Positions 1 through 64,000 of a DNA stretch of 64,000 bases are shown one piece after another. The notes under the pieces are model-generated. The model had not been told where the DNA came from, made no database searches, and saw nothing but the letters and a program-made list of their open reading frames with translations. The DNA lies in contig NZ_LR027573.1 in the NCBI RefSeq assembly GCF_900605015.1, forward strand, positions 204,375 to 268,374, read 5' to 3'. A program made the translations under genes and the position numbers. The stretch comes from Olsenella sp. Marseille-P4559 (lineage in GTDB: Bacteria > Actinomycetota > Coriobacteriia > Coriobacteriales > Atopobiaceae). The first letter of the stretch is position 1. Each line of letters starts with the position of its first letter.

Positions 1-405
1 CTTCTTGTAGTCGGGCAGGTGGTCAATCATGATGCGGATGTCCTTGACGGCCGTGAGCGTGAGGTTGGCCATCTGTGGGCCCTCCTTGCGCATCTCGTTC
101 ACGTTGAAGAGGTCCAACCCCGAGGAGATGCTGTTCATGTAGTCCACGATGTCATCCATGGCAAGCGCAAGGTCATCGATGTCCGAGCGCTCAATGGGCG
201 TCACGAAGGACGAGTAGAGCTCCTCCATGATGTGCTTGACCTTCTCGTCGCACTTGTTCTCGAAGACCTTCATCTGCGGAATCTCCGAGATGGTCTCGGG
301 GAAGCCGGTGATGATCATCGCATACTCCACGGCCGCGTCCTCAATGCGTGCGGCAAAGTCCTTGAGCAGGGTGTAGAAGACGTCCTCTTTTTTGGCACGG
401 GACAT
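1..405 (-). CDS. DUF47/PhoU-like phosphate transport accessory protein, 3' end missing
   Basis: The N-terminal 135 residues, beginning MSRAKKEDVFYTLLKDFA, match the DUF47 (PhoU-like, all-helical) family. The C-terminus lies beyond the left edge. Family members bind metal through acidic/histidine helices and act with a PiT-type phosphate permease, probably as a cytoplasmic regulator. The ATG at 403-405 is preceded by GGAGAA. The PiT transporter gene lies only 9 bp upstream on the same strand, so the two form an operon, which is the classic arrangement. Family assignment is firm; the precise role is inferred. Confidence 0.85.
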   Translation of the reverse strand, partial: MSRAKKEDVFYTLLKDFAARIEDAAVEYAMIITGFPETISEIPQMKVFENKCDEKVKHIMEELYSSFVTPIERSDIDDLALAMDDIVDYMNSISSGLDLFNVNEMRKEGPQMANLTLTAVKDIRIMIDHLPDYKK

Positions 406-414
406 GGGTTCTCC

Positions 415-1461
415 TTAGAACACGACGAGAAAGAGCTTGGTGAGCAGAAATCCAATGAGACCACAGCCAGGGAACGTGAATACCCAGGCAAGGACCATCT
501 CCTTGGCAACGCCCCAGTTGACGGAGCGGACGTTCTTGGCGGCACCGGCGCCCATCATGGCAGCCGTGGAAGTGTGGGTGGTCGAGACCGGAAGGCCCGT
601 GAGGGTCGCAAGAAGCAGCGACGCCGTCGCGCTCACCGAGGCGGCAAAGCCTTGGTACTGCTCGAGCGAGACCATCTCCATGCCGACCCTCTTGATGATG
701 CGCTTGCCGCCGATAGCGGTGCCGATGGCCATGGCAGCAGCACAGAGAACCTCAATCCACAGGGGGAACTGCGCGCCGTCGACCGACATGCCTTGCGAGA
801 GGAGCACGGCCATCATGGCGGTGGACATGAACTTCTGGCCGTCCTGGGCGCCATGCATGGTTGCCATGCCGGCAGCACCAACGACCTGCCACTTCTTGAA
901 GATGTTATTCATGCGGCGTCGGTCCGACTGGCGAAAGATCACAGGGATTACCCTGGCGATTGCCCAACCAGCGCCATAGCCCAAAACCGACGAGAGGATG
1001 AGACCGTAGACGACCTTGATCCACTCGTTCATGTTCACGCCATCGAGCCCGCCGTGCACAGCGAGCGCGGCACCGGTGAGTCCCGCGATGAGCGCGTGGC
1101 TCTCGGATGTGGGAATGCCAAAGACCCAAGCGATGGATGCCCAAGTCACAATGCCTACGGTTGCCGCCGCAAGGGCAATGAGGGCAGCATGGGTGTCTCC
1201 GCCAAAGTCGACCATGCCGCTCATGGTGTTGGCGACGGCCGTGGAGATGAGCGTCATGCCGATAAGACCCACGAAGTTGCACACCACGCTCATCGCGATG
1301 GCCTGGTTGACGCCAATGGCGCGCGTGCCCACGGGCTCGGCGATGGCATTCGCAGCATCCGTCGCACCATTCACGAGGATGGTCCCGATAACGAGGACCA
1401 TGACCAAGGCGAGGAACGGACTGGTCTGGACGGCCGCGACGAACTGGGAGAAGCTGACCAT
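415..1461 (-). CDS. pit: PiT-family inorganic phosphate transporter
   Basis: A 348-residue integral membrane protein with two PiT signature halves: an N-terminal block around NGATDAANAIAEPVGTRAI and an internally repeated C-terminal block around GLPVSTTHTSTAAMMGAG. PiT proteins import metal-phosphate complexes by proton symport. Hydrophobic segments cover most of the length and a hydrophilic loop near residues 175-200 contains RQSDRRRMNNIFKKW. Length is on the short side of the family. The start is supported by an upstream AAAGGTGA. It precedes the DUF47 gene, so co-transcription is likely. Confidence 0.93.
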   Translation of the reverse strand: MVSFSQFVAAVQTSPFLALVMVLVIGTILVNGATDAANAIAEPVGTRAIGVNQAIAMSVVCNFVGLIGMTLISTAVANTMSGMVDFGGDTHAALIALAAATVGIVTWASIAWVFGIPTSESHALIAGLTGAALAVHGGLDGVNMNEWIKVVYGLILSSVLGYGAGWAIARVIPVIFRQSDRRRMNNIFKKWQVVGAAGMATMHGAQDGQKFMSTAMMAVLLSQGMSVDGAQFPLWIEVLCAAAMAIGTAIGGKRIIKRVGMEMVSLEQYQGFAASVSATASLLLATLTGLPVSTTHTSTAAMMGAGAAKNVRSVNWGVAKEMVLAWVFTFPGCGLIGFLLTKLFLVVF

Positions 1462-1576
1462 GTGGGCGTCACCTTTCGATTGTTGGCCAAAGCATCATAC
1501 CTGATGCAACCAAACACGGCATTCCCACTGCAAGGTTACACGTTACCGACACTCAGTTTGCAGTCTCTTAACGTGA

Positions 1577-1604
1577 GAGACAGGGGGACCGTCCCCTTGT
1601 CTCA
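1577..1604. repeat. GAGACAGGGG/CCCCTTGTCTC palindromic repeat, copy 1
   Basis: Inverted repeat with arms GAGACAGGGGGAC and GTCCCCTTGTCTC. The same element occurs at 22134-22161 and 62827-62855. Every copy is intergenic and the arms would form a strong stem in RNA. Confidence 0.8.
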
Positions 1605-1662
1605 TCCGACGAGGGCCGCATTCCGCTACACGTTCGTCGACGTTTGTGTTGCGACCAGCACG

Positions 1663-1692
1663 CGTCACACATTCGTACACGAATGTGTGACG
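1663..1692. repeat. perfect 14-bp inverted repeat
   Basis: Arms CGTCACACATTCGT and ACGAATGTGTGACG with only AC between them. It lies between two convergently read intergenic ends and could be a regulator site or a hairpin. No second copy was seen. Confidence 0.6.
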
Positions 1693-1771
1693 ACGCGAAG
1701 GAGGAGCAGGGGGCCTGCCTTCCGCGCGGGGCAGCGACGCGGCACCCAGCCCGTACCCGCATCTGCCTCAC

Positions 1772-2566
1772 CTACCAGACGAAACCCCGCCCACTGAGGA
1801 TGCGCTCGAACGCGTGCTCAACGGTATCGGTGCGATAGCGCCCCAGAGGCAGCACCGACGGCTGCGAGGACTCCACCACAATGGGGCAGCCCGCCCACCT
1901 GAGCATCTCCATGTCGTTCTCGGCATCGCCAAAGACCATGCAGTCAGCGGCGTCAATGCCCAGGCGATCGGCCAGCGCCGACAAGGCCATCCCTTTGTCG
2001 ACCCCGTTGGGTACCAGGTCAAGCCACTGCAACCCCGAGACCTTGACCGAGCAACGCCCGCCAAAGCGCTCATGCCAGTGCTTCTCGCGCGGGACCCCAT
2101 CGGTGCAATACGCCGAGACCTTCATAAACGGCTCGGGAACCTGCGTGACGTCACCGAGTTCGGTCACGTTGTAGCCGGTCACATTGGTGAGATGGTCCAC
2201 CAGCTCGGGCGCGCCACTTCGCACGTAGACCGTCCTCATCCCCGAGACTACGGGCTCGCAACCGGGGTCGGACAACATGTCCTCGATGATCTCGTGCGCA
2301 AGGCCATCGTCCATCGTGGCCCTATAGACCAGCTCGCCGCCCATGATGGCAAGCGCGCCGTTCTCGCACACATACGAGATGCGATCGGCAACGGGCGAAA
2401 AAAGCCGCTGCAGGTTGGTGTACTGCCGGCCGGACGCAGGGACAAAGGCGATGCCCGCATCCACGATGCGCTCGACAAGCCCCAGCATCTGCGGCGAGAA
2501 GCGCGGTGCCCAGTTGATGAGCATGGTGCCGTCGATGTCACTGGCAATGAGCTTGGGCGTGTGCAT
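1772..2566 (-). CDS. Cof-type HAD-superfamily phosphatase
   Basis: A 264-residue HAD hydrolase. Motif I is DIDGTML at residues 10-16, motif II is the Ser in PASGRQY, the motif III lysine is in NGVDKG, and motif IV is FGDAENDMEM near residue 215. The large cap between motifs II and III makes it subclass IIB, whose members dephosphorylate sugar phosphates, pyridoxal phosphate or FMN-pathway intermediates. A GGAGATCCC ribosome site precedes ATG. It stands alone, so the substrate cannot be read from context. Confidence 0.9.
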   Translation of the reverse strand: MHTPKLIASDIDGTMLINWAPRFSPQMLGLVERIVDAGIAFVPASGRQYTNLQRLFSPVADRISYVCENGALAIMGGELVYRATMDDGLAHEIIEDMLSDPGCEPVVSGMRTVYVRSGAPELVDHLTNVTGYNVTELGDVTQVPEPFMKVSAYCTDGVPREKHWHERFGGRCSVKVSGLQWLDLVPNGVDKGMALSALADRLGIDAADCMVFGDAENDMEMLRWAGCPIVVESSQPSVLPLGRYRTDTVEHAFERILSGRGFVW

Positions 2567-2741
2567 GGGATCTCCTTGTGGCGTGGGGCCAGGCCGAGGG
2601 TTGCTTTTACCCTATCTCCGATGAGGGGCTACCGTCTAGGGCCGCTGCCGACTCGTGGAAAACCGACGGTTGGGCAGCTTTAACCGTTCGGAAAACCCAT
2701 AAACGGCGAGAAGTCACGAGAGGGGGCCGGCGACACGGGTG

Positions 2742-3110
2742 GCCCTGTCAGCAACTCGAAGTCGTGCGTACGCACCATGCCCAAGTTCTGCCAGGACTCC
2801 TACGTTTGCCCAGCTTGGAGCGGAAAGCATGGCAACGGAAGGGGGTCGTGCGTACGCGCGACCCCTAAGATTTGCCACGACCATCTCGCCCAACTGGGGA
2901 AACGCACAGGCCTTGTCAGAAAAGTCGGGCTGAGCGTACGCATGAGTGGAACTTCTCGCCACCCAGAGGCCTTGATGGTCCACAGTGGCAGAGAATCCCA
3001 CCCGTGCGTACGCACAACTGAGACTTGCTGACAATCACGGCCTCCAAGAGCCCCATGCCGGCAGGAAACTGCCCTCGTGCGTACGCACACCATCGCGTCT
3101 GTTGGACCGC
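2742..3110. repeat. array of five GTGCGTACGCAC-centred palindromic elements
   Basis: Cores lie at 2764-2775, 2848-2859, 2932-2943, 3004-3015 and 3077-3088, spaced 84, 84, 72 and 73 bp. Each core is flanked on both sides, in mirror orientation, by a roughly 18-20 bp arm resembling GACCCCAAGTTCTGCCA. Each unit is therefore a ~50-bp imperfect palindrome. The array fills the gap between the HAD gene and the MarR operon. No ORF in it looks real. A diverged sixth copy is at 18108-18166. Confidence 0.8.
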
Positions 3111-3152
3111 CCCAAGAGCCCCGCCGAGAACCGCCTCCGCACCCCAAAATCC

Positions 3153-3164
3153 TTGATGCATCAA
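3153..3164. promoter_or_regulatory. distal MarR-type operator TTGATGCATCAA
   Basis: Perfect 12-bp palindrome, identical to the one at 3229-3240 and 76 bp upstream of it. It lies before a MarR gene and its efflux pump and is probably a second binding site for that autorepressor. Confidence 0.65.
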
Positions 3165-3228
3165 CTTTGTGATGGCTGCCAATGCTGGCCAACGCGCTCA
3201 TGCTCCGCGCTAGGTTGGAACTATTTAC

Positions 3229-3240
3229 TTGATGCATCAA
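3229..3240. promoter_or_regulatory. proximal MarR-type operator TTGATGCATCAA
   Basis: Perfect palindrome ending 22 bp before the chosen MarR start and preceded by ATTTAC. Its position overlaps the expected promoter, as for a repressor. Confidence 0.7.
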
Positions 3241-3262
3241 CCAATGACCGAAGGTGGCCGCT

Positions 3263-3748
3263 GTGGAACAAGAGGGGCGCTCCCTCAACGATATGCACAT
3301 GGCACTCTCCCGCGCCTGTCACGCGCAGACGAACTACCTGCGCCCGCGCATGGCGCGCCTGGGCCTTTGCCCCGGCCAGCCAAAGCTCCTCGCCTACCTG
3401 ACCATACACGGCACAAGCAACCAGCACGAGATGGCACGCTACATCGAGGTGGATGACGCCGCAGTCTCGCGCATGCTCGACCTGCTCCGCCAGGCGGGCT
3501 TTGTGCGCACCACATGCGGGCAAGACCGGCGCACCAAGGCCAAGGCCGCAGAGCTCACCGTAACGGGCCACGGTGCCCTTGCTGCCTGGGACAACGTCTG
3601 TGACAACGAACAAGAAGCTATGCTCGCCGGCCTGAGCGGCGAGGAGCGCGAGACCCTCGCGGCACTCCTTGGGCGCGCCCACGCGAACCTCGCCGCCGCC
3701 AATGCCCAGGCGCAACTGCGGCCACCCCAAAAAGGAGGCCTGCGATGA
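3263..3748 (+). CDS. MarR-family transcriptional regulator of the adjacent exporter
   Basis: A winged-helix MarR protein of 161 residues. The DNA-binding part runs from TNYLRPRMARLG through EMARYIEVDDAAVSRMLDLL (recognition helix) to the wing with CGQDRRTKAKAAELT. The start is taken as GTG at 3263, five bases after AAGGTGG; a GTG at 3254 is the alternative. The stop overlaps the ABC transporter start (ATGA). Two TTGATGCATCAA palindromes upstream suggest autorepression relieved by a drug-like ligand. Confidence 0.88.
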   Translation: MEQEGRSLNDMHMALSRACHAQTNYLRPRMARLGLCPGQPKLLAYLTIHGTSNQHEMARYIEVDDAAVSRMLDLLRQAGFVRTTCGQDRRTKAKAAELTVTGHGALAAWDNVCDNEQEAMLAGLSGEERETLAALLGRAHANLAAANAQAQLRPPQKGGLR

Positions 3749-5559
3749 GTGACCTCCACCTTGTCTCTCGCTGCCTCAAGCCCTACCGCAGGCAGTTTGC
3801 GCTTGCGGCACTCTGTGCCTTTGCCGAGGCAACGCTTGAGCTCTGCATTCCCTTTGTGATGGCAAGCATCGTCGACGTGGGCGTGACCGCCGGCGACATG
3901 GGGCTTGTCCTCTCGCTGGGCGCCCGCATGGTGGCGCTCTCCGTGTGCGCGGGCGCCTTGGGGCTTGGCTACGCGCACTTCTCGGCCGAGGCTGCGATGG
4001 GCTTTGGTGCGGGCCTGCGCGAGGCCGAGTACGCTCACGTGCAGGAACTTGCCTTTTCGAACCTCGATGACTTTGACACGTCTTCCCTGGTCACGCGCAT
4101 GACCACCGATGTCACCGTGATTCAAAACGCCCTCGTGATGGGATTCAGGCCCATGCTGAGAGGGCCAGTCATGCTCGTGTGCGGACTCATCATTGCCTGC
4201 ACCATGAGCGCCAGGCTCGCTGTGGTCTTCTTTGTGATACTGCCTGCGCTGGCCTGCGCCCTCGCGCTTATCGTGCACCACGTGGCACCGCTCTTTGGGG
4301 CCATGCAGCACGCAATGGACCAGCTCAACGACACGTTGCAGGAGAATCTCGTTGCCATCCGCGCCATCAAGGCTTACGTACGAGAAGACTATGTGGCCGA
4401 GCGCTTCGAAGGGGTCAACGCGCGCCTTGCCAACGCAGCCACGCGCACCTTTAGGACCGCAGTGATCAACACGCCCGTCTTCACGCTCTCGATGAACGTG
4501 GCCAGTGTGGCGCTCCTCTGGTTTGGCGGCCAGATGATCATGGCGGGCGAGATGGGCGTGGGCACGCTTACCGGCTTCATGAGCTACGTCCTTCTCATCA
4601 TGAACTCCTTGATGATGATCTCGAACGTGTTTCTGCTGCTGGCACGTGCCATCACAAGCGTCCATCGCGTGAGCGAAGTGCTGTGCGAGACGCCCTCCAT
4701 CAAGAGCCCCGCAGAGGGCATCGACCACGTGGACACAGGCGAGGTCACGTTTCGCGACGTGAGCTTCAGGTACTCTCCTACGGCTGAGAAGGACGTCCTC
4801 TCGCACATTAGCCTGCACTTCCCCGCAGGCTCCACCATAGGCGTGCTCGGCGCCACGGGCTCGGGCAAGACCTCGCTCGTGCAGCTCATGGCGCGTCTCT
4901 ACGACGCCAGCTCTGGAGGCGTCGAGGTGGGTGGCCATGACGTGCGCGCGTACGACCTCGCCGCGCTGCGCGACGGCGTGGGCATCGTGCTCCAGAAAAA
5001 CGTGCTGTTCACGGGCACCGTTCGAGAGAACCTTCACTGGGGTGACGCCACGGCCACAGACGACGAGCTGCTACGCGCCTGCCAGCTCGCCTGCGCCGAC
5101 GAGTTTCTCGACCGCATCGGCGGCCTCGACGCAGACCTTGGACATGGTGGCGGCAACGTCTCTGGTGGCCAGAAGCAGCGACTCTGCATTGCTCGCACGC
5201 TGCTCAAGCACCCGCGCGTGCTGGTCTTTGACGACTCGACCTCCGCGTGCGACATGGCCACAGACGCCCGCATCCGCGAGAACCTCTCCGCACTCACGGA
5301 TGTCACGAAGGTCGTGATTGCCCAGCGCGTGGCGTCGGTCATGGATGCCGACCAGATCGTGGTCCTCGAGGACGGCCACGTTCACGCCACGGGCACGCAC
5401 GCAGAGCTCATGCAGACCGACAACATCTACCGCGAACTCTACGAGTCGCAGGTGGGAGGCACGGCCGAGACGGACACCACAAGCGGGACAGCCGCCGCAG
5501 GCGAGAATACCGCGACCGCCGCCCCCAGAGCCGGAAAGGGGGCCCGCGATGAGCAATAG
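3745..5559 (+). CDS. ABC exporter half-transporter A (degenerate nucleotide site)
   Basis: A 604-residue protein with an N-terminal six-helix exporter domain (residues ~15-310) and a C-terminal ATPase domain. The Walker A is GATGSGKTS and the signature is VSGGQKQR. The Walker B is VLVFDDSTSACD, where Asp replaces the catalytic Glu. That substitution is typical of the degenerate half of heterodimeric type IV exporters such as LmrCD, BmrCD and TmrAB. AAGGAGG precedes the start. The last ~40 residues are a Thr/Ala-rich tail. It pairs with the next gene. Confidence 0.92.
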   Translation: MSDLHLVSRCLKPYRRQFALAALCAFAEATLELCIPFVMASIVDVGVTAGDMGLVLSLGARMVALSVCAGALGLGYAHFSAEAAMGFGAGLREAEYAHVQELAFSNLDDFDTSSLVTRMTTDVTVIQNALVMGFRPMLRGPVMLVCGLIIACTMSARLAVVFFVILPALACALALIVHHVAPLFGAMQHAMDQLNDTLQENLVAIRAIKAYVREDYVAERFEGVNARLANAATRTFRTAVINTPVFTLSMNVASVALLWFGGQMIMAGEMGVGTLTGFMSYVLLIMNSLMMISNVFLLLARAITSVHRVSEVLCETPSIKSPAEGIDHVDTGEVTFRDVSFRYSPTAEKDVLSHISLHFPAGSTIGVLGATGSGKTSLVQLMARLYDASSGGVEVGGHDVRAYDLAALRDGVGIVLQKNVLFTGTVRENLHWGDATATDDELLRACQLACADEFLDRIGGLDADLGHGGGNVSGGQKQRLCIARTLLKHPRVLVFDDSTSACDMATDARIRENLSALTDVTKVVIAQRVASVMDADQIVVLEDGHVHATGTHAELMQTDNIYRELYESQVGGTAETDTTSGTAAAGENTATAAPRAGKGARDEQ

Positions 5560-7405
5560 GGGCGGGGCACCGGCAGGCCCCAAGGACCTGCGCCACACGC
5601 TGAGGAGGTTCATCGCATACCTCGGCCACGCCCGCTGGCAGCTTCTGGCCGTGGCGGTGCTGGTATGCGCGGCGGGTGGCGCAAACCTTGCCGGAACGTA
5701 CATGATCAAACCCGTCGTCGACGCCGTGGGCGCGGGAGACTGGACGCGCTTTGCCCATCTCGTTGCCCTCACCGCGGCCATCTATGCCACCGGCGTTGTC
5801 GCGAGTGTGGGCTACACCCAGACCATGGTGCGCGCGGCGCAGCGGGTGGTCTCTGACATTCGCCGCGACCTACTTGGGCACATTGAGACGCTGCCGCTCT
5901 CGTGGTTCGACCGAACGCGCAACGGCGATGTGATGAGCTACTTCACAAACGATGTGGACACCATCTCGGAGGCGCTCAACAACGGCTTTGCCAACATGGT
6001 GCAGGCAGCCGTCCAGACCGTGGGAACCATTGTGCTTCTCGTTGCCCTGGATTGGAGGCTCACGCTCATCACGCTGGCCTGCGACGCAATCATTGTGCTC
6101 TACGCGCGTTTCTCCGGCAGGCGCTCCAAGCGGCTCTTCTCGCAGCAGCAGCGCACCCTTGGCGCGCTTGACGGCTACGTGGAGGAGATGATCGCTGGGC
6201 AGAAGGTCGTAAAGGTCTTCGGCCACGAGGCCGAGAACCTCAAGGGCTTCAAGGCCTTGAACGAGGCCTTGCGCACAAGCGGTACCGGGGCCCAGGCCTA
6301 CGCATCGACGATGGTGCCGGTGACGGTGGCCATCTCGTACACCAACTATGCCGTGGTAGCCGTCGTGGGCGCCTCGCTTGCCATCGCTGGGCACATGAGC
6401 GTGGGAAGCCTTGCCAGCTACCTGGTCTTTGTTCGCCAGGCAGCCATGCCCATCAACCAGCTCACGCAGCTCGGCAACTTCATGCTCACGGCCCTTGCCG
6501 GCGCGGAGCGGGTCTTCTCCGTTATGGAGGAGCCTGCAGAGGTAGACGAGGGCACGATCACGCTCGAGCGCGTGGACGCGGCCGGTGACGCGAAGGATGA
6601 CGAGAGGCACCGCATGGCCGCCGGCGCCGCTGGCTGGCAGTGGCGCCGCGAGGACGGCAGCACGGTCCCTCTCGCCGGGGACGTGCGCTTTGGCAACGTC
6701 ACCTTTGGCTACGAAGAGGGGCAGACGGTCCTGGCAAACCTGACGCTCTTTGCAAAGCCCGGGCAGAAGATCGCCTTTGTCGGCTCCACCGGCGCGGGCA
6801 AGACCACCATCACGAATCTCATCAACCGCTTTTACGACGTGCGCGGCGGCGAGATAACCTACGATGGCCTCGATGTGCGCGACATCAAGAAATCCTCGCT
6901 TCGCTCGTCTTTGGGCATCGTGCTGCAAGACACCCACCTCTTCCGCGGAAGTATCGCCGACAACATCCGCTTTGGCAGACTCAACGCCACCGACGAGGAG
7001 GTGCGCCATGCGGCGCGCGTGGCCAACGCAGACTCGTTTATCTCGCGTCTGCCACAGGGCTATGACACGCTGGTCACCGCCGATGGCGCAAACCTCAGCC
7101 AGGGACAGCGCCAGCTCATCGCCATTGCCCGCGCAGCCGTGAGCAACCCGCCCGTCCTCATTCTGGACGAGGCAACCTCGAGCGTGGACACGCGCACCGA
7201 GGCGCTTATCGCACGTGGCATGGATGCGCTCATGCGTGGCCGGACAGTCTTCGTGATTGCGCACCGGCTCTCTACCGTGCGCAACGCAAATGCGATCATG
7301 GTGCTTGAGCACGGGCGCATTGTGGAACGCGGAACCCATGACGAGCTTCTGGCGCAGCATGGCGAGTACTGGCAGCTGTGGACGGGGGCGCGCGAGCTGG
7401 AGTAG
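5549..7405 (+). CDS. ABC exporter half-transporter B (canonical nucleotide site)
   Basis: A 618-residue partner of the preceding gene, whose reading frame it overlaps by 11 bp. The ATG at 5549 follows GGAAAGGGGG and gives MSNRGGAPAG; longer upstream readings lie inside the first gene. Six transmembrane helices precede an ATPase domain with Walker A GSTGAGKTT, signature LSQGQRQL and an intact Walker B, LILDEATSSVD. A linker of ~70 polar residues between the two domains (EVDEGTITLERVDAAGDAK onward) is longer than usual. Likely multidrug or lipid export. Confidence 0.92.
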   Translation: MSNRGGAPAGPKDLRHTLRRFIAYLGHARWQLLAVAVLVCAAGGANLAGTYMIKPVVDAVGAGDWTRFAHLVALTAAIYATGVVASVGYTQTMVRAAQRVVSDIRRDLLGHIETLPLSWFDRTRNGDVMSYFTNDVDTISEALNNGFANMVQAAVQTVGTIVLLVALDWRLTLITLACDAIIVLYARFSGRRSKRLFSQQQRTLGALDGYVEEMIAGQKVVKVFGHEAENLKGFKALNEALRTSGTGAQAYASTMVPVTVAISYTNYAVVAVVGASLAIAGHMSVGSLASYLVFVRQAAMPINQLTQLGNFMLTALAGAERVFSVMEEPAEVDEGTITLERVDAAGDAKDDERHRMAAGAAGWQWRREDGSTVPLAGDVRFGNVTFGYEEGQTVLANLTLFAKPGQKIAFVGSTGAGKTTITNLINRFYDVRGGEITYDGLDVRDIKKSSLRSSLGIVLQDTHLFRGSIADNIRFGRLNATDEEVRHAARVANADSFISRLPQGYDTLVTADGANLSQGQRQLIAIARAAVSNPPVLILDEATSSVDTRTEALIARGMDALMRGRTVFVIAHRLSTVRNANAIMVLEHGRIVERGTHDELLAQHGEYWQLWTGARELE

Positions 7406-7487
7406 AGGCGCAGGTTGGCGCGGCGGACCATCCTCTCGCCCAGCGAACTGGGTGCCCCAGCCGGCGCACGCCAATGACGGGCACTGA

Positions 7488-8261
7488 CTAGTAGAGAAGC
7501 TCGACCCCGAGCTCCTCGCAACGGTCGACCCATTCCTGCGAGGGCCGCTCGTCCGTCACGAGGTAGGAGACTTCCGACAGGCTCACCAAGTCGAGGAAGG
7601 CAACGCGATCGAACTTCGTGTGGTCGGCTAGAACCGCAACCCTGTCCGCCGCCTGGATGATGGCACGCTTCACCTGTACCTCGTCCTCGTTGGAGTCGGT
7701 GACCCTTCCCGAGAGGTCGAGGGCAGCGCACCCTATGAGGGCAAGGTTGACGTGGAAGCGAAGGATCGACTGGACGGCCGTCTCGCCTTGGAACGCAAGG
7801 GTGCCGCTGTTGAACTGACCGCCGCTCGAGATGAGCTCGAAGCCCTGCTCGTTGGCGTCGAGAAACGGGACGACCGAGCTCGTGACCACCTTTAGGCTCG
7901 GGGCTGCGTCCATCGCGCGCAGGACGCCGAGGGCCGTGCTGCTCGCGTCAACGGCAATAGAGGAGCATCCGTTGGCCAGGTGGGCGGCCTTCAGGGCGAT
8001 GAGCTTCTTCTCATTGGATTGTCGGGAGCGGCGCTCCATGAAGCGTACGCCGCTCCTGGACACGGTGGAGTTCCAGATGGCCCCACCGTAGACCCTCGTG
8101 ACAAAGCCTTGCTCCTCAAGCTTGTCCAGGTCACGCCTGACGGTCTCCTGCGTGATTCCCCAGCGGTTGCTCAGGTCAGAGACTGACACCCTGCCCTTTG
8201 AGGCATGAATGTAGCTCTTTATCTCCTCTTGTCTCTCGACGCCCCTCATCGTGGCCCCCAT
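7488..8261 (-). CDS. DeoR-family transcriptional regulator
   Basis: N-terminal DeoR helix-turn-helix (RQEEIKSYIHASKGRVSVSD, then ITQETVRRDLDKLEEQGFV) and a C-terminal sugar-phosphate-sensing domain with the conserved GG(A) after the wing and DHTKFDRVAF near the end. DeoR proteins repress sugar operons and respond to phosphorylated sugars. The gene is last in the minus-strand carbohydrate cluster and is its natural regulator. ATG at 8261 or 8249 fits the family better than the upstream 8285. Inverted GAATAATCT repeats lie just upstream. Confidence 0.88.
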   Translation of the reverse strand: MGATMRGVERQEEIKSYIHASKGRVSVSDLSNRWGITQETVRRDLDKLEEQGFVTRVYGGAIWNSTVSRSGVRFMERRSRQSNEKKLIALKAAHLANGCSSIAVDASSTALGVLRAMDAAPSLKVVTSSVVPFLDANEQGFELISSGGQFNSGTLAFQGETAVQSILRFHVNLALIGCAALDLSGRVTDSNEDEVQVKRAIIQAADRVAVLADHTKFDRVAFLDLVSLSEVSYLVTDERPSQEWVDRCEELGVELLY

Positions 8262-8292
8262 GCTCGCCCAAATAGCAATTTCCAACCATTAT

Positions 8293-8329
8293 GAATAATC
8301 TAATCTACAAACTTGCACAGAGATTATTC
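8293..8329. promoter_or_regulatory. inverted GAATAATCT repeats before the DeoR gene
   Basis: Arms GAATAATCT (8293-8301) and AGATTATTC (8321-8329) are perfect inverts, 19 bp apart, in an AT-rich patch. GAATAATTCT also occurs at 17349-17358, before the first gene of the same cluster. The pair is a candidate DeoR operator. Confidence 0.55.
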
Positions 8330-8400
8330 TTGCGAAACGCAGGCGCCAATCAGATAAGTGGAGCTCAGGCACGCCGCCGCGCAAGCCTGGAGGCGCGGGG

Positions 8401-9741
8401 CTAGGCGTCGTACCTCTCCTTGTCGAGCGTCCCCTCCAGCTTGCTCACGATGACGGCGGTCGCCGCGTCACCCACGACGTTCATGGGCATGACACCCATG
8501 CCAGGAACGTAGTTGAGCGCGAGGACCAGGGAGTAGCCAACCAGGCACAGCGGCGTGTTGAGGCCGGCCCCGAGCATGACTACCGAGACGAGCGTCGCCC
8601 CGGCGGCGGGAATCGGCGGGGTGCCCATGGAGACCGTGATCGCAATGAGGGCGGCTGTGGCGATAAGGGCGGGCGTCATCTGGATGCCCGCAGCGGTGCC
8701 GATGAAGGTGACGGCTATTATCTGCATCGTTGTGGTCCCGTTCATGTTGATGGTCGCACCCGTAGGCAGGACGAAGCTTGCCACGTCCCTCGAGCAGCCG
8801 AGCTCGTTGACGCACGTCTCCATGTTGAGCGGCAGCGTCGCCGCGGAGGACTGCGTTGCGGCACCGAACAGTGCGATCTTGGCCGACTTGCGGGCGAAGG
8901 TGATGGGGTTCAGGCGCGCAACCAGGGCGACCGCAGCTGGGTAGAGCGCAAAAGCGAGAAGGATGCACAGAAGCATCGTGGTCGCAATCCACACCGCCGC
9001 AGGGCGCAGGTAGTCGGTGCCATAGACGGCAAGACTCCTCGTGACCATGCAGAAGATGCTCAGGGGTCCGAGCTTCCCCAGAACGAAGTTGACGAAGATC
9101 TGGATCAGCTCGTTCAGGCTCTCGAGGAGGTCCTTGATCGGTTTGGCCCTCTCCCCCATCTTCGCCATGCAGATGCCCGCGACAATCCCGATGAAGCACA
9201 CGGCAAGGACGGAGCCGTTGTCGGACATCGCGGTGAACATGTTCGAGGGGACGATGTTGACGATGATGGAGAGCGGGTTGTATGCGTCGACGAGCTTGGT
9301 CTCGACGACCTCGGCCTCCGGCAGGGTGACGGTGAAGCCACCTGACTGGGCGACGAGGTAGGACACGATGCCCGCGACCGTCGCGGCCGCGACGTAGAGG
9401 CAGAAGAAGGTGACGAGCATGCGCACGGCGATGCGACCGAGCCTCTCGGGCTGTGCCAGGCTGCAGATGGACAGCGCCAGGGACACGAGGACAACGGGGA
9501 TGATTGCGACCTGCAGCATGTGCATGAACAACTGGCTGACTATGTAGAACAGGCCGAGCCCATTCGTGCCCGCCTCGCTGGTTATGTCGACGAACAGCGC
9601 CTGGTAAATGAGCTTCCAAACATCGCTTCCCGCACCAATCGCACCACGGAGCGCTATGAAGCCGACACCCGCGAGGATGCCCAGCAGGACCGCAACGAAC
9701 ATCCGCTGAACGATTGTGAGCTTCTTCCTACCCTGCGACAT
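8401..9741 (-). CDS. dicarboxylate/amino acid:cation symporter (DAACS family)
   Basis: A 446-residue membrane protein of the GltP/DctA fold. It has several hydrophobic helices, a serine-rich re-entrant motif (GAATQSSAATLPLN), and the helix 7 signature PTGATINMNGTT followed by the second re-entrant loop GTPPIPAAG. Such proteins couple uptake of glutamate, aspartate or C4-dicarboxylates to sodium or protons. The start is set at MSQGRKK because the upstream in-frame extension is not family-like. It sits inside a sugar cluster, so it may carry an acidic sugar product or be incidental. Confidence 0.88.
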   Translation of the reverse strand: MSQGRKKLTIVQRMFVAVLLGILAGVGFIALRGAIGAGSDVWKLIYQALFVDITSEAGTNGLGLFYIVSQLFMHMLQVAIIPVVLVSLALSICSLAQPERLGRIAVRMLVTFFCLYVAAATVAGIVSYLVAQSGGFTVTLPEAEVVETKLVDAYNPLSIIVNIVPSNMFTAMSDNGSVLAVCFIGIVAGICMAKMGERAKPIKDLLESLNELIQIFVNFVLGKLGPLSIFCMVTRSLAVYGTDYLRPAAVWIATTMLLCILLAFALYPAAVALVARLNPITFARKSAKIALFGAATQSSAATLPLNMETCVNELGCSRDVASFVLPTGATINMNGTTTMQIIAVTFIGTAAGIQMTPALIATAALIAITVSMGTPPIPAAGATLVSVVMLGAGLNTPLCLVGYSLVLALNYVPGMGVMPMNVVGDAATAVIVSKLEGTLDKERYDA

Positions 9742-9845
9742 CTCCGCCGCCTCTCTGACTGTCGGATGGGGTGCGCCTCGCCCGTGAAGGTCAAGGCACA
9801 CCCCACGGCGAACGAACCGTGTGGCGCCGGTGCGGCGCCGCAAAA

Positions 9846-10832
9846 CTACTTGTCGAGCGTCTCCGCCATGTCGCGCATCTTGCGCAGGTCATCGTCGGAG
9901 ATGACGATGTCGGCGGCACGGGCGTTCATGTCCACCTGGTCAGGCGCGGTCGCGCCGGTGAGCAGGTTGACCTCGTCGCCCTGGTTCATGATCCAGGCGA
10001 GGCACAGCGTGGGGATGGTGCAGTCGTACTTCTCGCAGAGGGGCCTCCACTCGTCGAGCATGTCGATGACGCGCTCCATGTTGCCCGGCTGCCACCACTT
10101 CTTGTTGCCGCGCGCGTTGCCGGGCTCGGGACGGTAGCCCTTGGAGATGGTCCCGGTGAGAAGGCCCTGCTCGAGCGGCGAGTACGCCTGCATGGTGATG
10201 CGGTGCTCGCGGCACAGCGGGAGAAGGTCCCTCTCGACGCCGCGCTCGAGGACGTTGTACTTGCCTTGCACCAGGTCGAGCTCGCAGCAGCCCAGGTACT
10301 CCTCGATCTGTGGGATGCTCACGTTGGCTGCGCCGATGGCGCGAATCTTACCCTCCTTCTTCAGGTCGTTGAGCGCGCCGACGGTCTCGGGGATAGGCGT
10401 CTCGAAGGGCGGCACGGAGGGCCAGTGGGTCATGTAGAGGTCGATGTGGTCGGTGCCGAGGCGCTGTAGGGACTCCTCGACCTCGAGCTTGACCGACTCG
10501 GGCGTGAGCAGCTTGTAGAGCTGGCGGTCGCCGACCTTGTTCCAGGCGGTGCCCTTGCGGTTCCAGACGACGCCGCACTTGGTGACGAGGATGACCTTCT
10601 CGCGATCGATCCTCTTCAGGGCCTTGCCGACGATCTCCTCGGAGGCGCCGAAGTTGTAGCCGGGGGCAGTGTCGACCATGTTGATGCCCTGGTTGACCGC
10701 CTCAATGATGGTGTCGATGGCGTTCTGCTCGCTGGGGCCGCCACTCCAGGCGGGACCACCGCCGATGGCCCAGGTGCCGAGGCCCATCTTGGAGACCTGG
10801 ATGCCCGAGTTGCCAAGTTCCATGTATCGCAT
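9846..10832 (-). CDS. aldo/keto reductase
   Basis: A 328-residue (alpha/beta)8 NADPH oxidoreductase. The catalytic tetrad is visible: Asp in NMVDTAPGY with the Tyr of GYNFGASE, Lys in ILVTKCG, and His in LYMTHWPS. The NADP-binding C-terminal part is present. It resembles the IolS/YajO branch, which acts on sugars and aldehydes. It lies between the symporter and kinase genes of the carbohydrate cluster and probably reduces or oxidises a pathway sugar. Substrate unknown. Confidence 0.9.
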   Translation of the reverse strand: MRYMELGNSGIQVSKMGLGTWAIGGGPAWSGGPSEQNAIDTIIEAVNQGINMVDTAPGYNFGASEEIVGKALKRIDREKVILVTKCGVVWNRKGTAWNKVGDRQLYKLLTPESVKLEVEESLQRLGTDHIDLYMTHWPSVPPFETPIPETVGALNDLKKEGKIRAIGAANVSIPQIEEYLGCCELDLVQGKYNVLERGVERDLLPLCREHRITMQAYSPLEQGLLTGTISKGYRPEPGNARGNKKWWQPGNMERVIDMLDEWRPLCEKYDCTIPTLCLAWIMNQGDEVNLLTGATAPDQVDMNARAADIVISDDDLRKMRDMAETLDK

Positions 10833-10883
10833 AAACCCCTCCTTCTTGGGGCGGGGCCCACAGTGCCCCGCCAGGGACTTTTC

Positions 10884-11849
10884 CTAACGCGCGTTCTGCT
10901 TGCGGTACCGCTCGAGCGCCTGGTCGAAGACGACCCTGTCGGTGATTCCCGTCGTGGCCCCGACGCTCTGGATCGCGATGGAGGCGGCAACGTTGCCGTA
11001 CTCTGTGCACTTGCGGACGTCTCTGCCCTCGAGGAGCCCGGTGATGAAGCCCGAGGCAAAGTTGTCACCTGCCCCGGTGGTGTCGATGGGGGTCATGCCA
11101 CCCATGGCGGGTACGACCATCTGGCCGCAGTCGACACCCTTGACAAAGGCACCGGCACGCCCGATCTTGATGACGGCGTGTTTGACGCCATAGGACAAGA
11201 TCTTGTCGGCGACGCCCTCGACGGTCTTCTCGCCCGTCATGGCCCGTGCCTCGTCGTTGTTGGGGAAGAAGTAGTCGACGTAGGAGAGGGCCTCGGCGAC
11301 GTCGTCGAAGGTCTCGCCCAGGCGGGGCTTGATCATGTCGGCGCAGATGGTCATGCCGGCATCCCTCGCAACCTTGAAGATCCTCACGATGGCGTCGTTG
11401 TCCAGCCGCGGACTGTTGAAGAAGCTCGCCATAGACAGGACGCGCCCCCTCGGGACAAGACCGAGGCCGATGTCATCGCCGCACAGCTTCCAGAGGCTGC
11501 CGTTACGGTTGGTGACGAACGTCCGCTCGCCGTCTGCCGTGACCAGGCCGACGTTGATGGAGGTATCAACGCCGTCGGCACGGCGAACTCCCTCGCGGTC
11601 GATCCCCTCCCTGTCGCAGTGGCGGATGATGTAGTCGCCAACGGCGTCATTGCCAACGAGGCTGAGAAGCCCGACCCTGCCTCCCAGTCGGGAGATTATC
11701 GTCGACTCGTTGATGGCATCGCCGCCAATGGTCATCGAGATCTGCTCGAGGGGGTACGACTCGCTGTCGAAGATGTTCCTGTCGACCGGCTGCAGGGGCA
11801 CGTCCACGATTGCCGCGCCGACGCAGACAACATCAAGCGTCTTGTCCAT
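10884..11849 (-). CDS. PfkB-family carbohydrate kinase
   Basis: A 321-residue ribokinase-fold enzyme. The N-terminal substrate motif is GGDAINESTIISRLGG, and the C-terminal PfkB signature DTTGAGDNFASGF carries the catalytic Asp and anion hole. It phosphorylates a sugar or sugar phosphate with ATP. Being directly before a class II aldolase and close to a ketose-phosphate epimerase, it most likely makes the ketose phosphate or bisphosphate that the aldolase cleaves. The exact sugar cannot be assigned. Confidence 0.9.
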   Translation of the reverse strand: MDKTLDVVCVGAAIVDVPLQPVDRNIFDSESYPLEQISMTIGGDAINESTIISRLGGRVGLLSLVGNDAVGDYIIRHCDREGIDREGVRRADGVDTSINVGLVTADGERTFVTNRNGSLWKLCGDDIGLGLVPRGRVLSMASFFNSPRLDNDAIVRIFKVARDAGMTICADMIKPRLGETFDDVAEALSYVDYFFPNNDEARAMTGEKTVEGVADKILSYGVKHAVIKIGRAGAFVKGVDCGQMVVPAMGGMTPIDTTGAGDNFASGFITGLLEGRDVRKCTEYGNVAASIAIQSVGATTGITDRVVFDQALERYRKQNAR

Positions 11850-11870
11850 TGTGGGCTCCAGTCCTGCTCG

Positions 11871-12713
11871 CTACCTGAGGTCAGCCTTGTCAGCGTCGCC
11901 GAACAGCTCGATCTTGTGTTTCGCACGATCCTTCACGGCCTGACGGACGGCACGCTCGAGCTCGAGGAAGGACTTGTCCGTGCTCTTCCTGATGGCACCC
12001 ATGGCCGCGTCGCACAGCTCCGTGTGAATGTTGATCTTGGCAATGCCGAGCGAGATCGCGGTCTTGATGTCCTCATCACCGATGCCGGAGGCACCATGCA
12101 GGACCAGCGGCACGTCGACGGCGTCGCGGCACTTCTCGATGACGTCGAAGCTGATCTTGGGGGTGGCGCTGTAGTGGCCGTGGACGTTTCCGACGGCGAC
12201 GGCGAGCGAGTCGCAGTCGGTACGCTCGACGAACTCGGCCGCCTGGCTGGGGTCGGTGTAGGCGTAGGCCGCGAGGGCCTCCTCGTAGACGGTCTCGTTG
12301 CCAACGTGGCCGAGTTCGGCCTCGACGGGAACCCCAAGAGGGTGGAAGTAGTCGACGGCCATCTTGATCTCGGCGATATTGTCCTCAAAGGACATGGCCG
12401 AGGCGTCGCGCATGACGGAGTTCATGCCGTGGGTGTAGGCGTTCTTGATGATGTCCATGCTGCGGCCGTGATCCCAGTGGGTGATGACGGGGACCTTGGC
12501 CTCCTTGGCCATGGCAAGCATCATCCAACAGAAGTCCTCGAAGACCGTATTGCCCACGAAGCCGGTCCCGAAGGAGATGATGATGGGCGCGTTCTCCTCC
12601 TCGGCGGCGTCGATGACGCCCATGAGCATCTCGGCGTTCCAGACGTTGAAGTGCGGAATCGCGAACTGGCCGTCCTTGGCCTTGTTCTCCCAGTACTTGA
12701 TGTTGGCAAGCAT
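11871..12713 (-). CDS. class II ketose-(bis)phosphate aldolase
   Basis: A 280-residue zinc aldolase of the FbaA/GatY/KbaY family. It starts MLANIKYWENKAKDGQFAIP with the family HFNVWNAEML block. Zinc ligands are in PVITHWDHGRSMD, and further His residues are in VGNVHGHYSATPKI and LVLHGASGIGDEDIK. The phosphate-binding GI(A)KINIHTEL segment is present. It splits a ketose 1-phosphate or 1,6-bisphosphate into dihydroxyacetone phosphate and an aldehyde. Cluster context favours a tagatose/allulose-type substrate over glycolytic fructose bisphosphate. Confidence 0.9.
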   Translation of the reverse strand: MLANIKYWENKAKDGQFAIPHFNVWNAEMLMGVIDAAEEENAPIIISFGTGFVGNTVFEDFCWMMLAMAKEAKVPVITHWDHGRSMDIIKNAYTHGMNSVMRDASAMSFEDNIAEIKMAVDYFHPLGVPVEAELGHVGNETVYEEALAAYAYTDPSQAAEFVERTDCDSLAVAVGNVHGHYSATPKISFDVIEKCRDAVDVPLVLHGASGIGDEDIKTAISLGIAKINIHTELCDAAMGAIRKSTDKSFLELERAVRQAVKDRAKHKIELFGDADKADLR

Positions 12714-12766
12714 GCTGTTCCTTCCAGGTTCGTGTCTTGTGTTTGCTGGCTGCGCAGGGAAGAGGC

Positions 12767-13837
12767 CTACTCGCAGCCGGGGGTCCCGGCGACCTTGACG
12801 ACGCCCTTGACCATGTCGGCCTTCCTCTTGGGGTCGATGGCCTCGGTGAACGCTCGCTGGACGTCCCTGTAGTCGTAGACGTTGGTAACCATGGACTTGA
12901 CGTCGAACTTCCCGCTGGCAATCGCCTCGATGGTGCGGGGGAAGTCGTTGCAGTAGCGGAAGGACGTCTGGATGACGACCTCGCGGTTGATCTTGAGGAA
13001 GTCGATGGGCACGGGCTTGCTCTGGGTGCCGACCATCATGATCTTGCCACCGCGGGCGACGATCTGGATGGCCTGCTGCGCGAGGAAGCCGGAGCCCGAG
13101 CACTCGAATACGAGGTCGACGCCGTGGTCGCCGAACTTCTCGTCAGAGCGCAGGTATTTGACGATGTCGGTGCCCTTGCCGTTAATGACTTCCTTTGCGC
13201 CGAGCCTCTTGGCAAGCTCGAGCTTGGAGGGGATGACATCGACGACCGTGACGTCGGTTGCGCCGAGGCTCAGACAGGCCTGCAGCGTCATGAGGCCAAT
13301 CGTGCCGCCGCCGAGGATGACGATGTGGCTGCCGAGGCTGGCGCCACCGAGGATGGCGGCGTGCATGCCCACCGCGGCGGGCTCGACGAGCGCAGCCTCC
13401 ATGGTGCTCATGCCCTCGGGGACATGGTAGGTCCACTCGGCGGGATGCACCATGTACTGGCAGAGCGCGCCGCGGTAGTTGGGCTGCGTTGCCATGAAGT
13501 CGACGTCGGGGCAGATGTTGTAGCGCCCCTCGCGGCAGTAGCCGCACGTCCCGTCGGGCACTCCGGGCTCGATGAGGACCTTGTCGCCGGGCTTGAACTC
13601 GGTGACGTCAGCGCCAACCGCGGCGACCTCTCCGGCGACCTCGTGGCCGAGGCCGATCACCTGGTTGGGGTCCTTGGGCGGAATGAAGGGGCCAAACTCG
13701 AAGCCGTGGATGTCGGAGCCGCACATGCCAACGTACTCGACCTTGAGCAGGATGTCGTTGGGGCCAGGCGTGGGGACGGGCGTCTCGCAAATCTCGAATC
13801 GCTTCGGCTCCACGAGGATTGCCTTGCTGTTCTTCAT
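12767..13837 (-). CDS. zinc-dependent polyol (sorbitol/xylitol-type) dehydrogenase
   Basis: A medium-chain dehydrogenase of 356 residues. Catalytic zinc site: Cys in GMCGSDIHG, GHEVAGE, and Glu in ALVEPAAVG. Structural zinc cysteines lie in GTCGYCREGRYNICPD, and the Rossmann motif is ILGGGTIGLM. The EPGVPDGTCGYC and YNICPDVDFMA blocks are those of sorbitol/xylitol dehydrogenases, which oxidise a polyol to a ketose with NAD. ATG at 13837 is preceded by AGGAAG. The ketose product would feed the kinase and aldolase. Confidence 0.9.
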   Translation of the reverse strand: MKNSKAILVEPKRFEICETPVPTPGPNDILLKVEYVGMCGSDIHGFEFGPFIPPKDPNQVIGLGHEVAGEVAAVGADVTEFKPGDKVLIEPGVPDGTCGYCREGRYNICPDVDFMATQPNYRGALCQYMVHPAEWTYHVPEGMSTMEAALVEPAAVGMHAAILGGASLGSHIVILGGGTIGLMTLQACLSLGATDVTVVDVIPSKLELAKRLGAKEVINGKGTDIVKYLRSDEKFGDHGVDLVFECSGSGFLAQQAIQIVARGGKIMMVGTQSKPVPIDFLKINREVVIQTSFRYCNDFPRTIEAIASGKFDVKSMVTNVYDYRDVQRAFTEAIDPKRKADMVKGVVKVAGTPGCE

Positions 13838-13885
13838 TGTGATCAACACTTCCTAGGGTCTTGTGGTCTTCGGGGTGCGCTCGTG

Positions 13886-15271
13886 CTACTCGACGTCACC
13901 GATGGACTCGACGGACTCCCCACGCGTCTCGATGCCCAAGGCGGCGACCGCGATCGCGATGATCACGGCGACGATGGCGAGGAGGACGAAGACGTAGCTG
14001 GAGTTGGCGGCCGCGAGCGAGGTGACCAGGAACGGGAAGAAGACGTTGCTCAGACGGCCCATGGCGTTGCAGAAGCCGGAGCCGGAGAGCTTGGCCGAGG
14101 TGGGCCACATCTCGGGCACGTAGACGGCGGACGCATAGCAGACGTACATGTAGATGACCGTGTTGAGCAGGAACGTGAGGGCGATGAGGCCGTTCATGTC
14201 GACGAGGCGAAGCTGCGTGGCAGCGCCAGTCGCAATGCCGAGGGCTGCCATGCCCGAGAGCAGCAGGACGCCCATGACCTTGCGTGGGACGCGGTCGATG
14301 ACCAGCGACGCGATGAAGATGCCGAAGGGGGCGCCAAACAGGCCGAACATGGTCATGAACTGCGAGGTCGACGTATTGTAGCCAAGGCCGACGAGAAGCG
14401 ACGGCATCCAGGTCATGAGTGTGTACTGGATGGTGTTCATTCCGATGAGCACCAGGGAGCCGACGATGGTGCGGCGCATCAGCTTGCCGTGGAACAGGGC
14501 GGCGTACGGAAGGCTCTTGACCTTCGCGGGCTCCTCGGTGACGGGCGGCAGGGGCTTGCCGGTGGACGCCTCAATCTCCTTCTCGATCTTGGTGAGGATG
14601 GCGTCAGCCTCTTCGACGCGACCCTGAGACTCGAGCCAACGCGGAGACTCGGGGAACTTGGAGGCGATGAGAAGCGATGCGATGATCGAGAGCGCGGAGG
14701 GAATCATGAACTGCACGCGCCAGTTCATGCTCATGGAGAGGCCCGAGCTGATGAGGATGAAGCCGATGAGGTTGGCGATGGGATGCGCCCAGTTGCCGAT
14801 GAAGGAGGTGCGGCTGGACCACGTGCCGCGGTTGCGGCCGGGGACGTACTCGGTGAAGCCCGCGAACAGCACGACGAGCAGCGCACCGAGGGCGAAGCCC
14901 TGGACGAATCTGCAGACGTAGAGCACCTGGACGTTGGGTGCGAACGCGGCGCCAAGCATGACGAGGATGTGGAGCGCCTCGTACACCAGGATGGACTTCT
15001 TGCGGCCGATCCTGTCACCGATGGGGCCGCCGACCAGGGCACCGAAAAGCTGGCCCAAGGTGTAGACGGTTCCCCACATGGCGAGGAGCGTGGTGCCCGA
15101 TTGGAGCCAGTGGACCTCGTTCAGAAGGATGTTCTGGACGGAGCCCGAGATTGCGTTCGACCAGCACACGAGCAGTGCGAACGCGACGATGAGCCACATC
15201 TTGACGTGCCAGCTCGAGTTGGGCAGACGATCGAGCCTCGCACCGATGTTTGCCCCCTTGATTTCGTTCAT
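13886..15271 (-). CDS. MFS transporter, sugar/polyol type
   Basis: A 461-residue major facilitator with twelve predicted helices. Loop 2-3 carries GGPIGDRIGRKKS and the equivalent C-terminal loop carries ASLVIDRVPRKVM. A central cytoplasmic loop (SQGRVEEADAILTKIEKEIE) separates the halves, as in the sugar porter and NanT-like groups. It is the only obvious sugar importer of the cluster, so it probably brings in the polyol or sugar that the two dehydrogenases use. Confidence 0.88.
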   Translation of the reverse strand: MNEIKGANIGARLDRLPNSSWHVKMWLIVAFALLVCWSNAISGSVQNILLNEVHWLQSGTTLLAMWGTVYTLGQLFGALVGGPIGDRIGRKKSILVYEALHILVMLGAAFAPNVQVLYVCRFVQGFALGALLVVLFAGFTEYVPGRNRGTWSSRTSFIGNWAHPIANLIGFILISSGLSMSMNWRVQFMIPSALSIIASLLIASKFPESPRWLESQGRVEEADAILTKIEKEIEASTGKPLPPVTEEPAKVKSLPYAALFHGKLMRRTIVGSLVLIGMNTIQYTLMTWMPSLLVGLGYNTSTSQFMTMFGLFGAPFGIFIASLVIDRVPRKVMGVLLLSGMAALGIATGAATQLRLVDMNGLIALTFLLNTVIYMYVCYASAVYVPEMWPTSAKLSGSGFCNAMGRLSNVFFPFLVTSLAAANSSYVFVLLAIVAVIIAIAVAALGIETRGESVESIGDVE

Positions 15272-15319
15272 TCCTTCTCTCCGTTCTTGCCTTTGTCTGT
15301 TTCCTGCGGGGACACATCC

Positions 15320-16015
15320 CTACGAGCGAACGGCGTCCCTCAGTGCGGAGTTGACCTCGCCCTGCATCACGTCCCAGGCGCGCTCGATGTCAGCGTCCTT
15401 GTTCCAGAGCGCCGGGGGACCGAGTACGACCACGTCGGCGCCGGCCTCGTACAGCGGCCGGTAGACATCACCGTTCATGGAGCCGTCAGCCTCGATGAGG
15501 AAGTCGAGGCCCATCTGGCGGCGCCAGTCGGCGAGCGTGCGAATCTTGTCGTACATCTGCTCGATGACCCTCTGGCCCGCGTAGCCCGCGTCAACGATCA
15601 TGACCGTCACCTTCGAGAGGAGGGGCAGGTAGTGCCTGATGCCCTCGAGCGGCGCGGCGGGGTTGAGGGCGACGCCCGCCTTGCAACCCAACGAGATGAT
15701 TCTGTTGATGGTCACGAACGCGTCGCTCTCGATGCAGTCTGTGTGCGGCGTGATGTAGGTCGCACCCGCCCTTGCGCACTCCTCGATAATCCACTGGGGA
15801 TGCCTGACCATGAGGTGGGCGTCCATGGGGGTGGTGGTCCTCCCCTTCAGTGCGGCCATGAAGTCCGGGCCGATGCTGTAGGTCTTGACATAGTTTCCAT
15901 CCTTGATGTCGATGTGGAAGAAGTCCGCGCGTCCGTCGATGAACTCGACCTGGCGTGCGAAGTCAAATAGGTCGCAGCAACCCATCGACGGTGCGAGCAA
16001 GAGCCTCTTTTCCAT
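15320..16015 (-). CDS. alsE: ribulose-/allulose-phosphate 3-epimerase (AlsE-like)
   Basis: A 231-residue TIM barrel of the ribulose-phosphate 3-epimerase family. Metal and catalytic residues are visible in FFHIDIKDG, MDAHLMV, VMIVDAGYAGQ and EADGSMNGD. Length and the sequence around IEFIDxRADFFHIDI match E. coli D-allulose-6-phosphate 3-epimerase more than Rpe: the second His-containing TLHPE motif is TPHTD here. It would interconvert C3 epimers of a ketose 6-phosphate. ATG at 16015 follows GGGAGG. Confidence 0.85.
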   Translation of the reverse strand: MEKRLLLAPSMGCCDLFDFARQVEFIDGRADFFHIDIKDGNYVKTYSIGPDFMAALKGRTTTPMDAHLMVRHPQWIIEECARAGATYITPHTDCIESDAFVTINRIISLGCKAGVALNPAAPLEGIRHYLPLLSKVTVMIVDAGYAGQRVIEQMYDKIRTLADWRRQMGLDFLIEADGSMNGDVYRPLYEAGADVVVLGPPALWNKDADIERAWDVMQGEVNSALRDAVRS

Positions 16016-16058
16016 GGCGTTGCCTCCCTGCTCGTGGCGAACCGACACCCCGTGGCCG

Positions 16059-17219
16059 CTAGTCGAAGTCGTAGTCGTCGGCATAGTCCTTCTCGCCGAA
16101 CTCCTTGGCGTCCTTGTCATCCTCGTCGTAGTGGAAGACGACCTTGACGGCGGACTTGTCGGCCATGGCCTTGAAGCCCTCGCGCCACTGGGAGAGACCC
16201 ATGCGGTGCGTGATCATCGGCTGCATCATCACGGCACCGGACTTGATGAGGCGGATGCACTCACGCCAGGAGGTGGAGTCGTAGGCCTGGTGGCCGATGA
16301 TGCTCTTGTTCCACTCGGTGATGTTGTTGATGGAGAACTCAAGCGGCTTGAAGCCCATGCCGACACGAACGACCTCGCCGTTGGGGCGCAGCATCTCGAG
16401 GGACTGCTTGAGGGCGATGTTGGCGCCGGAGCACTCGACAACCAGGCCCAGGTTGTCGCGGCCGCATATCTCGATGCAGCGCGCGACGACATCCTCGGTG
16501 GAGCCGTTGACGCAGTGGGTGGCGCCAACCTCGCGAGCGATCGGGAAGCGGGTCTCGACGTCCTCCTGCAGGCCGACCGTCACGATGTTGATGGCACCCA
16601 TGATTCGGGCGACCTGGACGGCGAACAGGCCCAGGGGACCGGTTCCGAACACGACGACGTCCTGGCCGGGGAGCAGACTGGACTGCTGGGCGATGGCGTT
16701 GTAGGAGTTGGAGACGGGATCGAGAAGGGCTGCCTCCTCATACTTCACGCCCTCGGGAATCTCCCAGATGGCGTGCGGGTGGAGCTGCAGGATTCCGCCG
16801 GGAATCTTGGCGTATTTGGCGAAGCCGCCCGAGCCACCGAAGACGTCCCAGTTATGGTCGAGGCCCAAACCCGACTTGTGCTCGCAGAGCATGAAATCGC
16901 CGCGCTCGCAGGCGGGACACTTGCCGCAGGCCTTGCCGGAGTTGTCGGAGACGACGCGCTGACCGACCTTCCAGTCGGTCACGTTCTTGCCGACCTTGAC
17001 GATAACGCCGGCGAACTCGTGACCGCGGATGGAGTCGACCTTCTCCGAGGTGTTGCTGCCCTCAAGGTCAGCGTACCAGTGCTTCATGTCGGCACCGCAG
17101 ATGGCGGCCGCCTTGATTCGGATGATCACGTCGTCGGGGCCGCACTCGGGAGCTGGCACGTCGATGTAGTGATAGCCTCCGAACTCGCCATGGTCACAGT
17201 AACGGGTCAAAGCCTTCAT
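16059..17219 (-). CDS. second zinc-dependent medium-chain (sugar-)alcohol dehydrogenase
   Basis: A 386-residue MDR protein, first gene of the carbohydrate cluster. Catalytic zinc residues are in AAICGADMKHW and RGHEFAGV, structural zinc cysteines in ACGKCPACERGDFMLC, and the Rossmann turn is VFGTGPLGLF. It is only distantly similar to the other dehydrogenase of the cluster. The C-terminus is an unusual acidic tail (DEDDKDAKEFGEKDYADDYD). It probably oxidises a polyol or polyol phosphate. MKALTRYC at 17219 is the best start. Confidence 0.88.
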   Translation of the reverse strand: MKALTRYCDHGEFGGYHYIDVPAPECGPDDVIIRIKAAAICGADMKHWYADLEGSNTSEKVDSIRGHEFAGVIVKVGKNVTDWKVGQRVVSDNSGKACGKCPACERGDFMLCEHKSGLGLDHNWDVFGGSGGFAKYAKIPGGILQLHPHAIWEIPEGVKYEEAALLDPVSNSYNAIAQQSSLLPGQDVVVFGTGPLGLFAVQVARIMGAINIVTVGLQEDVETRFPIAREVGATHCVNGSTEDVVARCIEICGRDNLGLVVECSGANIALKQSLEMLRPNGEVVRVGMGFKPLEFSINNITEWNKSIIGHQAYDSTSWRECIRLIKSGAVMMQPMITHRMGLSQWREGFKAMADKSAVKVVFHYDEDDKDAKEFGEKDYADDYDFD

Positions 17220-17334
17220 ACGATTCCTCCCCTGTCCTTCCGGCGGCACCTTGCCCCCCGGTCTTCCTGACGCCTTCGTTCTTCACAGAATTTGTTTGCT
17301 TCAAATACTAAAACCTGTGTAGCATGTAATTTAC

Positions 17335-17372
17335 TCTGTGTTTTAAAAGAATAATTCTGTGTTTTGAAGAAT
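17335..17372. promoter_or_regulatory. direct repeats before the carbohydrate operon
   Basis: TCTGTGTTTTAAAAGAAT (17335-17352) and TTCTGTGTTTTGAAGAAT (17355-17372) are near-identical direct repeats 20 bp apart, two helical turns, and enclose GAATAATTCT. They lie ~115-150 bp before the first gene of the cluster. They look like an operator for the cluster regulator. Confidence 0.5.
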
Positions 17373-17533
17373 TACCGTGAACGGACCAATAGCGTCTGCA
17401 GGCGGTAAGCGAAAGGGGCTCACCATGGAGATAGGCCCCGTAACAGAGAAAATGTGGGGTTGGCCGCGTAAGACGGTATGGAGAAACGTCAGCGACGCTG
17501 TTCCTTGGGCGAGCGCCCCACAGTTATTGAACG

Positions 17534-17601
17534 TAATTTTGTGCGCGCGCAGCGTTTGCCCAGTTGAGCTTTTGAGCGGCGGGGATTGCGCGCAATAATC
17601 C
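17534..17601. repeat. GCGCGCAATAAT inverted-repeat element, copy 1
   Basis: The right arm GCGCGCAATAATCC and the weaker left arm AATTTTGTGCGCGC flank a centre containing GTTTGCCCAGTTGAGCTTTT. The second copy at 37211-37291 has the same centre and both arms intact. Confidence 0.7.
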
Positions 17602-17670
17602 GAGCGGGCCACGCCATTGGCTGGCGCGTGGGAGGGTTCGGAACCGTCTGTTGCGATCCGTTAAAACACG

Positions 17671-17809
17671 AATTGACGGTTTGTGGCAGTTTGCCGCAAA
17701 TCCTTGATATGATATACATGTAGTGGCAAATCACCTACCTGCGGTATCCCAAATCTCAAAGCGCCTGCTACTCGGGAGCACCGCGAAAAACTGCCACCAA
17801 CCGTAAAAA
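17671..17809 (+). repeat. CTGCCACC element (~140 bp), copy 1
   Basis: Ends AATTGACGGTTTGTGGCAGT and ACTGCCACCAACCGTAAAAA are inverted. Inside lie GCAAATCCTTGATATG, then CAAATCACCTACCTGCGG, then ACTCGGG. It is paired with copy 2 in opposite orientation, 81 bp away. Confidence 0.85.
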
Positions 17810-17890
17810 TGCGCCATCCAGCAACCCCCGACGATGCCTCGGGTGCCGTCGGAATGAGCTCCACCTCGCTCGAACCCGCCTGATGGCACG

Positions 17891-18030
17891 TTTTTACGGT
17901 TGGTGGCAGTTTTATAGGGACAGCCTGAGTATCCAGAGGTTCAATTGTTGATAATTCGCAGGTCAGAGATTTGAGACATCGGAGCCTTCATATAAAGAAT
18001 TTGCCTGAAACTGCCACAAACCGTCAAATC
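17891..18030 (-). repeat. CTGCCACC element, copy 2
   Basis: Same element as copy 1, read on the minus strand, with ends ACGGTTGGTGGCAGTTTTAT and CTGCCACAAACCGTCAAAT. It forms an inverted pair with copy 1. Confidence 0.85.
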
Positions 18031-18107
18031 GCGAAGGTGGGTTGCCAGAATCTCCCTAGATTCCCCGTGCAACCACCTATCAGGCAGGATGAGCGGTCGG
18101 CAATCCG

Positions 18108-18166
18108 CCAGCGATGTCAAAGCCATAGGGTCATACGTACGCATCACCACGATTTTCTGGCAAGGC
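18108..18166. repeat. single diverged GTACGTACGC palindromic element
   Basis: Core ATACGTACGCAT at about 18134-18145, with a right arm CACCACGATTTTCTGGCA that matches the arms of the five-copy array at 2.7-3.1 kb. The left arm is degenerate. Confidence 0.5.
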
Positions 18167-18305
18167 TGCTCGCCGCGCGCCCTTCCGTGCCAAACCCGTG
18201 TGACGGCCGCGCCAATGAGACACCACGACCCATCTGCCTGCGTCTTTCTCGCCAACATGCAAGAAGCCCCGGAGCAGCCACCCGCCCCAGGGCCCCATCC
18301 CCAGC

Positions 18306-19850
18306 CTACTGCCGGTAGTAGCTCAAGAAGTCCTCGAGCTTGTCCATGGCCTCATGCAGCGTATGCCTGCGCGGCAGGTAGACAATGCGGAAGTAGCCGG
18401 GCTTCTCCCAGTTGAAGCCCTTGCCCGCCGTGACGAGCACGTGCTCGTCTTTGAGCAGGTCAAGCGCAAACTGGTCATCGTCGGTGATGTGGAACTTGTC
18501 CGGGTCGAGGCGCGGGAAGATGTAGAACGCCGCCTCGGGCTTGGTCACCGTGACGCCATCCATGGCACTCAGCCGCCCGTAGACGTACTCGCGCTGCTCG
18601 TAGATGCGCCCGCCGGGGACAAGCAGGCCCTGGCTGCGCTGGATGCCACCCAAGCAGGTCTGCACGATCGACTGTGCCGGCACGTTGGAACACAGGCGCA
18701 TGTTGGACAGCATATTGATGCCGTCAATCAGGTCTTTTGCGATGCGCTTGTTGCCCGAGAGGCTCATCCAGCCAATGCGGTAACCTGCGACCATGTGGCT
18801 CTTGGAGAGCCCGTTGAACGTGATGCAGAAAAGGTCGGGCGCAAGGCTCGCGATGGAGACGTGTTGCTTGCCGTCCATCACAAGGCGGTCGTAGATCTCG
18901 TCCGCAAAGATCACGAGCTGGTTCTCTCGCGCCACATCCACAATCTCCTGCAGCACCTCGCGCGGATACAGGGCGCCCGTGGGGTTGTTGGGGTTGATCA
19001 CGACGATGCCCTTGGTACGCGGCGTCACCTTGCTCCGGATGTCCTCGATGTCGGGATACCAGTTGGTCTTCTCGTCGCAGATGTAGTGCACAGCTGTGCC
19101 GCCGGCGAGCGTGGCGCAGGCGGTCCACAGCGGATAGTCCGGACTGGGGACGAGGATTTCGTCGCCCTCGTCCATGAAGGCGTTCAACGCAAGCTGGATG
19201 AGCTCGGAGGCGCCGTTACCGGTGTAGATGTCCTCCACATCCACGTTAGGAATGCCTTTGAGCTGGTCGTACTGCATGATGGCCTTGCGCGCGGCAAAAA
19301 GGCCGCGGCTGTTGGAGTAGCCCTCGCACTCCGTGAGCTGGTCCTGCATGTCCTTCACGACCTCGTCCGGCGTGCGGAAGCCGAACGGGGCGGGGTTGCC
19401 GATGTTGAGCTTGAGAACGTGGATGCCTTGGTCCTCCATGCGGTATGCCTCGTCTAGGACGGGCCCGCGGATGTCGTACAGGACGTTGTCGAGCTTGGAT
19501 GACTTCTTGAACTGGCGACGAGGCATGGTGGGTTCCTTCTTCTCGGTGGGATTGCTTGACGGGTCATATGCCGCGGGACTCGAGGCTGGCGGATCGGCTA
19601 GGGCTGGCGTGGCAATCTCGCCTGCGTCTCCCAAGAGCCACTCGGCACTCACGCCGAGGGAGCCGGCGAGAAACAAAAGCGTTGCCTTCCTGGGCGTGGT
19701 CTTGCCACTGAGATACTGGCTGAGCTGCGACTTCCCCAGCTTGACGCCATCGGCGACAGCAAGGCGGACAAGATCAGCCTGGCGCAAGCCCCTCTTGTTC
19801 ATTGCCTCTCCAAGTCGCTCGGAGAATGTCTCGTGCTCTTGACCTGCCAC
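18306..19850 (-). CDS. XRE-type HTH domain fused to an AlaA-like PLP aminotransferase
   Basis: A 514-residue fusion. Residues ~5-75 are a Cro/C1-type HTH (GLRQADLVRL, then LGKSQLSQYLSGKTTPRKA). A polar Pro/Ser linker follows to ~108. The rest is a class I aminotransferase with PNNPTGALY and the PLP lysine in FNGLSKSHMVAGYRIGW. The aminotransferase half resembles AlaA, which makes alanine from pyruvate and glutamate. The GTG start at 19850 follows AGAGGAGG, so the fusion is real and not a read-through artefact. It is probably a metabolite-sensing autoregulator as well as an enzyme. Confidence 0.88.
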   Translation of the reverse strand: MAGQEHETFSERLGEAMNKRGLRQADLVRLAVADGVKLGKSQLSQYLSGKTTPRKATLLFLAGSLGVSAEWLLGDAGEIATPALADPPASSPAAYDPSSNPTEKKEPTMPRRQFKKSSKLDNVLYDIRGPVLDEAYRMEDQGIHVLKLNIGNPAPFGFRTPDEVVKDMQDQLTECEGYSNSRGLFAARKAIMQYDQLKGIPNVDVEDIYTGNGASELIQLALNAFMDEGDEILVPSPDYPLWTACATLAGGTAVHYICDEKTNWYPDIEDIRSKVTPRTKGIVVINPNNPTGALYPREVLQEIVDVARENQLVIFADEIYDRLVMDGKQHVSIASLAPDLFCITFNGLSKSHMVAGYRIGWMSLSGNKRIAKDLIDGINMLSNMRLCSNVPAQSIVQTCLGGIQRSQGLLVPGGRIYEQREYVYGRLSAMDGVTVTKPEAAFYIFPRLDPDKFHITDDDQFALDLLKDEHVLVTAGKGFNWEKPGYFRIVYLPRRHTLHEAMDKLEDFLSYYRQ

Positions 19851-19887
19851 TGTTCCTCCTCTTCCGGGCTTCGCGGTTGCAGACAAG

Positions 19888-20020
19888 AAGTTCAACTTTA
19901 TCTTCACGTGCGTTCCGCCGACATCCCTGAAGTTCAAATTTTTTTTTTCCAGTGCAGTAAGTTCAATTTATGGAAGACTATCATGCTGAAGTTCATAATA
20001 CGAGAAGAAAAATTGAACTT
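19888..20020. promoter_or_regulatory. five AAGTTCAA boxes between divergent genes
   Basis: AAGTTCAACTT (19888-19898), AAGTTCAA (19930-19937 and 19959-19966), AAGTTCAT (19989-19996) and TTGAACTT (20013-20020) lie in the space between the XRE-aminotransferase and the small membrane protein. Spacing is 42, 29, 30 and 24 bp. The first box is nearly palindromic. They are candidate operators for the fused XRE domain. Confidence 0.65.
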
Positions 20021-20111
20021 CACGACCAATGCACGTCGTTTGTCGATAGGAAGCAGCCTTGGGTATCATGTGGTAACAGCAGTTGGCAACTCGAAACGTG
20101 GAGAAGCGCAC

Positions 20112-20456
20112 ATGAAAGTCATAGCTACCGCCATCGCGTCGTTTGTCGCAGTCTCTCTCGTACCCTCGGCGTACGTGGTGGGAGAGCCCCACTGGATGGC
20201 CTATCTTGTCTTCGCCCTCATGCTTTGCGTGATAAATGCACTGGTGAAGCCAGTCGTGCAGGTCCTCTCGCTCCCCGTGACAGTCATCACTCTCGGGCTT
20301 TTCTCGTTTGTGGTCGACGCGCTTATGGTGTCGCTCGCGTCCAATCTCGCCGAAAGCGTGTTTGGGATGGGCGTCGTGGTCACGGGCTTCTGGGGGACGC
20401 TCTTTGTGGCGCTCATCGTAAGCATTGTGTCCGGAGTCCTCGGCGCCAAGGAGTGA
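20112..20456 (+). CDS. phage-holin-family (superfamily IV) small membrane protein
   Basis: A 114-residue protein with four hydrophobic segments, starting MKVIATAIASFVAVSLVPSA. It contains the family core WMAYLVFALMLCVINALVKPV, split by a short turn, followed by LPVTVITLGLFSFVVDALM. This family (mycobacterial four-helix holin-like proteins) is widespread on chromosomes, and most members have no proven link to phage lysis. No phage genes surround it. It is divergent from the XRE-aminotransferase across five AAGTTCAA boxes, which may control both. Confidence 0.85.
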   Translation: MKVIATAIASFVAVSLVPSAYVVGEPHWMAYLVFALMLCVINALVKPVVQVLSLPVTVITLGLFSFVVDALMVSLASNLAESVFGMGVVVTGFWGTLFVALIVSIVSGVLGAKE

Positions 20457-20536
20457 TGACGGGTCACCATCAAGTCGTAGAATATCGCCGGTTGGCGTGC
20501 GATAGCCGTCCATGAAATCCTAAACGATGGCCAGAC

Positions 20537-20568
20537 GCGGCTTCGGACAGACTATAGCCCGAAGCCGC
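20537..20568. terminator. hairpin after the holin-like gene
   Basis: Perfect 10-bp arms GCGGCTTCGG and CCGAAGCCGC with a 12-base loop and no clear T-run. It lies between two convergent genes, so it may stop transcription from either side. Confidence 0.5.
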
Positions 20569-20641
20569 CAGCAAAGTCCCAGAGCCTCAACCCCACAAGC
20601 ACCCATCGCCAATCCTGTTGCACGGATGCCGCCAAACCGGG

Positions 20642-20989
20642 CTATGCCATCACATCACCGTTCTTCAGGTGCTCGGCGTAGCCCCTTCCCCACGTCTCGA
20701 TGCTTGCCAGCACCGGTGCAAAGTCCTCTCCCACCTGCGCGAGCGAGTACTCCACGCGCGGAGGCACCTCGGGAAAGACCTCGCGGCGCACTAGACCCTC
20801 CGCCTCGAGCCGTTTGAGCTGCGACGAGAGCGTGGAATGCGTAAGCTCTGGCATACGCCGCTCGAGCTCACCAAAGCGTAGGGTCCCTCCACTCAGATGG
20901 TGGAGAATCACAATTGACCACTTGCCCCGAAGAAGCCACTGAGCTGTCACAAACGGGCAGGTACCAAAGTTCTCGGGCTTGCTCTGCAT
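20642..20989 (-). CDS. HxlR-family transcriptional regulator
   Basis: A 115-residue winged-helix protein with the HxlR hallmarks: CPFVTAQWLLRGKWSIVILHHL split around the first helices, RFGELERRMPELTHSTLSSQLKRLE as recognition helix, and an EYSLAQVGEDFAPVL wing and helix. An N-terminal Cys is at FGTCPF. The family often senses aldehydes, quinones or oxidants. It is divergent from a flavin reductase gene, the usual partner type. ATG at 20989 is chosen because the upstream in-frame sequence is not conserved-looking. Confidence 0.88.
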   Translation of the reverse strand: MQSKPENFGTCPFVTAQWLLRGKWSIVILHHLSGGTLRFGELERRMPELTHSTLSSQLKRLEAEGLVRREVFPEVPPRVEYSLAQVGEDFAPVLASIETWGRGYAEHLKNGDVMA

Positions 20990-21041
20990 GAAAGCCGTCC
21001 CTCCTCGCCCAGGCACATGACAGCAGCATTGCCTTGGCATA

Positions 21042-21059
21042 AGTATCTTTTCTCATACT
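21042..21059. promoter_or_regulatory. AGTAT-N8-ATACT inverted repeat, likely HxlR operator
   Basis: AGTAT at 21042-21046 and ATACT at 21055-21059 lie in an AT-rich divergent promoter between the HxlR gene and the flavin reductase gene. The dyad fits a dimeric winged-helix regulator. Confidence 0.5.
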
Positions 21060-21167
21060 AAGTATTGAGAAAAAACGATATTTATCAAGTCTCATTTATT
21101 GGCTACACTGAGATCAGTACAGAGTTACTACTAAGTTCGCAAACAAGAGCTGAACAGGAGATAGAAG

Positions 21168-21722
21168 ATGTCAGACAGGAACATCCTCATCGTTGTGGGG
21201 ACCCTTCGCAAGAACGGCTACAACGAGCAGCTGGCCCGGCGAATCGAGTCGCTGCTCGAAGGCCGCGCCAACGTGAGCAGGCTTGACTTCTCGATGCTTC
21301 CGCCCATGAACCAGGACATCGAGAGCCCCGAGCCGCCCGCAGTCGCAGCTGCGCGCGACGCCATACGCAAGGCCAACGGCGTGTGGTTTGTCGTTCCGCA
21401 GTACAACGCCTCGTACCCCGGCCACGTGAAGAATCTTGTTGACTGGCTGAGCAGGCCTCTTCCCGGCCAAGGCCGCGAGAGTGCCGTCTCCAACGGCATG
21501 CACGCCACCGTCTCGGGTGCGGGCGGCCAGACGGCTACGGCCGAGATGCGTGAGGCACTCGACGCGCTTCTCGCCTTCGTGGGCGCGCAGGTCATGCCCG
21601 AGGGCGAGACCGGCATCGCTCTCTCCAGCGAGTCCTGGACTACCGGCAACCTCGTGCTCTCCGCAGACGACGAGACGGCGCTTGCGGCACAGGCCACGGC
21701 TTTCCTCGATTTCATCGCGTGA
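21168..21722 (+). CDS. NAD(P)H-dependent FMN reductase
   Basis: A 184-residue flavodoxin-like fold protein. The phosphate-binding loop is GTLRKNGYNEQL near residues 11-22. The central motif is VPQYNASYPGHVKNLVDWLSR with the typical NPE(Y)N-like flavin contact, and a GAGGQTA loop follows. Enzymes of this family reduce flavins, quinones, azo dyes or chromate. The neighbouring divergent HxlR gene is probably its regulator. The start is preceded by AACAGGAGA. Confidence 0.88.
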   Translation: MSDRNILIVVGTLRKNGYNEQLARRIESLLEGRANVSRLDFSMLPPMNQDIESPEPPAVAAARDAIRKANGVWFVVPQYNASYPGHVKNLVDWLSRPLPGQGRESAVSNGMHATVSGAGGQTATAEMREALDALLAFVGAQVMPEGETGIALSSESWTTGNLVLSADDETALAAQATAFLDFIA

Positions 21723-21816
21723 CCCCTGACCAATCGGGTGTCAAATAGCAAGCTTCGCGACCGCCGCCTCCTCGTGGGACGGCGCCGCCACATGCCAGCC
21801 AGGGATTGGGGAATCC

Positions 21817-22080
21817 ATGGGCATGAAGAAGTCGAAGAAGGATGTTGTCTGCGGCTACAAGCATATGACCGGGGCGGATATCGAAGCGGCAGTGGAGGCC
21901 GGTGCAACGGGTCTCTCGGATGCAAAGCGCATGACCGGTGCCGTTGCCAAGTGCGGAAAGTGCAGGGGCGCGATGAAGAAGTGCCTAGGGAAGGCTCTCG
22001 CGACGCTGAGACCGGTGAGGAGCTCGTGGTGTACCGAAAACTCTATGGTGACAGCTCACTCTGGGTGCGTCCCAAGGTGA
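21817..22080 (+). CDS. BFD-like iron-sulfur small protein with a foreign 3' end
   Basis: The first ~50 residues resemble the bacterioferritin-associated ferredoxin [2Fe-2S] domain: VVCGYKHMTGADIEAAVEAG, then AVAKCGKCRGAMKK. The usual C-x-C pair is C-G-Y here, so only three of four cluster cysteines remain. After residue ~60 the reading frame enters DNA that encodes a DUF1653 end in another frame, giving a nonsense tail (RPVRSSWCTENS). It is probably a truncated gene joined to a remnant. Whether a protein is made is unclear. Confidence 0.5.
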   Translation: MGMKKSKKDVVCGYKHMTGADIEAAVEAGATGLSDAKRMTGAVAKCGKCRGAMKKCLGKALATLRPVRSSWCTENSMVTAHSGCVPR

Positions 22081-22136
22081 TGCTTCTCTCCGAGACGGGC
22101 CACGAACGCCATCCATGGGCCACGCAGCGCTCGTGA
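22008..22136 (+). pseudogene. DUF1653 C-terminal fragment
   Basis: In a frame different from the BFD-like ORF, the sequence reads ETGEELVVYRKLYGDSSLWV, continuing RPKVMLLSE. This is the conserved C-terminal core of DUF1653 proteins. No N-terminal part or start exists; the preceding bases belong to the BFD-like ORF. It is a deletion-fusion remnant. Confidence 0.7.
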
Positions 22137-22161
22137 GACAAGGCGGCTGTCCCCTTGTCTC
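22134..22161. repeat. GAGACAAGG/CCCCTTGTCTC palindromic repeat, copy 2
   Basis: Same family as 1577-1604 and 62827-62855, with arms TGAGACAAG and CTTGTCTC around GCGGCTGTCCC. It begins at the stop of the DUF1653 fragment. Confidence 0.75.
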
Positions 22162-22222
22162 CGCACGCATCGCGTCCCAGTGCTACGCTCAACTCGAGAC
22201 AACCAACAGAGAGGACGCACGC

Positions 22223-23593
22223 ATGCCAGACGGTGAGTATCCATCCGCGGGGGCTGCAACGGCCGAGGACCTCGAGACCTCAGAGCGCCTCGTCGACTTC
22301 ATCCGTCATTGCCCCAGCATGTTCCACACGGCGGCAACTGTCACCGCCCGCCTTGACCAGGCCGGATTCACACACCTGCCCGAGGGAGACGCCTGGGGCG
22401 TAAAACCCGGCGGCTCGTATTACACCACGAGGAACACTTCGAGCGTCATTGCCTTTCGCGTGGGCGAGAATGCCCTCGATTGCAACGGCTACCACTTCCA
22501 GATGACCGCCGCACACGCGGACTCCCCCACCTACAAGGTGAAGTCGGTTCCCGTGCTCGAGGGGCCCGAGGAGTGCCTGCGTCTGGACGTCGAAGGCTAT
22601 GGCGGCATGATTGGCTACACCTGGCTCGACAAACCCCTATCGCTCGCAGGCCGAGTCCTCGTGCGCACCGCCGACGGCATCGAGAGCCGTCTCTTCGCGC
22701 CTGACCGCGACCTGTTGCTCATCCCCAGCGTTGCTATCCACCTCGACCGCACCGTGAACGACGGCAAGGCGTTCAACGAGGCCGTCGACCTCTGTCCGCT
22801 CTTCTCGGCCGGACGCCTCCGCAAGGAGGACTTCGACCGCATGGTTGCTGAGGGCGTGGGCGTCGACCCCGAGGACATTCTCGCGCGCGACCTCTTCCTT
22901 GTGAACCGCGAACAACCGTGCGTCTGGGGCCTGGCGGACGAGTTTGTCTCGTCGCCCAAGCTCGATGACCTGCAGTGCGCATTCGCCTCGCTCGAGGCAT
23001 TTGTTGCCGAGAAGAATACCCAGTGCGTGACCGTCTACGCGTGCTTCGACAACGAGGAGGTGGGCTCCAACACCAAGCAAGGGGCCATGTCGACGCTGCT
23101 CCACGACACGCTGGTACGCGTCAACGCTACGCTGGGCATGGGCGAGGAGGGCTACCTGCGCGCCCTCTCGCGCTCCTTCCTTGTGAGCTGCGACAACGCG
23201 CATGCGCTGCACCCCAACCACCCGGAGCTCTATGATGCCGTGAACCGCTGCCACTTGAACGGCGGGCCGGTAATCAAGGAGGCGGCTAACCAGATGTACA
23301 CGACCGACGCATTTAGCCGCGCGGTCTTTGTGGCGCTGTGCGAGCGAGCTGGCGTGCCGTACCAGACCTTCGCCAACCGCTCCGACATGGCCGGCGGCTC
23401 GACTCTGGGAAACCTCTCGAACACGCAGGTGAGTGTACATGCCGTGGATATCGGCCTGCCGCAGCTCGCCATGCACTCCAGCTACGAGACCACGGGCATC
23501 CGCGACACCGCATGGACCATCCGTGCGCTGCGCGAGTTCTTCTCGGCAGACCTGCGAATAACCGGCGCAGAACGTGTAGAGATCGCCTCGTAG
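22223..23593 (+). CDS. M18-family aminopeptidase
   Basis: A 456-residue cytosolic zinc peptidase of the aspartyl-aminopeptidase family. Metal ligands are visible in FQMTAAHADSPTYKVK (His, then Asp in VNDGKAFN), CFDNEEVGSNTKQGA (Glu/Glu) and a C-terminal His in QLAMHSSYETTG. Family enzymes remove N-terminal residues from peptides and assemble as dodecamers. ATG at 22223 follows AGAGAGGACGC. It stands alone and is followed by a clear terminator. Confidence 0.92.
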   Translation: MPDGEYPSAGAATAEDLETSERLVDFIRHCPSMFHTAATVTARLDQAGFTHLPEGDAWGVKPGGSYYTTRNTSSVIAFRVGENALDCNGYHFQMTAAHADSPTYKVKSVPVLEGPEECLRLDVEGYGGMIGYTWLDKPLSLAGRVLVRTADGIESRLFAPDRDLLLIPSVAIHLDRTVNDGKAFNEAVDLCPLFSAGRLRKEDFDRMVAEGVGVDPEDILARDLFLVNREQPCVWGLADEFVSSPKLDDLQCAFASLEAFVAEKNTQCVTVYACFDNEEVGSNTKQGAMSTLLHDTLVRVNATLGMGEEGYLRALSRSFLVSCDNAHALHPNHPELYDAVNRCHLNGGPVIKEAANQMYTTDAFSRAVFVALCERAGVPYQTFANRSDMAGGSTLGNLSNTQVSVHAVDIGLPQLAMHSSYETTGIRDTAWTIRALREFFSADLRITGAERVEIAS

Positions 23594-23605
23594 GTGCTGG
23601 TTTGG

Positions 23606-23635
23606 CGGCCCCGACACGTGTCGGGGCCGTCTTTT
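23606..23635 (+). terminator. Rho-independent terminator of the M18 peptidase gene
   Basis: 12-bp arms CGGCCCCGACAC and GTGTCGGGGCCG with no loop bases between them (pairs nearest the centre will open), followed by TCTTTTG. It starts 12 bp after the stop codon. Confidence 0.85.
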
Positions 23636-23888
23636 GCTGAGAAAGGCAGCCGCGTGCACGGTTCAAACCCAACCCTTTGGCACCGCACGCGGCCTCCGGA
23701 GCCCGTGGTTGGCGTGGGCGTGACAGGCTTCAGCTTCCCACGACAACGCATCCGCAGGGACAAAATCGACAGTAGGCCGATGAACGACAGGCATTCGACG
23801 TCACTGTTGCACCGGGCCGTGGACGATGCCACGCGCAGCATCGCCACTGAGCAGGCCGCATGGGGCAGGGCGGCCGTCCCCGAGCACT

Positions 23889-24031
23889 AAATTGACGTTT
23901 GGCGACAGTTTTTCGAGGGTGCGCAAAGTACAAACTGGTTCGAGGTTTGTTGAAGTGCTGGTCAGCGATTTGCCACTCCGGCGGTATCACATCAAGGATT
24001 TGCCCGGAACTGCCACCAAACGTCAATTCGC
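23889..24031 (-). repeat. CTGCCACC element, copy 3
   Basis: Minus-strand copy bounded by AATTGACGTTTGGCGACAG and CTGCCACCAAACGTCAATTC, with GGTCAGCGATTTG and ATCAAGGATTTGCC inside. It is paired with copy 4 in opposite orientation, 100 bp away. Confidence 0.85.
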
Positions 24032-24131
24032 GTTCCGGCCGGCGGCGAGGGGCTTCCCCGGGCGCCGACGGCACCATCGACCCCTGTGGGGACGCGGGCA
24101 GGGCCGGGCGCTCGCCAGACAGCGGCCGCAC

Positions 24132-24271
24132 GAATTTACGGTTTGTGGCAGTTCCGGGCAAATCCTTGATATGTTTCAGAAGAGGTCGCAAATCCGTGAC
24201 CTGCGGATCAACAAACATCAAACCAGTTTCTACTCGAGGGGTCCCCGGAAAACTGCCACCAAACGCCAAAA
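24132..24271 (+). repeat. CTGCCACC element, copy 4
   Basis: Plus-strand copy with GAATTTACGGTTTGTGGCAG and ACTGCCACCAAACGCCAAAA ends and internal GGCAAATCCTTGATATG. It lies directly upstream of the peroxide operon promoter. Confidence 0.85.
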
Positions 24272-24292
24272 CGTGCCAAATTAGCCTAAATG

Positions 24293-24306
24293 AATTGTGT
24301 ACAATT
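24293..24306. promoter_or_regulatory. OhrR-type operator AATTGTGTACAATT
   Basis: A near-perfect dyad (AATTGT and ACAATT) 100 bp before the glutathione peroxidase gene. OhrR boxes in other bacteria are ACAATT/AATTGT-type palindromes, and an OhrR homologue is the second gene of this operon. Confidence 0.6.
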
Positions 24307-24405
24307 TGTCGTATGCAATCAATTCACCCTGAAACGCCAAAAAATGCGTCCATACTACAAGCAGCCAAACCAAAGGCCCAGGCATTACCTGGAGAAGGAG
24401 CAGAT

Positions 24406-24966
24406 ATGGCATTCGAGAGCGCCACCAACTATCTTGACTTTTCCGTCACAGCACAGAACGGCAATACCGTCCCCCTGAGCACCTACGCCGGCAAGGTCCT
24501 GCTTGTCGTGAACACGGCAACCGGCTGCGGCTTTACGCCCCAGTACGAGGACCTCGAGCGCATCTATGCCGCCCACCACAACCAAGGGCTCGAAATCCTG
24601 GACTTCCCCTGCAACCAGTTCGCCGGTCAGGCACCCGAGTCCGATGACGAGATCAACCAGTTCTGCTCGCTCAGATTCAACACCGAGTTCCCCCGCTTCA
24701 AGAAGCTCGACGTAAACGGCGACACCGCCGACCCACTCTTTGCCGCGCTTGCAACCGAGCGCCCGTTCCAGGGCTTTGGCGGCAGCCCCAAGGCGGACGC
24801 CCTCGACAAGTTCGCAAAGGCCAACAACAAGAAGTTTGGCGACAAGGCCTACATCATGTGGAACTTCACCAAGTTCCTCATCGACCGCAACGGCCACCTC
24901 GTGGCCCGCTTCGAGCCCACCGCCGATATGGCCGAGGTCGAGCGCGCAATCGTGGAGCAGCTCTAG
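24406..24966 (+). CDS. glutathione peroxidase-family thiol peroxidase
   Basis: A 186-residue GPx-fold protein. The peroxidatic cysteine is in NTATGCGFTPQYEDL, the second conserved block is LDFPCNQFAGQAPES with the conserved Gln, and the WNFTKFLID motif holds the catalytic Trp/Asn. Bacterial members with Cys usually draw electrons from thioredoxin rather than glutathione. ATG at 24406 follows GGAGAAGGAG. It is joined to the OhrR gene by a one-base overlap (TAGTG), so it is part of an organic-peroxide response operon. Confidence 0.92.
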   Translation: MAFESATNYLDFSVTAQNGNTVPLSTYAGKVLLVVNTATGCGFTPQYEDLERIYAAHHNQGLEILDFPCNQFAGQAPESDDEINQFCSLRFNTEFPRFKKLDVNGDTADPLFAALATERPFQGFGGSPKADALDKFAKANNKKFGDKAYIMWNFTKFLIDRNGHLVARFEPTADMAEVERAIVEQL

Positions 24967-25451
24967 TGGTAGCCCACCCTCACACGCAGGCCTCCCCCAC
25001 AGAGCTCCTGCGTCTAGACAACCAGCTGTGCTTTCCGCTCTATGCGTGCTCGAAGGAAGTCGTCCGCAGCTACAAGCCGCTTCTTGGGCCCCTCGGCCTC
25101 ACCTACACGCAGTACCTCTGCATGATGGTCCTCTGGGAGGAGCACTCCGTAACCGTGAGCCGCCTCGGCGAGCGGCTCTACCTGGACTCCGGCACGCTCA
25201 CGCCGGTCCTAAAGAAGCTCGAGGACCATGGCTACGTAACCCGTCAGCGGAACGCCGATGATGCCCGCGTCCTCGAGGTGAGTCTCACACCCAAGGGCTC
25301 TCAGCTACGCAACCGTGCAGCTGAGGTGCCCCTTGCGCTGGCATGTCGCCTGTCCCTCACAAAGGACGAGGTCACAGAGCTCAAACGGCTGCTTGCAAAG
25401 GTCCTCGAGAACGCACGCGGGCAGGTTGAGAAAGAAGGAAATGAAGCATGA
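24966..25451 (+). CDS. ohrR: OhrR-type MarR regulator, organic-peroxide sensor
   Basis: A 161-residue MarR protein closely resembling OhrR. The reactive cysteine is in LDNQLCFPLYACSKEV, followed by YKPLLGPLGLTYTQYL and the recognition helix LYLDSGTLTPVLKKLE, with a wing at RQRNADDARVLEV. In OhrR, oxidation of this Cys releases DNA and derepresses peroxidase genes. The GTG start at 24966 overlaps the preceding stop. It lies between the peroxidase and a cation efflux gene, so it probably controls all three. Confidence 0.88.
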   Translation: MVAHPHTQASPTELLRLDNQLCFPLYACSKEVVRSYKPLLGPLGLTYTQYLCMMVLWEEHSVTVSRLGERLYLDSGTLTPVLKKLEDHGYVTRQRNADDARVLEVSLTPKGSQLRNRAAEVPLALACRLSLTKDEVTELKRLLAKVLENARGQVEKEGNEA

Positions 25452-26617
25452 CCGGCTCCGCAGCGACGAAGGACGCCGAAACGGACACACCCAACCCCCT
25501 GCCGCAGACCACCCGTGAAACCACCATCGTACGCACAAGCATCCTGGGTATCGTGACAAACGCGTCGCTCGCAGCGCTCAAGGCTGCGGCGGGGATTCTC
25601 TCCAACTCCATCGCCATCACACTCGATGCCGTGAACAACCTCTCCGATGCACTGTCCTCGGTCATCACGATTGTGGGCACCAAGCTCGCCAGCCGCGCGC
25701 CCGACAAAAAGCACCCCATGGGCTATGGGCGCATCGAATACCTCACGGCCACAGTCATCGCAATCATCGTGCTATATGCAGGTGTGACCTCGGCAGTCGA
25801 GTCCGTGGACAAGGTCATCTCGCCCGAAGCACCAGACTATTCTGCCGCGGCACTGGTGGTTGTCAGCGCTAGCGTACTCGCAAAGGTCCTGCTCGGACGC
25901 CACGTGCAGGCAGTTGGGCATCGCGTCAATGCAGGTTCGCTCGTGGCCTCGGGACAAGACGCGCTCTCCGATGCCGTGCTTTCGGCCTCCACGTTGGGGG
26001 CTGCCATCGCCTACCTTGTGTGGGGCATCTCACTTGAGGCCTGGGTTGGCATGGTCATCTCCACCTTCATCGTGAAGGCGGGCCTCGAGATGCTCTCCCA
26101 GACGCTTGGGCAAATCCTCGGCGAGCGCGTGTCGGCAGGACTGGCCGAGAAGGTCAAGACCATCGTGGCCGAGGACCCAACCGTACTTGGCGTCTACGAC
26201 CTGGTGCTTCACAGCTATGGCCCTGAGCGCCTTGTGGGGTCGCTCCACGTGGAGGTGCCCGACACAACCTCGGCAGAGGTCATTGATGAACTCGCCCGAC
26301 GTACGCAGGAGCGCGTCTACCAGCGCACCGACGGGCAGGTCATCGTCGCAGCCGTGGGCATCTACTCGAGAAGCACCAGCCGGAACGCCTCTGACATGCG
26401 TCGACGTGTGAAGCGCATCGTGATGTCACATGACCACGTGCTGCAGTTCCACGGCTTCCACGTGGACGAGACCCGCCACCTCCTTGAGTTTGATGTGATC
26501 ATCGGTTTCGAGGCGCCGGACCGCATAGGTGAGTACCACCAGATCGTACGCGAGGTCGAAAAGGCCTTTCCTAACTACACCGTATGTGCAACGCTGGATA
26601 CGGACGTTAGCGACTAG
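25448..26617 (+). CDS. cation diffusion facilitator (CDF) metal efflux protein
   Basis: A 389-residue CDF transporter. Helix 2 carries the metal motif ITLDAVNNLSDALS (D..ND..D pattern), then KKHPMGYGRIEYL. Helix 5 carries GQDALSDAVLS. The C-terminal cytoplasmic ferredoxin-like domain follows from GLAEKVKTIV, with a further extension beyond residue 300 that contains His residues (SHDHVLQFHGFHVDE). It exports Zn, Mn or Fe. The start overlaps the OhrR stop (ATGA). Linking metal efflux to peroxide defence suggests Fe or Mn handling. Confidence 0.9.
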   Translation: MTGSAATKDAETDTPNPLPQTTRETTIVRTSILGIVTNASLAALKAAAGILSNSIAITLDAVNNLSDALSSVITIVGTKLASRAPDKKHPMGYGRIEYLTATVIAIIVLYAGVTSAVESVDKVISPEAPDYSAAALVVVSASVLAKVLLGRHVQAVGHRVNAGSLVASGQDALSDAVLSASTLGAAIAYLVWGISLEAWVGMVISTFIVKAGLEMLSQTLGQILGERVSAGLAEKVKTIVAEDPTVLGVYDLVLHSYGPERLVGSLHVEVPDTTSAEVIDELARRTQERVYQRTDGQVIVAAVGIYSRSTSRNASDMRRRVKRIVMSHDHVLQFHGFHVDETRHLLEFDVIIGFEAPDRIGEYHQIVREVEKAFPNYTVCATLDTDVSD

Positions 26618-26640
26618 AACACCACGGCCAACAAAGAAAC

Positions 26641-26672
26641 AGCGGCACGGGAATTCACCCTCCCGTGCCGCT
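26641..26672. terminator. bidirectional terminator between CDF and enolase genes
   Basis: Perfect 12-bp arms AGCGGCACGGGA and TCCCGTGCCGCT with an 8-base loop. On the minus strand it is followed by GTTTCTTTG. It serves the two convergent genes. Confidence 0.8.
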
Positions 26673-26723
26673 CGCCGCCGTTCATTACCAGACGACCGCA
26701 TAGAGTTATGCGGTCGGGAGGCC

Positions 26724-28401
<1,678 letters not shown>

Positions 28402-28403
28402 AC

Positions 28404-28429
28404 ATAGAGTACACCATAGCTAACTCTAT
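28404..28429 (-). promoter_or_regulatory. iron-box-like site 4 (GTTAGCTATGGTGTACTC)
   Basis: The minus-strand reading AGTTAGCTATGGTGTACTC matches the box at 32242-32265 at most positions. It is embedded in a larger dyad, ACATAGAGT...ACTCTATGT (28402-28431). No obvious gene starts next to it. Confidence 0.5.
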
Positions 28430-28502
28430 GTCGACGGCAAATTGCAAGATTTCGCGATTATTTTTGTGAGTCGCAAAAACCGCGACTTGTCATTAGGTCC
28501 CC

Positions 28503-28528
28503 GGGTCCGGCGCCGGAGCGCCGGACCC
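28503..28528. terminator. strong GC hairpin after the MetE-like gene
   Basis: Perfect 11-bp arms GGGTCCGGCGC and GCGCCGGACCC with a CGGA loop, 11 bp after the stop of the methyltransferase on the minus strand. There is no clear T-run. Confidence 0.55.
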
Positions 28529-28538
28529 AACGGGCACC

Positions 28539-29666
28539 CTACCCCCAAACCTCCTCGGCCACCTCGCGCACCAGGCGAACCTTTGCCCACTGCTCGTCCT
28601 CCGTGAGCTTGTTGCCAATCTCGCACGAGGCAAAGCCGCACTGCGGAGAGAGGCAGAGGCTTTCCAGCGGCACGTAGTGCTCCGCCTCGCGGATGCGCCC
28701 AACCACGGACCCCTTGCTCTCCAGCACGGGCGACTTGGTGGTCACGAGGCCGAGAACCACCTTCTTGCCTGCAGGCACCTTGGCCAGGGGCTCGAAGCCG
28801 CCGGAACGCGCGTCGTCAAACTCGAGGAAGAAGGCGTCGACGTTCTCGCAGGCGAGGAGGAAGTCGGCCACGTCGTCGTAGCCGCCCTCGCACGCCCAGG
28901 TGGAGTGAAAGTTGCCACGGCACACGTGGGTGCTCACCGTAAGGTCGGCAGGGCGTCCCTCAAGCGCACGGTTGTTAACGTCGAGCAGGTCTTCCTTCAC
29001 GCGCTCAAGACCTGCGGAATCGACGCCAAAGAACTGCTCGGCGTGCGGGTCGATGACCATGCCCCACGAACAGTCGTCGAACTGGAGATCCCTACAGCCG
29101 GCGGCATAGACGTCGGCAATGAAGGCCTTGTACGCGGCAACGATATCGTCTGCCAGCTCCTCTTTGCTGGCGTAGTGGCGCCTTGTGCCCTCCAGGTTGA
29201 AGGGCATGGCAAACTGCTCGAAGAACTGGGCGGGTGCCGGGATGGTGAGCTTGGCCACGCACCTCTCGTCCTCGAGCGCCTGGACAAAGCGGAAGTGGTC
29301 GATGAAGGGATGGCTGTCGCGATAGGCAACTTTGCCCACAAGGTAGGTGTCGTCGATCTTGGCCGCCTCGTCGTGGAAGGGCAGGCCCTCCTTGGTGGGC
29401 CGATGGTCCACGCCCCCAAATGCCCACATAAAGTCGAGGTGCCAGGTTTCGCGACGGAACTCGCCGTCGGTAATCACGCCAAGGCCGGCGGCCTTCTCCT
29501 TTTCCACCAGGTCACGGATGCACTCGTCCTCGATGGCGGCAAGCTCCTCGGCCGAGATGCGCCCGGCCTTCCAGTCAATGCGGGCCCGCTTCAAGCGCTC
29601 GGGACGCAGGAAGCTGCCAACAACGTCGAAGCGGTGCGGGGTCTTCTTGTCGTAGGGGATGCTCAT
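28539..29666 (-). CDS. MetE C-terminal-domain-like methyltransferase (YxjG/YxjH type)
   Basis: A 375-residue single-barrel protein of the cobalamin-independent methionine synthase family. Zinc ligands are in STHVCRGNF (His, Cys) and, near the end, SPQCGFAS (Cys). FDVVGSFLRPERLK opens the barrel and DGEFRRETWHLDF follows. It lacks the N-terminal MetE domain, so it probably uses a different methyl donor or a small folate. A LysR gene lies just upstream in the same direction, with ATAGC dyads between. Confidence 0.88.
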   Translation of the reverse strand: MSIPYDKKTPHRFDVVGSFLRPERLKRARIDWKAGRISAEELAAIEDECIRDLVEKEKAAGLGVITDGEFRRETWHLDFMWAFGGVDHRPTKEGLPFHDEAAKIDDTYLVGKVAYRDSHPFIDHFRFVQALEDERCVAKLTIPAPAQFFEQFAMPFNLEGTRRHYASKEELADDIVAAYKAFIADVYAAGCRDLQFDDCSWGMVIDPHAEQFFGVDSAGLERVKEDLLDVNNRALEGRPADLTVSTHVCRGNFHSTWACEGGYDDVADFLLACENVDAFFLEFDDARSGGFEPLAKVPAGKKVVLGLVTTKSPVLESKGSVVGRIREAEHYVPLESLCLSPQCGFASCEIGNKLTEDEQWAKVRLVREVAEEVWG

Positions 29667-29764
29667 GGGAACCTCTTCTCTTATCCAGCGCGCAAGCGCC
29701 AACGGCTGTGGTCTTCACGTAAGAGATGGTGGCGGTTCTCGAAGTGGCGAGGAAGTATCGATAT

Positions 29765-29835
29765 GCTATCGATAGAGATAGCCTGAAGCTATGAGACCAA
29801 GATGTAGCACGACTACTCTGCATAGCCTATAGCTC
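29765..29835. promoter_or_regulatory. cluster of ATAGC/GCTAT dyads
   Basis: GCTATCGATAGAGATAGC (29765-29782), ATAGCCTGAAGCTAT (29778-29792) and CATAGCCTATAGC (about 29821-29833) lie between the LysR and methyltransferase genes. The 15-bp dyad has the T-N11-A form expected for LysR regulators. Confidence 0.6.
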
Positions 29836-29843
29836 GTTATAGA

Positions 29844-30791
29844 TTAGCTCGATAGCGCTTCGTCGCCCTCCCCGCCCAAGTGCCCGAGGTAGACCTTCAC
29901 GTATCCGCGCAGGTGCGCAAGGTAGCTCTCGGCAATGGGCGAGAGGGGCCTACGCGGCTGGTGGATGTAGCCCAACTCCATCACGTCGCCGTCTTCGAGC
30001 GGCACGGACACGATGTTCCCGCCGTTCAGGTCCTTGCTCAGGATGCCAGACGCAATGGTGTAGCCGTCAAGCCCTATGAGCAGGTTAAAGAGGGTCGCGC
30101 GGTCGGTGACCACAACGGCCTTGTCCACGGGCTCGACAATGTGGGGCTCCTCGGCAAAGTAGAACGAGTTGCGCGACCCCTGGTCGTAGGAGAGGCGTGG
30201 GTAGGGTGCGAGGTCCTGAAGGGTGACGGAGGTGCGCCTGGCAAGCGGGTTCTCCCTGCTCACGAAGACGTGTTCGCGCGCCTCGAAGAGCGGCTCGAAG
30301 CGCAGCTCGGCGTCGCGGATGGCACTGGAGAGCACTTCGCGATTGAAGGAATTCCTATAAAGGACGCCCAGCTCAGAGCGCTGAAGACGCACGTCCTCGA
30401 TGGTGCCGAAGGTGGTTCCCTCGCGCAGGCTAAATTCGTAGCGGCTCTCGCCGTACTCGCGCACCAGCTCGGCAAAGGCGTTGACCACGAATGCGTAGTG
30501 CTGGCTCGACACGCCAAAGACGCGACGGACCGGGGCACCATGCTTGTACTGCGCCTCGAGAAGGTCGGCCTGCTCGATCACCTGGCGCGCATAGGAGAGA
30601 AAGCGCGTGCCGTCCTCGGTAGGGACAACCCCCTTGCTCGAGCGCTCGAAGATGGTAATGCCCATCTCGGCCTCAAGCTCGGCAATCGCCTTGGAGAGAG
30701 ATGGCTGGGCTATGAAGAGCGTTGCCGAGGCGGCAGTAATCGAACCAGCCGTTGCGACCTCGACAACGTAACGCAGTTGCTGCAGTGTCAT
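29844..30791 (-). CDS. LysR-family regulator, likely of the adjacent methyltransferase
   Basis: A 315-residue LysR protein. The N-terminal HTH is MTLQQLRYVVEVATAGSITA, then ATLFIAQPSLSKAIAELE. The effector domain follows from residue ~95, with the family-like SYDQGSRNSFYFAEE and GLDGYTIASGIL. It is encoded directly before the MetE-like gene on the same strand, with dyads in between, so it probably activates that gene in response to a sulfur or methyl metabolite, as MetR does elsewhere. Confidence 0.9.
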   Translation of the reverse strand: MTLQQLRYVVEVATAGSITAASATLFIAQPSLSKAIAELEAEMGITIFERSSKGVVPTEDGTRFLSYARQVIEQADLLEAQYKHGAPVRRVFGVSSQHYAFVVNAFAELVREYGESRYEFSLREGTTFGTIEDVRLQRSELGVLYRNSFNREVLSSAIRDAELRFEPLFEAREHVFVSRENPLARRTSVTLQDLAPYPRLSYDQGSRNSFYFAEEPHIVEPVDKAVVVTDRATLFNLLIGLDGYTIASGILSKDLNGGNIVSVPLEDGDVMELGYIHQPRRPLSPIAESYLAHLRGYVKVYLGHLGGEGDEALSS

Positions 30792-30834
30792 GGCGCCCCC
30801 CTTGCACAGAAAACCACACGCTGTGATGGTAGCG

Positions 30835-30930
30835 GAAGGGGCACGTCCGCGTGTGCGGGGAAGGCGTGTAACCTATGGCGGGGTCGAATGGCCCCGCAGA
30901 AGGCGCGTCCGCGTGTGCGGGGAAGGCGTG
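30835..30930. repeat. 25-bp direct repeat doublet resembling a type I-E CRISPR repeat
   Basis: CGTCCGCGTGTGCGGGGAAG, continuing GCGTG, occurs identically at 30844-30868 and 30906-30930 with a 62-bp period. The complement contains CCTTCCCCGCACACGCGG, like type I-E repeats. The intervening 37 bp contain their own hairpin (GCGGGG...CCCCGC). No cas gene is present in the window. Confidence 0.55.
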
Positions 30931-30970
30931 GGGGATGCAGCAGCGCAGCCACGTCCTGCATCCCCACGCC
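30924..30970 (-). terminator. terminator-like hairpin after the flavodoxin gene
   Basis: Arms GGCGTGGGGATGCAG and CTGCATCCCCCACGCC (minus strand) pair across ~16 bases, starting 9 bp after the flavodoxin stop. The distal arm overlaps the second repeat of the doublet. Confidence 0.6.
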
Positions 30971-30979
30971 TTCGAACGG

Positions 30980-31384
30980 CTACCGCGCGAGCTTCTCGCC
31001 CAGCGCCTTGCACGCCACAAGGCCCTCGTCATCGACCTCGAGGTGCTGCGTCAGCGTGTCGGCAACGTTTACGCCTGCCTCACGCGCGGCATCGGACCAG
31101 ATGTTCATCCACTCGCCGCCGCCCCAGTCATATGAGCCAAAGAGAGCCACGGGCTTGTCGCCAAACACGGGAACGCAGTCGTTCCAGACGGCCTCGAAGT
31201 CCGGATCGAGCTCCTCAGAGCCCATGGCGGGGCAGCCAAACGCAAAGGCATCGTAGTCTGCCACCTGGCTGGCAGAGAAGTCCGAGACCTCGATTGCCTC
31301 GGTGCCAGCACCCTCGGCCACGGCATTTGCCATGGCCTCGGTGTTGCCGCTCATCGTCCAATAAACCACCGCAACCCTGCTCAT
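30980..31384 (-). CDS. short-chain flavodoxin
   Basis: A 134-residue flavodoxin. The FMN phosphate loop is VVYWTMSGNTEAMA (residues 6-19), the first isoalloxazine loop is GCPAMGSEELD, and the second is GSYDWGGGEWMNIW. Flavodoxins replace ferredoxin as low-potential electron carriers, often under iron limitation. AGGAGG precedes the ATG. It follows the DUF3793 gene on the same strand, a pairing I know from other anaerobes, with an iron-box-like site upstream. Confidence 0.93.
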   Translation of the reverse strand: MSRVAVVYWTMSGNTEAMANAVAEGAGTEAIEVSDFSASQVADYDAFAFGCPAMGSEELDPDFEAVWNDCVPVFGDKPVALFGSYDWGGGEWMNIWSDAAREAGVNVADTLTQHLEVDDEGLVACKALGEKLAR

Positions 31385-31498
31385 GAAAGACCTCCTTGGT
31401 CGTGTTTGGAGCCCGCGCGAAACACGCGGGCATGGTTGCCATCTGCGTGGCCGCCAGGCATGGCGCTTGCTGGAAAGGCCCGTTTGCCCGGGCCCACG

Positions 31499-32158
31499 TC
31501 ACGCGAGCAGCGCCCCAAACGCGGCACCCCGCTCAAAGCTGTGGCGACATTGGGCCTCTTGCTTGGCGAGACGGGCAAAGCGCTCGCGTGCGGCGTCCGC
31601 ATCCCCGTAGGCGCGCCATAGGCCCCGGCAGGTCTCCTTGCGACCCTCCACGAAGCCCATAACGTCCTCGAGCGGATAACCCAGGATGAGCCCTATCTCG
31701 TGCGGGAAGGGCGCCTTGGATGGCGCCTCCTTGGGTGCCGTCTCGCTCCGCGAGCGGTAGTAGCGTGCAAGCCTCCTTGCAGCTTCGCCCACAAGGCGAT
31801 GGGGGCCTTCCACGGGTAGCCCATGTGCACGCAAGAACGCCATGCGCTCGGGGTCGCAAAGCACCGCGCCCACCATGTCCGGGCGCCACACGAGGACCGC
31901 AAACCTCCCATGGACCCATGAAATGCCCGTAACCTCAACGCTCCGAGAGCGCAGGTAGCGCGAGAAGGCACACAGGGCAGAGCGCGCGACCCCCGGGCAC
32001 ACGGCGACGTCTGGCCTCAGCGTGAAGAGCGCCGCCGGCTTTGCACCGGCTATCACTCCAGCCGCAGCCGAGACGAGCGCCTTTGCAAGGCTCACGCAGG
32101 CCCGGCACTCTTCCTCCGAACACCCGTCAAGCTCCGTCGTGTCCGCACGGACGTCCAT
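31499..32158 (-). CDS. DUF3793-family protein
   Basis: About 219 residues. The diagnostic C-terminal core is FPHEIGLILGYPLEDVMGFV, then ETCRGLWRAYGDADAARERF. An N-terminal region carries paired cysteines (GCSEEECRACVSL). No function is established; genes of this family commonly sit beside flavodoxin, as here, suggesting a role in iron or redox physiology. Start uncertain: ATG at 32158 follows GAGG, and ATG at 32194 is the alternative. An iron-box-like site lies ~85 bp upstream. Confidence 0.8.
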   Translation of the reverse strand: MDVRADTTELDGCSEEECRACVSLAKALVSAAAGVIAGAKPAALFTLRPDVAVCPGVARSALCAFSRYLRSRSVEVTGISWVHGRFAVLVWRPDMVGAVLCDPERMAFLRAHGLPVEGPHRLVGEAARRLARYYRSRSETAPKEAPSKAPFPHEIGLILGYPLEDVMGFVEGRKETCRGLWRAYGDADAARERFARLAKQEAQCRHSFERGAAFGALLA

Positions 32159-32241
32159 AACAACCTCGTCACTCAACGACAGCTCCCAACTCATCCTGCG
32201 GCAACATGCGGGCCTCGCCCGACCTGCGCCATCGCAGCACC

Positions 32242-32265
32242 AATAGTTAGCCATAGTTTACTCAC
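32242..32265 (+). promoter_or_regulatory. iron-box-like site 1 (GTTAGCCATAGTTTACTC)
   Basis: It lies between the DUF3793 gene (minus strand) and the DUF6110/P-type ATPase genes (plus strand). It matches the sites at 42235-42258 and 57646-57669. The GTTAGCC half resembles the left half of the DtxR/IdeR consensus. Confidence 0.6.
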
Positions 32266-32463
32266 AGCTTGCCACATGGCTACAGCCCATTTGAACGGAT
32301 GCATGTTATCCCCATCTAACTGGAAGTTTCTCTGTATTCGGCACTGTAATCGGTCTGTTTGGGCTCATTGGTCCGTTTGGGGTTGAGTGCGTCTTGCACA
32401 AGGCTGATGTTCTCATGAGGTGTCGCAGGACAAGCGGCCGGATGTCAAGGGAAAGGAACGACC

Positions 32464-32766
32464 ATGGCAGCACATCACTTCTGGCTCTTCGCAGGCGGCG
32501 CTGCGGCGGCTGGTGCCGTAGCAGGGCTGGCGCAAAGCGGGCTTCTCCACAGGGGCGCCGTTGCCGTGACCAGCGGCTGCATGGCGGTTGCGGATGCCGT
32601 GAGCGCCGAGACCCAGAGCATTGCCGATGACGCGGATGACTGCCGCGCCGAGGCCCGTCGCCAGGCAAAGATCGACGCCGCGGTGAAGGACCGTCTCTCC
32701 GAGCTCGAGCCCCAGATTCGCAGGGAGGCAACCGAGAAGGTCGACGCGGCAGGCGCAGGGAAGTAG
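32464..32766 (+). CDS. DUF6110-like small protein encoded before a P-type ATPase
   Basis: A 100-residue protein with one N-terminal hydrophobic segment (HHFWLFAGGAAAAGAVAGLA) and a second weak one (AVAVTSGCMAVADAV). A charged, probably helical tail (DDADDCRAEARRQAKIDAAV onward) follows. It resembles small proteins encoded next to heavy-metal ATPases (DUF6110). AAAGGAACGACC precedes ATG. The ATPase gene starts 28 bp later, so they are co-expressed; it may be an accessory or assembly subunit. Confidence 0.7.
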   Translation: MAAHHFWLFAGGAAAAGAVAGLAQSGLLHRGAVAVTSGCMAVADAVSAETQSIADDADDCRAEARRQAKIDAAVKDRLSELEPQIRREATEKVDAAGAGK

Positions 32767-32794
32767 TTCAAGGGTAGCGAGGCGACGAGACCCC

Positions 32795-34894
32795 ATGTTC
32801 TTCACAATCGCATCCGACATACCCGGCCGCCTGCGACTACGCTGTGGCGCCCAGGTGATTGATGACGACGAGGCCCGTGGAGTGTCGGTCGCCCTCCTCC
32901 AGGTGGACGGCGTGCGTCACGCGGAGGCCCATCCGGCGAACGGCTCGATACTCGTGACCTTCTCGCCAGATGCGCGCCAAGCGGTTCTCGACGCCGTGCG
33001 TGCGCTCGACGTGTGCGCCCTTCCCCGCCTGGAGGAGAGCGACCTAGCCATTCCCATCGAGGTCCAGACCGCGATGGAGGACAACCGCTTCCACATGGAG
33101 GTGGCAGGGATTGTGGGGTGGCACGTTGCGCGCGCCCTCATCCTGCCCGCCCCATTGGCGGTAGCCTACACCGTGTTCAGGGCGGTGGGATTTATGACGA
33201 GAGGGCTCAAGCAGCTCTTCTCGCACGGCCTTACGGTCGAGGTGCTCGACGCTACGGCAGTCATCGCGTCAATCGCACGCGGCTGCCTCTCGGACGCGAG
33301 CACGGTCATGATGCTCATCACGCTCTCCGACGCCATGCAGGCCCACGTCGAGAGACGCGTGCGCCTTGCACTTGGCCAAGGGCTTGTCACACGTCCCGAG
33401 AAGGTCTGGGCCGTCGTTGACGGCGAGGACGTGGCCACCCCCATCGACCGCGTGGAGCGAGGCATGGAGCTGCACCTCCTCGCGGGCTCGGTCTTGCCCG
33501 TCGACGGAGAGGTGACGCTCGGGGAGGGCGAGCTCGACGAGTCGTCCATGACCGGCGAGTCGCGCCGGGTTCACAAGGGCTCCGGCTCCATGGTCTACGC
33601 GGGAACCGCCCTCGAAGACGGTGACCTGCGCGTGCGCGTGACAACCCCTCCGGGACGCGCGCGCATCGACCAGATTGTTGACATGGTACAGGGCTCGAGC
33701 GACCTCAAGGCAGGGGCGCAGAGCAAGGCCGAGCACTTGGCCGACTCCCTTGTCCCCTACAGCTATCTCGCCTTCTTCGCCATCTGGGGCATCACGGGGC
33801 AGATTGCCAAGGCCATGGTCGTGCTCATGGTGGACTACTCCTGCGCCATACGCCTCTCCACGCCCATTGCCGTGATGAGCGCCATGAACGAGGCATACGC
33901 GAACGACATCGTGGTCAAGGGCGGCAAGTACCTCGAGGCGCTCGCCGACGCCGACACCATCGTCTTCGACAAGACCGGCACGCTCACCCACGCAAAGCCC
34001 ACACTCGAGAGGGTCATTGCCTTTAACGGTGCCGATGAGAACGAGGCGCTTACCTATGCGGCCTGCATCGAGGAGCACTTCCCGCACAGCATGGCCCGCG
34101 CCATCGTCGACGGCGCGCGCAGGCGCGACCTGAACCACGAGCACGAGCTTCACGCCAGCGTGAACTACGTGGTGGCCCACGGCATCGACACCATGGTCGG
34201 CGGACGCCCGGTGTGCATTGGCTCGTACCACCTTGTCTTCGAGGACGAGGGCGTAGAGGCACCTGAGGGCCTCGAGGAGCTGGTGGAGCGCGAGGCGCCC
34301 ACCGCATCGGTGATCTACATGGCCGTGAGTAAGGTGCTTACGGCAGCGTTCTGCATCTCCGACCCCGTACGCCCGGAGGCCGCCAAAGTGATTCGCGCGC
34401 TGCGCGGCCTGGGCATCGAGAGGGTCGTCATGCTCACCGGAGACTCTGAGGCCTCCGCACGCGCCGTTGCCGAGAGCCTGGGGCTTGACTCCTACCATGC
34501 GCAGGTGCTTCCCGAGCACAAGAGTGACTACGTGCAGCGTCTTCGTAAAGGTGGCCACAAGGCCATCATGGTCGGCGACGGCATCAACGACTCTCCCGCA
34601 CTTGCCGCGGCCGACGTCTCGGTGGCCATGTCCGACGCAAGCGACATAGCGCGCGTCGTCGCGGACGTCTCGGTGCTCGACAGCACGCTTGAGCCTCTCG
34701 TCACCATGAGGCAGGTCTCACAGAGGACCATGGAGCGCATCCACGCAGGCTATCGCTTCATCGTGACCTTCAACTCGGCGCTCATCGCGCTTGGCGTGGC
34801 GGGTGCGCTTACGATAAGCACCGCCGCGTACCTGCATAACCTCTCGACGTTTGCCATCGCTGCGGCGAACACTCGGCCCTATCTCAAAAAGTAG
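32795..34894 (+). CDS. P1B-type metal ATPase lacking the CPC motif
   Basis: A 699-residue P-type ATPase. The N-terminal HMA-like domain (IPGRLRLRCGAQ) lacks CxxC. Conserved engine motifs: TGES, the phosphorylation site DKTGTLTHAK, MLTGDSEASA and GDGINDSPALAAADV. The usual CPC in the sixth helix is replaced by YSCAIRLSTP. This variant group is usually annotated simply as heavy-metal translocating; iron or manganese export is a reasonable guess given the Nramp and feo neighbours. A terminator follows. Confidence 0.9.
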   Translation: MFFTIASDIPGRLRLRCGAQVIDDDEARGVSVALLQVDGVRHAEAHPANGSILVTFSPDARQAVLDAVRALDVCALPRLEESDLAIPIEVQTAMEDNRFHMEVAGIVGWHVARALILPAPLAVAYTVFRAVGFMTRGLKQLFSHGLTVEVLDATAVIASIARGCLSDASTVMMLITLSDAMQAHVERRVRLALGQGLVTRPEKVWAVVDGEDVATPIDRVERGMELHLLAGSVLPVDGEVTLGEGELDESSMTGESRRVHKGSGSMVYAGTALEDGDLRVRVTTPPGRARIDQIVDMVQGSSDLKAGAQSKAEHLADSLVPYSYLAFFAIWGITGQIAKAMVVLMVDYSCAIRLSTPIAVMSAMNEAYANDIVVKGGKYLEALADADTIVFDKTGTLTHAKPTLERVIAFNGADENEALTYAACIEEHFPHSMARAIVDGARRRDLNHEHELHASVNYVVAHGIDTMVGGRPVCIGSYHLVFEDEGVEAPEGLEELVEREAPTASVIYMAVSKVLTAAFCISDPVRPEAAKVIRALRGLGIERVVMLTGDSEASARAVAESLGLDSYHAQVLPEHKSDYVQRLRKGGHKAIMVGDGINDSPALAAADVSVAMSDASDIARVVADVSVLDSTLEPLVTMRQVSQRTMERIHAGYRFIVTFNSALIALGVAGALTISTAAYLHNLSTFAIAAANTRPYLKK

Positions 34895-34927
34895 CGGTTC
34901 CGCACGAGAAGAAATCCCGCTGAGAAC

Positions 34928-34965
34928 GCTCACGATCCCGGGCAATCATCGGGAGTCGTGAGCTT
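34928..34965 (+). terminator. terminator after the P-type ATPase gene
   Basis: Arms GCTCACGATCCCG and CGGGAGTCGTGAGC form a long stem with an 8-9 base loop, followed by TTATT, 34 bp after the stop codon. Confidence 0.75.
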
Positions 34966-35087
34966 ATTGCGACTCAGTCTCGCATTTAGTGCTCCCAAGG
35001 GGTATAGTGCCACCAACTGTACGACATTCTCTGGGCGTCATGCATGGGCACATCAAGCGCGGCGCCCCATGATGCCTTGGAGTACCA

Positions 35088-36347
35088 ATGAACCTAAGAG
35101 AGAGCATTACCAAAGCATATGGCGGCGAGCGAACCGGGGGCCACGGTGGCCTGGAGATTCTCAGGCACATTGGCCCTGGCCTGCTCGTCACGGTAGGCTT
35201 CATCGACCCAGGCAACTGGGCTTCGAACATGGCGGCCGGTTCGCAGTTTGGCTATGGGCTCCTGTGGGTGGTCACACTCTCGACCCTGATGCTCATCCTT
35301 CTGCAGCACAACGCCGCGCACCTGGGAATCGCCACCGGCGAGTGCCTGGCCGAGGCCACCCACAAGCACCTGCCCCACTGGCTTGGCACCACGATTCTCG
35401 GAACGGCGTATCTCGCCACGGTGGCCACGGCAATGGCCGAGGTCCTCGGTGGGGCCATAGCGCTCCAGATGCTCTTTGGGCTGCCTGTGCGCGTGGGATC
35501 CATCATCGTGGCCGTGGTCTCGATTGCGATGCTCGCAACCAACTCGTATCAGCGCATCGAACGATGGATCATCGCGTTTGTCTCGCTCATTGGCCTTGCG
35601 TTTCTCGCGGAACTCGCCCTCGTGGGCGTCGACTGGCCCCAGGCCGCAATCTCGTGGGTCCAACCGAGCTTCCCGGTGGGGTCGGCCGCCATTGTGATGA
35701 GCGTGCTGGGCGCCGTGGTCATGCCGCACAACCTCTTCTTGCACTCCGAGGTCATCCAGAGCGTTCACTACGAGAGGCAAGGCGACGAGAAGATTCACGA
35801 GCGCCTGCGCTATGAGCTTTTCGACACGCTCTTCTCGATGGGCGTGGGCTGGGCGATCAACTCCTCGATGGTGATTCTCGCAGCGACCACCTTCTTCGCG
35901 CGTGGCATAGTTGTGGATGACCTCTCCGTTGCCGCAGCCACGCTCACGCCGATTCTGGGACAGGCAGCCACCGTGATCTTTGCCGTGGCGCTCCTTCTGG
36001 CGGGCCTCTCGTCTTCCGTCACCGCTGGCATGGCGGCCGGCACCATCAGCGCCGGAATGTTTGGCGAGGAGTACGACATCCATGACCGTCATTCCTCCGT
36101 AGGCGCGCTTGCCTGCCTGGCCGTGGCTGCCCTCGCGTGTCTTCTCGTCGAGGACACCTTCCAGGGGCTGGTGCTCTCGCAGGCGCTGCTCTCCCTGCAG
36201 CTCCCCATCACCATCTTCACGCAGATCAGCCTTACAGGCTCAAGGCGCGTCATGGGGAAGTATGCCAACACCGCCCTCACCAATGTGCTGCTCGTGGCAA
36301 CGGGCGTGGTGGTGACCGCCATCAACGTGATGTCGCTGGTGGGTTAG
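35088..36347 (+). CDS. mntH: Nramp-family divalent metal (Mn/Fe) importer
   Basis: A 419-residue membrane protein with about eleven helices. Helix 1 carries the metal-binding DPGNWASNMAAG, and helix 6 carries AVVMPHNLFLHS. These Asp/Asn and Met/His residues are the Nramp signature for proton-coupled Mn or Fe uptake. A charged loop (HYERQGDEKIHERLRYELFD) follows helix 6. Spaced from the ATPase by a terminator, it has its own promoter. It is convergent with a dead trxB. Confidence 0.94.
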   Translation: MNLRESITKAYGGERTGGHGGLEILRHIGPGLLVTVGFIDPGNWASNMAAGSQFGYGLLWVVTLSTLMLILLQHNAAHLGIATGECLAEATHKHLPHWLGTTILGTAYLATVATAMAEVLGGAIALQMLFGLPVRVGSIIVAVVSIAMLATNSYQRIERWIIAFVSLIGLAFLAELALVGVDWPQAAISWVQPSFPVGSAAIVMSVLGAVVMPHNLFLHSEVIQSVHYERQGDEKIHERLRYELFDTLFSMGVGWAINSSMVILAATTFFARGIVVDDLSVAAATLTPILGQAATVIFAVALLLAGLSSSVTAGMAAGTISAGMFGEEYDIHDRHSSVGALACLAVAALACLLVEDTFQGLVLSQALLSLQLPITIFTQISLTGSRRVMGKYANTALTNVLLVATGVVVTAINVMSLVG

Positions 36348-36479
36348 CAGGTGTGCAGGTGGTGACGCGATGGCACCGCAGGGCGCGCTTGCACAGCAGC
36401 ATCGCATGAGAGATGTGGCGCCCCACCAATACGGGGCGCCAGGAGGCCGACCAGACCTTCTGCCCGTCTACCCCACGAG

Positions 36480-36825
36480 CGAGAGATCTCGGAGAGCCCC
36501 CTCTTGCTAAGGCTCACGCGCTCATCGCCACCGTCGTCCACCACGAGGCACGGCACGCTCATGTTGCCGCCTGCCACGGAGGGTGTCGCCGCGAGCGTCG
36601 CCACGTCGGCAACAAGTGAGGTGGCCGGCGCATAGCCCACAAACGCAAGCACGCCCTGGTAGTTCACGACCTCGGACGTGATAGTGATCTGCCCACCAAA
36701 GCGCTCCTTCTCCACCACCAGAACACGATAACGGCCCGGGCAAGGTAGAGTGCGGCGGCAATCCCGGCAGGGCCACCGCCTATCACCACCGCATCGTAGA
36801 CGTTCTCGGCATCATTGTCGCCCAT
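36480..36825 (-). pseudogene. trxB/ahpF-like flavoprotein reductase remnant
   Basis: Starts MGDNDAENVYDAVVIGGGPA, then GIAAALYLAR, the FAD-binding N-terminus of thioredoxin-reductase-like proteins. The frame is then lost (VIVFWWWRR). In another frame ERFGGQITITSEVVNYQGV continues and jumps straight to LAFVGYAPATSLVADVATL, a C-terminal segment. About 200 central residues, including the NADPH domain and CxxC, are missing. One frameshift and one large deletion make it non-functional. Confidence 0.8.
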
Positions 36826-36835
36826 CTTCAGTCCC

Positions 36836-37197
36836 CCCACCGAGCTCGGCAAGTCAGGAATGGGCCCGTCAGCACATGGGCGGGGTCGGCGAGCATGGGG
36901 TAGGGTCACCTTAGAAATGCGGTCGGACTCGTCGTGCCAGGCCTTGTGGACGAAGTGGGTGTTACGGGAGGCGAAGTGGACCTCGCAGTTCTCAGCCTTG
37001 AAGCCGTCATAGTTCTCCTGAAGCTCCTTGAGCTCGGTGGAACAGACATAGGTGAAGTCTACGGGATAGGAGAAGAACAGGCTCCACTTGCCGAGGATGT
37101 CATCCTTGATGATGGTCTTGAAGTCAGCGTTCTGGTGAGCCTGAACGCTGAAGTTGCAAATCTCCTTGTTGATGAGGGCCGCGCGGACCCCATCCAA
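36836..37197 (-). pseudogene. ahpC peroxiredoxin remnant
   Basis: LINKEICNFSVQAHQNADFK, then WSLFFSYPVDFTYVCSTELK and THFVHKAWHD, are the AhpC core with the peroxidatic Cys (usual VCPTEL is VCSTEL). After SKVT the frame slips: the expected PMLADPAHVLT is present one frame over. The C-terminal third with the resolving Cys is absent. The N-terminus is altered next to a GCGCGCAATAAT repeat at 37211. It was probably an ahpC-trxB operon once. Confidence 0.82.
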
Positions 37198-37210
37198 CCT
37201 TCGATCACCA

Positions 37211-37291
37211 AATTATTGCGCGCAGTTTCATGCCTGCCACACGTTTGCCCAGTTGGCCTTTGAGGCTCCCCAAAGTAGCGCGCAATAATCC
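37211..37291. repeat. GCGCGCAATAAT inverted-repeat element, copy 2
   Basis: Arms AATTATTGCGCGC and GCGCGCAATAATCC enclose 54 bp, including CGTTTGCCCAGTTGGCCTTT. It is the intact version of the element at 17534-17601. It sits immediately upstream of the dead ahpC. Confidence 0.8.
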
Positions 37292-37423
37292 AGATGGGTC
37301 GATGGGTCGTACCCAGCTTCGACCAGTGCTTGGCAGAGCACCCCTCGCAGGCTGCCGTGTTCTCGCATTCCCGCAGATAGTTAGACAGCCATGCTCGCCT
37401 GTATTAGCCTCACAAGTGACCTG

Positions 37424-37468
37424 TTGACGTTATTGAGAAGTAATCCTAGCATTATTCCTAACAGGAAT
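37424..37468 (+). promoter_or_regulatory. promoter and operator of the Fur/PerR gene
   Basis: TTGACG at 37424-37429, a 17-bp spacer and TAGCAT at 37447-37452 make a good sigma-70-type promoter. The perfect dyad ATTCCT-AAC-AGGAAT (37454-37468) lies just after it, over the expected transcription start, and could be an autoregulatory site. Confidence 0.65.
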
Positions 37469-37557
37469 ACGCTTCCGTGGCCTACTGCACTTCGATGCAC
37501 CATGCTCGAAACCCAAGCAGGGCGGCTACGACGTAGGATGGTGACTGGAGGCCTGTC

Positions 37558-37989
37558 ATGGAAAGAAGAAATACGCGTCAGCGTCAGCTGGTGCTTGATG
37601 CAGTCCAGAGTCTCTGCGACCACCCTACCGCAGACGAGATATACCTGCACGTGCGCGAGCAGGACGCACACATCAGCCGTGGAACCGTCTATCGCAACCT
37701 GCACCTGCTTGCTGACACCGGAGAGATTCTCTCGGTGAAGGCGCCTGGCGGCGAGCGCTTCGACCGTCGCATGGACCACCACGCACATCTCGTGTGCTCT
37801 GAGTGCGGCACCGTGATTGATGTGCCGCTACCGCCGGATGCGGGCCTCTGCAAGAAGACCGAGGACCTCACTGGCTACGCAAACGTGACGAGCAGCACCA
37901 TCCTTACGGGCATCTGCCCTAGCTGCCAGAAGCGTCTCGAGAAAGCCGCAGGCGGCGAAGGTGCTATGCGTCCCGCGAGGATGGCTTAG
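37558..37989 (+). CDS. perR: Fur-family regulator, PerR-like
   Basis: A 143-residue Fur protein. The winged helix runs from TRQRQLVLDAVQ to HISRGTVYRNLHLLADTGEI, and the metal site includes RFDRRMDHHAHLVCSECG. Two CxxC pairs (CSEC and CPSCQK) bind structural zinc, as in PerR and many Fur proteins. The short length and neighbouring ahpC/trxB remnants favour PerR (peroxide sensing) over Fur; iron sensing is the alternative. GGAGG precedes ATG. Its 3' end overlaps the convergent AraC-type gene by 26 bp. Confidence 0.82.
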   Translation: MERRNTRQRQLVLDAVQSLCDHPTADEIYLHVREQDAHISRGTVYRNLHLLADTGEILSVKAPGGERFDRRMDHHAHLVCSECGTVIDVPLPPDAGLCKKTEDLTGYANVTSSTILTGICPSCQKRLEKAAGGEGAMRPARMA

Positions 37990-38350
37990 GGTCTGTGGAA
38001 CGAAGCCTGCATTCCAGGGCCTTCCTCCGGCCCTGCGCTCGCCAGGTGCGAGGCGTGACGCCCATAGTCTGCGTGAACGCGCGGGTGAACTTCGAGGGGT
38101 TTGAGTACCCCACAGATGCCGCCACCTCTGCGATGGAGGCGTCTGTGGAAAGGAGCGTCTCTGCAGCCAGACGCACGCGGTACTCCTTGTACCAGCTGTA
38201 GATTGGCATACCAAACGTCTCACGAAACGCCTGCTTGAGCACGGTAGGAGATGTGTCGCAGATAGCGGCGAGCGTGGGAATCGTCTTAGGTGACGACATA
38301 TCACGCACCATCTCGCGCCGGGCGAGCAGGGCCACCCTCACGTGCCGCAT
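37964..38350 (-). CDS. AraC-type HTH-only regulator
   Basis: About 128 residues, consisting of one AraC/XylS DNA-binding domain: a first HTH around PTLAAICDTSPTVLKQAFRE, then YKEYRVRLAAETLL and the second HTH AEVAASVGYSNPSKFTRAFT. There is no N-terminal ligand domain. ATG at 38350 has AAGGAG nine bases upstream, so it may be a true HTH-only protein rather than a truncation; a GTG at 38455 would add a low-complexity leader. It is downstream of feoB and may regulate iron genes. Confidence 0.75.
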   Translation of the reverse strand: MRHVRVALLARREMVRDMSSPKTIPTLAAICDTSPTVLKQAFRETFGMPIYSWYKEYRVRLAAETLLSTDASIAEVAASVGYSNPSKFTRAFTQTMGVTPRTWRAQGRRKALECRLRSTDPKPSSRDA

Positions 38351-38451
38351 CCGCGTGGACTCCTTGCGGACATGGCCTTTGCACGGCAGGGCATCTTTGG
38401 GCTGAGGAAGGCTGGAACCCGATATGGGCTTTGGGCTCCCCGGGTTCGCGC

Positions 38452-38541
38452 TCACTTCAATTCCCCCTCACATGCTAGCCTCACGCCTATGCAGGCGCCA
38501 GCAACCAGAGCCGCAAACGCGACCGCGTCAACCAAGTCCAT
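38452..38541 (-). CDS. 29-residue single-helix membrane peptide downstream of feoB
   Basis: ATG at 38541 follows GGAGGCTGAG. The product starts MDLVDAVAFAALVAGACIGV and continues RLACEGELK: one transmembrane helix, two cysteines and a charged end. Many anaerobes encode a small FeoB-associated membrane protein at this spot, usually richer in cysteine. Size, ribosome site and position support translation; the function is a guess. The stop overlaps a possible GTG start of the next ORF. Confidence 0.5.
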   Translation of the reverse strand: MDLVDAVAFAALVAGACIGVRLACEGELK

Positions 38542-38597
38542 CTCAGCCTCCAGAGGAAAACGATGGGAAGAAGGCCGGTGCCCCCCAAGAAGGCGCA

Positions 38598-38628
38598 CGC
38601 CGCCGGGGCTCAGGGCACACCGGCGGCG
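38598..38628 (-). terminator. hairpin between feoB and the small membrane ORF
   Basis: Perfect 9-bp arms CGCCGCCGG and CCGGCGGCG with a 13-base loop, 56 bp after the feoB stop on the minus strand. No clear T-run, so it may only attenuate or protect mRNA. Confidence 0.5.
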
Positions 38629-38683
38629 CACTGGGAAAAACCGCTCGGGCAGGCTGGGCGTTACCTACAAGGCGGCGTTGTCC

Positions 38684-41347
38684 CTACGCTGCAGCCTCCC
38701 CGGTAAGGTCGTCGAGGATGTGCTCGTCCTTCTCGTCCCACGTGGGCATGGGACGGAAGAGCTGATAGAGCATGCCCGCGAGAAGCACGAAGGCCACGAC
38801 GGTCCAGAACCCAAAGCTGCCAAAGACGAAGAGCTCGTAGAACTGGTTGATGAGAAGGCCGATGACCCAGCCAAAGCCGCACTCGTATCCAATGGCGAAC
38901 CAGAACCACTTGGGGTCGTCCATCTGCCTGCGGATGGTGCCCATGGCGGCAAAGCACGGGGCGCAGAGCATGTTGAACGCCACGAATGCGCACATGGCGC
39001 CGATGTGGAGCGTGCCCGCGATGGTGAACATGCCAGCGAAGCCCTGCCACATGGTGACGGAGTTCTCGGTGGCGTCACCAAGACCGTAGAGGACGCCGAA
39101 CGTAGAGACGAGGTTCTCCTTGGCGATGAGCGCCGAGATCGTGGAAGCAGTGGCCTGCCAGTTGCCAAAACCAAGGGGCATGAAGATGAAGCTCAGGGCG
39201 CCGCCAAGGCCGGCGAGGATGGAGTAGTCCATGTAGGTGTCGGGCGCGCCGTCCATGGCCTGCAGGAATCCAAAGGATCCGTCGCCGCCTTCCCAGCCGG
39301 CGAGGCCAAAGTTCGAAAGTGCCCAGATGCCCACGGCAGCTGCGAAGATAATCGTACCAGCCTTCTTGACGTAGGCAGAGACGCGCTCCCACACGTGCAG
39401 AGCCCAGCTCTTGACGCTGGGAAGGTGGTAGTCGGGAAGCTCCATCACAAACGGGACGGGCTCGCCCGCGAAGGGCTTCGTCTTCTTGAGCATCACGGCC
39501 GAGAGGATGATGGCGGCAATGCCCATGAGGTAGAACATGGGGGCAACCCACCACATATCGGAGCCGCCAGCAAGCACGCCCATGACCAGGGCGATGATGG
39601 GAAGCTTGGCAGAGCAGGGAATCATCGTGGTGAGCATGGCGGTCATACGGCGGTCGCGCTCGTTCTCGATGGTCTTCGTGGCGAGAACGCCCGGGACGCC
39701 GCACCCAGAGGACACGATCATGGGGATGAACGACTTGCCGGAGAGGCCAAAGCGCCTGAACACGCGATCCATGACGAAGGCCACGCGGCTCATGTAGCCG
39801 CAGTCCTCGAGGAAGCACAGGATAACGAAGAGGACGAAAATCTGCGGGATGAAGCCGAGAACCGAGCCCACGCCGCCGATGACGCCGTCGACTACGAGCG
39901 AGATGACCACGTCGGAGGCGCCCGCGTCGGTGAGCCAGCCAGTCACTGCGTTGGGGATGGAATCCACAAAGCCGTCGTAGTCATGCTGGTCGGGCGCGGG
40001 GTTGTCGAGGGCGGTCTCGAAGTCCGCCGCGGTCACGGAAGGCAGTACGGCGAGCTTCTGGCCGGCGGCGAGAACCGGGTTGCCGTCCTCGTCAAGCGTG
40101 GTGATGACGTTGTCGTCGACGTCGAGGTAGTTGCCGTTGGAGTCGGTGATGGGGACGTCTGTCGCCACGACGCCGGCCTTCTTGGCTGCCGCCTCGAAGG
40201 CTGCGATGGTCTGCTCGTCCTCTTCCGTCTGCGGATCCGCATCGATGGCGTCCTGGACGCCGTCGGTGTCGACACCGGCCTCCTCGGCTGCGGCGATGTA
40301 GCCAGAGATCTGGTCGGCGTAGTGGTTCTCCTGCCAGGCCTCGTTCGCCTCGTCGAAGGCCGCCTGACCGCTTGGGTTCACAAAGAAGCCGTCAGAGAAG
40401 AGGTTGTCGTTCACCCAGTCCGTAGCGGGCGTGCCCACGGCAACGAGGGCCACCCAGTAGACGCCGATCATGATGGCGATGAAGATGGGCAGGCCGAGGA
40501 TGCGGTTGGTCACGACGCGGTCGATCTTCTCGGATGTCGTGAGCTTGCCCGGCTCCTTTACCACGCAGGCGTCCATGACCGTGGCGATCCACTCGTAGCG
40601 CTCGGACGTGATGATGGACTCGGAGTCGTCGTTGTGCGCCTCCTCGATGGCCTTGATGACCTTCTCCATCGAGGCGAGTTGGGCCTCGGTGAGGTGGAGG
40701 GGCGCGATGGCGGCCGAGTCGCGCTCGAAGACCTTGATGGAGTACCAGCGCAAGAGGTCAGGGCCGCAGCTGTCCTTGATTTCCCCCGCGATGGCGTCAA
40801 GGGCATTCTCGACCTCGGCCGAGAAGCACTTGACACCCTGGGCGGCCTTGTTGGCACGTCCGTCCTTGACTGCCGTCTCGACGAGCTCGTCCAGGTTCTT
40901 CGAGCGCAGTGCGGAGACCTCGACTACCGGCACGCCGAGCATCTTGGAGAGGCGCTCGGAGTCGATCTTCTCGCCGCGCTGCGCGAGCAGGTCGCACATG
41001 TTGAGGCCAACCACCACCGGGCGGCCCGTCTCCAGAATCTGCGTTGTGAGGTAGAGGTTGCGCTCGATGTTCGTGACGTCCACGAGGTCGATGATGGCGC
41101 TTGGACGGCCGGAGATGATGAAGTCGCGCGAGACGACCTCCTCCGGCGAGTAGGGCGAGAGCGAGTAGATGCCGGGAAGGTCGGTGAAGAGAACGTTCTG
41201 GTCCTTCTTCCAGACGGCCTCCTTCTTCTCAACGGTGACGCCCGGCCAGTTGCCCACATAGCCGTTCGAACCCGTGAGCTCGTTGAACAGCGTGGTCTTG
41301 CCGCAGTTGGGGTTGCCAGCCAAGGCTATGTCAATCTTCTCTGCCAT
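38684..41347 (-). CDS. feoB: FeoB ferrous iron transporter with a large external insertion
   Basis: An 887-residue protein. The N-terminal GTPase has G1 GNPNCGKTT, G3 DLPGIYS and G4 NMCD (residues 11-120). Two gate-containing membrane halves follow, with cysteines in IVSSGCGVPG and APCFAAMG. Between the first two helices lies an extra acidic stretch of ~145 residues (about 318-462), including DSNGNYLDVDDN and TLDEDGNPVLAAG. Typical FeoB is 650-770 residues. ATG at 41347. Two feoA genes precede it in the same operon. Confidence 0.95.
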   Translation of the reverse strand: MAEKIDIALAGNPNCGKTTLFNELTGSNGYVGNWPGVTVEKKEAVWKKDQNVLFTDLPGIYSLSPYSPEEVVSRDFIISGRPSAIIDLVDVTNIERNLYLTTQILETGRPVVVGLNMCDLLAQRGEKIDSERLSKMLGVPVVEVSALRSKNLDELVETAVKDGRANKAAQGVKCFSAEVENALDAIAGEIKDSCGPDLLRWYSIKVFERDSAAIAPLHLTEAQLASMEKVIKAIEEAHNDDSESIITSERYEWIATVMDACVVKEPGKLTTSEKIDRVVTNRILGLPIFIAIMIGVYWVALVAVGTPATDWVNDNLFSDGFFVNPSGQAAFDEANEAWQENHYADQISGYIAAAEEAGVDTDGVQDAIDADPQTEEDEQTIAAFEAAAKKAGVVATDVPITDSNGNYLDVDDNVITTLDEDGNPVLAAGQKLAVLPSVTAADFETALDNPAPDQHDYDGFVDSIPNAVTGWLTDAGASDVVISLVVDGVIGGVGSVLGFIPQIFVLFVILCFLEDCGYMSRVAFVMDRVFRRFGLSGKSFIPMIVSSGCGVPGVLATKTIENERDRRMTAMLTTMIPCSAKLPIIALVMGVLAGGSDMWWVAPMFYLMGIAAIILSAVMLKKTKPFAGEPVPFVMELPDYHLPSVKSWALHVWERVSAYVKKAGTIIFAAAVGIWALSNFGLAGWEGGDGSFGFLQAMDGAPDTYMDYSILAGLGGALSFIFMPLGFGNWQATASTISALIAKENLVSTFGVLYGLGDATENSVTMWQGFAGMFTIAGTLHIGAMCAFVAFNMLCAPCFAAMGTIRRQMDDPKWFWFAIGYECGFGWVIGLLINQFYELFVFGSFGFWTVVAFVLLAGMLYQLFRPMPTWDEKDEHILDDLTGEAAA

Positions 41348-41517
41348 TCCTTGCCTTCCTGTATTGTCCTTCTCGGTAGCCAGGGATTTGCCTACGCAGC
41401 CTCTCACGCCACCGAATTTGTAACGGCCAACTGTTATCACAGAAGTGATATTTGTTAGTGAAGGGTAACTTCCTTTCACGAAATTTGGGGGCAGTGCCCC
41501 CTCTCGCAACGGCGCCA

Positions 41518-41748
41518 TTACGCCACGTTCGTGACTTCCACGCAGCTTGCCTCGTCCTTGCGCAGCGACAGCTCGTAGCCCCTAATGGTGACTTCGATGG
41601 GGTCACCCAGGGGAGCCACCTTGCGCACGTAGATGCGCGTGCCCTTCGTGATGCCCATGTCCATGATCCGACGCTTGATGGCGCCAGAGCCACCGAGCTT
41701 CGAAACCGTACAGGTCTCTCCCACACGAACGTCTTTCAGGGTTGCCAT
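41518..41748 (-). CDS. feoA: FeoA SH3-like protein, second copy
   Basis: A 76-residue FeoA-domain protein: SKLGGSGAIKRRIMDMGITK, GTRIYVRKVAPLGDPIEVTI and RGYELSLRKDEASCVEV. FeoA binds the cytoplasmic side of FeoB and stimulates iron uptake. It lies 170 bp before feoB and 87 bp after the other feoA gene. The two FeoA proteins differ clearly, so they are not a recent duplication. Confidence 0.93.
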   Translation of the reverse strand: MATLKDVRVGETCTVSKLGGSGAIKRRIMDMGITKGTRIYVRKVAPLGDPIEVTIRGYELSLRKDEASCVEVTNVA

Positions 41749-41835
41749 GCTCTCCCTTTCTTCATGCCACGCCTACGCCAGGCGCCGGCTGTGACAGCTG
41801 ATATGCGTGCTTAACTCACAGGTAGGCTTTGTCGG

Positions 41836-42132
41836 TTAGCAGGTGACGATCTTCATTGCCATGTCGCGACCAATGCCAAACGTGGCACCCTTGACGTTCA
41901 CGACCACGTCACCATTGACGCGCGAGACGACCTTGACTTCTGCGCCCTCAACGAATCCCATCTCGGAGAGGTGCTGGCGTAGCGAAGCGCCACCGCGAAC
42001 CTTGAGGACGCGGATCGTCTCGCCCTTGGAAACCATGGCGAGAGGAAGCTGCGCCCCCGTGACTACGGGCTTTCCCATCCCCTCTGACGAGCCTGCTCCT
42101 GCCATCGACGCCTCGGCCTCCATGACTGTCAT
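41836..42132 (-). CDS. feoA: FeoA SH3-like protein, first gene of the feo operon
   Basis: A 98-residue protein with an N-terminal extension of ~30 polar residues (MTVMEAEASMAGAGSSEG) before a FeoA domain: LPLAMVSKGETIRVLKVRG, LRQHLSEMGFVEGAEVKVVS and the final GIGRDMAMKIVTC. ATG at 42132 follows GGAAGGAATG. The iron-box-like site at 42235-42258 lies about 100 bp upstream, so the operon is probably iron-repressed. Confidence 0.92.
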   Translation of the reverse strand: MTVMEAEASMAGAGSSEGMGKPVVTGAQLPLAMVSKGETIRVLKVRGGASLRQHLSEMGFVEGAEVKVVSRVNGDVVVNVKGATFGIGRDMAMKIVTC

Positions 42133-42234
42133 AGTGGCATTCCTTCCTGTCCCATCAGCCGTGTCGCGGTGCCTGTCGGCGACGCGATGCGGCAAATGGG
42201 ACGTCACTGCCGCGAAGTTCAATGCATCTAACTC

Positions 42235-42258
42235 ATGAGTAGTATATGGCTAACTAAC
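42235..42258 (-). promoter_or_regulatory. iron-box-like site 2 upstream of feoAAB
   Basis: The minus-strand reading TTAGTTAGCCATATACTACT matches the other boxes of this family. It is ~100 bp before the first feoA start, where an iron-dependent repressor site is expected. Confidence 0.65.
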
Positions 42259-42595
42259 CAAGAATTGCCCGAAAAGTCAGCACCTACTAACTATATTTTA
42301 TAAAATAGCTGGTAGACTGGCTGTTTGCAGGATTTTTCGATAGCCCAATCGGACGTATTATTTGCATGGTGAGACGCAATTTGCGCGAAATGCTGGGGGA
42401 CGGCATTAGGCGGCTTGCACCGCAGGACGCATTCCCGCAGGGCCACTCGTGAATTATCGACGTTTGGGTTTTTCGCGAACGGCTAGCCACACTTAACCGG
42501 CGATTTCCCACGAGAAGATAGCGGTGCCGCGGATTCCGGACGCCTAACCATGGCTAAACGTCGAAAAACCGCGGCATCCAAACAGGCCGAGCAGC
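42259..42595. other. intergenic gap between the feo and topoisomerase operons
   Basis: No gene seen. It is locally AT-rich with a perfect TATTTTATAAAATA palindrome at 42294-42307. The rest shows no recognisable element. Confidence 0.5.
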
Positions 42596-45151
42596 TTACG
42601 CCTTCTTGCGCCGAGAGGAGCTCGCACCGCGGCCGGATGCGCCACCGCGGCCCGTTGCTCTCCCGCGGCTCGAGCCCCCCTTGCGCCCGCGGGCGCCACC
42701 GCTGGCAGCCGCCTTCTTCTCCCTGCTCGGGCAATCCATGTTCACGCAGATGCGCCACGGTCCCCTCTGCGTCACAACCTCGACGATGGGGGCGCCGCAC
42801 TCGGGGCACGTCTCGCCCGTGGCGTGCAGCTCGCCACGCTGCGGCAACGGATAGCTGGTGCCGCACTCGTCATAGTTGGTGCAGCGGATAAAGCGCTTGC
42901 CGCTCTTCTCGGACTTGTGCGCCACCAGATCTCCGTGACGGCCGGCTGCCTTGCAGGCGCCGCACTCCCCCACCACGATGTCAGGCTCGCGGTTGGTGGG
43001 GCACGCCGGATTGATGCACGTCTCGTACGGGCGGTTGCGGAACGGATGCACCTTCACACGTGGCGCTCCGCACTCCGGGCACACGCCTGCCGTACCCTCG
43101 ATGGGCTCGACGCGCCCCTTGGGCAGTGGATACGTCACGTCGCAGTCGGGCCAGCCCATGCATCCCGCAAAGCTCCCGCGCGTCTTGGCAGAAGTCTTCA
43201 CCACCAGGTCGCGACCGCACTTGGGACACACGCCAATCTTCGCATCGGCGGTGACGGCGTCAGCGATGGCCTCGGAAAGGTCGTCCTTGTGGTCGACAAG
43301 CCCGTCCATCATGCCGGCGAGAAGCGCACGCGAGTGGTCGACCACCTGCGCCTGCGTGTCTGCGCCCTCGGCGACCTTGGTCATGTCGCCCTCGAGCTCG
43401 GCGGTCATCTCGGGCGTAGTGATGCGCGGCGCGTAGTTGGTGAGCGCATCGATGATGGCCATCCCCAGCTTGCTGGGCTCGGCAGGATCGTTCTTAAGGT
43501 ACTTCACGTCATAGAGGCGCTGGATGATCGAGGCGCGCGTGGACTTGGTGCCAAGCCCGCGCCTCTCCATCTCCTGGATGAGCTTGCCCTGGCTGTAGCG
43601 CGCGGGCGGCTCCGTCTGCTTGGCGTCGAGCGCCATCGACAAGACGTCGCAGGTGTCACCCTCGTTGAGCTCAGGCAGCTGGTCGTCCTTCTTAAGGCCG
43701 TAGGGATAGATGGCACGAAATCCCGGCACGGCAAGGACGTTGCCCGTAGCAACGAAGGGCTCGCCGGCGACATCAAACTCGACCTTCGTGCCGGCGATGG
43801 TAGCCGACCCCATGAGCGTGGCCAAAAAGCGGCGCGCAATGAGGTTGTAGAGCTTCCACTCCGCAGGCTGAAGGCTGTCAGGATTCGCGGCACCCGTGGG
43901 GTAGATGGGCGGGTGGTCGGTGGTCTCCTGCTTGCCGCGCGTCGCATGGAGCGCGCCCTGGCCGAGAAGCGCCTTGCACGTGGGCGCAAATTGCGGCACC
44001 GAGGAGAGCGTGCGCACGCATTCCCGTAGGTCAAGCGAGGATGGATAGACGGTGTTGTCCACGCGTGGATACGAGATGAGACCGTCCATGTAGAGCGACT
44101 CGGCAAGGCGCATGGCGCGCGCGGGCGAGATGCCCTCTGCTGCGGCAGCCGCCTGCATGGACGTGGTGTTAAAGGGTGCCGGCGGGCTCACGCGACGGCT
44201 CTTGCGGGTGACTGCGGTGACCCTGGCGGCATTCGCACCTTGCACGTGATCGTATGCCGCCTGGGCGGCGTCGTGGTCCGAGAAGCGCGCGGTGGCGTGC
44301 GTGATGCGGAACGGGTCGGAGCCGTCGTGGGCGGCCTCGCCCGAGAGAACCCAGTAGTCCTCGGGCACGAAGGCCATGCGCTCACGCTCACGCTCGACAA
44401 CCAGGGCAAGCGTGGGCGTCTGGACGCGGCCGGCAGAGCGGGTGTTGCCCAGGCCACCAAAGCGCACGCAGGTGAGGTAGCGCGTGAGCACCGCACCCCA
44501 GATGAGGTCGATGTGCTGGCGGCTCTCGCCGGCGTCGGCGAGGTCCTGGTCAAGTGCCACAAGGTTATCGAAGGCATGGTCAATCTCGGCCTTTGTGAAG
44601 GCCGAGTAGCGCGCGCGTGAGACGGCTATGGCCGGTGCCACGGAGAGAATCTGCTTGAGCGCGTCCGAGCCGATGAGTTCTCCCTCGCGATCGAAGTCTG
44701 TGCCGATAATCACAGAGTCTGCCTTCTTGGCGAGGTTCTTGAGCGAGCGGATGATCTCCTTCTCGGCAGGGAGCTTCTCGATGGGGGCCCAGACAAGGTA
44801 CGGCAGGCTCGGGATCTTCCAACCCTTGATGTCGACGCCGTCGACCAGGAAGGGCTTGTGCTTGGTGGCAAACGGTGGGCGTGACAGTCCGTCGGGCACG
44901 TCTGCCGGGATGTGCTCGCCTTCTGCGGTAAGGCCGTACCAGCCCTCCTCAAGGTCAAACTTGAGCTCGGGCGGGAAGTCCGGCTGCATGATGTGGCCGC
45001 GAAGGCCTATGGTCACCCAATCCTCTCCGCCTTTCCTAAAGCGGTAGATGGGCGTGTTGTAGACCTTGTCCGCCTTGGGCTTGCCAGACTCTGAGAGGAG
45101 CCTCGCAATCTGCTGGGCGGCATCGTTCTTCTCGGTGACGACAAGGATCAA
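42596..45151 (-). CDS. topA: type IA DNA topoisomerase with four zinc ribbons and an RG-rich tail
   Basis: An 851-residue enzyme. The Toprim domain opens with VVTEKNDAAQQIARLLSESG and includes GTDFDREGELIG. The catalytic tyrosine is in LISYPRVDNTVYP. Four cysteine-pair zinc ribbons follow residue ~640 (CPKCGRD, CPECGAPRV, CGACKAA, CPECGAPIV), then a basic Gly/Arg/Ser tail. The layout resembles archaeal-type topoisomerase I/III rather than E. coli TopA. It relaxes negative supercoils. It is the last gene of the tat run. Confidence 0.9.
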   Translation of the reverse strand: MILVVTEKNDAAQQIARLLSESGKPKADKVYNTPIYRFRKGGEDWVTIGLRGHIMQPDFPPELKFDLEEGWYGLTAEGEHIPADVPDGLSRPPFATKHKPFLVDGVDIKGWKIPSLPYLVWAPIEKLPAEKEIIRSLKNLAKKADSVIIGTDFDREGELIGSDALKQILSVAPAIAVSRARYSAFTKAEIDHAFDNLVALDQDLADAGESRQHIDLIWGAVLTRYLTCVRFGGLGNTRSAGRVQTPTLALVVERERERMAFVPEDYWVLSGEAAHDGSDPFRITHATARFSDHDAAQAAYDHVQGANAARVTAVTRKSRRVSPPAPFNTTSMQAAAAAEGISPARAMRLAESLYMDGLISYPRVDNTVYPSSLDLRECVRTLSSVPQFAPTCKALLGQGALHATRGKQETTDHPPIYPTGAANPDSLQPAEWKLYNLIARRFLATLMGSATIAGTKVEFDVAGEPFVATGNVLAVPGFRAIYPYGLKKDDQLPELNEGDTCDVLSMALDAKQTEPPARYSQGKLIQEMERRGLGTKSTRASIIQRLYDVKYLKNDPAEPSKLGMAIIDALTNYAPRITTPEMTAELEGDMTKVAEGADTQAQVVDHSRALLAGMMDGLVDHKDDLSEAIADAVTADAKIGVCPKCGRDLVVKTSAKTRGSFAGCMGWPDCDVTYPLPKGRVEPIEGTAGVCPECGAPRVKVHPFRNRPYETCINPACPTNREPDIVVGECGACKAAGRHGDLVAHKSEKSGKRFIRCTNYDECGTSYPLPQRGELHATGETCPECGAPIVEVVTQRGPWRICVNMDCPSREKKAAASGGARGRKGGSSRGRATGRGGASGRGASSSRRKKA

Positions 45152-45195
45152 AGGAGATTACCTCGCTTGCATCGTGACGGCAGAGCCCCCCTAGT

Positions 45196-45984
45196 TTAAA
45201 GCTTGTCGAGCTCTGCGTTCTCGTAGTCCTCGCGGGTCCACTTGAGGGCCTGCTTGCCGTCGCGCGCAATGATGACGTAACGGGCAATGGCGAGGGCCAC
45301 CTCGTACAGGCCGATAAGCGCGGCAAACATGAGAACCATGGTCACGGGCGAGGCGTCGGGCGTGACAACGGCCGAAAGCACCATGAGGCCAACGTAGATG
45401 TAGCGCCACTGGGAGCGGAAGGTCTTGTACGGCACGATGTGCAGGATCGAGAGGTAGAAGATCACAAGCGGCAGCTCGAACGCAATGCCAAAGCCGACCT
45501 CGAGCAGCATGTAGATGTTGAGGTAGTCCTCGGCGTCGGCTAGGTTGTTCGCAAACTCGAAGGACTGGTCGAGTAGCCACCCGAACGCCGCAGGCTGAAT
45601 TACGTAGTAGCAGAAGACCATGCCGATAAAGAACAGGGCGACAAGGGCTGCCACCGTGGGCACGACCCACTTGCGCTCCTTGGGCTTGAGCGCCGGCATG
45701 ATAAAGGCCATGACTTCCCAGATGATGATGGGTGTGCAGATGATCATCGCGAAGAACACGGCGACCTTGAAGCGGATGGTAAAGCCGCCGAGCGCGGTGA
45801 GAACGTAGAGGTCGCCGCCGCGCATGGCCTCCCTGATCTGGTCGATCATGATGTCGATGAGGGTGGGGGTGGCAAAGTAGACGATGACCGCCACCGTAAG
45901 GAGCGAGACCACGATTATGGTGAGCCTGCGACGAAGCTCTCCCAGGTGGTCCATGATGGGCATGCGTGCTGATCCGATGGGCAT
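45196..45984 (-). CDS. tatC: TatC, twin-arginine translocase core subunit
   Basis: Six-helix membrane protein of 262 residues beginning with the TatC signature MDHLGELRRRLTIIVVSLL. Conserved features include the periplasmic loop Glu/Pro residues before helix 2 and the block LEVGFGIAFELPLVIFYLS. It receives twin-arginine signal peptides of folded exported proteins. The ATG at 45984 or 45963 could be used. It follows the tatA gene by 21 bp and precedes topA by 44 bp on the same strand. Confidence 0.95.
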   Translation of the reverse strand: MPIGSARMPIMDHLGELRRRLTIIVVSLLTVAVIVYFATPTLIDIMIDQIREAMRGGDLYVLTALGGFTIRFKVAVFFAMIICTPIIIWEVMAFIMPALKPKERKWVVPTVAALVALFFIGMVFCYYVIQPAAFGWLLDQSFEFANNLADAEDYLNIYMLLEVGFGIAFELPLVIFYLSILHIVPYKTFRSQWRYIYVGLMVLSAVVTPDASPVTMVLMFAALIGLYEVALAIARYVIIARDGKQALKWTREDYENAELDKL

Positions 45985-46005
45985 GGTGGTATGGGGAGCG
46001 GGGCG

Positions 46006-46662
46006 CTAGGCCTGCTGCTCGCCGGCCTCCTCTCCGTTTGCTGCAGAAACGTTGGTGCTGGTCACGGGGGTCACGTCGGTAGTCGCGGCCTTCTCAGCCT
46101 CAGCGGCCTGCTCGCGACGACGCCTGGGGCTCATCGCGTAGAGGTCGGCGGCCGTCGTGGGCTTGGGCTCCTCGGGCGCCGCCCTGGACGCCTCTGCGGC
46201 GGGCGTGGCCGCGGCCTCGGCAGACGTAGGCGCGATGTCGGCGTCGGCATCAGCATCGGCATCGCTCGCCGCAGCTTCGGTGGCGGCGGCCTTCTCGGGC
46301 GCCACCGCAGCCGCGTTGGCCTTGGCCTTCTCAGCGGCGGCACGCTCGGCCTCGAGACGCTTCTTGCGCTCGGCGAACGTCTCGGTCTTAGGCGTGGATT
46401 TGGGGGCACCGGAATCCTCGATGTCCGCGTCCTCCTCTTCGCTGCGCTTGCGGTTGGGCTTCTTGGGCGAGTCGCTCATGGCCTCGGTCGCGGGATCAAC
46501 GATCTCGGTCTGCACGACCTGCGTGAAGCCCTCCTGGGCGTTTCTGAACTGCCGCAGCGCGCGGCCGATGGTGCGCCCCATCCCAGGCAGCTTGTCTGGC
46601 CCAAAGATGAGAAATGCGAAGAGCAGGATGAGAGCGAGCTCTGACTCTCCAATGCCAAACAC
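46006..46662 (-). CDS. tatA: TatA/TatB-type twin-arginine translocase subunit with a long acidic tail
   Basis: A 218-residue protein. An N-terminal helix and hinge (MFGIGESELALILLFAFLIF, then GPDKLPGMGRTIGRALRQF) fit the TatA/TatB family; Glu near position 8 and the GP hinge are conserved. A very long Ala/Glu/Asp-rich tail includes DADADADAD. No second TatA/B gene is seen here, so it may serve both roles. It is flanked by STAS and tatC genes in one strand run. Confidence 0.92.
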   Translation of the reverse strand: MFGIGESELALILLFAFLIFGPDKLPGMGRTIGRALRQFRNAQEGFTQVVQTEIVDPATEAMSDSPKKPNRKRSEEEDADIEDSGAPKSTPKTETFAERKKRLEAERAAAEKAKANAAAVAPEKAAATEAAASDADADADADIAPTSAEAAATPAAEASRAAPEEPKPTTAADLYAMSPRRRREQAAEAEKAATTDVTPVTSTNVSAANGEEAGEQQA

Positions 46663-46730
46663 GATCGGTTTCCTCCAGCATGGATCGAATTCCTACACTC
46701 CCCCCACGAGCGAGGGGTCTTGGGACGCGG

Positions 46731-47048
46731 CTATTCCTGTCCGGTAACGTTGAGGTCGGCACCCACGCCCAAAAGCGAGAGTACGCGCGCGACGTTTCTC
46801 TGCGGGCGCTCCACCGAGAGCGCACGACCCTGCTCCTTGGCGTGATGCGCCGCACCCACAAGGACACCGATCCCCGTGGAGTCGATGTAGGGCACGTCGG
46901 CCAAATCGATTGCGAGCGACCCCTCGCCAGAGGCGAGCTGCTCGTCAAGCACATCGCGCAGCGCCGAGGCGTTGGAGACGTCGACCTCACCAGAGACTGC
47001 CACGCGGCAGCCCCCCTCGATGGGTGTAGTTGAGATGTTGATGCTCAT
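46731..47048 (-). CDS. STAS-domain anti-sigma factor antagonist
   Basis: A 105-residue single STAS domain. The phosphorylatable serine is in VPYIDSTGIGVLVG, and EVDVSNASALRDVLDEQL precedes it, as in SpoIIAA/RsbV-like proteins. These bind anti-sigma kinases when dephosphorylated. No anti-sigma or sigma gene is adjacent. It is placed between a TPR membrane protein and tatA. Confidence 0.9.
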   Translation of the reverse strand: MSINISTTPIEGGCRVAVSGEVDVSNASALRDVLDEQLASGEGSLAIDLADVPYIDSTGIGVLVGAAHHAKEQGRALSVERPQRNVARVLSLLGVGADLNVTGQE

Positions 47049-47063
47049 GAATGTTCCCCTTCC

Positions 47064-47975
47064 CTAGAATCCGGTGCCAGAGAGGTTGTTTAGTGTGTCC
47101 GTGAGACCCTTCGCGCCGGTCTCGCCCGAAGACGAGGAGGGCGTCGCGGACGTCGACGTGCCGGTCGTACTGCTCGACGAGGACTCGAGCGCGGCCAGGC
47201 GCTGCGTGGCGTAGGACTTTGCACCGTACTCGTCGTTGGGATCATTGTCGATGGCGTTCTGATAGGAGGCCTTGGCGGATTCCTTGTCGCCGGAGTACTC
47301 CTGGACCATGCCGAGGTTTGCCCAGGCGGGAGCATATGCGGGCGAGTCCTGCGTGAGTGTCTCAAGATCGGTCATCGCCTCGCTCGTCTCGCCCTCGTAG
47401 AGCTTGCAGAGCGCTATGTCCACGCGCACTGCGTCGGAATCCTTGAGGCCGAGGTACTGCTCGTAGTAGCCAATGGCCTTCTCGAGCAGTTCGTTGCCAT
47501 GGGTGGTATCATCGTCTGAAGAGGACGCCGAGAGGACCGAAGCACCCCAGCGCATGTAGTTGCGGCCGAGGTTGAGCAGGGTCGCGAGGTTCGTGTTGTC
47601 GGAGGCGAGCTTGGACTCGAGCTCCGAGACAGTGTCTTGGTACTTGGCATCGACGGCAGCTGCGCCGGTCACGGAGCTTGAGTCGGTCGCGCTTGAATCC
47701 GTGGAGTCCGAGCTGCTGTCCGAGTTTGAGTCCTCGGAGCTGCCCTGCTCGGCCTGCTGGTTGTTGGAGAAGGCCGTGGAGAGCGTGGGCAGCATGAGCG
47801 AGACGACCATGAGAGCGGCAAAGACGACAATGACGACCTTGGTGGGCGTGGAGAGGTTGCTTGAGGACTGCGCCCCACCCTTGCTGGAGGAAGAGGAGCC
47901 GCCCTTGGCCCTTGCCGAGGCAGCGCCTTTCGAAGCGCCCTTCTTGTGCACCTTATTGCTTGGCTTCTTCGACAT
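47064..47975 (-). CDS. membrane-anchored TPR protein
   Basis: A 303-residue protein. A basic N-terminus (MSKKPSNKVHKKGASKGAAS) leads into one transmembrane helix (TKVVIVVFAALMVVSLMLP). A Ser/Asp-rich linker follows, then two or three TPR-like repeats (residues ~130-270: NLATLLNLGRNYMRWGA, AIGYYEQYLGLKDSDA, APAWANLGMVQEYSGD, KASYQNAIDNDPND). A Ser/Thr tail ends it. It is probably a cell-surface or periplasm-side scaffold. First gene of the run to topA, 15 bp before the STAS gene. Confidence 0.82.
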   Translation of the reverse strand: MSKKPSNKVHKKGASKGAASARAKGGSSSSSKGGAQSSSNLSTPTKVVIVVFAALMVVSLMLPTLSTAFSNNQQAEQGSSEDSNSDSSSDSTDSSATDSSSVTGAAAVDAKYQDTVSELESKLASDNTNLATLLNLGRNYMRWGASVLSASSSDDDTTHGNELLEKAIGYYEQYLGLKDSDAVRVDIALCKLYEGETSEAMTDLETLTQDSPAYAPAWANLGMVQEYSGDKESAKASYQNAIDNDPNDEYGAKSYATQRLAALESSSSSTTGTSTSATPSSSSGETGAKGLTDTLNNLSGTGF

Positions 47976-48304
47976 GCCCGAGAAATCCCTCCGTGTTGAC
48001 CTACGCCCGACGAACCGAGAGCTGGCCCGCCCCTCTCGCACTACGCCGCAAGCAGCGCCGTTTGTGACTCTTTAATGTAAGCCACATCCGGCCCTCCCAC
48101 GCGAGCGATGCGCGCGCTTCCCGATTCTACAGAACTCTGCGGAACCGTCGGAGCGCAAGCCAAATGCCACTCCCATGCTATGCAACGGCTTCCCGAACGA
48201 AAAATACATTCTGGAGACCGTTGCCATATAAGCATTGTATGGGTAGTTCCTCTCGGCGAACTGGCTGGCGAACGGAACCAAACAATCTGCGCCGGACGAA
48301 CCGC
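47976..48304. other. intergenic gap
   Basis: It holds the promoter side of the TPR-tat operon and the 3' side of the aminotransferase gene. No gene, repeat or clear hairpin is recognised. Confidence 0.5.
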
Positions 48305-49603
48305 CTACTCTGCCTTGCCCTCGCGCTCCGCCTTGGCAAGGCGCGCCGAGACGAGTTTGACCGCCAGCACAAAGACATCGAGCGCAGCGCCGAGGTCCTC
48401 GAGGGACGGATACGTGGGGGCAATGCGGATGTTGGTGTCCTCGGGGTCGCGACCGTAGGGCCAGGTGGCGCCGGCGGGCGTGAGTTTTACGCCAAGCACT
48501 GCGGCCATCGCAACGATTGCCTTGGCCGAGCCCTTGGGGCCGTCGAACGAAACGAAGTATCCGCCGTGGGGGTTGCTCCAGGTGGCGCAATCCAACCCGT
48601 CGAGGCCGGCGTGGAGCTTCTCCTGCACCAGCTCGAAGCGCGGGCGCACGATTTGGGCATGCTTCTCCATGTGGACCTTGATACCATCGAGGTCCTCGAG
48701 CAAACGCACGTGCGCGAACTGCGAGACCTTCTCGGGCGAGACGCGCATCACCGAGAAGGCTGCGCGGATCTCAGCCATGTCGGCGGAGCTTGCGGTGACA
48801 AACGCGATGCCCGAGCTGGGGAACGTCACCTTGGCCGTGGAGCCAAACTCGTAGACCATGTCGCTCTTGCCGGCTTCGGCCAGGGCATCGAAGATGTTGA
48901 GCAGGTGGTCGCCCTCACCCTCGAAGGTATGCACCACATAGGCGTTATCCCAGAAGATGCGGAAGTCGGGCGCCGCAGGCGTGAGCGCGGCAAACTTGCG
49001 CACGACAGCGTTGGAGTAGGTGATGCCGGTGGGGTTGGCATACTTGGGGACGCACCAGATGCCCTTGACCGCGGGGTCATTCTCGACCAGGCGCTTCACC
49101 ACTGCCATATCCGGGCCGTCCTCAAGCATGGGAACGGGGATGTTCTCGATGCCATAGTGAGCCGTGACCTTGAAGTGGCGATCGTAGCCGGGCGAGGGGC
49201 AGAGGAACTTGACCTTGCCCTGCTGGTTCCAGGGCTTGTTGCTGCCGATGCCATGCGTGAAGGCATTGCAGACGACGTCGTGCATGAGGTTAAGACTGGA
49301 GGAACCGTTCACGATCACGTTCTTGGGATCGACGTCCAGGATCTGCGCGGCGAGGGCGCGCGCAGAGGGAAGGCCATCCGGAGCACCGTAGTTGTCAACG
49401 GCAACGCCCTGGTCATCCATCTCGGTCGAGGAGCTAAGGACGTCGAGCATGGGCTTGGAAAGGGCGGTCTGCTCGGGACTGGGCTTGCCTCGGGCCATGT
49501 CCAGCTTGAGTTCCAGGGAGCGGAGGCGGTCCGCCTCCTTCTCGAGCTGTGCAATCTCTTGCGTAAGGTCTTGGTCTGACATGAGCTCGTATGCGGTGGG
49601 CAT
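48305..49603 (-). CDS. class I aminotransferase, AspT/PF12897-type
   Basis: A 432-residue PLP enzyme of the group annotated as aspartate aminotransferase type Ic (MocR-like aminotransferase domain without an HTH). Features: LDMARGKPSPEQ, the PYANPTG-equivalent PKYANPTGITYS, the PLP lysine in FGSTAKVTFPSSGIAF, and the C-terminal RIAPTYPS arginine. GAGGGG precedes ATG. It probably interconverts aspartate and oxaloacetate. It is divergent from a small hypothetical gene. Confidence 0.9.
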   Translation of the reverse strand: MPTAYELMSDQDLTQEIAQLEKEADRLRSLELKLDMARGKPSPEQTALSKPMLDVLSSSTEMDDQGVAVDNYGAPDGLPSARALAAQILDVDPKNVIVNGSSSLNLMHDVVCNAFTHGIGSNKPWNQQGKVKFLCPSPGYDRHFKVTAHYGIENIPVPMLEDGPDMAVVKRLVENDPAVKGIWCVPKYANPTGITYSNAVVRKFAALTPAAPDFRIFWDNAYVVHTFEGEGDHLLNIFDALAEAGKSDMVYEFGSTAKVTFPSSGIAFVTASSADMAEIRAAFSVMRVSPEKVSQFAHVRLLEDLDGIKVHMEKHAQIVRPRFELVQEKLHAGLDGLDCATWSNPHGGYFVSFDGPKGSAKAIVAMAAVLGVKLTPAGATWPYGRDPEDTNIRIAPTYPSLEDLGAALDVFVLAVKLVSARLAKAEREGKAE

Positions 49604-49705
49604 GGGCCCCTCCTCGTGAAAACGTTGCTAAATGATGCGGCTCCGAGCAGAAGAAGTATAGCGCGCCGACTCGCATACCAAATGCAGCTGCTACCATGTG
49701 TAACC

Positions 49706-50011
49706 ATGATGAGAAACAGTAACAGCCACCGGCACCAAACCGCGCGCAGCGTCACCCATGGTGGCCTGCGCTCCAAGGAGTATGGCGACCTTCAGCAGCT
49801 GGTAAACGAGCTCTACGCGCATAACATGTCCGGCACGGTGACAAAGATTGATGTGCTGTCACGCGCCGAGATCGATGACCTCTGCGATGACCTTATGGAG
49901 GTCGTGGACCTGCTGCCTGCGGGACACTACAAGCGCGGACGACTTTGCGACCAACTCAACAGTATTGTGACTGCCCATGGATGGGGCAACGCATACGGAA
50001 CGGTGGAGTAG
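49706..50011 (+). CDS. conserved-looking hypothetical protein
   Basis: About 101 residues beginning MMRNSNSHRHQTARSVTHGG. The C-terminal two-thirds is helical and acidic (YGDLQQLVNELYAHN, VLSRAEIDDLCDDLMEVVDL, HYKRGRLCDQLNSIVTAHGW). There is no membrane segment or known motif. No good ribosome site precedes the ATGs at 49706 and 49709, so the start is uncertain. It is convergent with a glutaredoxin gene across a strong terminator, which supports it being a real gene. Confidence 0.55.
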   Translation: MMRNSNSHRHQTARSVTHGGLRSKEYGDLQQLVNELYAHNMSGTVTKIDVLSRAEIDDLCDDLMEVVDLLPAGHYKRGRLCDQLNSIVTAHGWGNAYGTVE

Positions 50012-50037
50012 GCGCCTTGGGCTCCCGCCTAAGAGTG

Positions 50038-50076
50038 CTGCCGGCGCGTCACCCTCTTGCGGTGGCGCGCCGGCAG
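50038..50076. terminator. bidirectional terminator
   Basis: Arms CTGCCGGCGCG(T)CACC and GGTG(G)CGCGCCGGCAG form a near-perfect 16-bp stem with a 7-base loop between two convergent genes. Confidence 0.8.
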
Positions 50077-50086
50077 CGGCTTCGCC

Positions 50087-50410
50087 CTAGAACGAGCAGC
50101 CGCCACCAATAGTGCACGACGCACCAGCTGCAGGCGCATCGCCCTTGTCGCTGGTACCCTCGTCGCCTGCCGAGAACTCGCGGCCGAGGTAGGCAATGAT
50201 GTCATCAGATTCATACATTGCCGTACCGTCGATGAACAGACACGGAACCTGCCGCTTCCCACCCACTTCGACCAGGCGATCGCGATCTTCTTCGGACTCG
50301 TCGATGTTGTGGAGCGGTAGCACGATACCGTTGGCATCCATGTAGCGCAGAACCCTGTGGCAGTAGGGGCAACCGTTCTTTATATAGAGTTGAAGGTCTT
50401 TCTCAGCCAT
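50087..50410 (-). CDS. glutaredoxin-like protein
   Basis: A 107-residue thioredoxin-fold protein. The dithiol active site is NGCPYCHRVL at residues 13-22, with the cis-proline in KRQVPCLFIDG and the glutathione-site YESDDIIAYL. An extra Gly/Ala-rich tail ends in CTIGGGCSF, adding a second cysteine pair. It reduces disulfides or ribonucleotide reductase-type targets. ATG at 50410 follows GGAGC. Two CTGCCACC elements lie upstream. Confidence 0.9.
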   Translation of the reverse strand: MAEKDLQLYIKNGCPYCHRVLRYMDANGIVLPLHNIDESEEDRDRLVEVGGKRQVPCLFIDGTAMYESDDIIAYLGREFSAGDEGTSDKGDAPAAGASCTIGGGCSF

Positions 50411-50592
50411 GATGCTCCTTTCAGGGAGAGTGTCAGAAACAGTACTGACCTGCGTATACCCTGATTGGAGTCTCTGCAGATATGATATTCGTCAAGTTGC
50501 AAATCTCCACACGGGTGGGGCGCATCGGCGATGATCGGCCTCACGTGGGCCCTGAGTGGGCAAAGTGAGCTCTTGATGCGAGCCCCCAGCGC

Positions 50593-50730
50593 GAATTGAC
50601 GGTTGGTGGCAGTTTGAGGCAAATCCTTTATGTGAGTGCGTCGATGTAGCAAATCGCTGACCTGCAGTTTATCAGAAATGCAATCGTCTGATACTCGGGC
50701 CGTCCCCGAAAAACTGCCACCAAACGTAAA
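50593..50730 (+). repeat. CTGCCACC element, copy 5
   Basis: Plus-strand copy with GAATTGACGGTTGGTGGCAG and ACTGCCACCAAACGTAAA ends and an internal CAAATCGCTGACCTGCAG, then TTTATCA. It is paired with copy 6 in opposite orientation across 92 bp. It fills, with copy 6, the 600-bp gap upstream of glutaredoxin. Confidence 0.87.
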
Positions 50731-50822
50731 CGTGCACCATTCGACGATGGCCGGAGGCGTCAGGGTGCCGTTGGGGGCTCATGTCAGACTCGGGCGACGG
50801 GGCACAGGCCGCTGGGTGGCAA

Positions 50823-50962
50823 GTTTTTACGGTTGGTGGCAGTTTTTGTCGGTACCCCCGAGTAGCAAGCTCTTTGAGATTTGACAAATCGCAGGTAAAC
50901 GATTTGTAACTAGCTCGATCTCACATAAAAGATTTGCCGCAAACTGCCACCAACCGTCAATT
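50823..50962 (-). repeat. CTGCCACC element, copy 6
   Basis: Minus-strand copy with TTTTTACGGTTGGTGGCAGT and ACTGCCACCAACCGTCAATT ends. Inside, in reverse, are ACTCGGGGG and GGCAAATCTTTTATGTGAG. Confidence 0.87.
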
Positions 50963-51014
50963 CGTGAATCCAGGTGGTCGCAAAGGGTGCCGAGGCCTCA
51001 GTCGGAGCTGCACT

Positions 51015-51152
51015 CTAGAAGAGGTAGTCGAGGATTGGCGAGTCGGCAAAGAGCGACACGATGGAGGGGATGGCTACGGCCACCAAAACCGCAATACCAA
51101 TCCACATGCCGATGCCCTTGTCTTGGTCTCCGCCGTGCGTGGGTATGAGCAT
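51015..51152 (-). CDS. 45-residue single-helix membrane protein
   Basis: ATG at 51152 follows GTGAGGGAGAAACCC. The product starts MLIPTHGGDQDKGIGMWIGI and continues AVLVAVAIPSIVSLFADSPILDYLF: a polar start, one transmembrane helix and a short hydrophobic end. It is divergent from the MGMT-like gene. Length, ribosome site and clean membrane profile support a real small gene; function unknown. Confidence 0.55.
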   Translation of the reverse strand: MLIPTHGGDQDKGIGMWIGIAVLVAVAIPSIVSLFADSPILDYLF

Positions 51153-51300
51153 GGGTTTCTCCCTCACATCCAGGAGGCTGCCTGATAGGCGGCCACATCT
51201 TCTCCAAGCCAATTGCCCAAGCTGCTGAAGGGCGATATCGTATTTCTTGCGGCACAAGGTTTCGCAAAGTAGGAAGCAACTGTAAGACGAAGGGGGTCCC

Positions 51301-51618
51301 ATGGACAACGAGGGATTCTTCCAGCGTGCATACGGTATCGTGCGACAGATTCCACCCGGAAGGGTTGCCACCTACGGGCAGGTCGCTCGCATGATGGGCG
51401 AGCCGCGGAAGGCTCGCTACGTGGGATTTGCCATGCACTCAAGTCCGGGCCTGGCTGGCGGGGTGCCCTGCCATAGGGTCGTCTTTGCAGACGGGAGCCT
51501 TGCCCCAGGGTTTGCCTTTGGTGGACCTGAAGAGCAGCGAAAGATGCTCGAGGCAGAAGGCGTTGGATTTCTCGCCAGTGGAAAAGTGGATATGCGTCGG
51601 TTTGAGTGGGAGGTATAG
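51301..51618 (+). CDS. MGMT-family alkyltransferase-like DNA-binding protein
   Basis: A 105-residue protein equal to the C-terminal domain of O6-alkylguanine-DNA alkyltransferase. It has the HTH with the RVATYGQVARMMGEPRKARY helix and arginine finger, and the active-site PCHRVV with Cys intact (true Atl proteins have Trp). It is shorter than full Ada/Ogt (about 160) and lacks the N-terminal domain. It may repair or flag alkylated guanine. GAAGGGGG precedes ATG. Confidence 0.88.
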   Translation: MDNEGFFQRAYGIVRQIPPGRVATYGQVARMMGEPRKARYVGFAMHSSPGLAGGVPCHRVVFADGSLAPGFAFGGPEEQRKMLEAEGVGFLASGKVDMRRFEWEV

Positions 51619-51689
51619 AGGCAGCCGCCTCCCACCGAGGAGACAGATGCGGTCAAGCCCGTTGGGAGTCCCCCGAAGCGGGGTGCCTG

Positions 51690-51875
51690 AAAACGTTGCC
51701 AGCACGTCGCCCATGCCCTCGAAGCTACCGACGACCCCATCGCCGCTGGTGTGTCCACCATCTCGATGGTGGCAAACGCGAACAAGCTGCCTGTGATCTG
51801 CGGCGAGAAGGGTATGGCCGACAACAGTGGCTTCGCCACCTACGGCATCGACTACAACAAGCTTGGCCACAACCG
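51690..51875 (+). pseudogene. fragment of a TrpX/YtlA-type ABC substrate-binding protein
   Basis: One frame reads ATDDPIAAGVSTISMVANAN, then KLPVICGEKGMADNSGFATY and GIDYNKLGHN, the conserved central part of the ABC substrate-binding (DUF534) family. No start or C-terminus exists, and after ~51875 the reading changes to unrelated sequence belonging to the opposite-strand pseudogene. It is a deletion remnant. Confidence 0.7.
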
Positions 51876-51924
51876 GCCAGACGGCAGTGAAGTCCCTTGG
51901 TGGCAGATCTCGTCCACGCCATCA

Positions 51925-52779
51925 TTATCCACATCCCCCCGCCTGAATCTCGAACATAGTGTCGTTTTCCTGCAGGTAGTCACTGTCGAGGTAGGCAAAC
52001 TTGCCACTGCCGTCGTTGAGTGTCGAATTTGTCGAATTGACGGTCGGCGAGAGGGTTGCCACCTCGCTCCTGTTGCCCGAGGAGTCAAACGAGAAGAGCT
52101 TTACGGCATAGCCACCGGAAATCTTCACGCCATCCACTGTGGTCGAGGCGTTTCTGCCATATGCGCGCAGCTCGGCCGCGTGATCTCTGTAACTGCCACC
52201 CATATCGAACTCGATGCTCGTGGCATAGATGCCATCAAAGCCGTTGTCCATGGCCCCCTTGAGTACGTCCAGCTGGTTGTCGCTCAGACTGGAATCGTAC
52301 GACCAACCAATCTTGGGCTGGTAACCGTTGCTACTGATGTCACTGTCATCGTTTATGCCGTAGAAGTCGTAAGCACCGCACAGCCCACCGTAGTCATCGA
52401 CTATCTAACTGGGGTGTGCGCTATCCGAGTCCTTCGAATAGTACTGAGCCATGTGATTCAGCCTCGAGCGGAGCGTGTAGACGTTGCTCTTTGCTCAATT
52501 CGCGGCCACATATACGCCACTGTTGGAGAGCAGCATGGTCGTGGCGCCTGTAGTGGAGGCATCGTAGGGTGCCATATCGACAGCGTTAGCAGGCTTATTG
52601 TCGTTTACCGAGAGGCCTAAGGCGGCGTAGCCCTCTTTTGTTAACTGGTTGTCGGAAGAGAATGTTGCGTCGGCCCAAGCTATGCCAGGGACGACTGCCA
52701 GCGCAAGCGCAATTCCCGCAGCGGCGGCGCGTGATATCGCTACTGGCAGCCACCACGGGTGTCAGGCGAGCTTCGCCAT
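51925..52779 (-). pseudogene. secreted protein gene inactivated by three in-frame stops
   Basis: From ATG at 52779 (GGAG upstream) one frame encodes a signal peptide (ISRAAAAGIALALAVVPGIA, then WADATFS) and a ~250-residue secreted domain. It includes NDNKPANAVDMAPYDAS, NVYTLRSRLNHMAQYY, GLCGAYDFYGIND and DVLKGAMDNGFDGIYATSIE. Stops interrupt it at codon 6 (TGA), then at AAN-TGA-AKS and HPS-TAG-IVD. A GGGGGG run near the 3' end shifts GDVDNDGVDEI, a calcium-type repeat, out of frame. Family not recognised. Confidence 0.7.
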
Positions 52780-52992
52780 GGTTGCTCCAATCCTAGAGAG
52801 TGCCTGTCTTCAGGCTGTGTCCTGCTTCTAGGAAATTTTCCAAGCGCCGGCCATCGGGTGCATCATCCCAAAGGATGAGAGCCCTGCAAGACGAGAGACG
52901 GGTCCCTGCCTTTGTGCTTCTCGCCGGCCTATCCGGCGAAGTCCCGCGCTACTCCGTCGACCCCTCGCAACTCTTGCCTGGGGCCGTCGGCA

Positions 52993-53200
52993 CACAAAAA
53001 CGCCCTATCGCTGGGAAATCCTGGCCTCTGTGCACAAAAACGGCCTATCGCGGGGCCATTTGGGGTCGTAGTATCAACAATTGAACTATGTTTGCATATT
53101 TTCGCATATTCTGTAAAAAGAACTCGTAAATGTGGATACAGTAATTGCACCTTTGATGATAACTCCAGAAAAGGTCCCGCGATAGACCGTTTTTATGCAC
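52993..53200. repeat. TATCGCGGGG inverted-repeat element with AT-rich core, copy 1
   Basis: Left motifs CACAAAAACGCCCTATCGCT (52993 on) and TGCACAAAAACGGCCTATCG (53031 on) oppose GGTCCCGCGATAGACCGTTT (53173 on, ending at TTATGCAC). The ~115-bp core is very AT-rich. The second copy at 60007-60254 has an inverted core. Confidence 0.8.
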
Positions 53201-53384
53201 GGACAGCCGAAATTCCCAGCGTTAGGAGAATTCTGTGCAGGCTGTCCAGCACGAGGGGTCGAAAACCGGTTTCGTAAAATCCTTCAGTTTGCACGAGCCA
53301 CGCAGCATGAGGGGAGCGTCGCTTCTGACTGCGGCCCTGTCCTATATCGCCCTTTCTTCTCTTCCGTAGCTGCAAATCCCGCTA

Positions 53385-53747
53385 CTAGGCCTCGGCCTTC
53401 CCGCGTGGCCTCAGCTTTGCCCCGAGTGTATCCACACCATGATGCAGGCACATGACGGGATGCCGAAAGAGAAGCCTTAGCCCCGCATACCGCATGACCA
53501 GGCGAACCTGCTCCTGCTGTGCCGGCGCGTAGCAGTGAACGCTACACGCCGAGCAGAACGTCTTTGTCCGCATGAATGGGCAGTGCGCGATGCGACTCTG
53601 CGCGTATGAGGCAAGCGCCTCGCACTCAGGACAGAGGCTACCCCGTGCCGCATGGTGCACACCTCGACAGTAGAGCGAAATCGTCTCCCGCATGACGCGA
53701 GACTCACGTATGCGCTTGCGATCGGCCTGGTCTTCTGTCCTCGTCAT
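53385..53747 (-). CDS. YgbA-like (nitrous oxide-stimulated promoter family) protein
   Basis: A 120-residue cysteine-rich protein. Four conserved cysteine clusters are visible: ISLYCRGVHH, LCPECEALASYAQ, HCPFMRTKTFCSACSVHCY and the final VMCLHHG. The pattern is that of the YgbA_NO family, linked to nitric-oxide and anaerobic responses in other bacteria, with a likely metal site. Its start overlaps the stop of the YbaN-like gene (ATGA), so it is the last gene of an operon with two ABC transporter genes. Confidence 0.85.
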   Translation of the reverse strand: MTRTEDQADRKRIRESRVMRETISLYCRGVHHAARGSLCPECEALASYAQSRIAHCPFMRTKTFCSACSVHCYAPAQQEQVRLVMRYAGLRLLFRHPVMCLHHGVDTLGAKLRPRGKAEA

Positions 53748-54112
53748 TTGGCCTCAGGCTCCTCTACCACCTCGTGCGTGAACCCCTCCTTGGCCTCGGG
53801 GGCGTCAGCTGGGATCTTCACCCAGAAGAGCCAGATGTGGAAGACCCAGACGGCCACGAGAATTGCCCTTCCCCAGGGCACGGCACCCATGAAGGCAAAG
53901 CCAACGCCCAGTAATAGCGTCACGGCAAGAAAGGCCTGGACCTTCACCTTGAGCGCCATCCCCCTACCCTCCGACAGCGGACGCATCCGCAACGCATAGA
54001 GGCTCGTGCCCTTAAACCAGGCATCAAGCCGAGCAGACCCCTTCCCGAAAAAGAGCGCCGCCAGCAGATAGAGAGGCACCGTCGGCAGAAGCGGCACGAC
54101 GATGTCAGCCAT
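53744..54112 (-). CDS. YbaN/DUF454-family membrane protein, start unclear
   Basis: The DUF454 core is present: VVPLLPTVPLYLLAALFFGK, GSARLDAWFKGTSLY, and two further helices (FLAVTLLLGVGFAFMGA and ILVAVWVFHIWLFWV). The in-frame sequence before the ATG at 54112 still looks like the family's first helix (AYLYIFLGLLFAALG) but has no ATG, GTG or TTG before an upstream TGA at 54194-54196. Either an unusual start is used or a small indel disrupted the 5' end. Confidence 0.7.
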   Translation of the reverse strand: MADIVVPLLPTVPLYLLAALFFGKGSARLDAWFKGTSLYALRMRPLSEGRGMALKVKVQAFLAVTLLLGVGFAFMGAVPWGRAILVAVWVFHIWLFWVKIPADAPEAKEGFTHEVVEEPEAK

Positions 54113-54192
54113 GCCGAGAGCCGCAAAGAGAAGTCCCAGAAAGATATAAAGGTATGCATCATGCCACCTTGCTTTCGTTGGATGCCGGAGCC

Positions 54193-54225
54193 GTCAGGCC
54201 GATTTCGTCAGGCCGATTTCGTCAG
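54193..54225. repeat. 14-bp tandem duplication between ABC and DUF454 genes
   Basis: GTCAGGCCGATTTC occurs twice in tandem, followed by GTCAG. The unit is not a multiple of three and provides the stop that closes the DUF454 frame. Confidence 0.7.
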
Positions 54226-54232
54226 TCCGCCC

Positions 54233-55912
54233 CTAGCTGACCCTCCCCTGGTCCAAGGAGATGACCTCGTCCGCAATTGCCAGCGAGCCCGGGCGATGCG
54301 AGATCAGAAGCACCGTCCTGGTCCCCCGCTGAGCGTCGAGCGCCTTCAGGACGGCACCCTCATTCAGCGCATCAAGGTTCGAGGTCGGCTCATCGAGAAG
54401 CACGAAGGACGCCTCGTGCAGGAAGGCGCGTGCCAAGCCCAGGCGCTGGCGCTCGCCGCCAGAGAGCGTGTCGCCAAGCTCGCCCACCTCAGTATCGAAT
54501 CCAGCAGGTAGGCCCTCGACGAAGTCGAGGATGGAGGCCTGCGCGCAGGCGCGCTCGAGTTCTTTCTGCGTTGCATTGGGCTTCGCAATCAGGAGGTTCG
54601 CCCGAATGGTGTCGTGGAAGAGCACGGTATCCTGCTCGACAAAGGCCTCGAGGTCCCGCAGGTACCCCGTCCGGATGTCGCGTATGTCGCTACCTCCAAT
54701 GCGAATGGCACCGCCCCCAGCGTCCCAGAAGCGCATGAGAAGCCTGCAAAGCGTGGACTTGCCGGAGCCGCTCCGTCCCGAGACACCCACGATCTTGCCC
54801 ACGGGAATCTCAAGGTTCACGTCGCGCAGGACCTTCTCGTCCCCATAGGAGAAGCTCACGCCTTCGGCCGCGGCACCCGTGAAGGCGGGCTCCTCGCCCG
54901 TCTCCCTTTCCGCAACCGCCGGCGCCTCGTCGAGAATGCCCAGGACCCGTCCTCCGGATGCAAGCGTCTGCTGCAGCGTGGAGCCAAGGTTGGCAAGCGC
55001 GACATAAGGGCCAAACGAGGAAAGCGTCGTCACGATCGCAAGCACGTAGGCCTCGGCCGAGACCGCCCCCGACTCCACAAGCGGCGCGCCGACGAAGAGC
55101 TGCGCCACGGCTGTGAGCACTACAAGCACGCCCACGCAGGCAGCCCCGATGACCCCCTTCGCGCGGAGTCTCCTCTGCACATCCACAAGCCTGCGGCTGC
55201 GCTCGTCAAGACCCGCCAGGCGCTTCTCGCCAGCCCCATACTGGATCACCTGCGCCAAGCCTCGCAGGTTGTCGAGGACGTAGCCGGAGAGCCCTGCCTG
55301 CACCGAGCGCGCCCGTGCCCCACCGTCCCCCGAGGCGCGGGAGACGAGAATAGGTGACGCAACGCCGACAAGCGCATAGCCCACAAGCGCCACCAAGGCA
55401 AACACGGACGAGAAGCTCGCGAGAAATCCCACGAGCACAAGGGTCATCCCTGCCGCAATGAGCACGGGAGAGACCGTGTGGGCGTAGAAGACCTCAAGGA
55501 GCTCGATATCGCTTGTGATCGTCGAGATGAGCTCGCCGCGATTCCTGCCGGAAAGCTTGGCGGGCGCAAGCCTTCTCAACGCCCCAAATACCAGGTCCCT
55601 GATGTGTGCCAAGAGTTTAAAGGCAATGTAGTGGTTGCAGCGCTGCTCGATGTAGTGGAGAACGCCTCGCGCCACGGCGAGAAAAACGAGCACGCCACCA
55701 AAGGCGCCAACGCCCCAGACAAGGCTCCCTCTCCCCGCCACCGAAAGAACCGCCTCCGCGGCCAGGACCGGCAGCGCCGTCGCGCAGGAAAAGCCCAAGA
55801 TGCCACAGACAACCGAGGCGCACATGACGCCCGCCATCGGCTTCACGAAGCCAAGCATGCGCCCCATGAGGCGGAGGTTGCTTTTCTTATCCACGCTCGC
55901 CACCTCTCCCAT
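54233..55912 (-). CDS. ABC half-transporter (CydC-like), second of a pair
   Basis: About 559 residues: an exporter-type membrane domain (with SDIELLEVFYAHTVSPVLIA) followed by an ATPase domain. Walker A is GRSGSGKST, signature LSGGERQR and Walker B FVLLDEPTSNLD, all intact. Starts at ATG 55912 or GTG 55894 are both plausible, and both overlap the end of the partner gene. The CydC-like layout fits export of thiols, or siderophore/heme traffic; an iron-box-like site before the pair favours the latter. Confidence 0.87.
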   Translation of the reverse strand: MGEVASVDKKSNLRLMGRMLGFVKPMAGVMCASVVCGILGFSCATALPVLAAEAVLSVAGRGSLVWGVGAFGGVLVFLAVARGVLHYIEQRCNHYIAFKLLAHIRDLVFGALRRLAPAKLSGRNRGELISTITSDIELLEVFYAHTVSPVLIAAGMTLVLVGFLASFSSVFALVALVGYALVGVASPILVSRASGDGGARARSVQAGLSGYVLDNLRGLAQVIQYGAGEKRLAGLDERSRRLVDVQRRLRAKGVIGAACVGVLVVLTAVAQLFVGAPLVESGAVSAEAYVLAIVTTLSSFGPYVALANLGSTLQQTLASGGRVLGILDEAPAVAERETGEEPAFTGAAAEGVSFSYGDEKVLRDVNLEIPVGKIVGVSGRSGSGKSTLCRLLMRFWDAGGGAIRIGGSDIRDIRTGYLRDLEAFVEQDTVLFHDTIRANLLIAKPNATQKELERACAQASILDFVEGLPAGFDTEVGELGDTLSGGERQRLGLARAFLHEASFVLLDEPTSNLDALNEGAVLKALDAQRGTRTVLLISHRPGSLAIADEVISLDQGRVS

Positions 55913-57617
55913 AGGCTTCGAGCTCCTGCTGGCCTGCCCGCATGCGCGCATAGGTGCCACCAGCCGCCAGAAGCTCCTCGTGCGTGCCAGACTCGACAAT
56001 GCGCCCCTGGTCCATCACGTAGATCCTCTCGGCATCCACGACGTTTGCCAGGCGATGGGCGATCATCACGACCGGACGGTCGGCCGCAAGGCGAAAGATC
56101 GAGGCGAGGAGCACGCTTTCGCTCTCCGCGTCGATGTTGCTTGTCGCCTCGTCAAACACGTACATCGCAGAGCCGTGGAGATAGGCGCGCGCAAAGGCAA
56201 GACGCTGCCGCTGGCCTCCCGAGAGGTTCTGCGCGTCCTGCGTGAGCTGCGTATCAAGCCCGTCCTGCGTTCGAAGGTACCCCGCGAGGCTCGCCGCCTC
56301 AAGGGCCGCCCACAGCTCCTCGTCCGTCGCCTCCGGCTTTGCCATGAGCAGGTTTTCCCGCACGGTGCCCGAGAAGAGGTAGGCACCAACGCCAACGGTC
56401 GTGACACGCTTCGCGAGCACCGCAGGATCAACGTCCGAAAGCTCAAGCGCGCCGTAGCGGATGTGCCCCGCATAGCCCGTCAGGCACCCCGCCATCAGCG
56501 CCGCAATCGTCGACTTGCCGGAGCCCGAAAGACCGACGATCGCCGTGACGCCCCGGGGCGCAACCGACAGCGTGACCTCGTGCAGCACCTCCCGCTCGCC
56601 GTCGTAGGAGAAGCTCACGTCCTCAAGGGCTGGCACGGCATTGGCTGCGGGCACACCTGCCCTCTTCTCAGGCTCGGGGAGCTCGAGCAGCCGAAAGATC
56701 TTGCCCGAGGCGGCGATGCCATTCATTGCCACGTGGAAAAACGAGCCAAGCTGACGCATGGGCAGGAAGAAGTCTGCCGAGAGAAGCACGATCGCAAGCG
56801 CCTGGAACAACGTAATCGAGCCCGCTGCCAGCGCGGAGAGGGCCACCCAAATGCCTGCTGCGGCACCCCCCAAAGCAACGATATCCATCACAACGATGGA
56901 GTTGAGCTGCATCGAGAGAACCTTCATCGTAACGATGCGGAAGTGCTCGGCCTCCTTGTTCATCGCCTTGTGGTGCGCCTCGTCGGCCGAGTAGATCTTG
57001 AGCGTCGTGAGCCCCTCGAGGTTCTCGAGGAACGAATCGCCAAGCTGGGTGTACCGGTCCCAGTAGGCAGAGAGGATGCGCTTGGCAATCTTCTGCACAG
57101 CCACAATCGTGAGCGGAATCAGCGGCACAAAGACGAGCAGCACGAAGGCCGCGGCAAGGTCCATCGGGGCAACCACGATAAAGAGCGTGACCGGCGCCAG
57201 AACCGAATAGAAGAGCTGCGGCAGGTACTGCCCGAAGTAGGTTTCGAGCTGCTCGCAGCCCTCGACCGAGAGCTGCACGACCTCGGCGGTCGAGGCCGAA
57301 CGGTCATAGGCGGGTCCCAGGCGCAGAAGCTTCTCGAGAATCGCGCGGCGCAGCTTGCGCTTCACATCCTGTGAGGCCGCGAAGCTCTCGCGCTCGCCAG
57401 CCCAGGTTGAAGCCGCCTTGCCAACGCAGGCAACAGCGATCAGAACGACAGACGTCCCGACAGGCACGGCCGTCCCGGCAAGCACCGCCGTCAGAACGGA
57501 CGCGACGCCCCAGACGAGGCAGACGTTAGCCAGAAGACCCGCCCATTTCCACGCCACAGAAAGAATGACATGGCACATCGCTTCTGGCACTAGCGCCAGA
57601 AGTCTCTTGTCCATCAT
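55887..57617 (-). CDS. ABC half-transporter (CydD-like), first of a pair
   Basis: A 576-residue exporter-type protein. The membrane domain contains RLGPAYDRSASTAEVVQLSV and YFGQYLPQLFYSVLAPVTLF, as in CydD and IrtA-like proteins. The ATPase domain has Walker A GLSGSGKST, signature LSGGQRQR and Walker B VFDEATSNID. GGGGAG precedes ATG. It leads a four-gene run with the second ABC, DUF454 and YgbA-like genes. The substrate is not evident; iron-linked regulation is inferred from the box at 57646. Confidence 0.88.
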   Translation of the reverse strand: MMDKRLLALVPEAMCHVILSVAWKWAGLLANVCLVWGVASVLTAVLAGTAVPVGTSVVLIAVACVGKAASTWAGERESFAASQDVKRKLRRAILEKLLRLGPAYDRSASTAEVVQLSVEGCEQLETYFGQYLPQLFYSVLAPVTLFIVVAPMDLAAAFVLLVFVPLIPLTIVAVQKIAKRILSAYWDRYTQLGDSFLENLEGLTTLKIYSADEAHHKAMNKEAEHFRIVTMKVLSMQLNSIVVMDIVALGGAAAGIWVALSALAAGSITLFQALAIVLLSADFFLPMRQLGSFFHVAMNGIAASGKIFRLLELPEPEKRAGVPAANAVPALEDVSFSYDGEREVLHEVTLSVAPRGVTAIVGLSGSGKSTIAALMAGCLTGYAGHIRYGALELSDVDPAVLAKRVTTVGVGAYLFSGTVRENLLMAKPEATDEELWAALEAASLAGYLRTQDGLDTQLTQDAQNLSGGQRQRLAFARAYLHGSAMYVFDEATSNIDAESESVLLASIFRLAADRPVVMIAHRLANVVDAERIYVMDQGRIVESGTHEELLAAGGTYARMRAGQQELEAYGRGGERG

Positions 57618-57645
57618 GAATATCTCCCCTCTCTCGGCAATGTTT

Positions 57646-57669
57646 TTATGTTAGCCATTGCTTACACGA
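57646..57669 (+). promoter_or_regulatory. iron-box-like site 3 before the ABC pair
   Basis: ATGTTAGCCATTGCTTACAC, 29 bp upstream of the first ABC gene. It matches sites 1 and 2 in the GTTAGCCAT core and in the TAC end. Confidence 0.6.
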
Positions 57670-57737
57670 GAGGAGTTAGAGATATAAAACTCTCATGATG
57701 CCGGAACCGAGGACGCGGCCGAGCGTCGCAGATGCCC

Positions 57738-58637
57738 TTACGCTGACGACCCGGCGCGTTCGCGCAGGCGCGGCATCAACTGCTTGATGCAGTCAATGAA
57801 ACGCTGTGCTGCCGGGGACGCCTCCGCAAGCGAGGGAACAGCTATGCCCAGCGAGATGCGCCGCGGCTCCTCGAAGGGCACCTCCGCCACGCGCCCGTTC
57901 CACCTCTCACTAATAAGCCGCTGGTTAAAGCTCACGCCGAGGCCCGCTTCGACCATGCTGTATGTGGTGAAGCCGTCACGTGTGGTGTAGCGATCCTGGA
58001 CGAGGAGCCCCTCCTCGCGAATTAGGCGGTCCTGGTCAGTGTCGTGGTTGGCAAGCGTGTGGATGAATGCCTCATGCTCGATCTCGCGTAGGGGGTAGCG
58101 CACCGCGTGCGCGTACGGATGCCCCTCGGGAAGCCACATGACCATCTCGTCCTCGTAGAGCGGCAGCCAGTCGCAGTAGGTGCCATTGGCGGGCTTGGCG
58201 CAAAAGCACAGGTCAACGGCACGGCTATTGAGCCACTGACCCATCTCGGCGTTTCCGCCCTCCCTAATCTCCACGTCGATGCCGGAGTAGCTTTTCTCGA
58301 ACTCGCTGAGGACCGTGGGCATCCAGATGGCGGAGATGCTGTAGTAGGAGCCAACTGCAAGCGCGCCGGCAAGCACGCCGCGAATCTCGGCGCCCGATTC
58401 CTCTGCCACGCGCTGGGCGCGTACGAGCTCGCGCAGGCATGGCATCATGCGGCGTCCATTTTCCGTGATGCGGACGCCCTGTTTGGTGCGAACGCACAGA
58501 GCAAAGCCAAGCTCTGCCTCAAGCGAGGCGACCATGCGCGTGATGCCCGACTGCGTGTAGCCAAGCTGGCGAGCCGCCGCCGAAAACGAGCCGCACTCTA
58601 CTGCGGCTATAAGCGCCGCGCATTTGCTCGCATCCAT
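57738..58637 (-). CDS. LysR-family regulator divergent from a dead threonine aldolase
   Basis: A 299-residue LysR protein: HTH MDASKCAALIAAVECGSFSA, then ARQLGYTQSGITRMVASLEA, and an effector domain from residue ~90 (GALAVGSYYSISAIWMPTVL). The end has GFTTYSMVEAGLGVSFN. It reads away from the threonine aldolase pseudogene, with an ATGATG-AAA-CATCAT dyad between, so it was probably that gene's regulator. It appears intact. Confidence 0.9.
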   Translation of the reverse strand: MDASKCAALIAAVECGSFSAAARQLGYTQSGITRMVASLEAELGFALCVRTKQGVRITENGRRMMPCLRELVRAQRVAEESGAEIRGVLAGALAVGSYYSISAIWMPTVLSEFEKSYSGIDVEIREGGNAEMGQWLNSRAVDLCFCAKPANGTYCDWLPLYEDEMVMWLPEGHPYAHAVRYPLREIEHEAFIHTLANHDTDQDRLIREEGLLVQDRYTTRDGFTTYSMVEAGLGVSFNQRLISERWNGRVAEVPFEEPRRISLGIAVPSLAEASPAAQRFIDCIKQLMPRLRERAGSSA

Positions 58638-58650
58638 GAGACCTCATAAT

Positions 58651-58665
58651 ATGATGAAACATCAT
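58651..58665. promoter_or_regulatory. ATGATG-AAA-CATCAT dyad, likely LysR site
   Basis: Perfect inverted repeat just before the LysR start, extended by TAAT and ATTA outside the arms, in an AT-rich divergent promoter. Confidence 0.6.
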
Positions 58666-58815
58666 TACAAACATGATTATAAGCACAATAAATCATATCT
58701 AATATCCTTCTATAGTTGTTCTCGTGCTCAGACATGTACATGGGGCGACAATGCGGAATCGGCGAAAGCGCCGACAAGGGCCCTGCGCAAGCAGGCAGAA
58801 AGGGATGCGTCCACC

Positions 58816-59884
58816 ATGGAAAGGCTTGACTTCTCGTCCGATTACCTCGAGGGGTGCGCAGACCCCATCATGAGGCGCCTCGTTCAAACCAACCACGAGA
58901 AAACCGCTGGCTACGGACTGGACGAACACAGCGAGCGTGGACGAGCACAGCGACCGTGCGCGCGAGCTCATCCGCCAGGCATGCGACGCGCCCGATGCGG
59001 ACGTTTTCTTCCTCGTTGGCGGCACGCAGGTCAACGGGGTCGCGATTTCCGCACTTCTCGCCCCGTACCAGGGCGTTATTGCTACAACCTCGGGGCACGT
59101 CAGCGTGCACGAGGCGGGTGCCATCGAGGCGGGAGGCCACAAGGTGCTCGAGCTGCCGGAGCATGACGGCAAGCTCCTTGCGGAGGAACTCGAGCGTTAC
59201 ATGTGTTCTGGGAGAAGGACGGCAACCACGACCACATGGTCCAGCCAAGTCTTGTGTACATCTCGCAGCCTAACGAGTACGGGCTTTTGTACTCGAAGGC
59301 GGAGCTTGCGGCGCTGCGCGGTGTGTGCGGCAGCCACGACCTGAGGATCTACGTGGACGGCGCACGCCTCGCCTATGCACTTGGCGCACCCGATAACGAC
59401 GTCTCTCTTAAGGATTTGTCCCGCCTTGCGGATGCCTTCTACATCGGCGGAACCAAGTGTGGCACGCTTTTTGGGGAGGCGCTGGCCTTCCCGCGCCACG
59501 ACACCGTTCCCCACTTCTTCACGATCGTAAAGCAGAGGGGGTGCGATTCTCGCCAAGAGGCGGCTTCTCGGCGTGCAGTTTGAGGCACTCTTCGAGGATG
59601 GGCTGTACGGTCGGATTGGCCAAGCGGCAGTTGCGCAGGCGCGAAGAATTACCAGTGCCTTCGGCGCTGCAGGCTGCGTGCTTGCGCACCCCTCCCAGAC
59701 AAACCAGGTCTTCCCCATCCTCAGGGATGAGCAGTTGGCGCGCTTGGACGAGGCCGTGGTGACGAGCTTTTGGGAGAAGCCGGACCTGGAGCACACTGTC
59801 GTGTGCCTTGCAACGAGCTGGGCATCTACCGATGCGGGTGTGGACTCTCTCACCCATGCCCTGGCCTCGGGCGTGTTGGGATAG
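58816..59884 (+). pseudogene. low-specificity threonine aldolase (beta-eliminating lyase) with three frameshifts
   Basis: The protein is recognisable end to end in three frames: MERLDFSSDYLEGCADPIMR..., DEHSDRARELIRQACDAPDA..., FWEKDGNHDHMVQPSLVYIS with the PLP lysine in YIGGTKCGTLFGEA, and QFEALFEDGLYGRIG to the stop. Break 1 is a 19-bp tandem duplication (58919-58937 and 58938-58956). Break 2 is near 59203. Break 3 is an extra G in a G-run near 59537. The start codon and ribosome site are intact. Confidence 0.85.
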
Positions 59885-60006
59885 CGGGCTGCCCTGGCGA
59901 AGCGTGTTTGCGCATCTCTTCTTTGCAGCGTGCATGCACACAGGCCTCCCCCTCCGCCTGCGGGCGAGAAGCGGCCGCAACTTCTCTTCACTAGAGACGG
60001 CGTCTC

Positions 60007-60254
60007 GCATAAAAAGCGTCTATCGCGGGAAATGGCGAGTTCATTGCACAAAAGTGGCTTATCGCGGGGTACTTTTCCAGATATAACATCAAATACTTAA
60101 CTATTATTTCAATTTTATGATTAAATCGATATAAATATGCATGATTTTGCAACTATAGTTTGATGATTGATGTTGCACGCCCCCAAAGGTTCCGCGATAG
60201 CCCGTTTTTGTGCACCGGACTTCTAAAAACCCTTCGATAGGGCGTTTTTGTGCA
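60007..60254. repeat. TATCGCGGGG inverted-repeat element, copy 2
   Basis: Two left motifs (GCATAAAAAGCGTCTATCGC at 60007; TGCACAAAAGTGGCTTATCG at 60045) face two right motifs (TTCCGCGATAGCCCGTTTTT from 60189; CCTTCGATAGGGCGTTTTTG from 60231). The core (60069-60187) is extremely AT-rich and resembles the reverse complement of the core of copy 1. Confidence 0.8.
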
Positions 60255-60400
60255 GTCCAAGGCCACTCGGGCCCAGGACGCAATCAGGCGAGTGCCCTTA
60301 CAGGCTATCTACGCCGTGAGAATCGCCTGCCCAACGCAGCGTCCCGACTAAGTGCGTTCGAGCACAAGGGCAATATCGGGCTGCTCGTCCATCCGAAAGC

Positions 60401-60560
60401 TCACCCAGGGGGAACTCCCCGGGCAGCCTGATCGACGGTCATAAACACGTCATCTGCTTCGAAGAGATGACGCACACGCACTGGCAGGCCGTAGAAACTC
60501 CGGAGCAATTTGTCGCGGGTCCCAACCGAGAAGCCGAGAAGCGCCGCATGAACGGCACTC
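60401..60560 (-). pseudogene. possible coding remnant, LysR effector-domain-like
   Basis: One minus-strand frame reads SAVHAALLGFSVGTRDKLLR, then SFYGLPVRVRHLFEADDVFM and TVDQAARG, which has protein-like composition and faintly recalls a LysR effector domain. There is no start, and one end merges with the CTGCCACC repeat. Weak call. Confidence 0.25.
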
Positions 60561-60614
60561 GATTTCCAGACTGACGCGAGAGGTCTGGCGTCTGCTGTCG
60601 CAGGTCTCGTGCGC

Positions 60615-60752
60615 GAAATGACAGTTGGAGACAGCCTGGGAAAATCCTTGATGTGGTATCTCTGAACTGGAAAACCCATGACCTGCAGTTTATCAGGGTA
60701 CGAGCCGCTTGATGCTCGAGCGCACCCGGAAAACTGCCACCGACCGTCACTT
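60615..60752 (+). repeat. CTGCCACC element, copy 7 (unpaired)
   Basis: The left end is degenerate (GAAATGACAGTTGGAGACAG) and the right end good (ACTGCCACCGACCGTCAC). Internal AAATCCTTGATGTGG and ATGACCTGCAGTTTATCA are conserved. It is the only copy without a partner nearby. Confidence 0.8.
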
Positions 60753-60814
60753 TGGCATCTGTGGAATCGGTTCCGCCGTCTTGGGATGGTGCGTCAGTCG
60801 CATCCCTCAAAGAG

Positions 60815-60855
60815 AAAAATGAACCGCCGACCGCTTTGCACCACGACCGACGGTT
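60815..60855 (-). terminator. terminator of the vWA surface protein gene
   Basis: In the minus-strand RNA a 12-bp stem (AACCGUCGGUCG with CGGUCGGCGGUU, including G-U pairs) is followed by CAUUUUUC, 40 bp after the stop. Confidence 0.75.
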
Positions 60856-60894
60856 CGTCGAGAAAAACCTGTCCGTGCTTCACAACTGTACAGG

Positions 60895-62649
60895 TTAGTG
60901 CCTCTGTGAAATCTTCACTCCCACAGCAATGGCAACTGCGCCCGCGGCCAGAAGCACTACGGCACCAAAGGCCAGCGACGACATCGCATCACCTGTCTGA
61001 GGTACTTTCTCAGCACTGGAAGTGGCTGGGCGCCTGACAGCCGGCTTGGTATCGGGCTTGGTGGTGTCGGGCGTGGGCTCATCGCCAGAGCCGGGATCCG
61101 GCGCGGGAGGCTCGGGCGTCTCGACAACGTAGGCCAGGGACGGAACGTCAAAATCCTCTGGGGCACGCACAACGCCGTTGGAGTTAACAGGGGAAAGCGT
61201 CGCCTTGGTGTTGGTCGCAAGCTCGTAGCTGCCCGGCTCGGTCGGGGCCTGCGCAAGCGTGAGGTTATAGGTCAGTTTCACGGGAGCAAAGTTCGAGATG
61301 GGCTCATGAGCCGTAAGCGCATAAGCATCCGCGTCCGGATCGTAGACCAAGGTGAAGCGCACCGTCGTGTCGCCCTTGCTGTGGAAGCTCCACATGTTTG
61401 CGCCCTCATTCGTTGCCTCAAGCTGCTCGTCACCAACGCTGAGCGCTGCCGACCCCGGAACGAAGTCGAAGTCATACGCGTCACCCTTGCCCATGGAGTC
61501 GATGATGATGGAGCCGGCTCCACACGCATACAGGATATTGTCGCCAATCTGCGAAAAGTCGAGCTCACTACCGCCATTTAGCTCATCCATGAACTTGACG
61601 GAGAAGTCGGAATCACTGCCGGTACGCACCGCATAGCAGTTGTAGCCCTCACCCTTCAGCGCCTGCCATGTGCCATAGGCCTCATAGACCGCCCGGTCGG
61701 GCGCCATGGCGTGATCTGCCTGGGTTCCGTGCTCGATGTAAGCGAAGTTCGGGTCGGTGATGGCTCCCGTTGCGGCGTCTTTCACCTTGGGCGTCGCATC
61801 GTTGCCGTACGTCGCGAAATCAAACGCGTACTTGTCGCCGTCGGTCTTCACCCACTCTTGGAGGTGGGAGTAGTAGTCGCTCCAGTTGCCGTACGGCATG
61901 GCATACGTTGCAGAGCCGGGCGTGCGCGCCTGCCGCCATTCGTCGATCATGCCGTAGTAGACGAAGTCCTTTGCATTGAAATCACTTGCAGGCTGCTGGG
62001 AGCTCTGGTCCAAATAGGTGTACTGGTAGTAGATGTCCTTCACGTTGCCGTCTGCGCCGGTGAACAGGCGCGTCAGGCCGTCGCTGACCATGATGACGTA
62101 CTTGCGGTTCGCGGGGGTGGTGGTGTCGGCGTCGAGCATGGCCTTGGCCTTGAGCAGCCCATCGTGCATGTTGGTCCCGGACTTCATATCACCGGTGTAG
62201 CCACCCGTGATGGCACTCTTGAACGAGTCGACGTTATCGGTGGTAAGCGTCGAGAGCTCCTTCTCCACGTGGCCGTCGCCCTTGAACGACACAACGCCTA
62301 GCCGCACCTGGTCGACGCCGCCCGCCTCGGCAACAAGCCGGTCGAGCGTCGCAGTAGCGTCCTTGATGGCATCGTCCTTGCAGCTTGAGTTGTCCACGAC
62401 AAAGACGATGTCGGAGGAAAGCACAGCCTCGGCACTTGGAAGCTGGAGCGTGACCTGTGCAGTCTTGCCCTCCTCAAGCCAGGTTGCAACCTTGGACTTG
62501 GGAATCGTCCAACTGGTCCCTTGGCCAGAATTGCTCGCTTCCGCCCTGGCAGGCATCGGCAGCACCGCCAAGAGGGCGAGGGCAAACGCAGCGATAAACG
62601 TGATGGTCACAGGCCTCCGTTTATGTAGTGTCACTGCATGGCTCAACAT
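60895..62649 (-). CDS. LPXTG-type surface protein with a von Willebrand A domain
   Basis: A 584-residue protein. The signal peptide ends about PMPARAEA (residue 37). A vWA domain starts near residue 80, with the MIDAS motif VVDNSSC (third serine replaced by Cys), GTNMHDGL and MVSDGL. A beta-rich region follows, then a Pro/Asp/Thr spacer, the sortase motif VPQTG near residue 550, a transmembrane helix and a basic KISQRH tail. GGAAGGGG precedes ATG at 62649. It is probably an adhesin or pilus-tip-like protein anchored to peptidoglycan. Confidence 0.9.
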   Translation of the reverse strand: MLSHAVTLHKRRPVTITFIAAFALALLAVLPMPARAEASNSGQGTSWTIPKSKVATWLEEGKTAQVTLQLPSAEAVLSSDIVFVVDNSSCKDDAIKDATATLDRLVAEAGGVDQVRLGVVSFKGDGHVEKELSTLTTDNVDSFKSAITGGYTGDMKSGTNMHDGLLKAKAMLDADTTTPANRKYVIMVSDGLTRLFTGADGNVKDIYYQYTYLDQSSQQPASDFNAKDFVYYGMIDEWRQARTPGSATYAMPYGNWSDYYSHLQEWVKTDGDKYAFDFATYGNDATPKVKDAATGAITDPNFAYIEHGTQADHAMAPDRAVYEAYGTWQALKGEGYNCYAVRTGSDSDFSVKFMDELNGGSELDFSQIGDNILYACGAGSIIIDSMGKGDAYDFDFVPGSAALSVGDEQLEATNEGANMWSFHSKGDTTVRFTLVYDPDADAYALTAHEPISNFAPVKLTYNLTLAQAPTEPGSYELATNTKATLSPVNSNGVVRAPEDFDVPSLAYVVETPEPPAPDPGSGDEPTPDTTKPDTKPAVRRPATSSAEKVPQTGDAMSSLAFGAVVLLAAGAVAIAVGVKISQRH

Positions 62650-62826
62650 CGCTTCCCCTTCCGTAAGAACGGCCGCACAGGCTCCCAAAACCGTATTACG
62701 TAGCCTCAAGGATAGCACCGTATCAAGGGTTTCTTTAAGTGAGTTTCTCGCATTCTAAGTTAACCTATTTTGACTGTAATGGCAGGCAGAAACGGACTGG
62801 CAATCGCGCGCGGGCCAGCGGCGAGG

Positions 62827-62855
62827 TGAGACAAGGGGGCTGTCCCCCTGTCTCA
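62827..62855. repeat. TGAGACAAGGGGG/CCCCCTGTCTCA palindromic repeat, copy 3
   Basis: The longest copy of the family at 1577 and 22134, followed by TTTTG. It could also terminate transcription arriving on the plus strand. Confidence 0.8.
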
Positions 62856-62952
62856 TTTTGGTTGGATGGGGCATCCGCCTTGGCTCATAATCTCAGGCAC
62901 CCCGCCTGTTGGCCGGCACAAACACGACCGCATGCGTACGATACCAGCGAGA

Positions 62953-64000
62953 ATGGACGCGACGATGCCTGACACAGCCCTCCGCATCACATCCTATTTC
63001 AGGAATGTCCTCGGCACCTCGAACATGGTGATGGTCAACTTCAGGGGAAGTGCGGTCGAGCGCACGGGGAACGGCAGGCCAAGGCGAGAGGGCTATACCG
63101 CCGCAGGCGATACGGAAGGGATAGAATCCGGAAAGCTTGCGGGTGAAGTCCTGGACAGCCTCCTCGAGTCTCTCGACAGCGGCAAGAAGCGCAAGGCTCT
63201 CCGAGAAGGTACGCTGCCGGTACTTCTCGTGCTACGCTCCATGAGAGGAAAGGCCGACACAGCCCCCGACAACCAGCAGGCACTTCTGGTGGCCCCGGCG
63301 AACGCGTCTCTCGCCAGAAGCGACAGGGGAGCCCTTGGCTATCCCGTCGACTGGCGAGCAAAGAGCCCTTGGATCCCCCGGCCGCTTCTCGAGGAGACGG
63401 CGGCTTCCAAGGAGGAAGCCGGTCGCAAGGAAGAGCTAGCCATAGGCGCCTATACAGCCTACAGCTCCTTTGTCTCCGCCTCGTCAATGCGCAGGTCGAA
63501 GATAGATGCACTCGAGGGGCGGGCCCAATGGCGAGCGTACCTGGCCTATTGCGAGGAGCTCTTCCGGGCTGCAGCTCCCGATGCGGAAGCGCGACTCAAT
63601 GCGGCAGACGCCATACTCGACAAAGATGGATACGTCCTCGTCGACACGCAGGTCAATGCCTCGGCAAACGTCGCGGACCTCTATCACACAATCGCAGCGC
63701 GGCTGGACCAAGCCCCAGACGATGCCACCCTCGCACTCTATCGCGGGCTTCTCAATGTTGGCCCTCGCCATCAAGAACTTGCGTCCGACGCGACATCGCT
63801 CCGGCAGATGCTCGAGCATTGCGGCACCATGAGCAGGGAGTATCCGCTCGCACGCTCCCAGAAGACAGCGGTGCATGCCTATGCGGCGCTCAGCGAAGGC
63901 CAGGTGCTCGCCGTAAGCGGCCCTCCTGGGACCGGAAAGACCACGCTGCTTGAGTCCATCGTCGCAGACACGCTTGTACGGCACGCGCTCAACGGCCGAG
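62953..64000 (+). CDS. DNA2/NAM7-like superfamily I helicase or AAA ATPase, 5' part only
   Basis: The frame is open from ATG at 62953 (or 62965, MPDTALRITSYF) to the right edge, at least 349 residues. The first ~310 residues match nothing I recognise. Then SQKTAVHAYAALSEGQVLAV leads to the Walker A SGPPGTGKTTLLESIVAD, as in UvrD/DNA2/NAM7-type helicases of large size. The rest lies outside, so helicase motifs II-VI cannot be checked. Such proteins can belong to defence loci or act alone. Confidence 0.75.
   Translation, partial: MDATMPDTALRITSYFRNVLGTSNMVMVNFRGSAVERTGNGRPRREGYTAAGDTEGIESGKLAGEVLDSLLESLDSGKKRKALREGTLPVLLVLRSMRGKADTAPDNQQALLVAPANASLARSDRGALGYPVDWRAKSPWIPRPLLEETAASKEEAGRKEELAIGAYTAYSSFVSASSMRRSKIDALEGRAQWRAYLAYCEELFRAAAPDAEARLNAADAILDKDGYVLVDTQVNASANVADLYHTIAARLDQAPDDATLALYRGLLNVGPRHQELASDATSLRQMLEHCGTMSREYPLARSQKTAVHAYAALSEGQVLAVSGPPGTGKTTLLESIVADTLVRHALNGR

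Follow-up and report, generated by a model that had tools for sequence, protein, structure and literature searches.

A phage-repressor-type HTH fused to an AlaA-type aminotransferase in Olsenella: a predicted self-regulating enzyme with two likely translation products

The gene at positions 18306 to 19850 of the window, by which we mean the whole 64,000-nucleotide stretch of Olsenella sp. Marseille-P4559 DNA analysed here, joins an HTH domain to an AlaA-type aminotransferase, and we consider, from the sequence, that it is probably best explained as an autoregulated trigger enzyme with two translation products. Conserved boxes that go with the HTH lie in what is predicted to be the promoter of the gene itself, where the operators of a trigger enzyme would be expected. 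The features of the gene are as follows.

18306..19850, minus strand: HTH-AlaA fusion gene, a single open frame of 514 amino acids with a GTG start; the fusion is kept in many genera.
19855..19860, minus strand: AGGAGG, the Shine-Dalgarno sequence of the GTG.
19626..19826, minus strand: HTH domain of the TP901-1 CI type, residues 9-75 (HTH_3; top solved relative CI, 3zhm/5a7l/6tri; pLDDT 95-97).
19527..19625, minus strand: linker, residues 76-108, unconserved in the orthologue alignment (pLDDT below 50 at residues 79-107).
19534..19538, minus strand: internal Shine-Dalgarno sequence AAGGA.
19524..19526, minus strand: internal ATG (M109), a likely second translation start that would give a free AlaA of 406 amino acids.
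18309..19526, minus strand: AlaA-type aminotransferase, residues 109-514 (4cvq, E=2.3e-155).
18801-18803, minus strand: presumed PLP lysine K350 (SK motif in 83/83 orthologues).

The preliminary description of this DNA had claimed that the HTH belongs to the enzyme, and this is borne out by the frame, which runs from the GTG at 19848-19850 to the TAG at 18306-18308 without interruption and has its AGGAGG ahead of the GTG. Pfam places HTH_3 at residues 15-72 and Aminotran_1_2 (PF00155) at residues 144-504. The enzyme domain is an AlaA-type aminotransferase, with predicted activity, and its best solved relative is Escherichia coli AlaA (4cvq; 56% identity in the fold search). All other matches to the fusion in the genome of the window have 29% identity or less, so the fusion is the sole AlaA-type enzyme found in this genome. 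In the AF2 model, which is of the monomer, the HTH forms a block with means of 95-97 (residues 11-70), the linker stays below 50 over the residues given above, and the enzyme part matches AlaA 4cvq, with poorly predicted stretches at residues 124-131, 142-158, 167-182, and 384-388.

We note that the preliminary description had missed the internal translation start. The orthologue set comprised 110 loci, reduced to 83 distinct ones by removing repeats according to the last 200 residues, and the internal start codon is kept in 74 of the 83 (72 ATG and 2 GTG; nine have neither). Among the 72 with an internal ATG, the Shine-Dalgarno match reaches 4 nt or more in every case, 5 nt or more in 61, and 6 nt or more in 37, compared with 33, 11, and 2.6%, respectively, of the remaining in-frame ATGs in these genes (n=964). 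A synonymous null, in which codons were drawn from each gene's own usage in 300 draws, gave means of 62.2, 39.6, and 28.0 at these three thresholds, with maxima of 68, 49, and 34. No excess over this null was seen for matches of 7 nt or more (13 versus a mean of 12.1). A match of at least 5 nt precedes the internal start in 85% of cases and the upstream start in 55%, even though the upstream start was chosen using the Shine-Dalgarno sequence. In the fusions held out from motif definition, 22/23 have the internal ATG, 21 with at least 5 nt of Shine-Dalgarno match (L242 and L244, being copies of L136 and L142, do not enter the held-out count; L203 was dropped for masked letters in its linker). 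The Bifidobacteriaceae fusions, of which three Gardnerella-type rows are also represented in the first orthologue set, have the internal start in 13/20, 12 of them with at least 5 nt, and lack it in 7/20. The peptide before the internal start varies widely (QEV, KES, GGT, RST, EGR, and others), and it is thus the DNA signal, not the protein, that is conserved. Two proteins, a repressor-enzyme and a free enzyme, are therefore a likely output of the gene on sequence grounds, and free AlaA may be a major product.

It could also be that autoregulation is right but that the internal Shine-Dalgarno sequence and ATG are relics of the ancestral AlaA start, or a ribosome-pausing signal for folding of the HTH, with only the fusion being made. 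This would agree with the many stand-alone clostridial AlaA genes that have their start, with its own Shine-Dalgarno sequence, at the position of the fusion's internal methionine, and with the nine orthologues and seven Bifidobacteriaceae fusions in which the internal start is missing. We nevertheless regard it as fairly unlikely: the linkers are unalignable and of varied lengths, yet the Shine-Dalgarno sequence and ATG outlast them across phyla, different peptides, and frames, and a pausing signal needs no ATG at initiation spacing. As a separate observation, subclades represented by L279, L280, L284, L291, and the Gardnerella loci (of the RRRTFGKSHK or KHRTFNKSTK types) have lost the internal start and provide a natural contrast for the function of the free enzyme.

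Upstream of the fusion gene, the following features make up the box array and the presumed promoter.

19888..19895, plus strand: box 1, AAGTTCAA (TTGAACTT on the gene strand), exact.
19930..19937, plus strand: box 2, AAGTTCAA, exact.
19959..19966, plus strand: box 3, AAGTTCAA, exact, adjoining the presumed transcription start.
19975..19983, minus strand: TGATAGTCT, presumed extended -10 of the fusion promoter, from alignment with five relatives.
19989..19996, plus strand: box 4, AAGTTCAT, 1 base off.
20013..20020, minus strand: box 5, AAGTTCAA, inverted, exact, kept in five relatives.

Five boxes filling the space to the divergent holin-like gene had been described previously. The array is real, but it consists of four exact copies and one near-match, with one of the five inverted, and it occupies the fusion-side half of the space (19888-20020); ~90 bp adjoining the holin-like ATG (20112) are free of boxes. 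The exact 8-mer AAGTTCAA occurs five times in the window, counting both strands, the fifth copy lying at a distance, at 42215; shuffled windows contain a mean of 0.64 copies, and 0/100 shuffles reached five. The element TGATAGTCT occupies the position of the TGCTA... element in the five aligned relatives, and the -10 score applied to the window itself chose a different hexamer.

Conservation of the boxes upstream of orthologous fusions, which the preliminary description proposed as a check and whose absence would have spoken against its reading, was examined in 82 orthologues and confirmed (L078, which the HTH pattern did not detect, is excluded from this count). Within 300 bp upstream of the start, an exact TTGAACTT is found once or more, counting both strands, in 77/82, compared with a dinucleotide-shuffle mean of 1.8, at least two copies in 57/82 (shuffle mean 0.03), and at least three in 36/82, counts that are not independent because the orthologues descend from one fusion. 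Control stretches contain a box in 0/82 (coding), 0/78 (downstream), and 3/76 (300-600 bp upstream) cases. Of the five orthologues without the exact 8-mer, one is truncated by the contig end, three have a 7-mer, and L061 has no 7-mer box within its 300 bp and only a single 6-mer. The gene-strand consensus around 272 TTGAACT cores is AAATTGAACTT. Held-out fusions have the box in 22/23, L193 having no 7-mer box in the counted stretch. The bifidobacterial relatives mentioned in the preliminary description exist, and all 20 Bifidobacteriaceae fusions have the box. A clostridial sample of 291 genomes gave matches at E≤1e-100 in 34, and a locus was available for 30 of them; boxes are present with 5/5 clostridial fusions but with 0/33 stand-alone AlaA relatives (25 from this sample and 8 from the phylum sample), many of which are AT-rich and some of which reach 69% identity in the enzyme domain. 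The difference between fusion and stand-alone genes gave a Fisher p=7e-5, computed with L245 mislabelled as stand-alone; L245 is counted here as a fusion, its match spanning residues 8-514. Because the boxes are conserved with the fusions and absent with the HTH-less relatives, they are very probably the targets of the fusion's own HTH, as had been supposed from the window alone.

The target appears to be mainly the fusion gene itself, because 25 of the 32 copies of AAWTTGAACTT in eight genomes of the genus lie in the fusion's own array. A wider regulon in the genus was considered and rejected, as the seven sites outside the array are isolated (6/7 were inspected). Twelve further genomes hold 40 exact 11-mers, of which the 30 with a locus were inspected; 13 are at fusion loci, and 17 elsewhere are single and mostly within ORFs, with no second array among these 30 of the 40. 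We also note two other kinds of occurrence. At two of the six inspected sites of the genus, L179 (~1470-1530; own genome C1:491444) and L182, the palindrome AAATTGAAATTGAAGTTCAATTTCAATT, one base off at its left end in L182, lies upstream of an ORF that is Fur-like by eye; it includes the box 8-mer yet is a different kind of site. At L229 and L235, in the clostridial genome of L142, near-identical intergenic stretches with AAATTGAACTT lie ~1.4 kb apart and are probably a repeat.

The preliminary description had seen in the fusion a MocR-like sensor of an amino acid or PLP that regulates both its own gene and the divergent gene for a holin-like membrane protein. In the window, the two genes do have the intergenic region in common, and ligand sensing would be conceivable for an aminotransferase domain whose lysine is intact. 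However, a tblastn search with the holin-like protein against the 110 loci matched only L001, L036-L041, and L065-L070, all from the genus of the window, and conservation of the array extends far outside this genus; the idea of a membrane protein under joint control is thus weak, and the evidence does not uphold regulation of the holin-like gene. The HTH is, moreover, not of the GntR type, and we consider the MocR-like model improbable. Conserved synteny was likewise looked for and rejected, the holin-like and HxlR-like proteins having matches only in loci of the genus and the dehydrogenase being confined to L001; among the neighbour families listed, the largest covers 15 loci.

The HTH of the fusion gave E=1.3e-9 against 3zhm, with the common motif KLxKSxLSQY, and it matches 89 phage records, many of them annotated as repressor or CI-like. 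We take 3zhm, 5a7l, and 6tri to be entries of phage TP901-1 CI, in line with the TP901-1 papers. By this comparison, the closest relative of the fusion's HTH is the phage TP901-1 CI repressor. TP901-1 CI and the related phi13 CI have an HTH homologous to that of the fusion and, in the excerpts of the papers considered, an AGTTCA half-site core: an excerpt of PMC8516035 gives the TP901-1 half-site consensus as AGTTCAYR and states that a central C→G change severely weakened binding by phi13 CI, the TP901-1 OL operator appears as AGTTCATGAAACGTGAACT in an excerpt of PMC4941734, and the half-site AGTTCACG is the mutated site in an excerpt of PMC7250872. AGTTCA is present in 5/5 boxes of the window; the next two bases are AT and so depart from the YR of the consensus. 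The boxes were already defined when the kinship came to light, and it is therefore an independent check on them; both the kinship and the half-site match had escaped the preliminary description. Two differences are apparent. First, TP901-1 CI oligomerizes via its own helical C-terminal domain, which is not in the fusion, where an enzyme replaces it (residues 109-514 are aminotransferase). Second, TP901-1 half-sites form inverted pairs, whereas the boxes of the fusion are mostly direct repeats.

These results bear on the view that a different regulator uses the boxes as its operators and that the fusion's HTH serves some other purpose, which would accord with evidence for the boxes that is confined to cis-site conservation and promoter geometry. 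We find this very unlikely because the boxes occur only where the HTH is fused, the array is practically confined to the fusion locus, and the AGTTCA core is also what the nearest repressor relatives bind in the excerpts cited above.

The boxes are arranged in helical phase around a presumed extended -10 promoter. Direct copies tend to be spaced by roughly a multiple of 10.5 bp (20-21, 30-31, 42-43, 52-53, and 62-63 bp), and additional peaks occur at 7 and 13 bp (217 pairs, which are not independent; Rayleigh p ~5e-15). Convergent box pairs hold phase near 14 bp, close to the 13 bp counted in the excerpted TP901-1 OL operator. The best-scoring -10 in the orthologue upstream regions is mostly an extended TGnTAnnnT, and box starts often lie ~36 or 22 bp before it or ~8, 15, or 30 bp after it. 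In many orthologues, a TTGAAC begins 22-23 bp ahead of the -10, which might suggest that the boxes are mere repeated -35-like promoter elements. This has hardly any likelihood, as the boxes lie downstream of the -10 as well, occur in both orientations, have the longer consensus AAATTGAACTT in common, and are absent from the AT-rich stand-alone promoters. Sites over the -35 and the start region would favour repression.

AlaA-type enzymes are PLP-dependent dimers. In the autoregulated trigger enzyme that we propose, the TP901-1-CI-type HTH would bind the AGTTCA half-sites of the boxes that surround its own promoter, with dimerization of the aminotransferase pairing two HTHs such that two half-sites are bound, and several dimers jointly placed on the phased sites would repress transcription. 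With helically phased sites over and beside the extended -10, graded self-repression is the likeliest effect, and we consider autorepression by the fusion probable. From the same mRNA, ribosomes would also initiate at the internal ATG and produce AlaA without the HTH; these free subunits may account for a large part of the enzyme activity and may also pair with fusion subunits, giving dimers that bind DNA more weakly. Promoter activity would then report the level of the enzyme and perhaps its ligand state, with modulation by ligand or PLP being possible. Such counting of the enzyme through mixed dimers is put forward tentatively.

PutA and other trigger enzymes are metabolic enzymes with a DNA-binding domain that control their own gene, and the fusion resembles PutA in combining an enzyme with a DNA-binding domain and in its predicted self-control. 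The DNA-binding domain of PutA differs in being a ribbon-helix-helix, and we know of no internal-start isoform of PutA. E. coli AlaA (4cvq) has an enzyme domain like that of the fusion but is without the HTH. MocR factors, such as GabR and PdxR, likewise have an HTH together with a fold-type I aminotransferase domain (in the fusion, PF00155 at residues 144-504 and the match to 4cvq), and autoregulation is proposed in both cases. However, the HTH of MocR factors is a GntR winged HTH according to an excerpt of PMC5320631, whereas the fusion has an HTH of the XRE/TP901-1-CI type, an AlaA-like enzyme with an intact active-site lysine, and an internal start; Pfam found HTH_3/HTH_19 and no GntR domain in the fusion at E≤0.001. 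The earlier statement that the fusion is not a MocR protein is therefore correct. Literature searches over the openings of abstracts of open-licence papers showed no description of an HTH-AlaA fusion, the matches listed for the box motif strings included nothing relevant, and none of the searched terms occurs in PMC12565409, which concerns XRE motifs.

If the proposal is true, a design in which one gene supplies an enzyme, its repressor, and, via the internal start, a likely antagonist of that repressor would be widespread in gut bacteria and would link core nitrogen metabolism with the fold of a phage repressor. Like genes in Bifidobacteriaceae, Collinsella, Eggerthella, and Olsenella relatives would then be likely regulators as well as enzymes, and the boxes are a ready candidate binding site.

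The nearest named fusions (90%) are those of Tractidigestivibacter scatoligenes, bacterium OL-1, and T. montrealensis, and the lineages with a fusion include Coriobacteriia, Bifidobacteriaceae, Lachnospiraceae, and Ruminococcus-labelled genomes. In an AlaA tree obtained by a quick search with a midpoint root, a branch with an SH-aLRT of 100 splits 108 fusions from 33 stand-alone rows, and one origin of the fusions is likely because all 108 form one side of it. It is conceivable, though we would not favour it outright, that a phage CI-type domain with operator-binding function was captured once by a housekeeping alanine aminotransferase, that two isoforms arise from the fusion through its conserved pair of translation starts, and that the share of homodimers carrying the HTH sets the promoter so that the cell counts its enzyme; the fusion is now found in Clostridia, Coriobacteriia, and Bifidobacteriaceae.

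Two minor observations concern other sequence elements. The linker of L193 has two AAATTGAACT-like copies in coding sequence, one of them directly ahead of the internal Shine-Dalgarno sequence; linker operators as a general feature were rejected, as the 82 linkers contain five cores in all, which is too few (mean with shuffled codons 0.5, maximum 3). In the window, AAACTGCCACAAACCGTCAA-like interspersed elements lie at 17673-18027, 24007-24269, 50596-50960, and 60731-60750, with 12 matches when up to 3 mismatches are allowed, against an expectation of none, and with alternating orientation; those in 50596-50960 follow one another in exact 115-bp steps and are possibly an array of the REP or MITE type.
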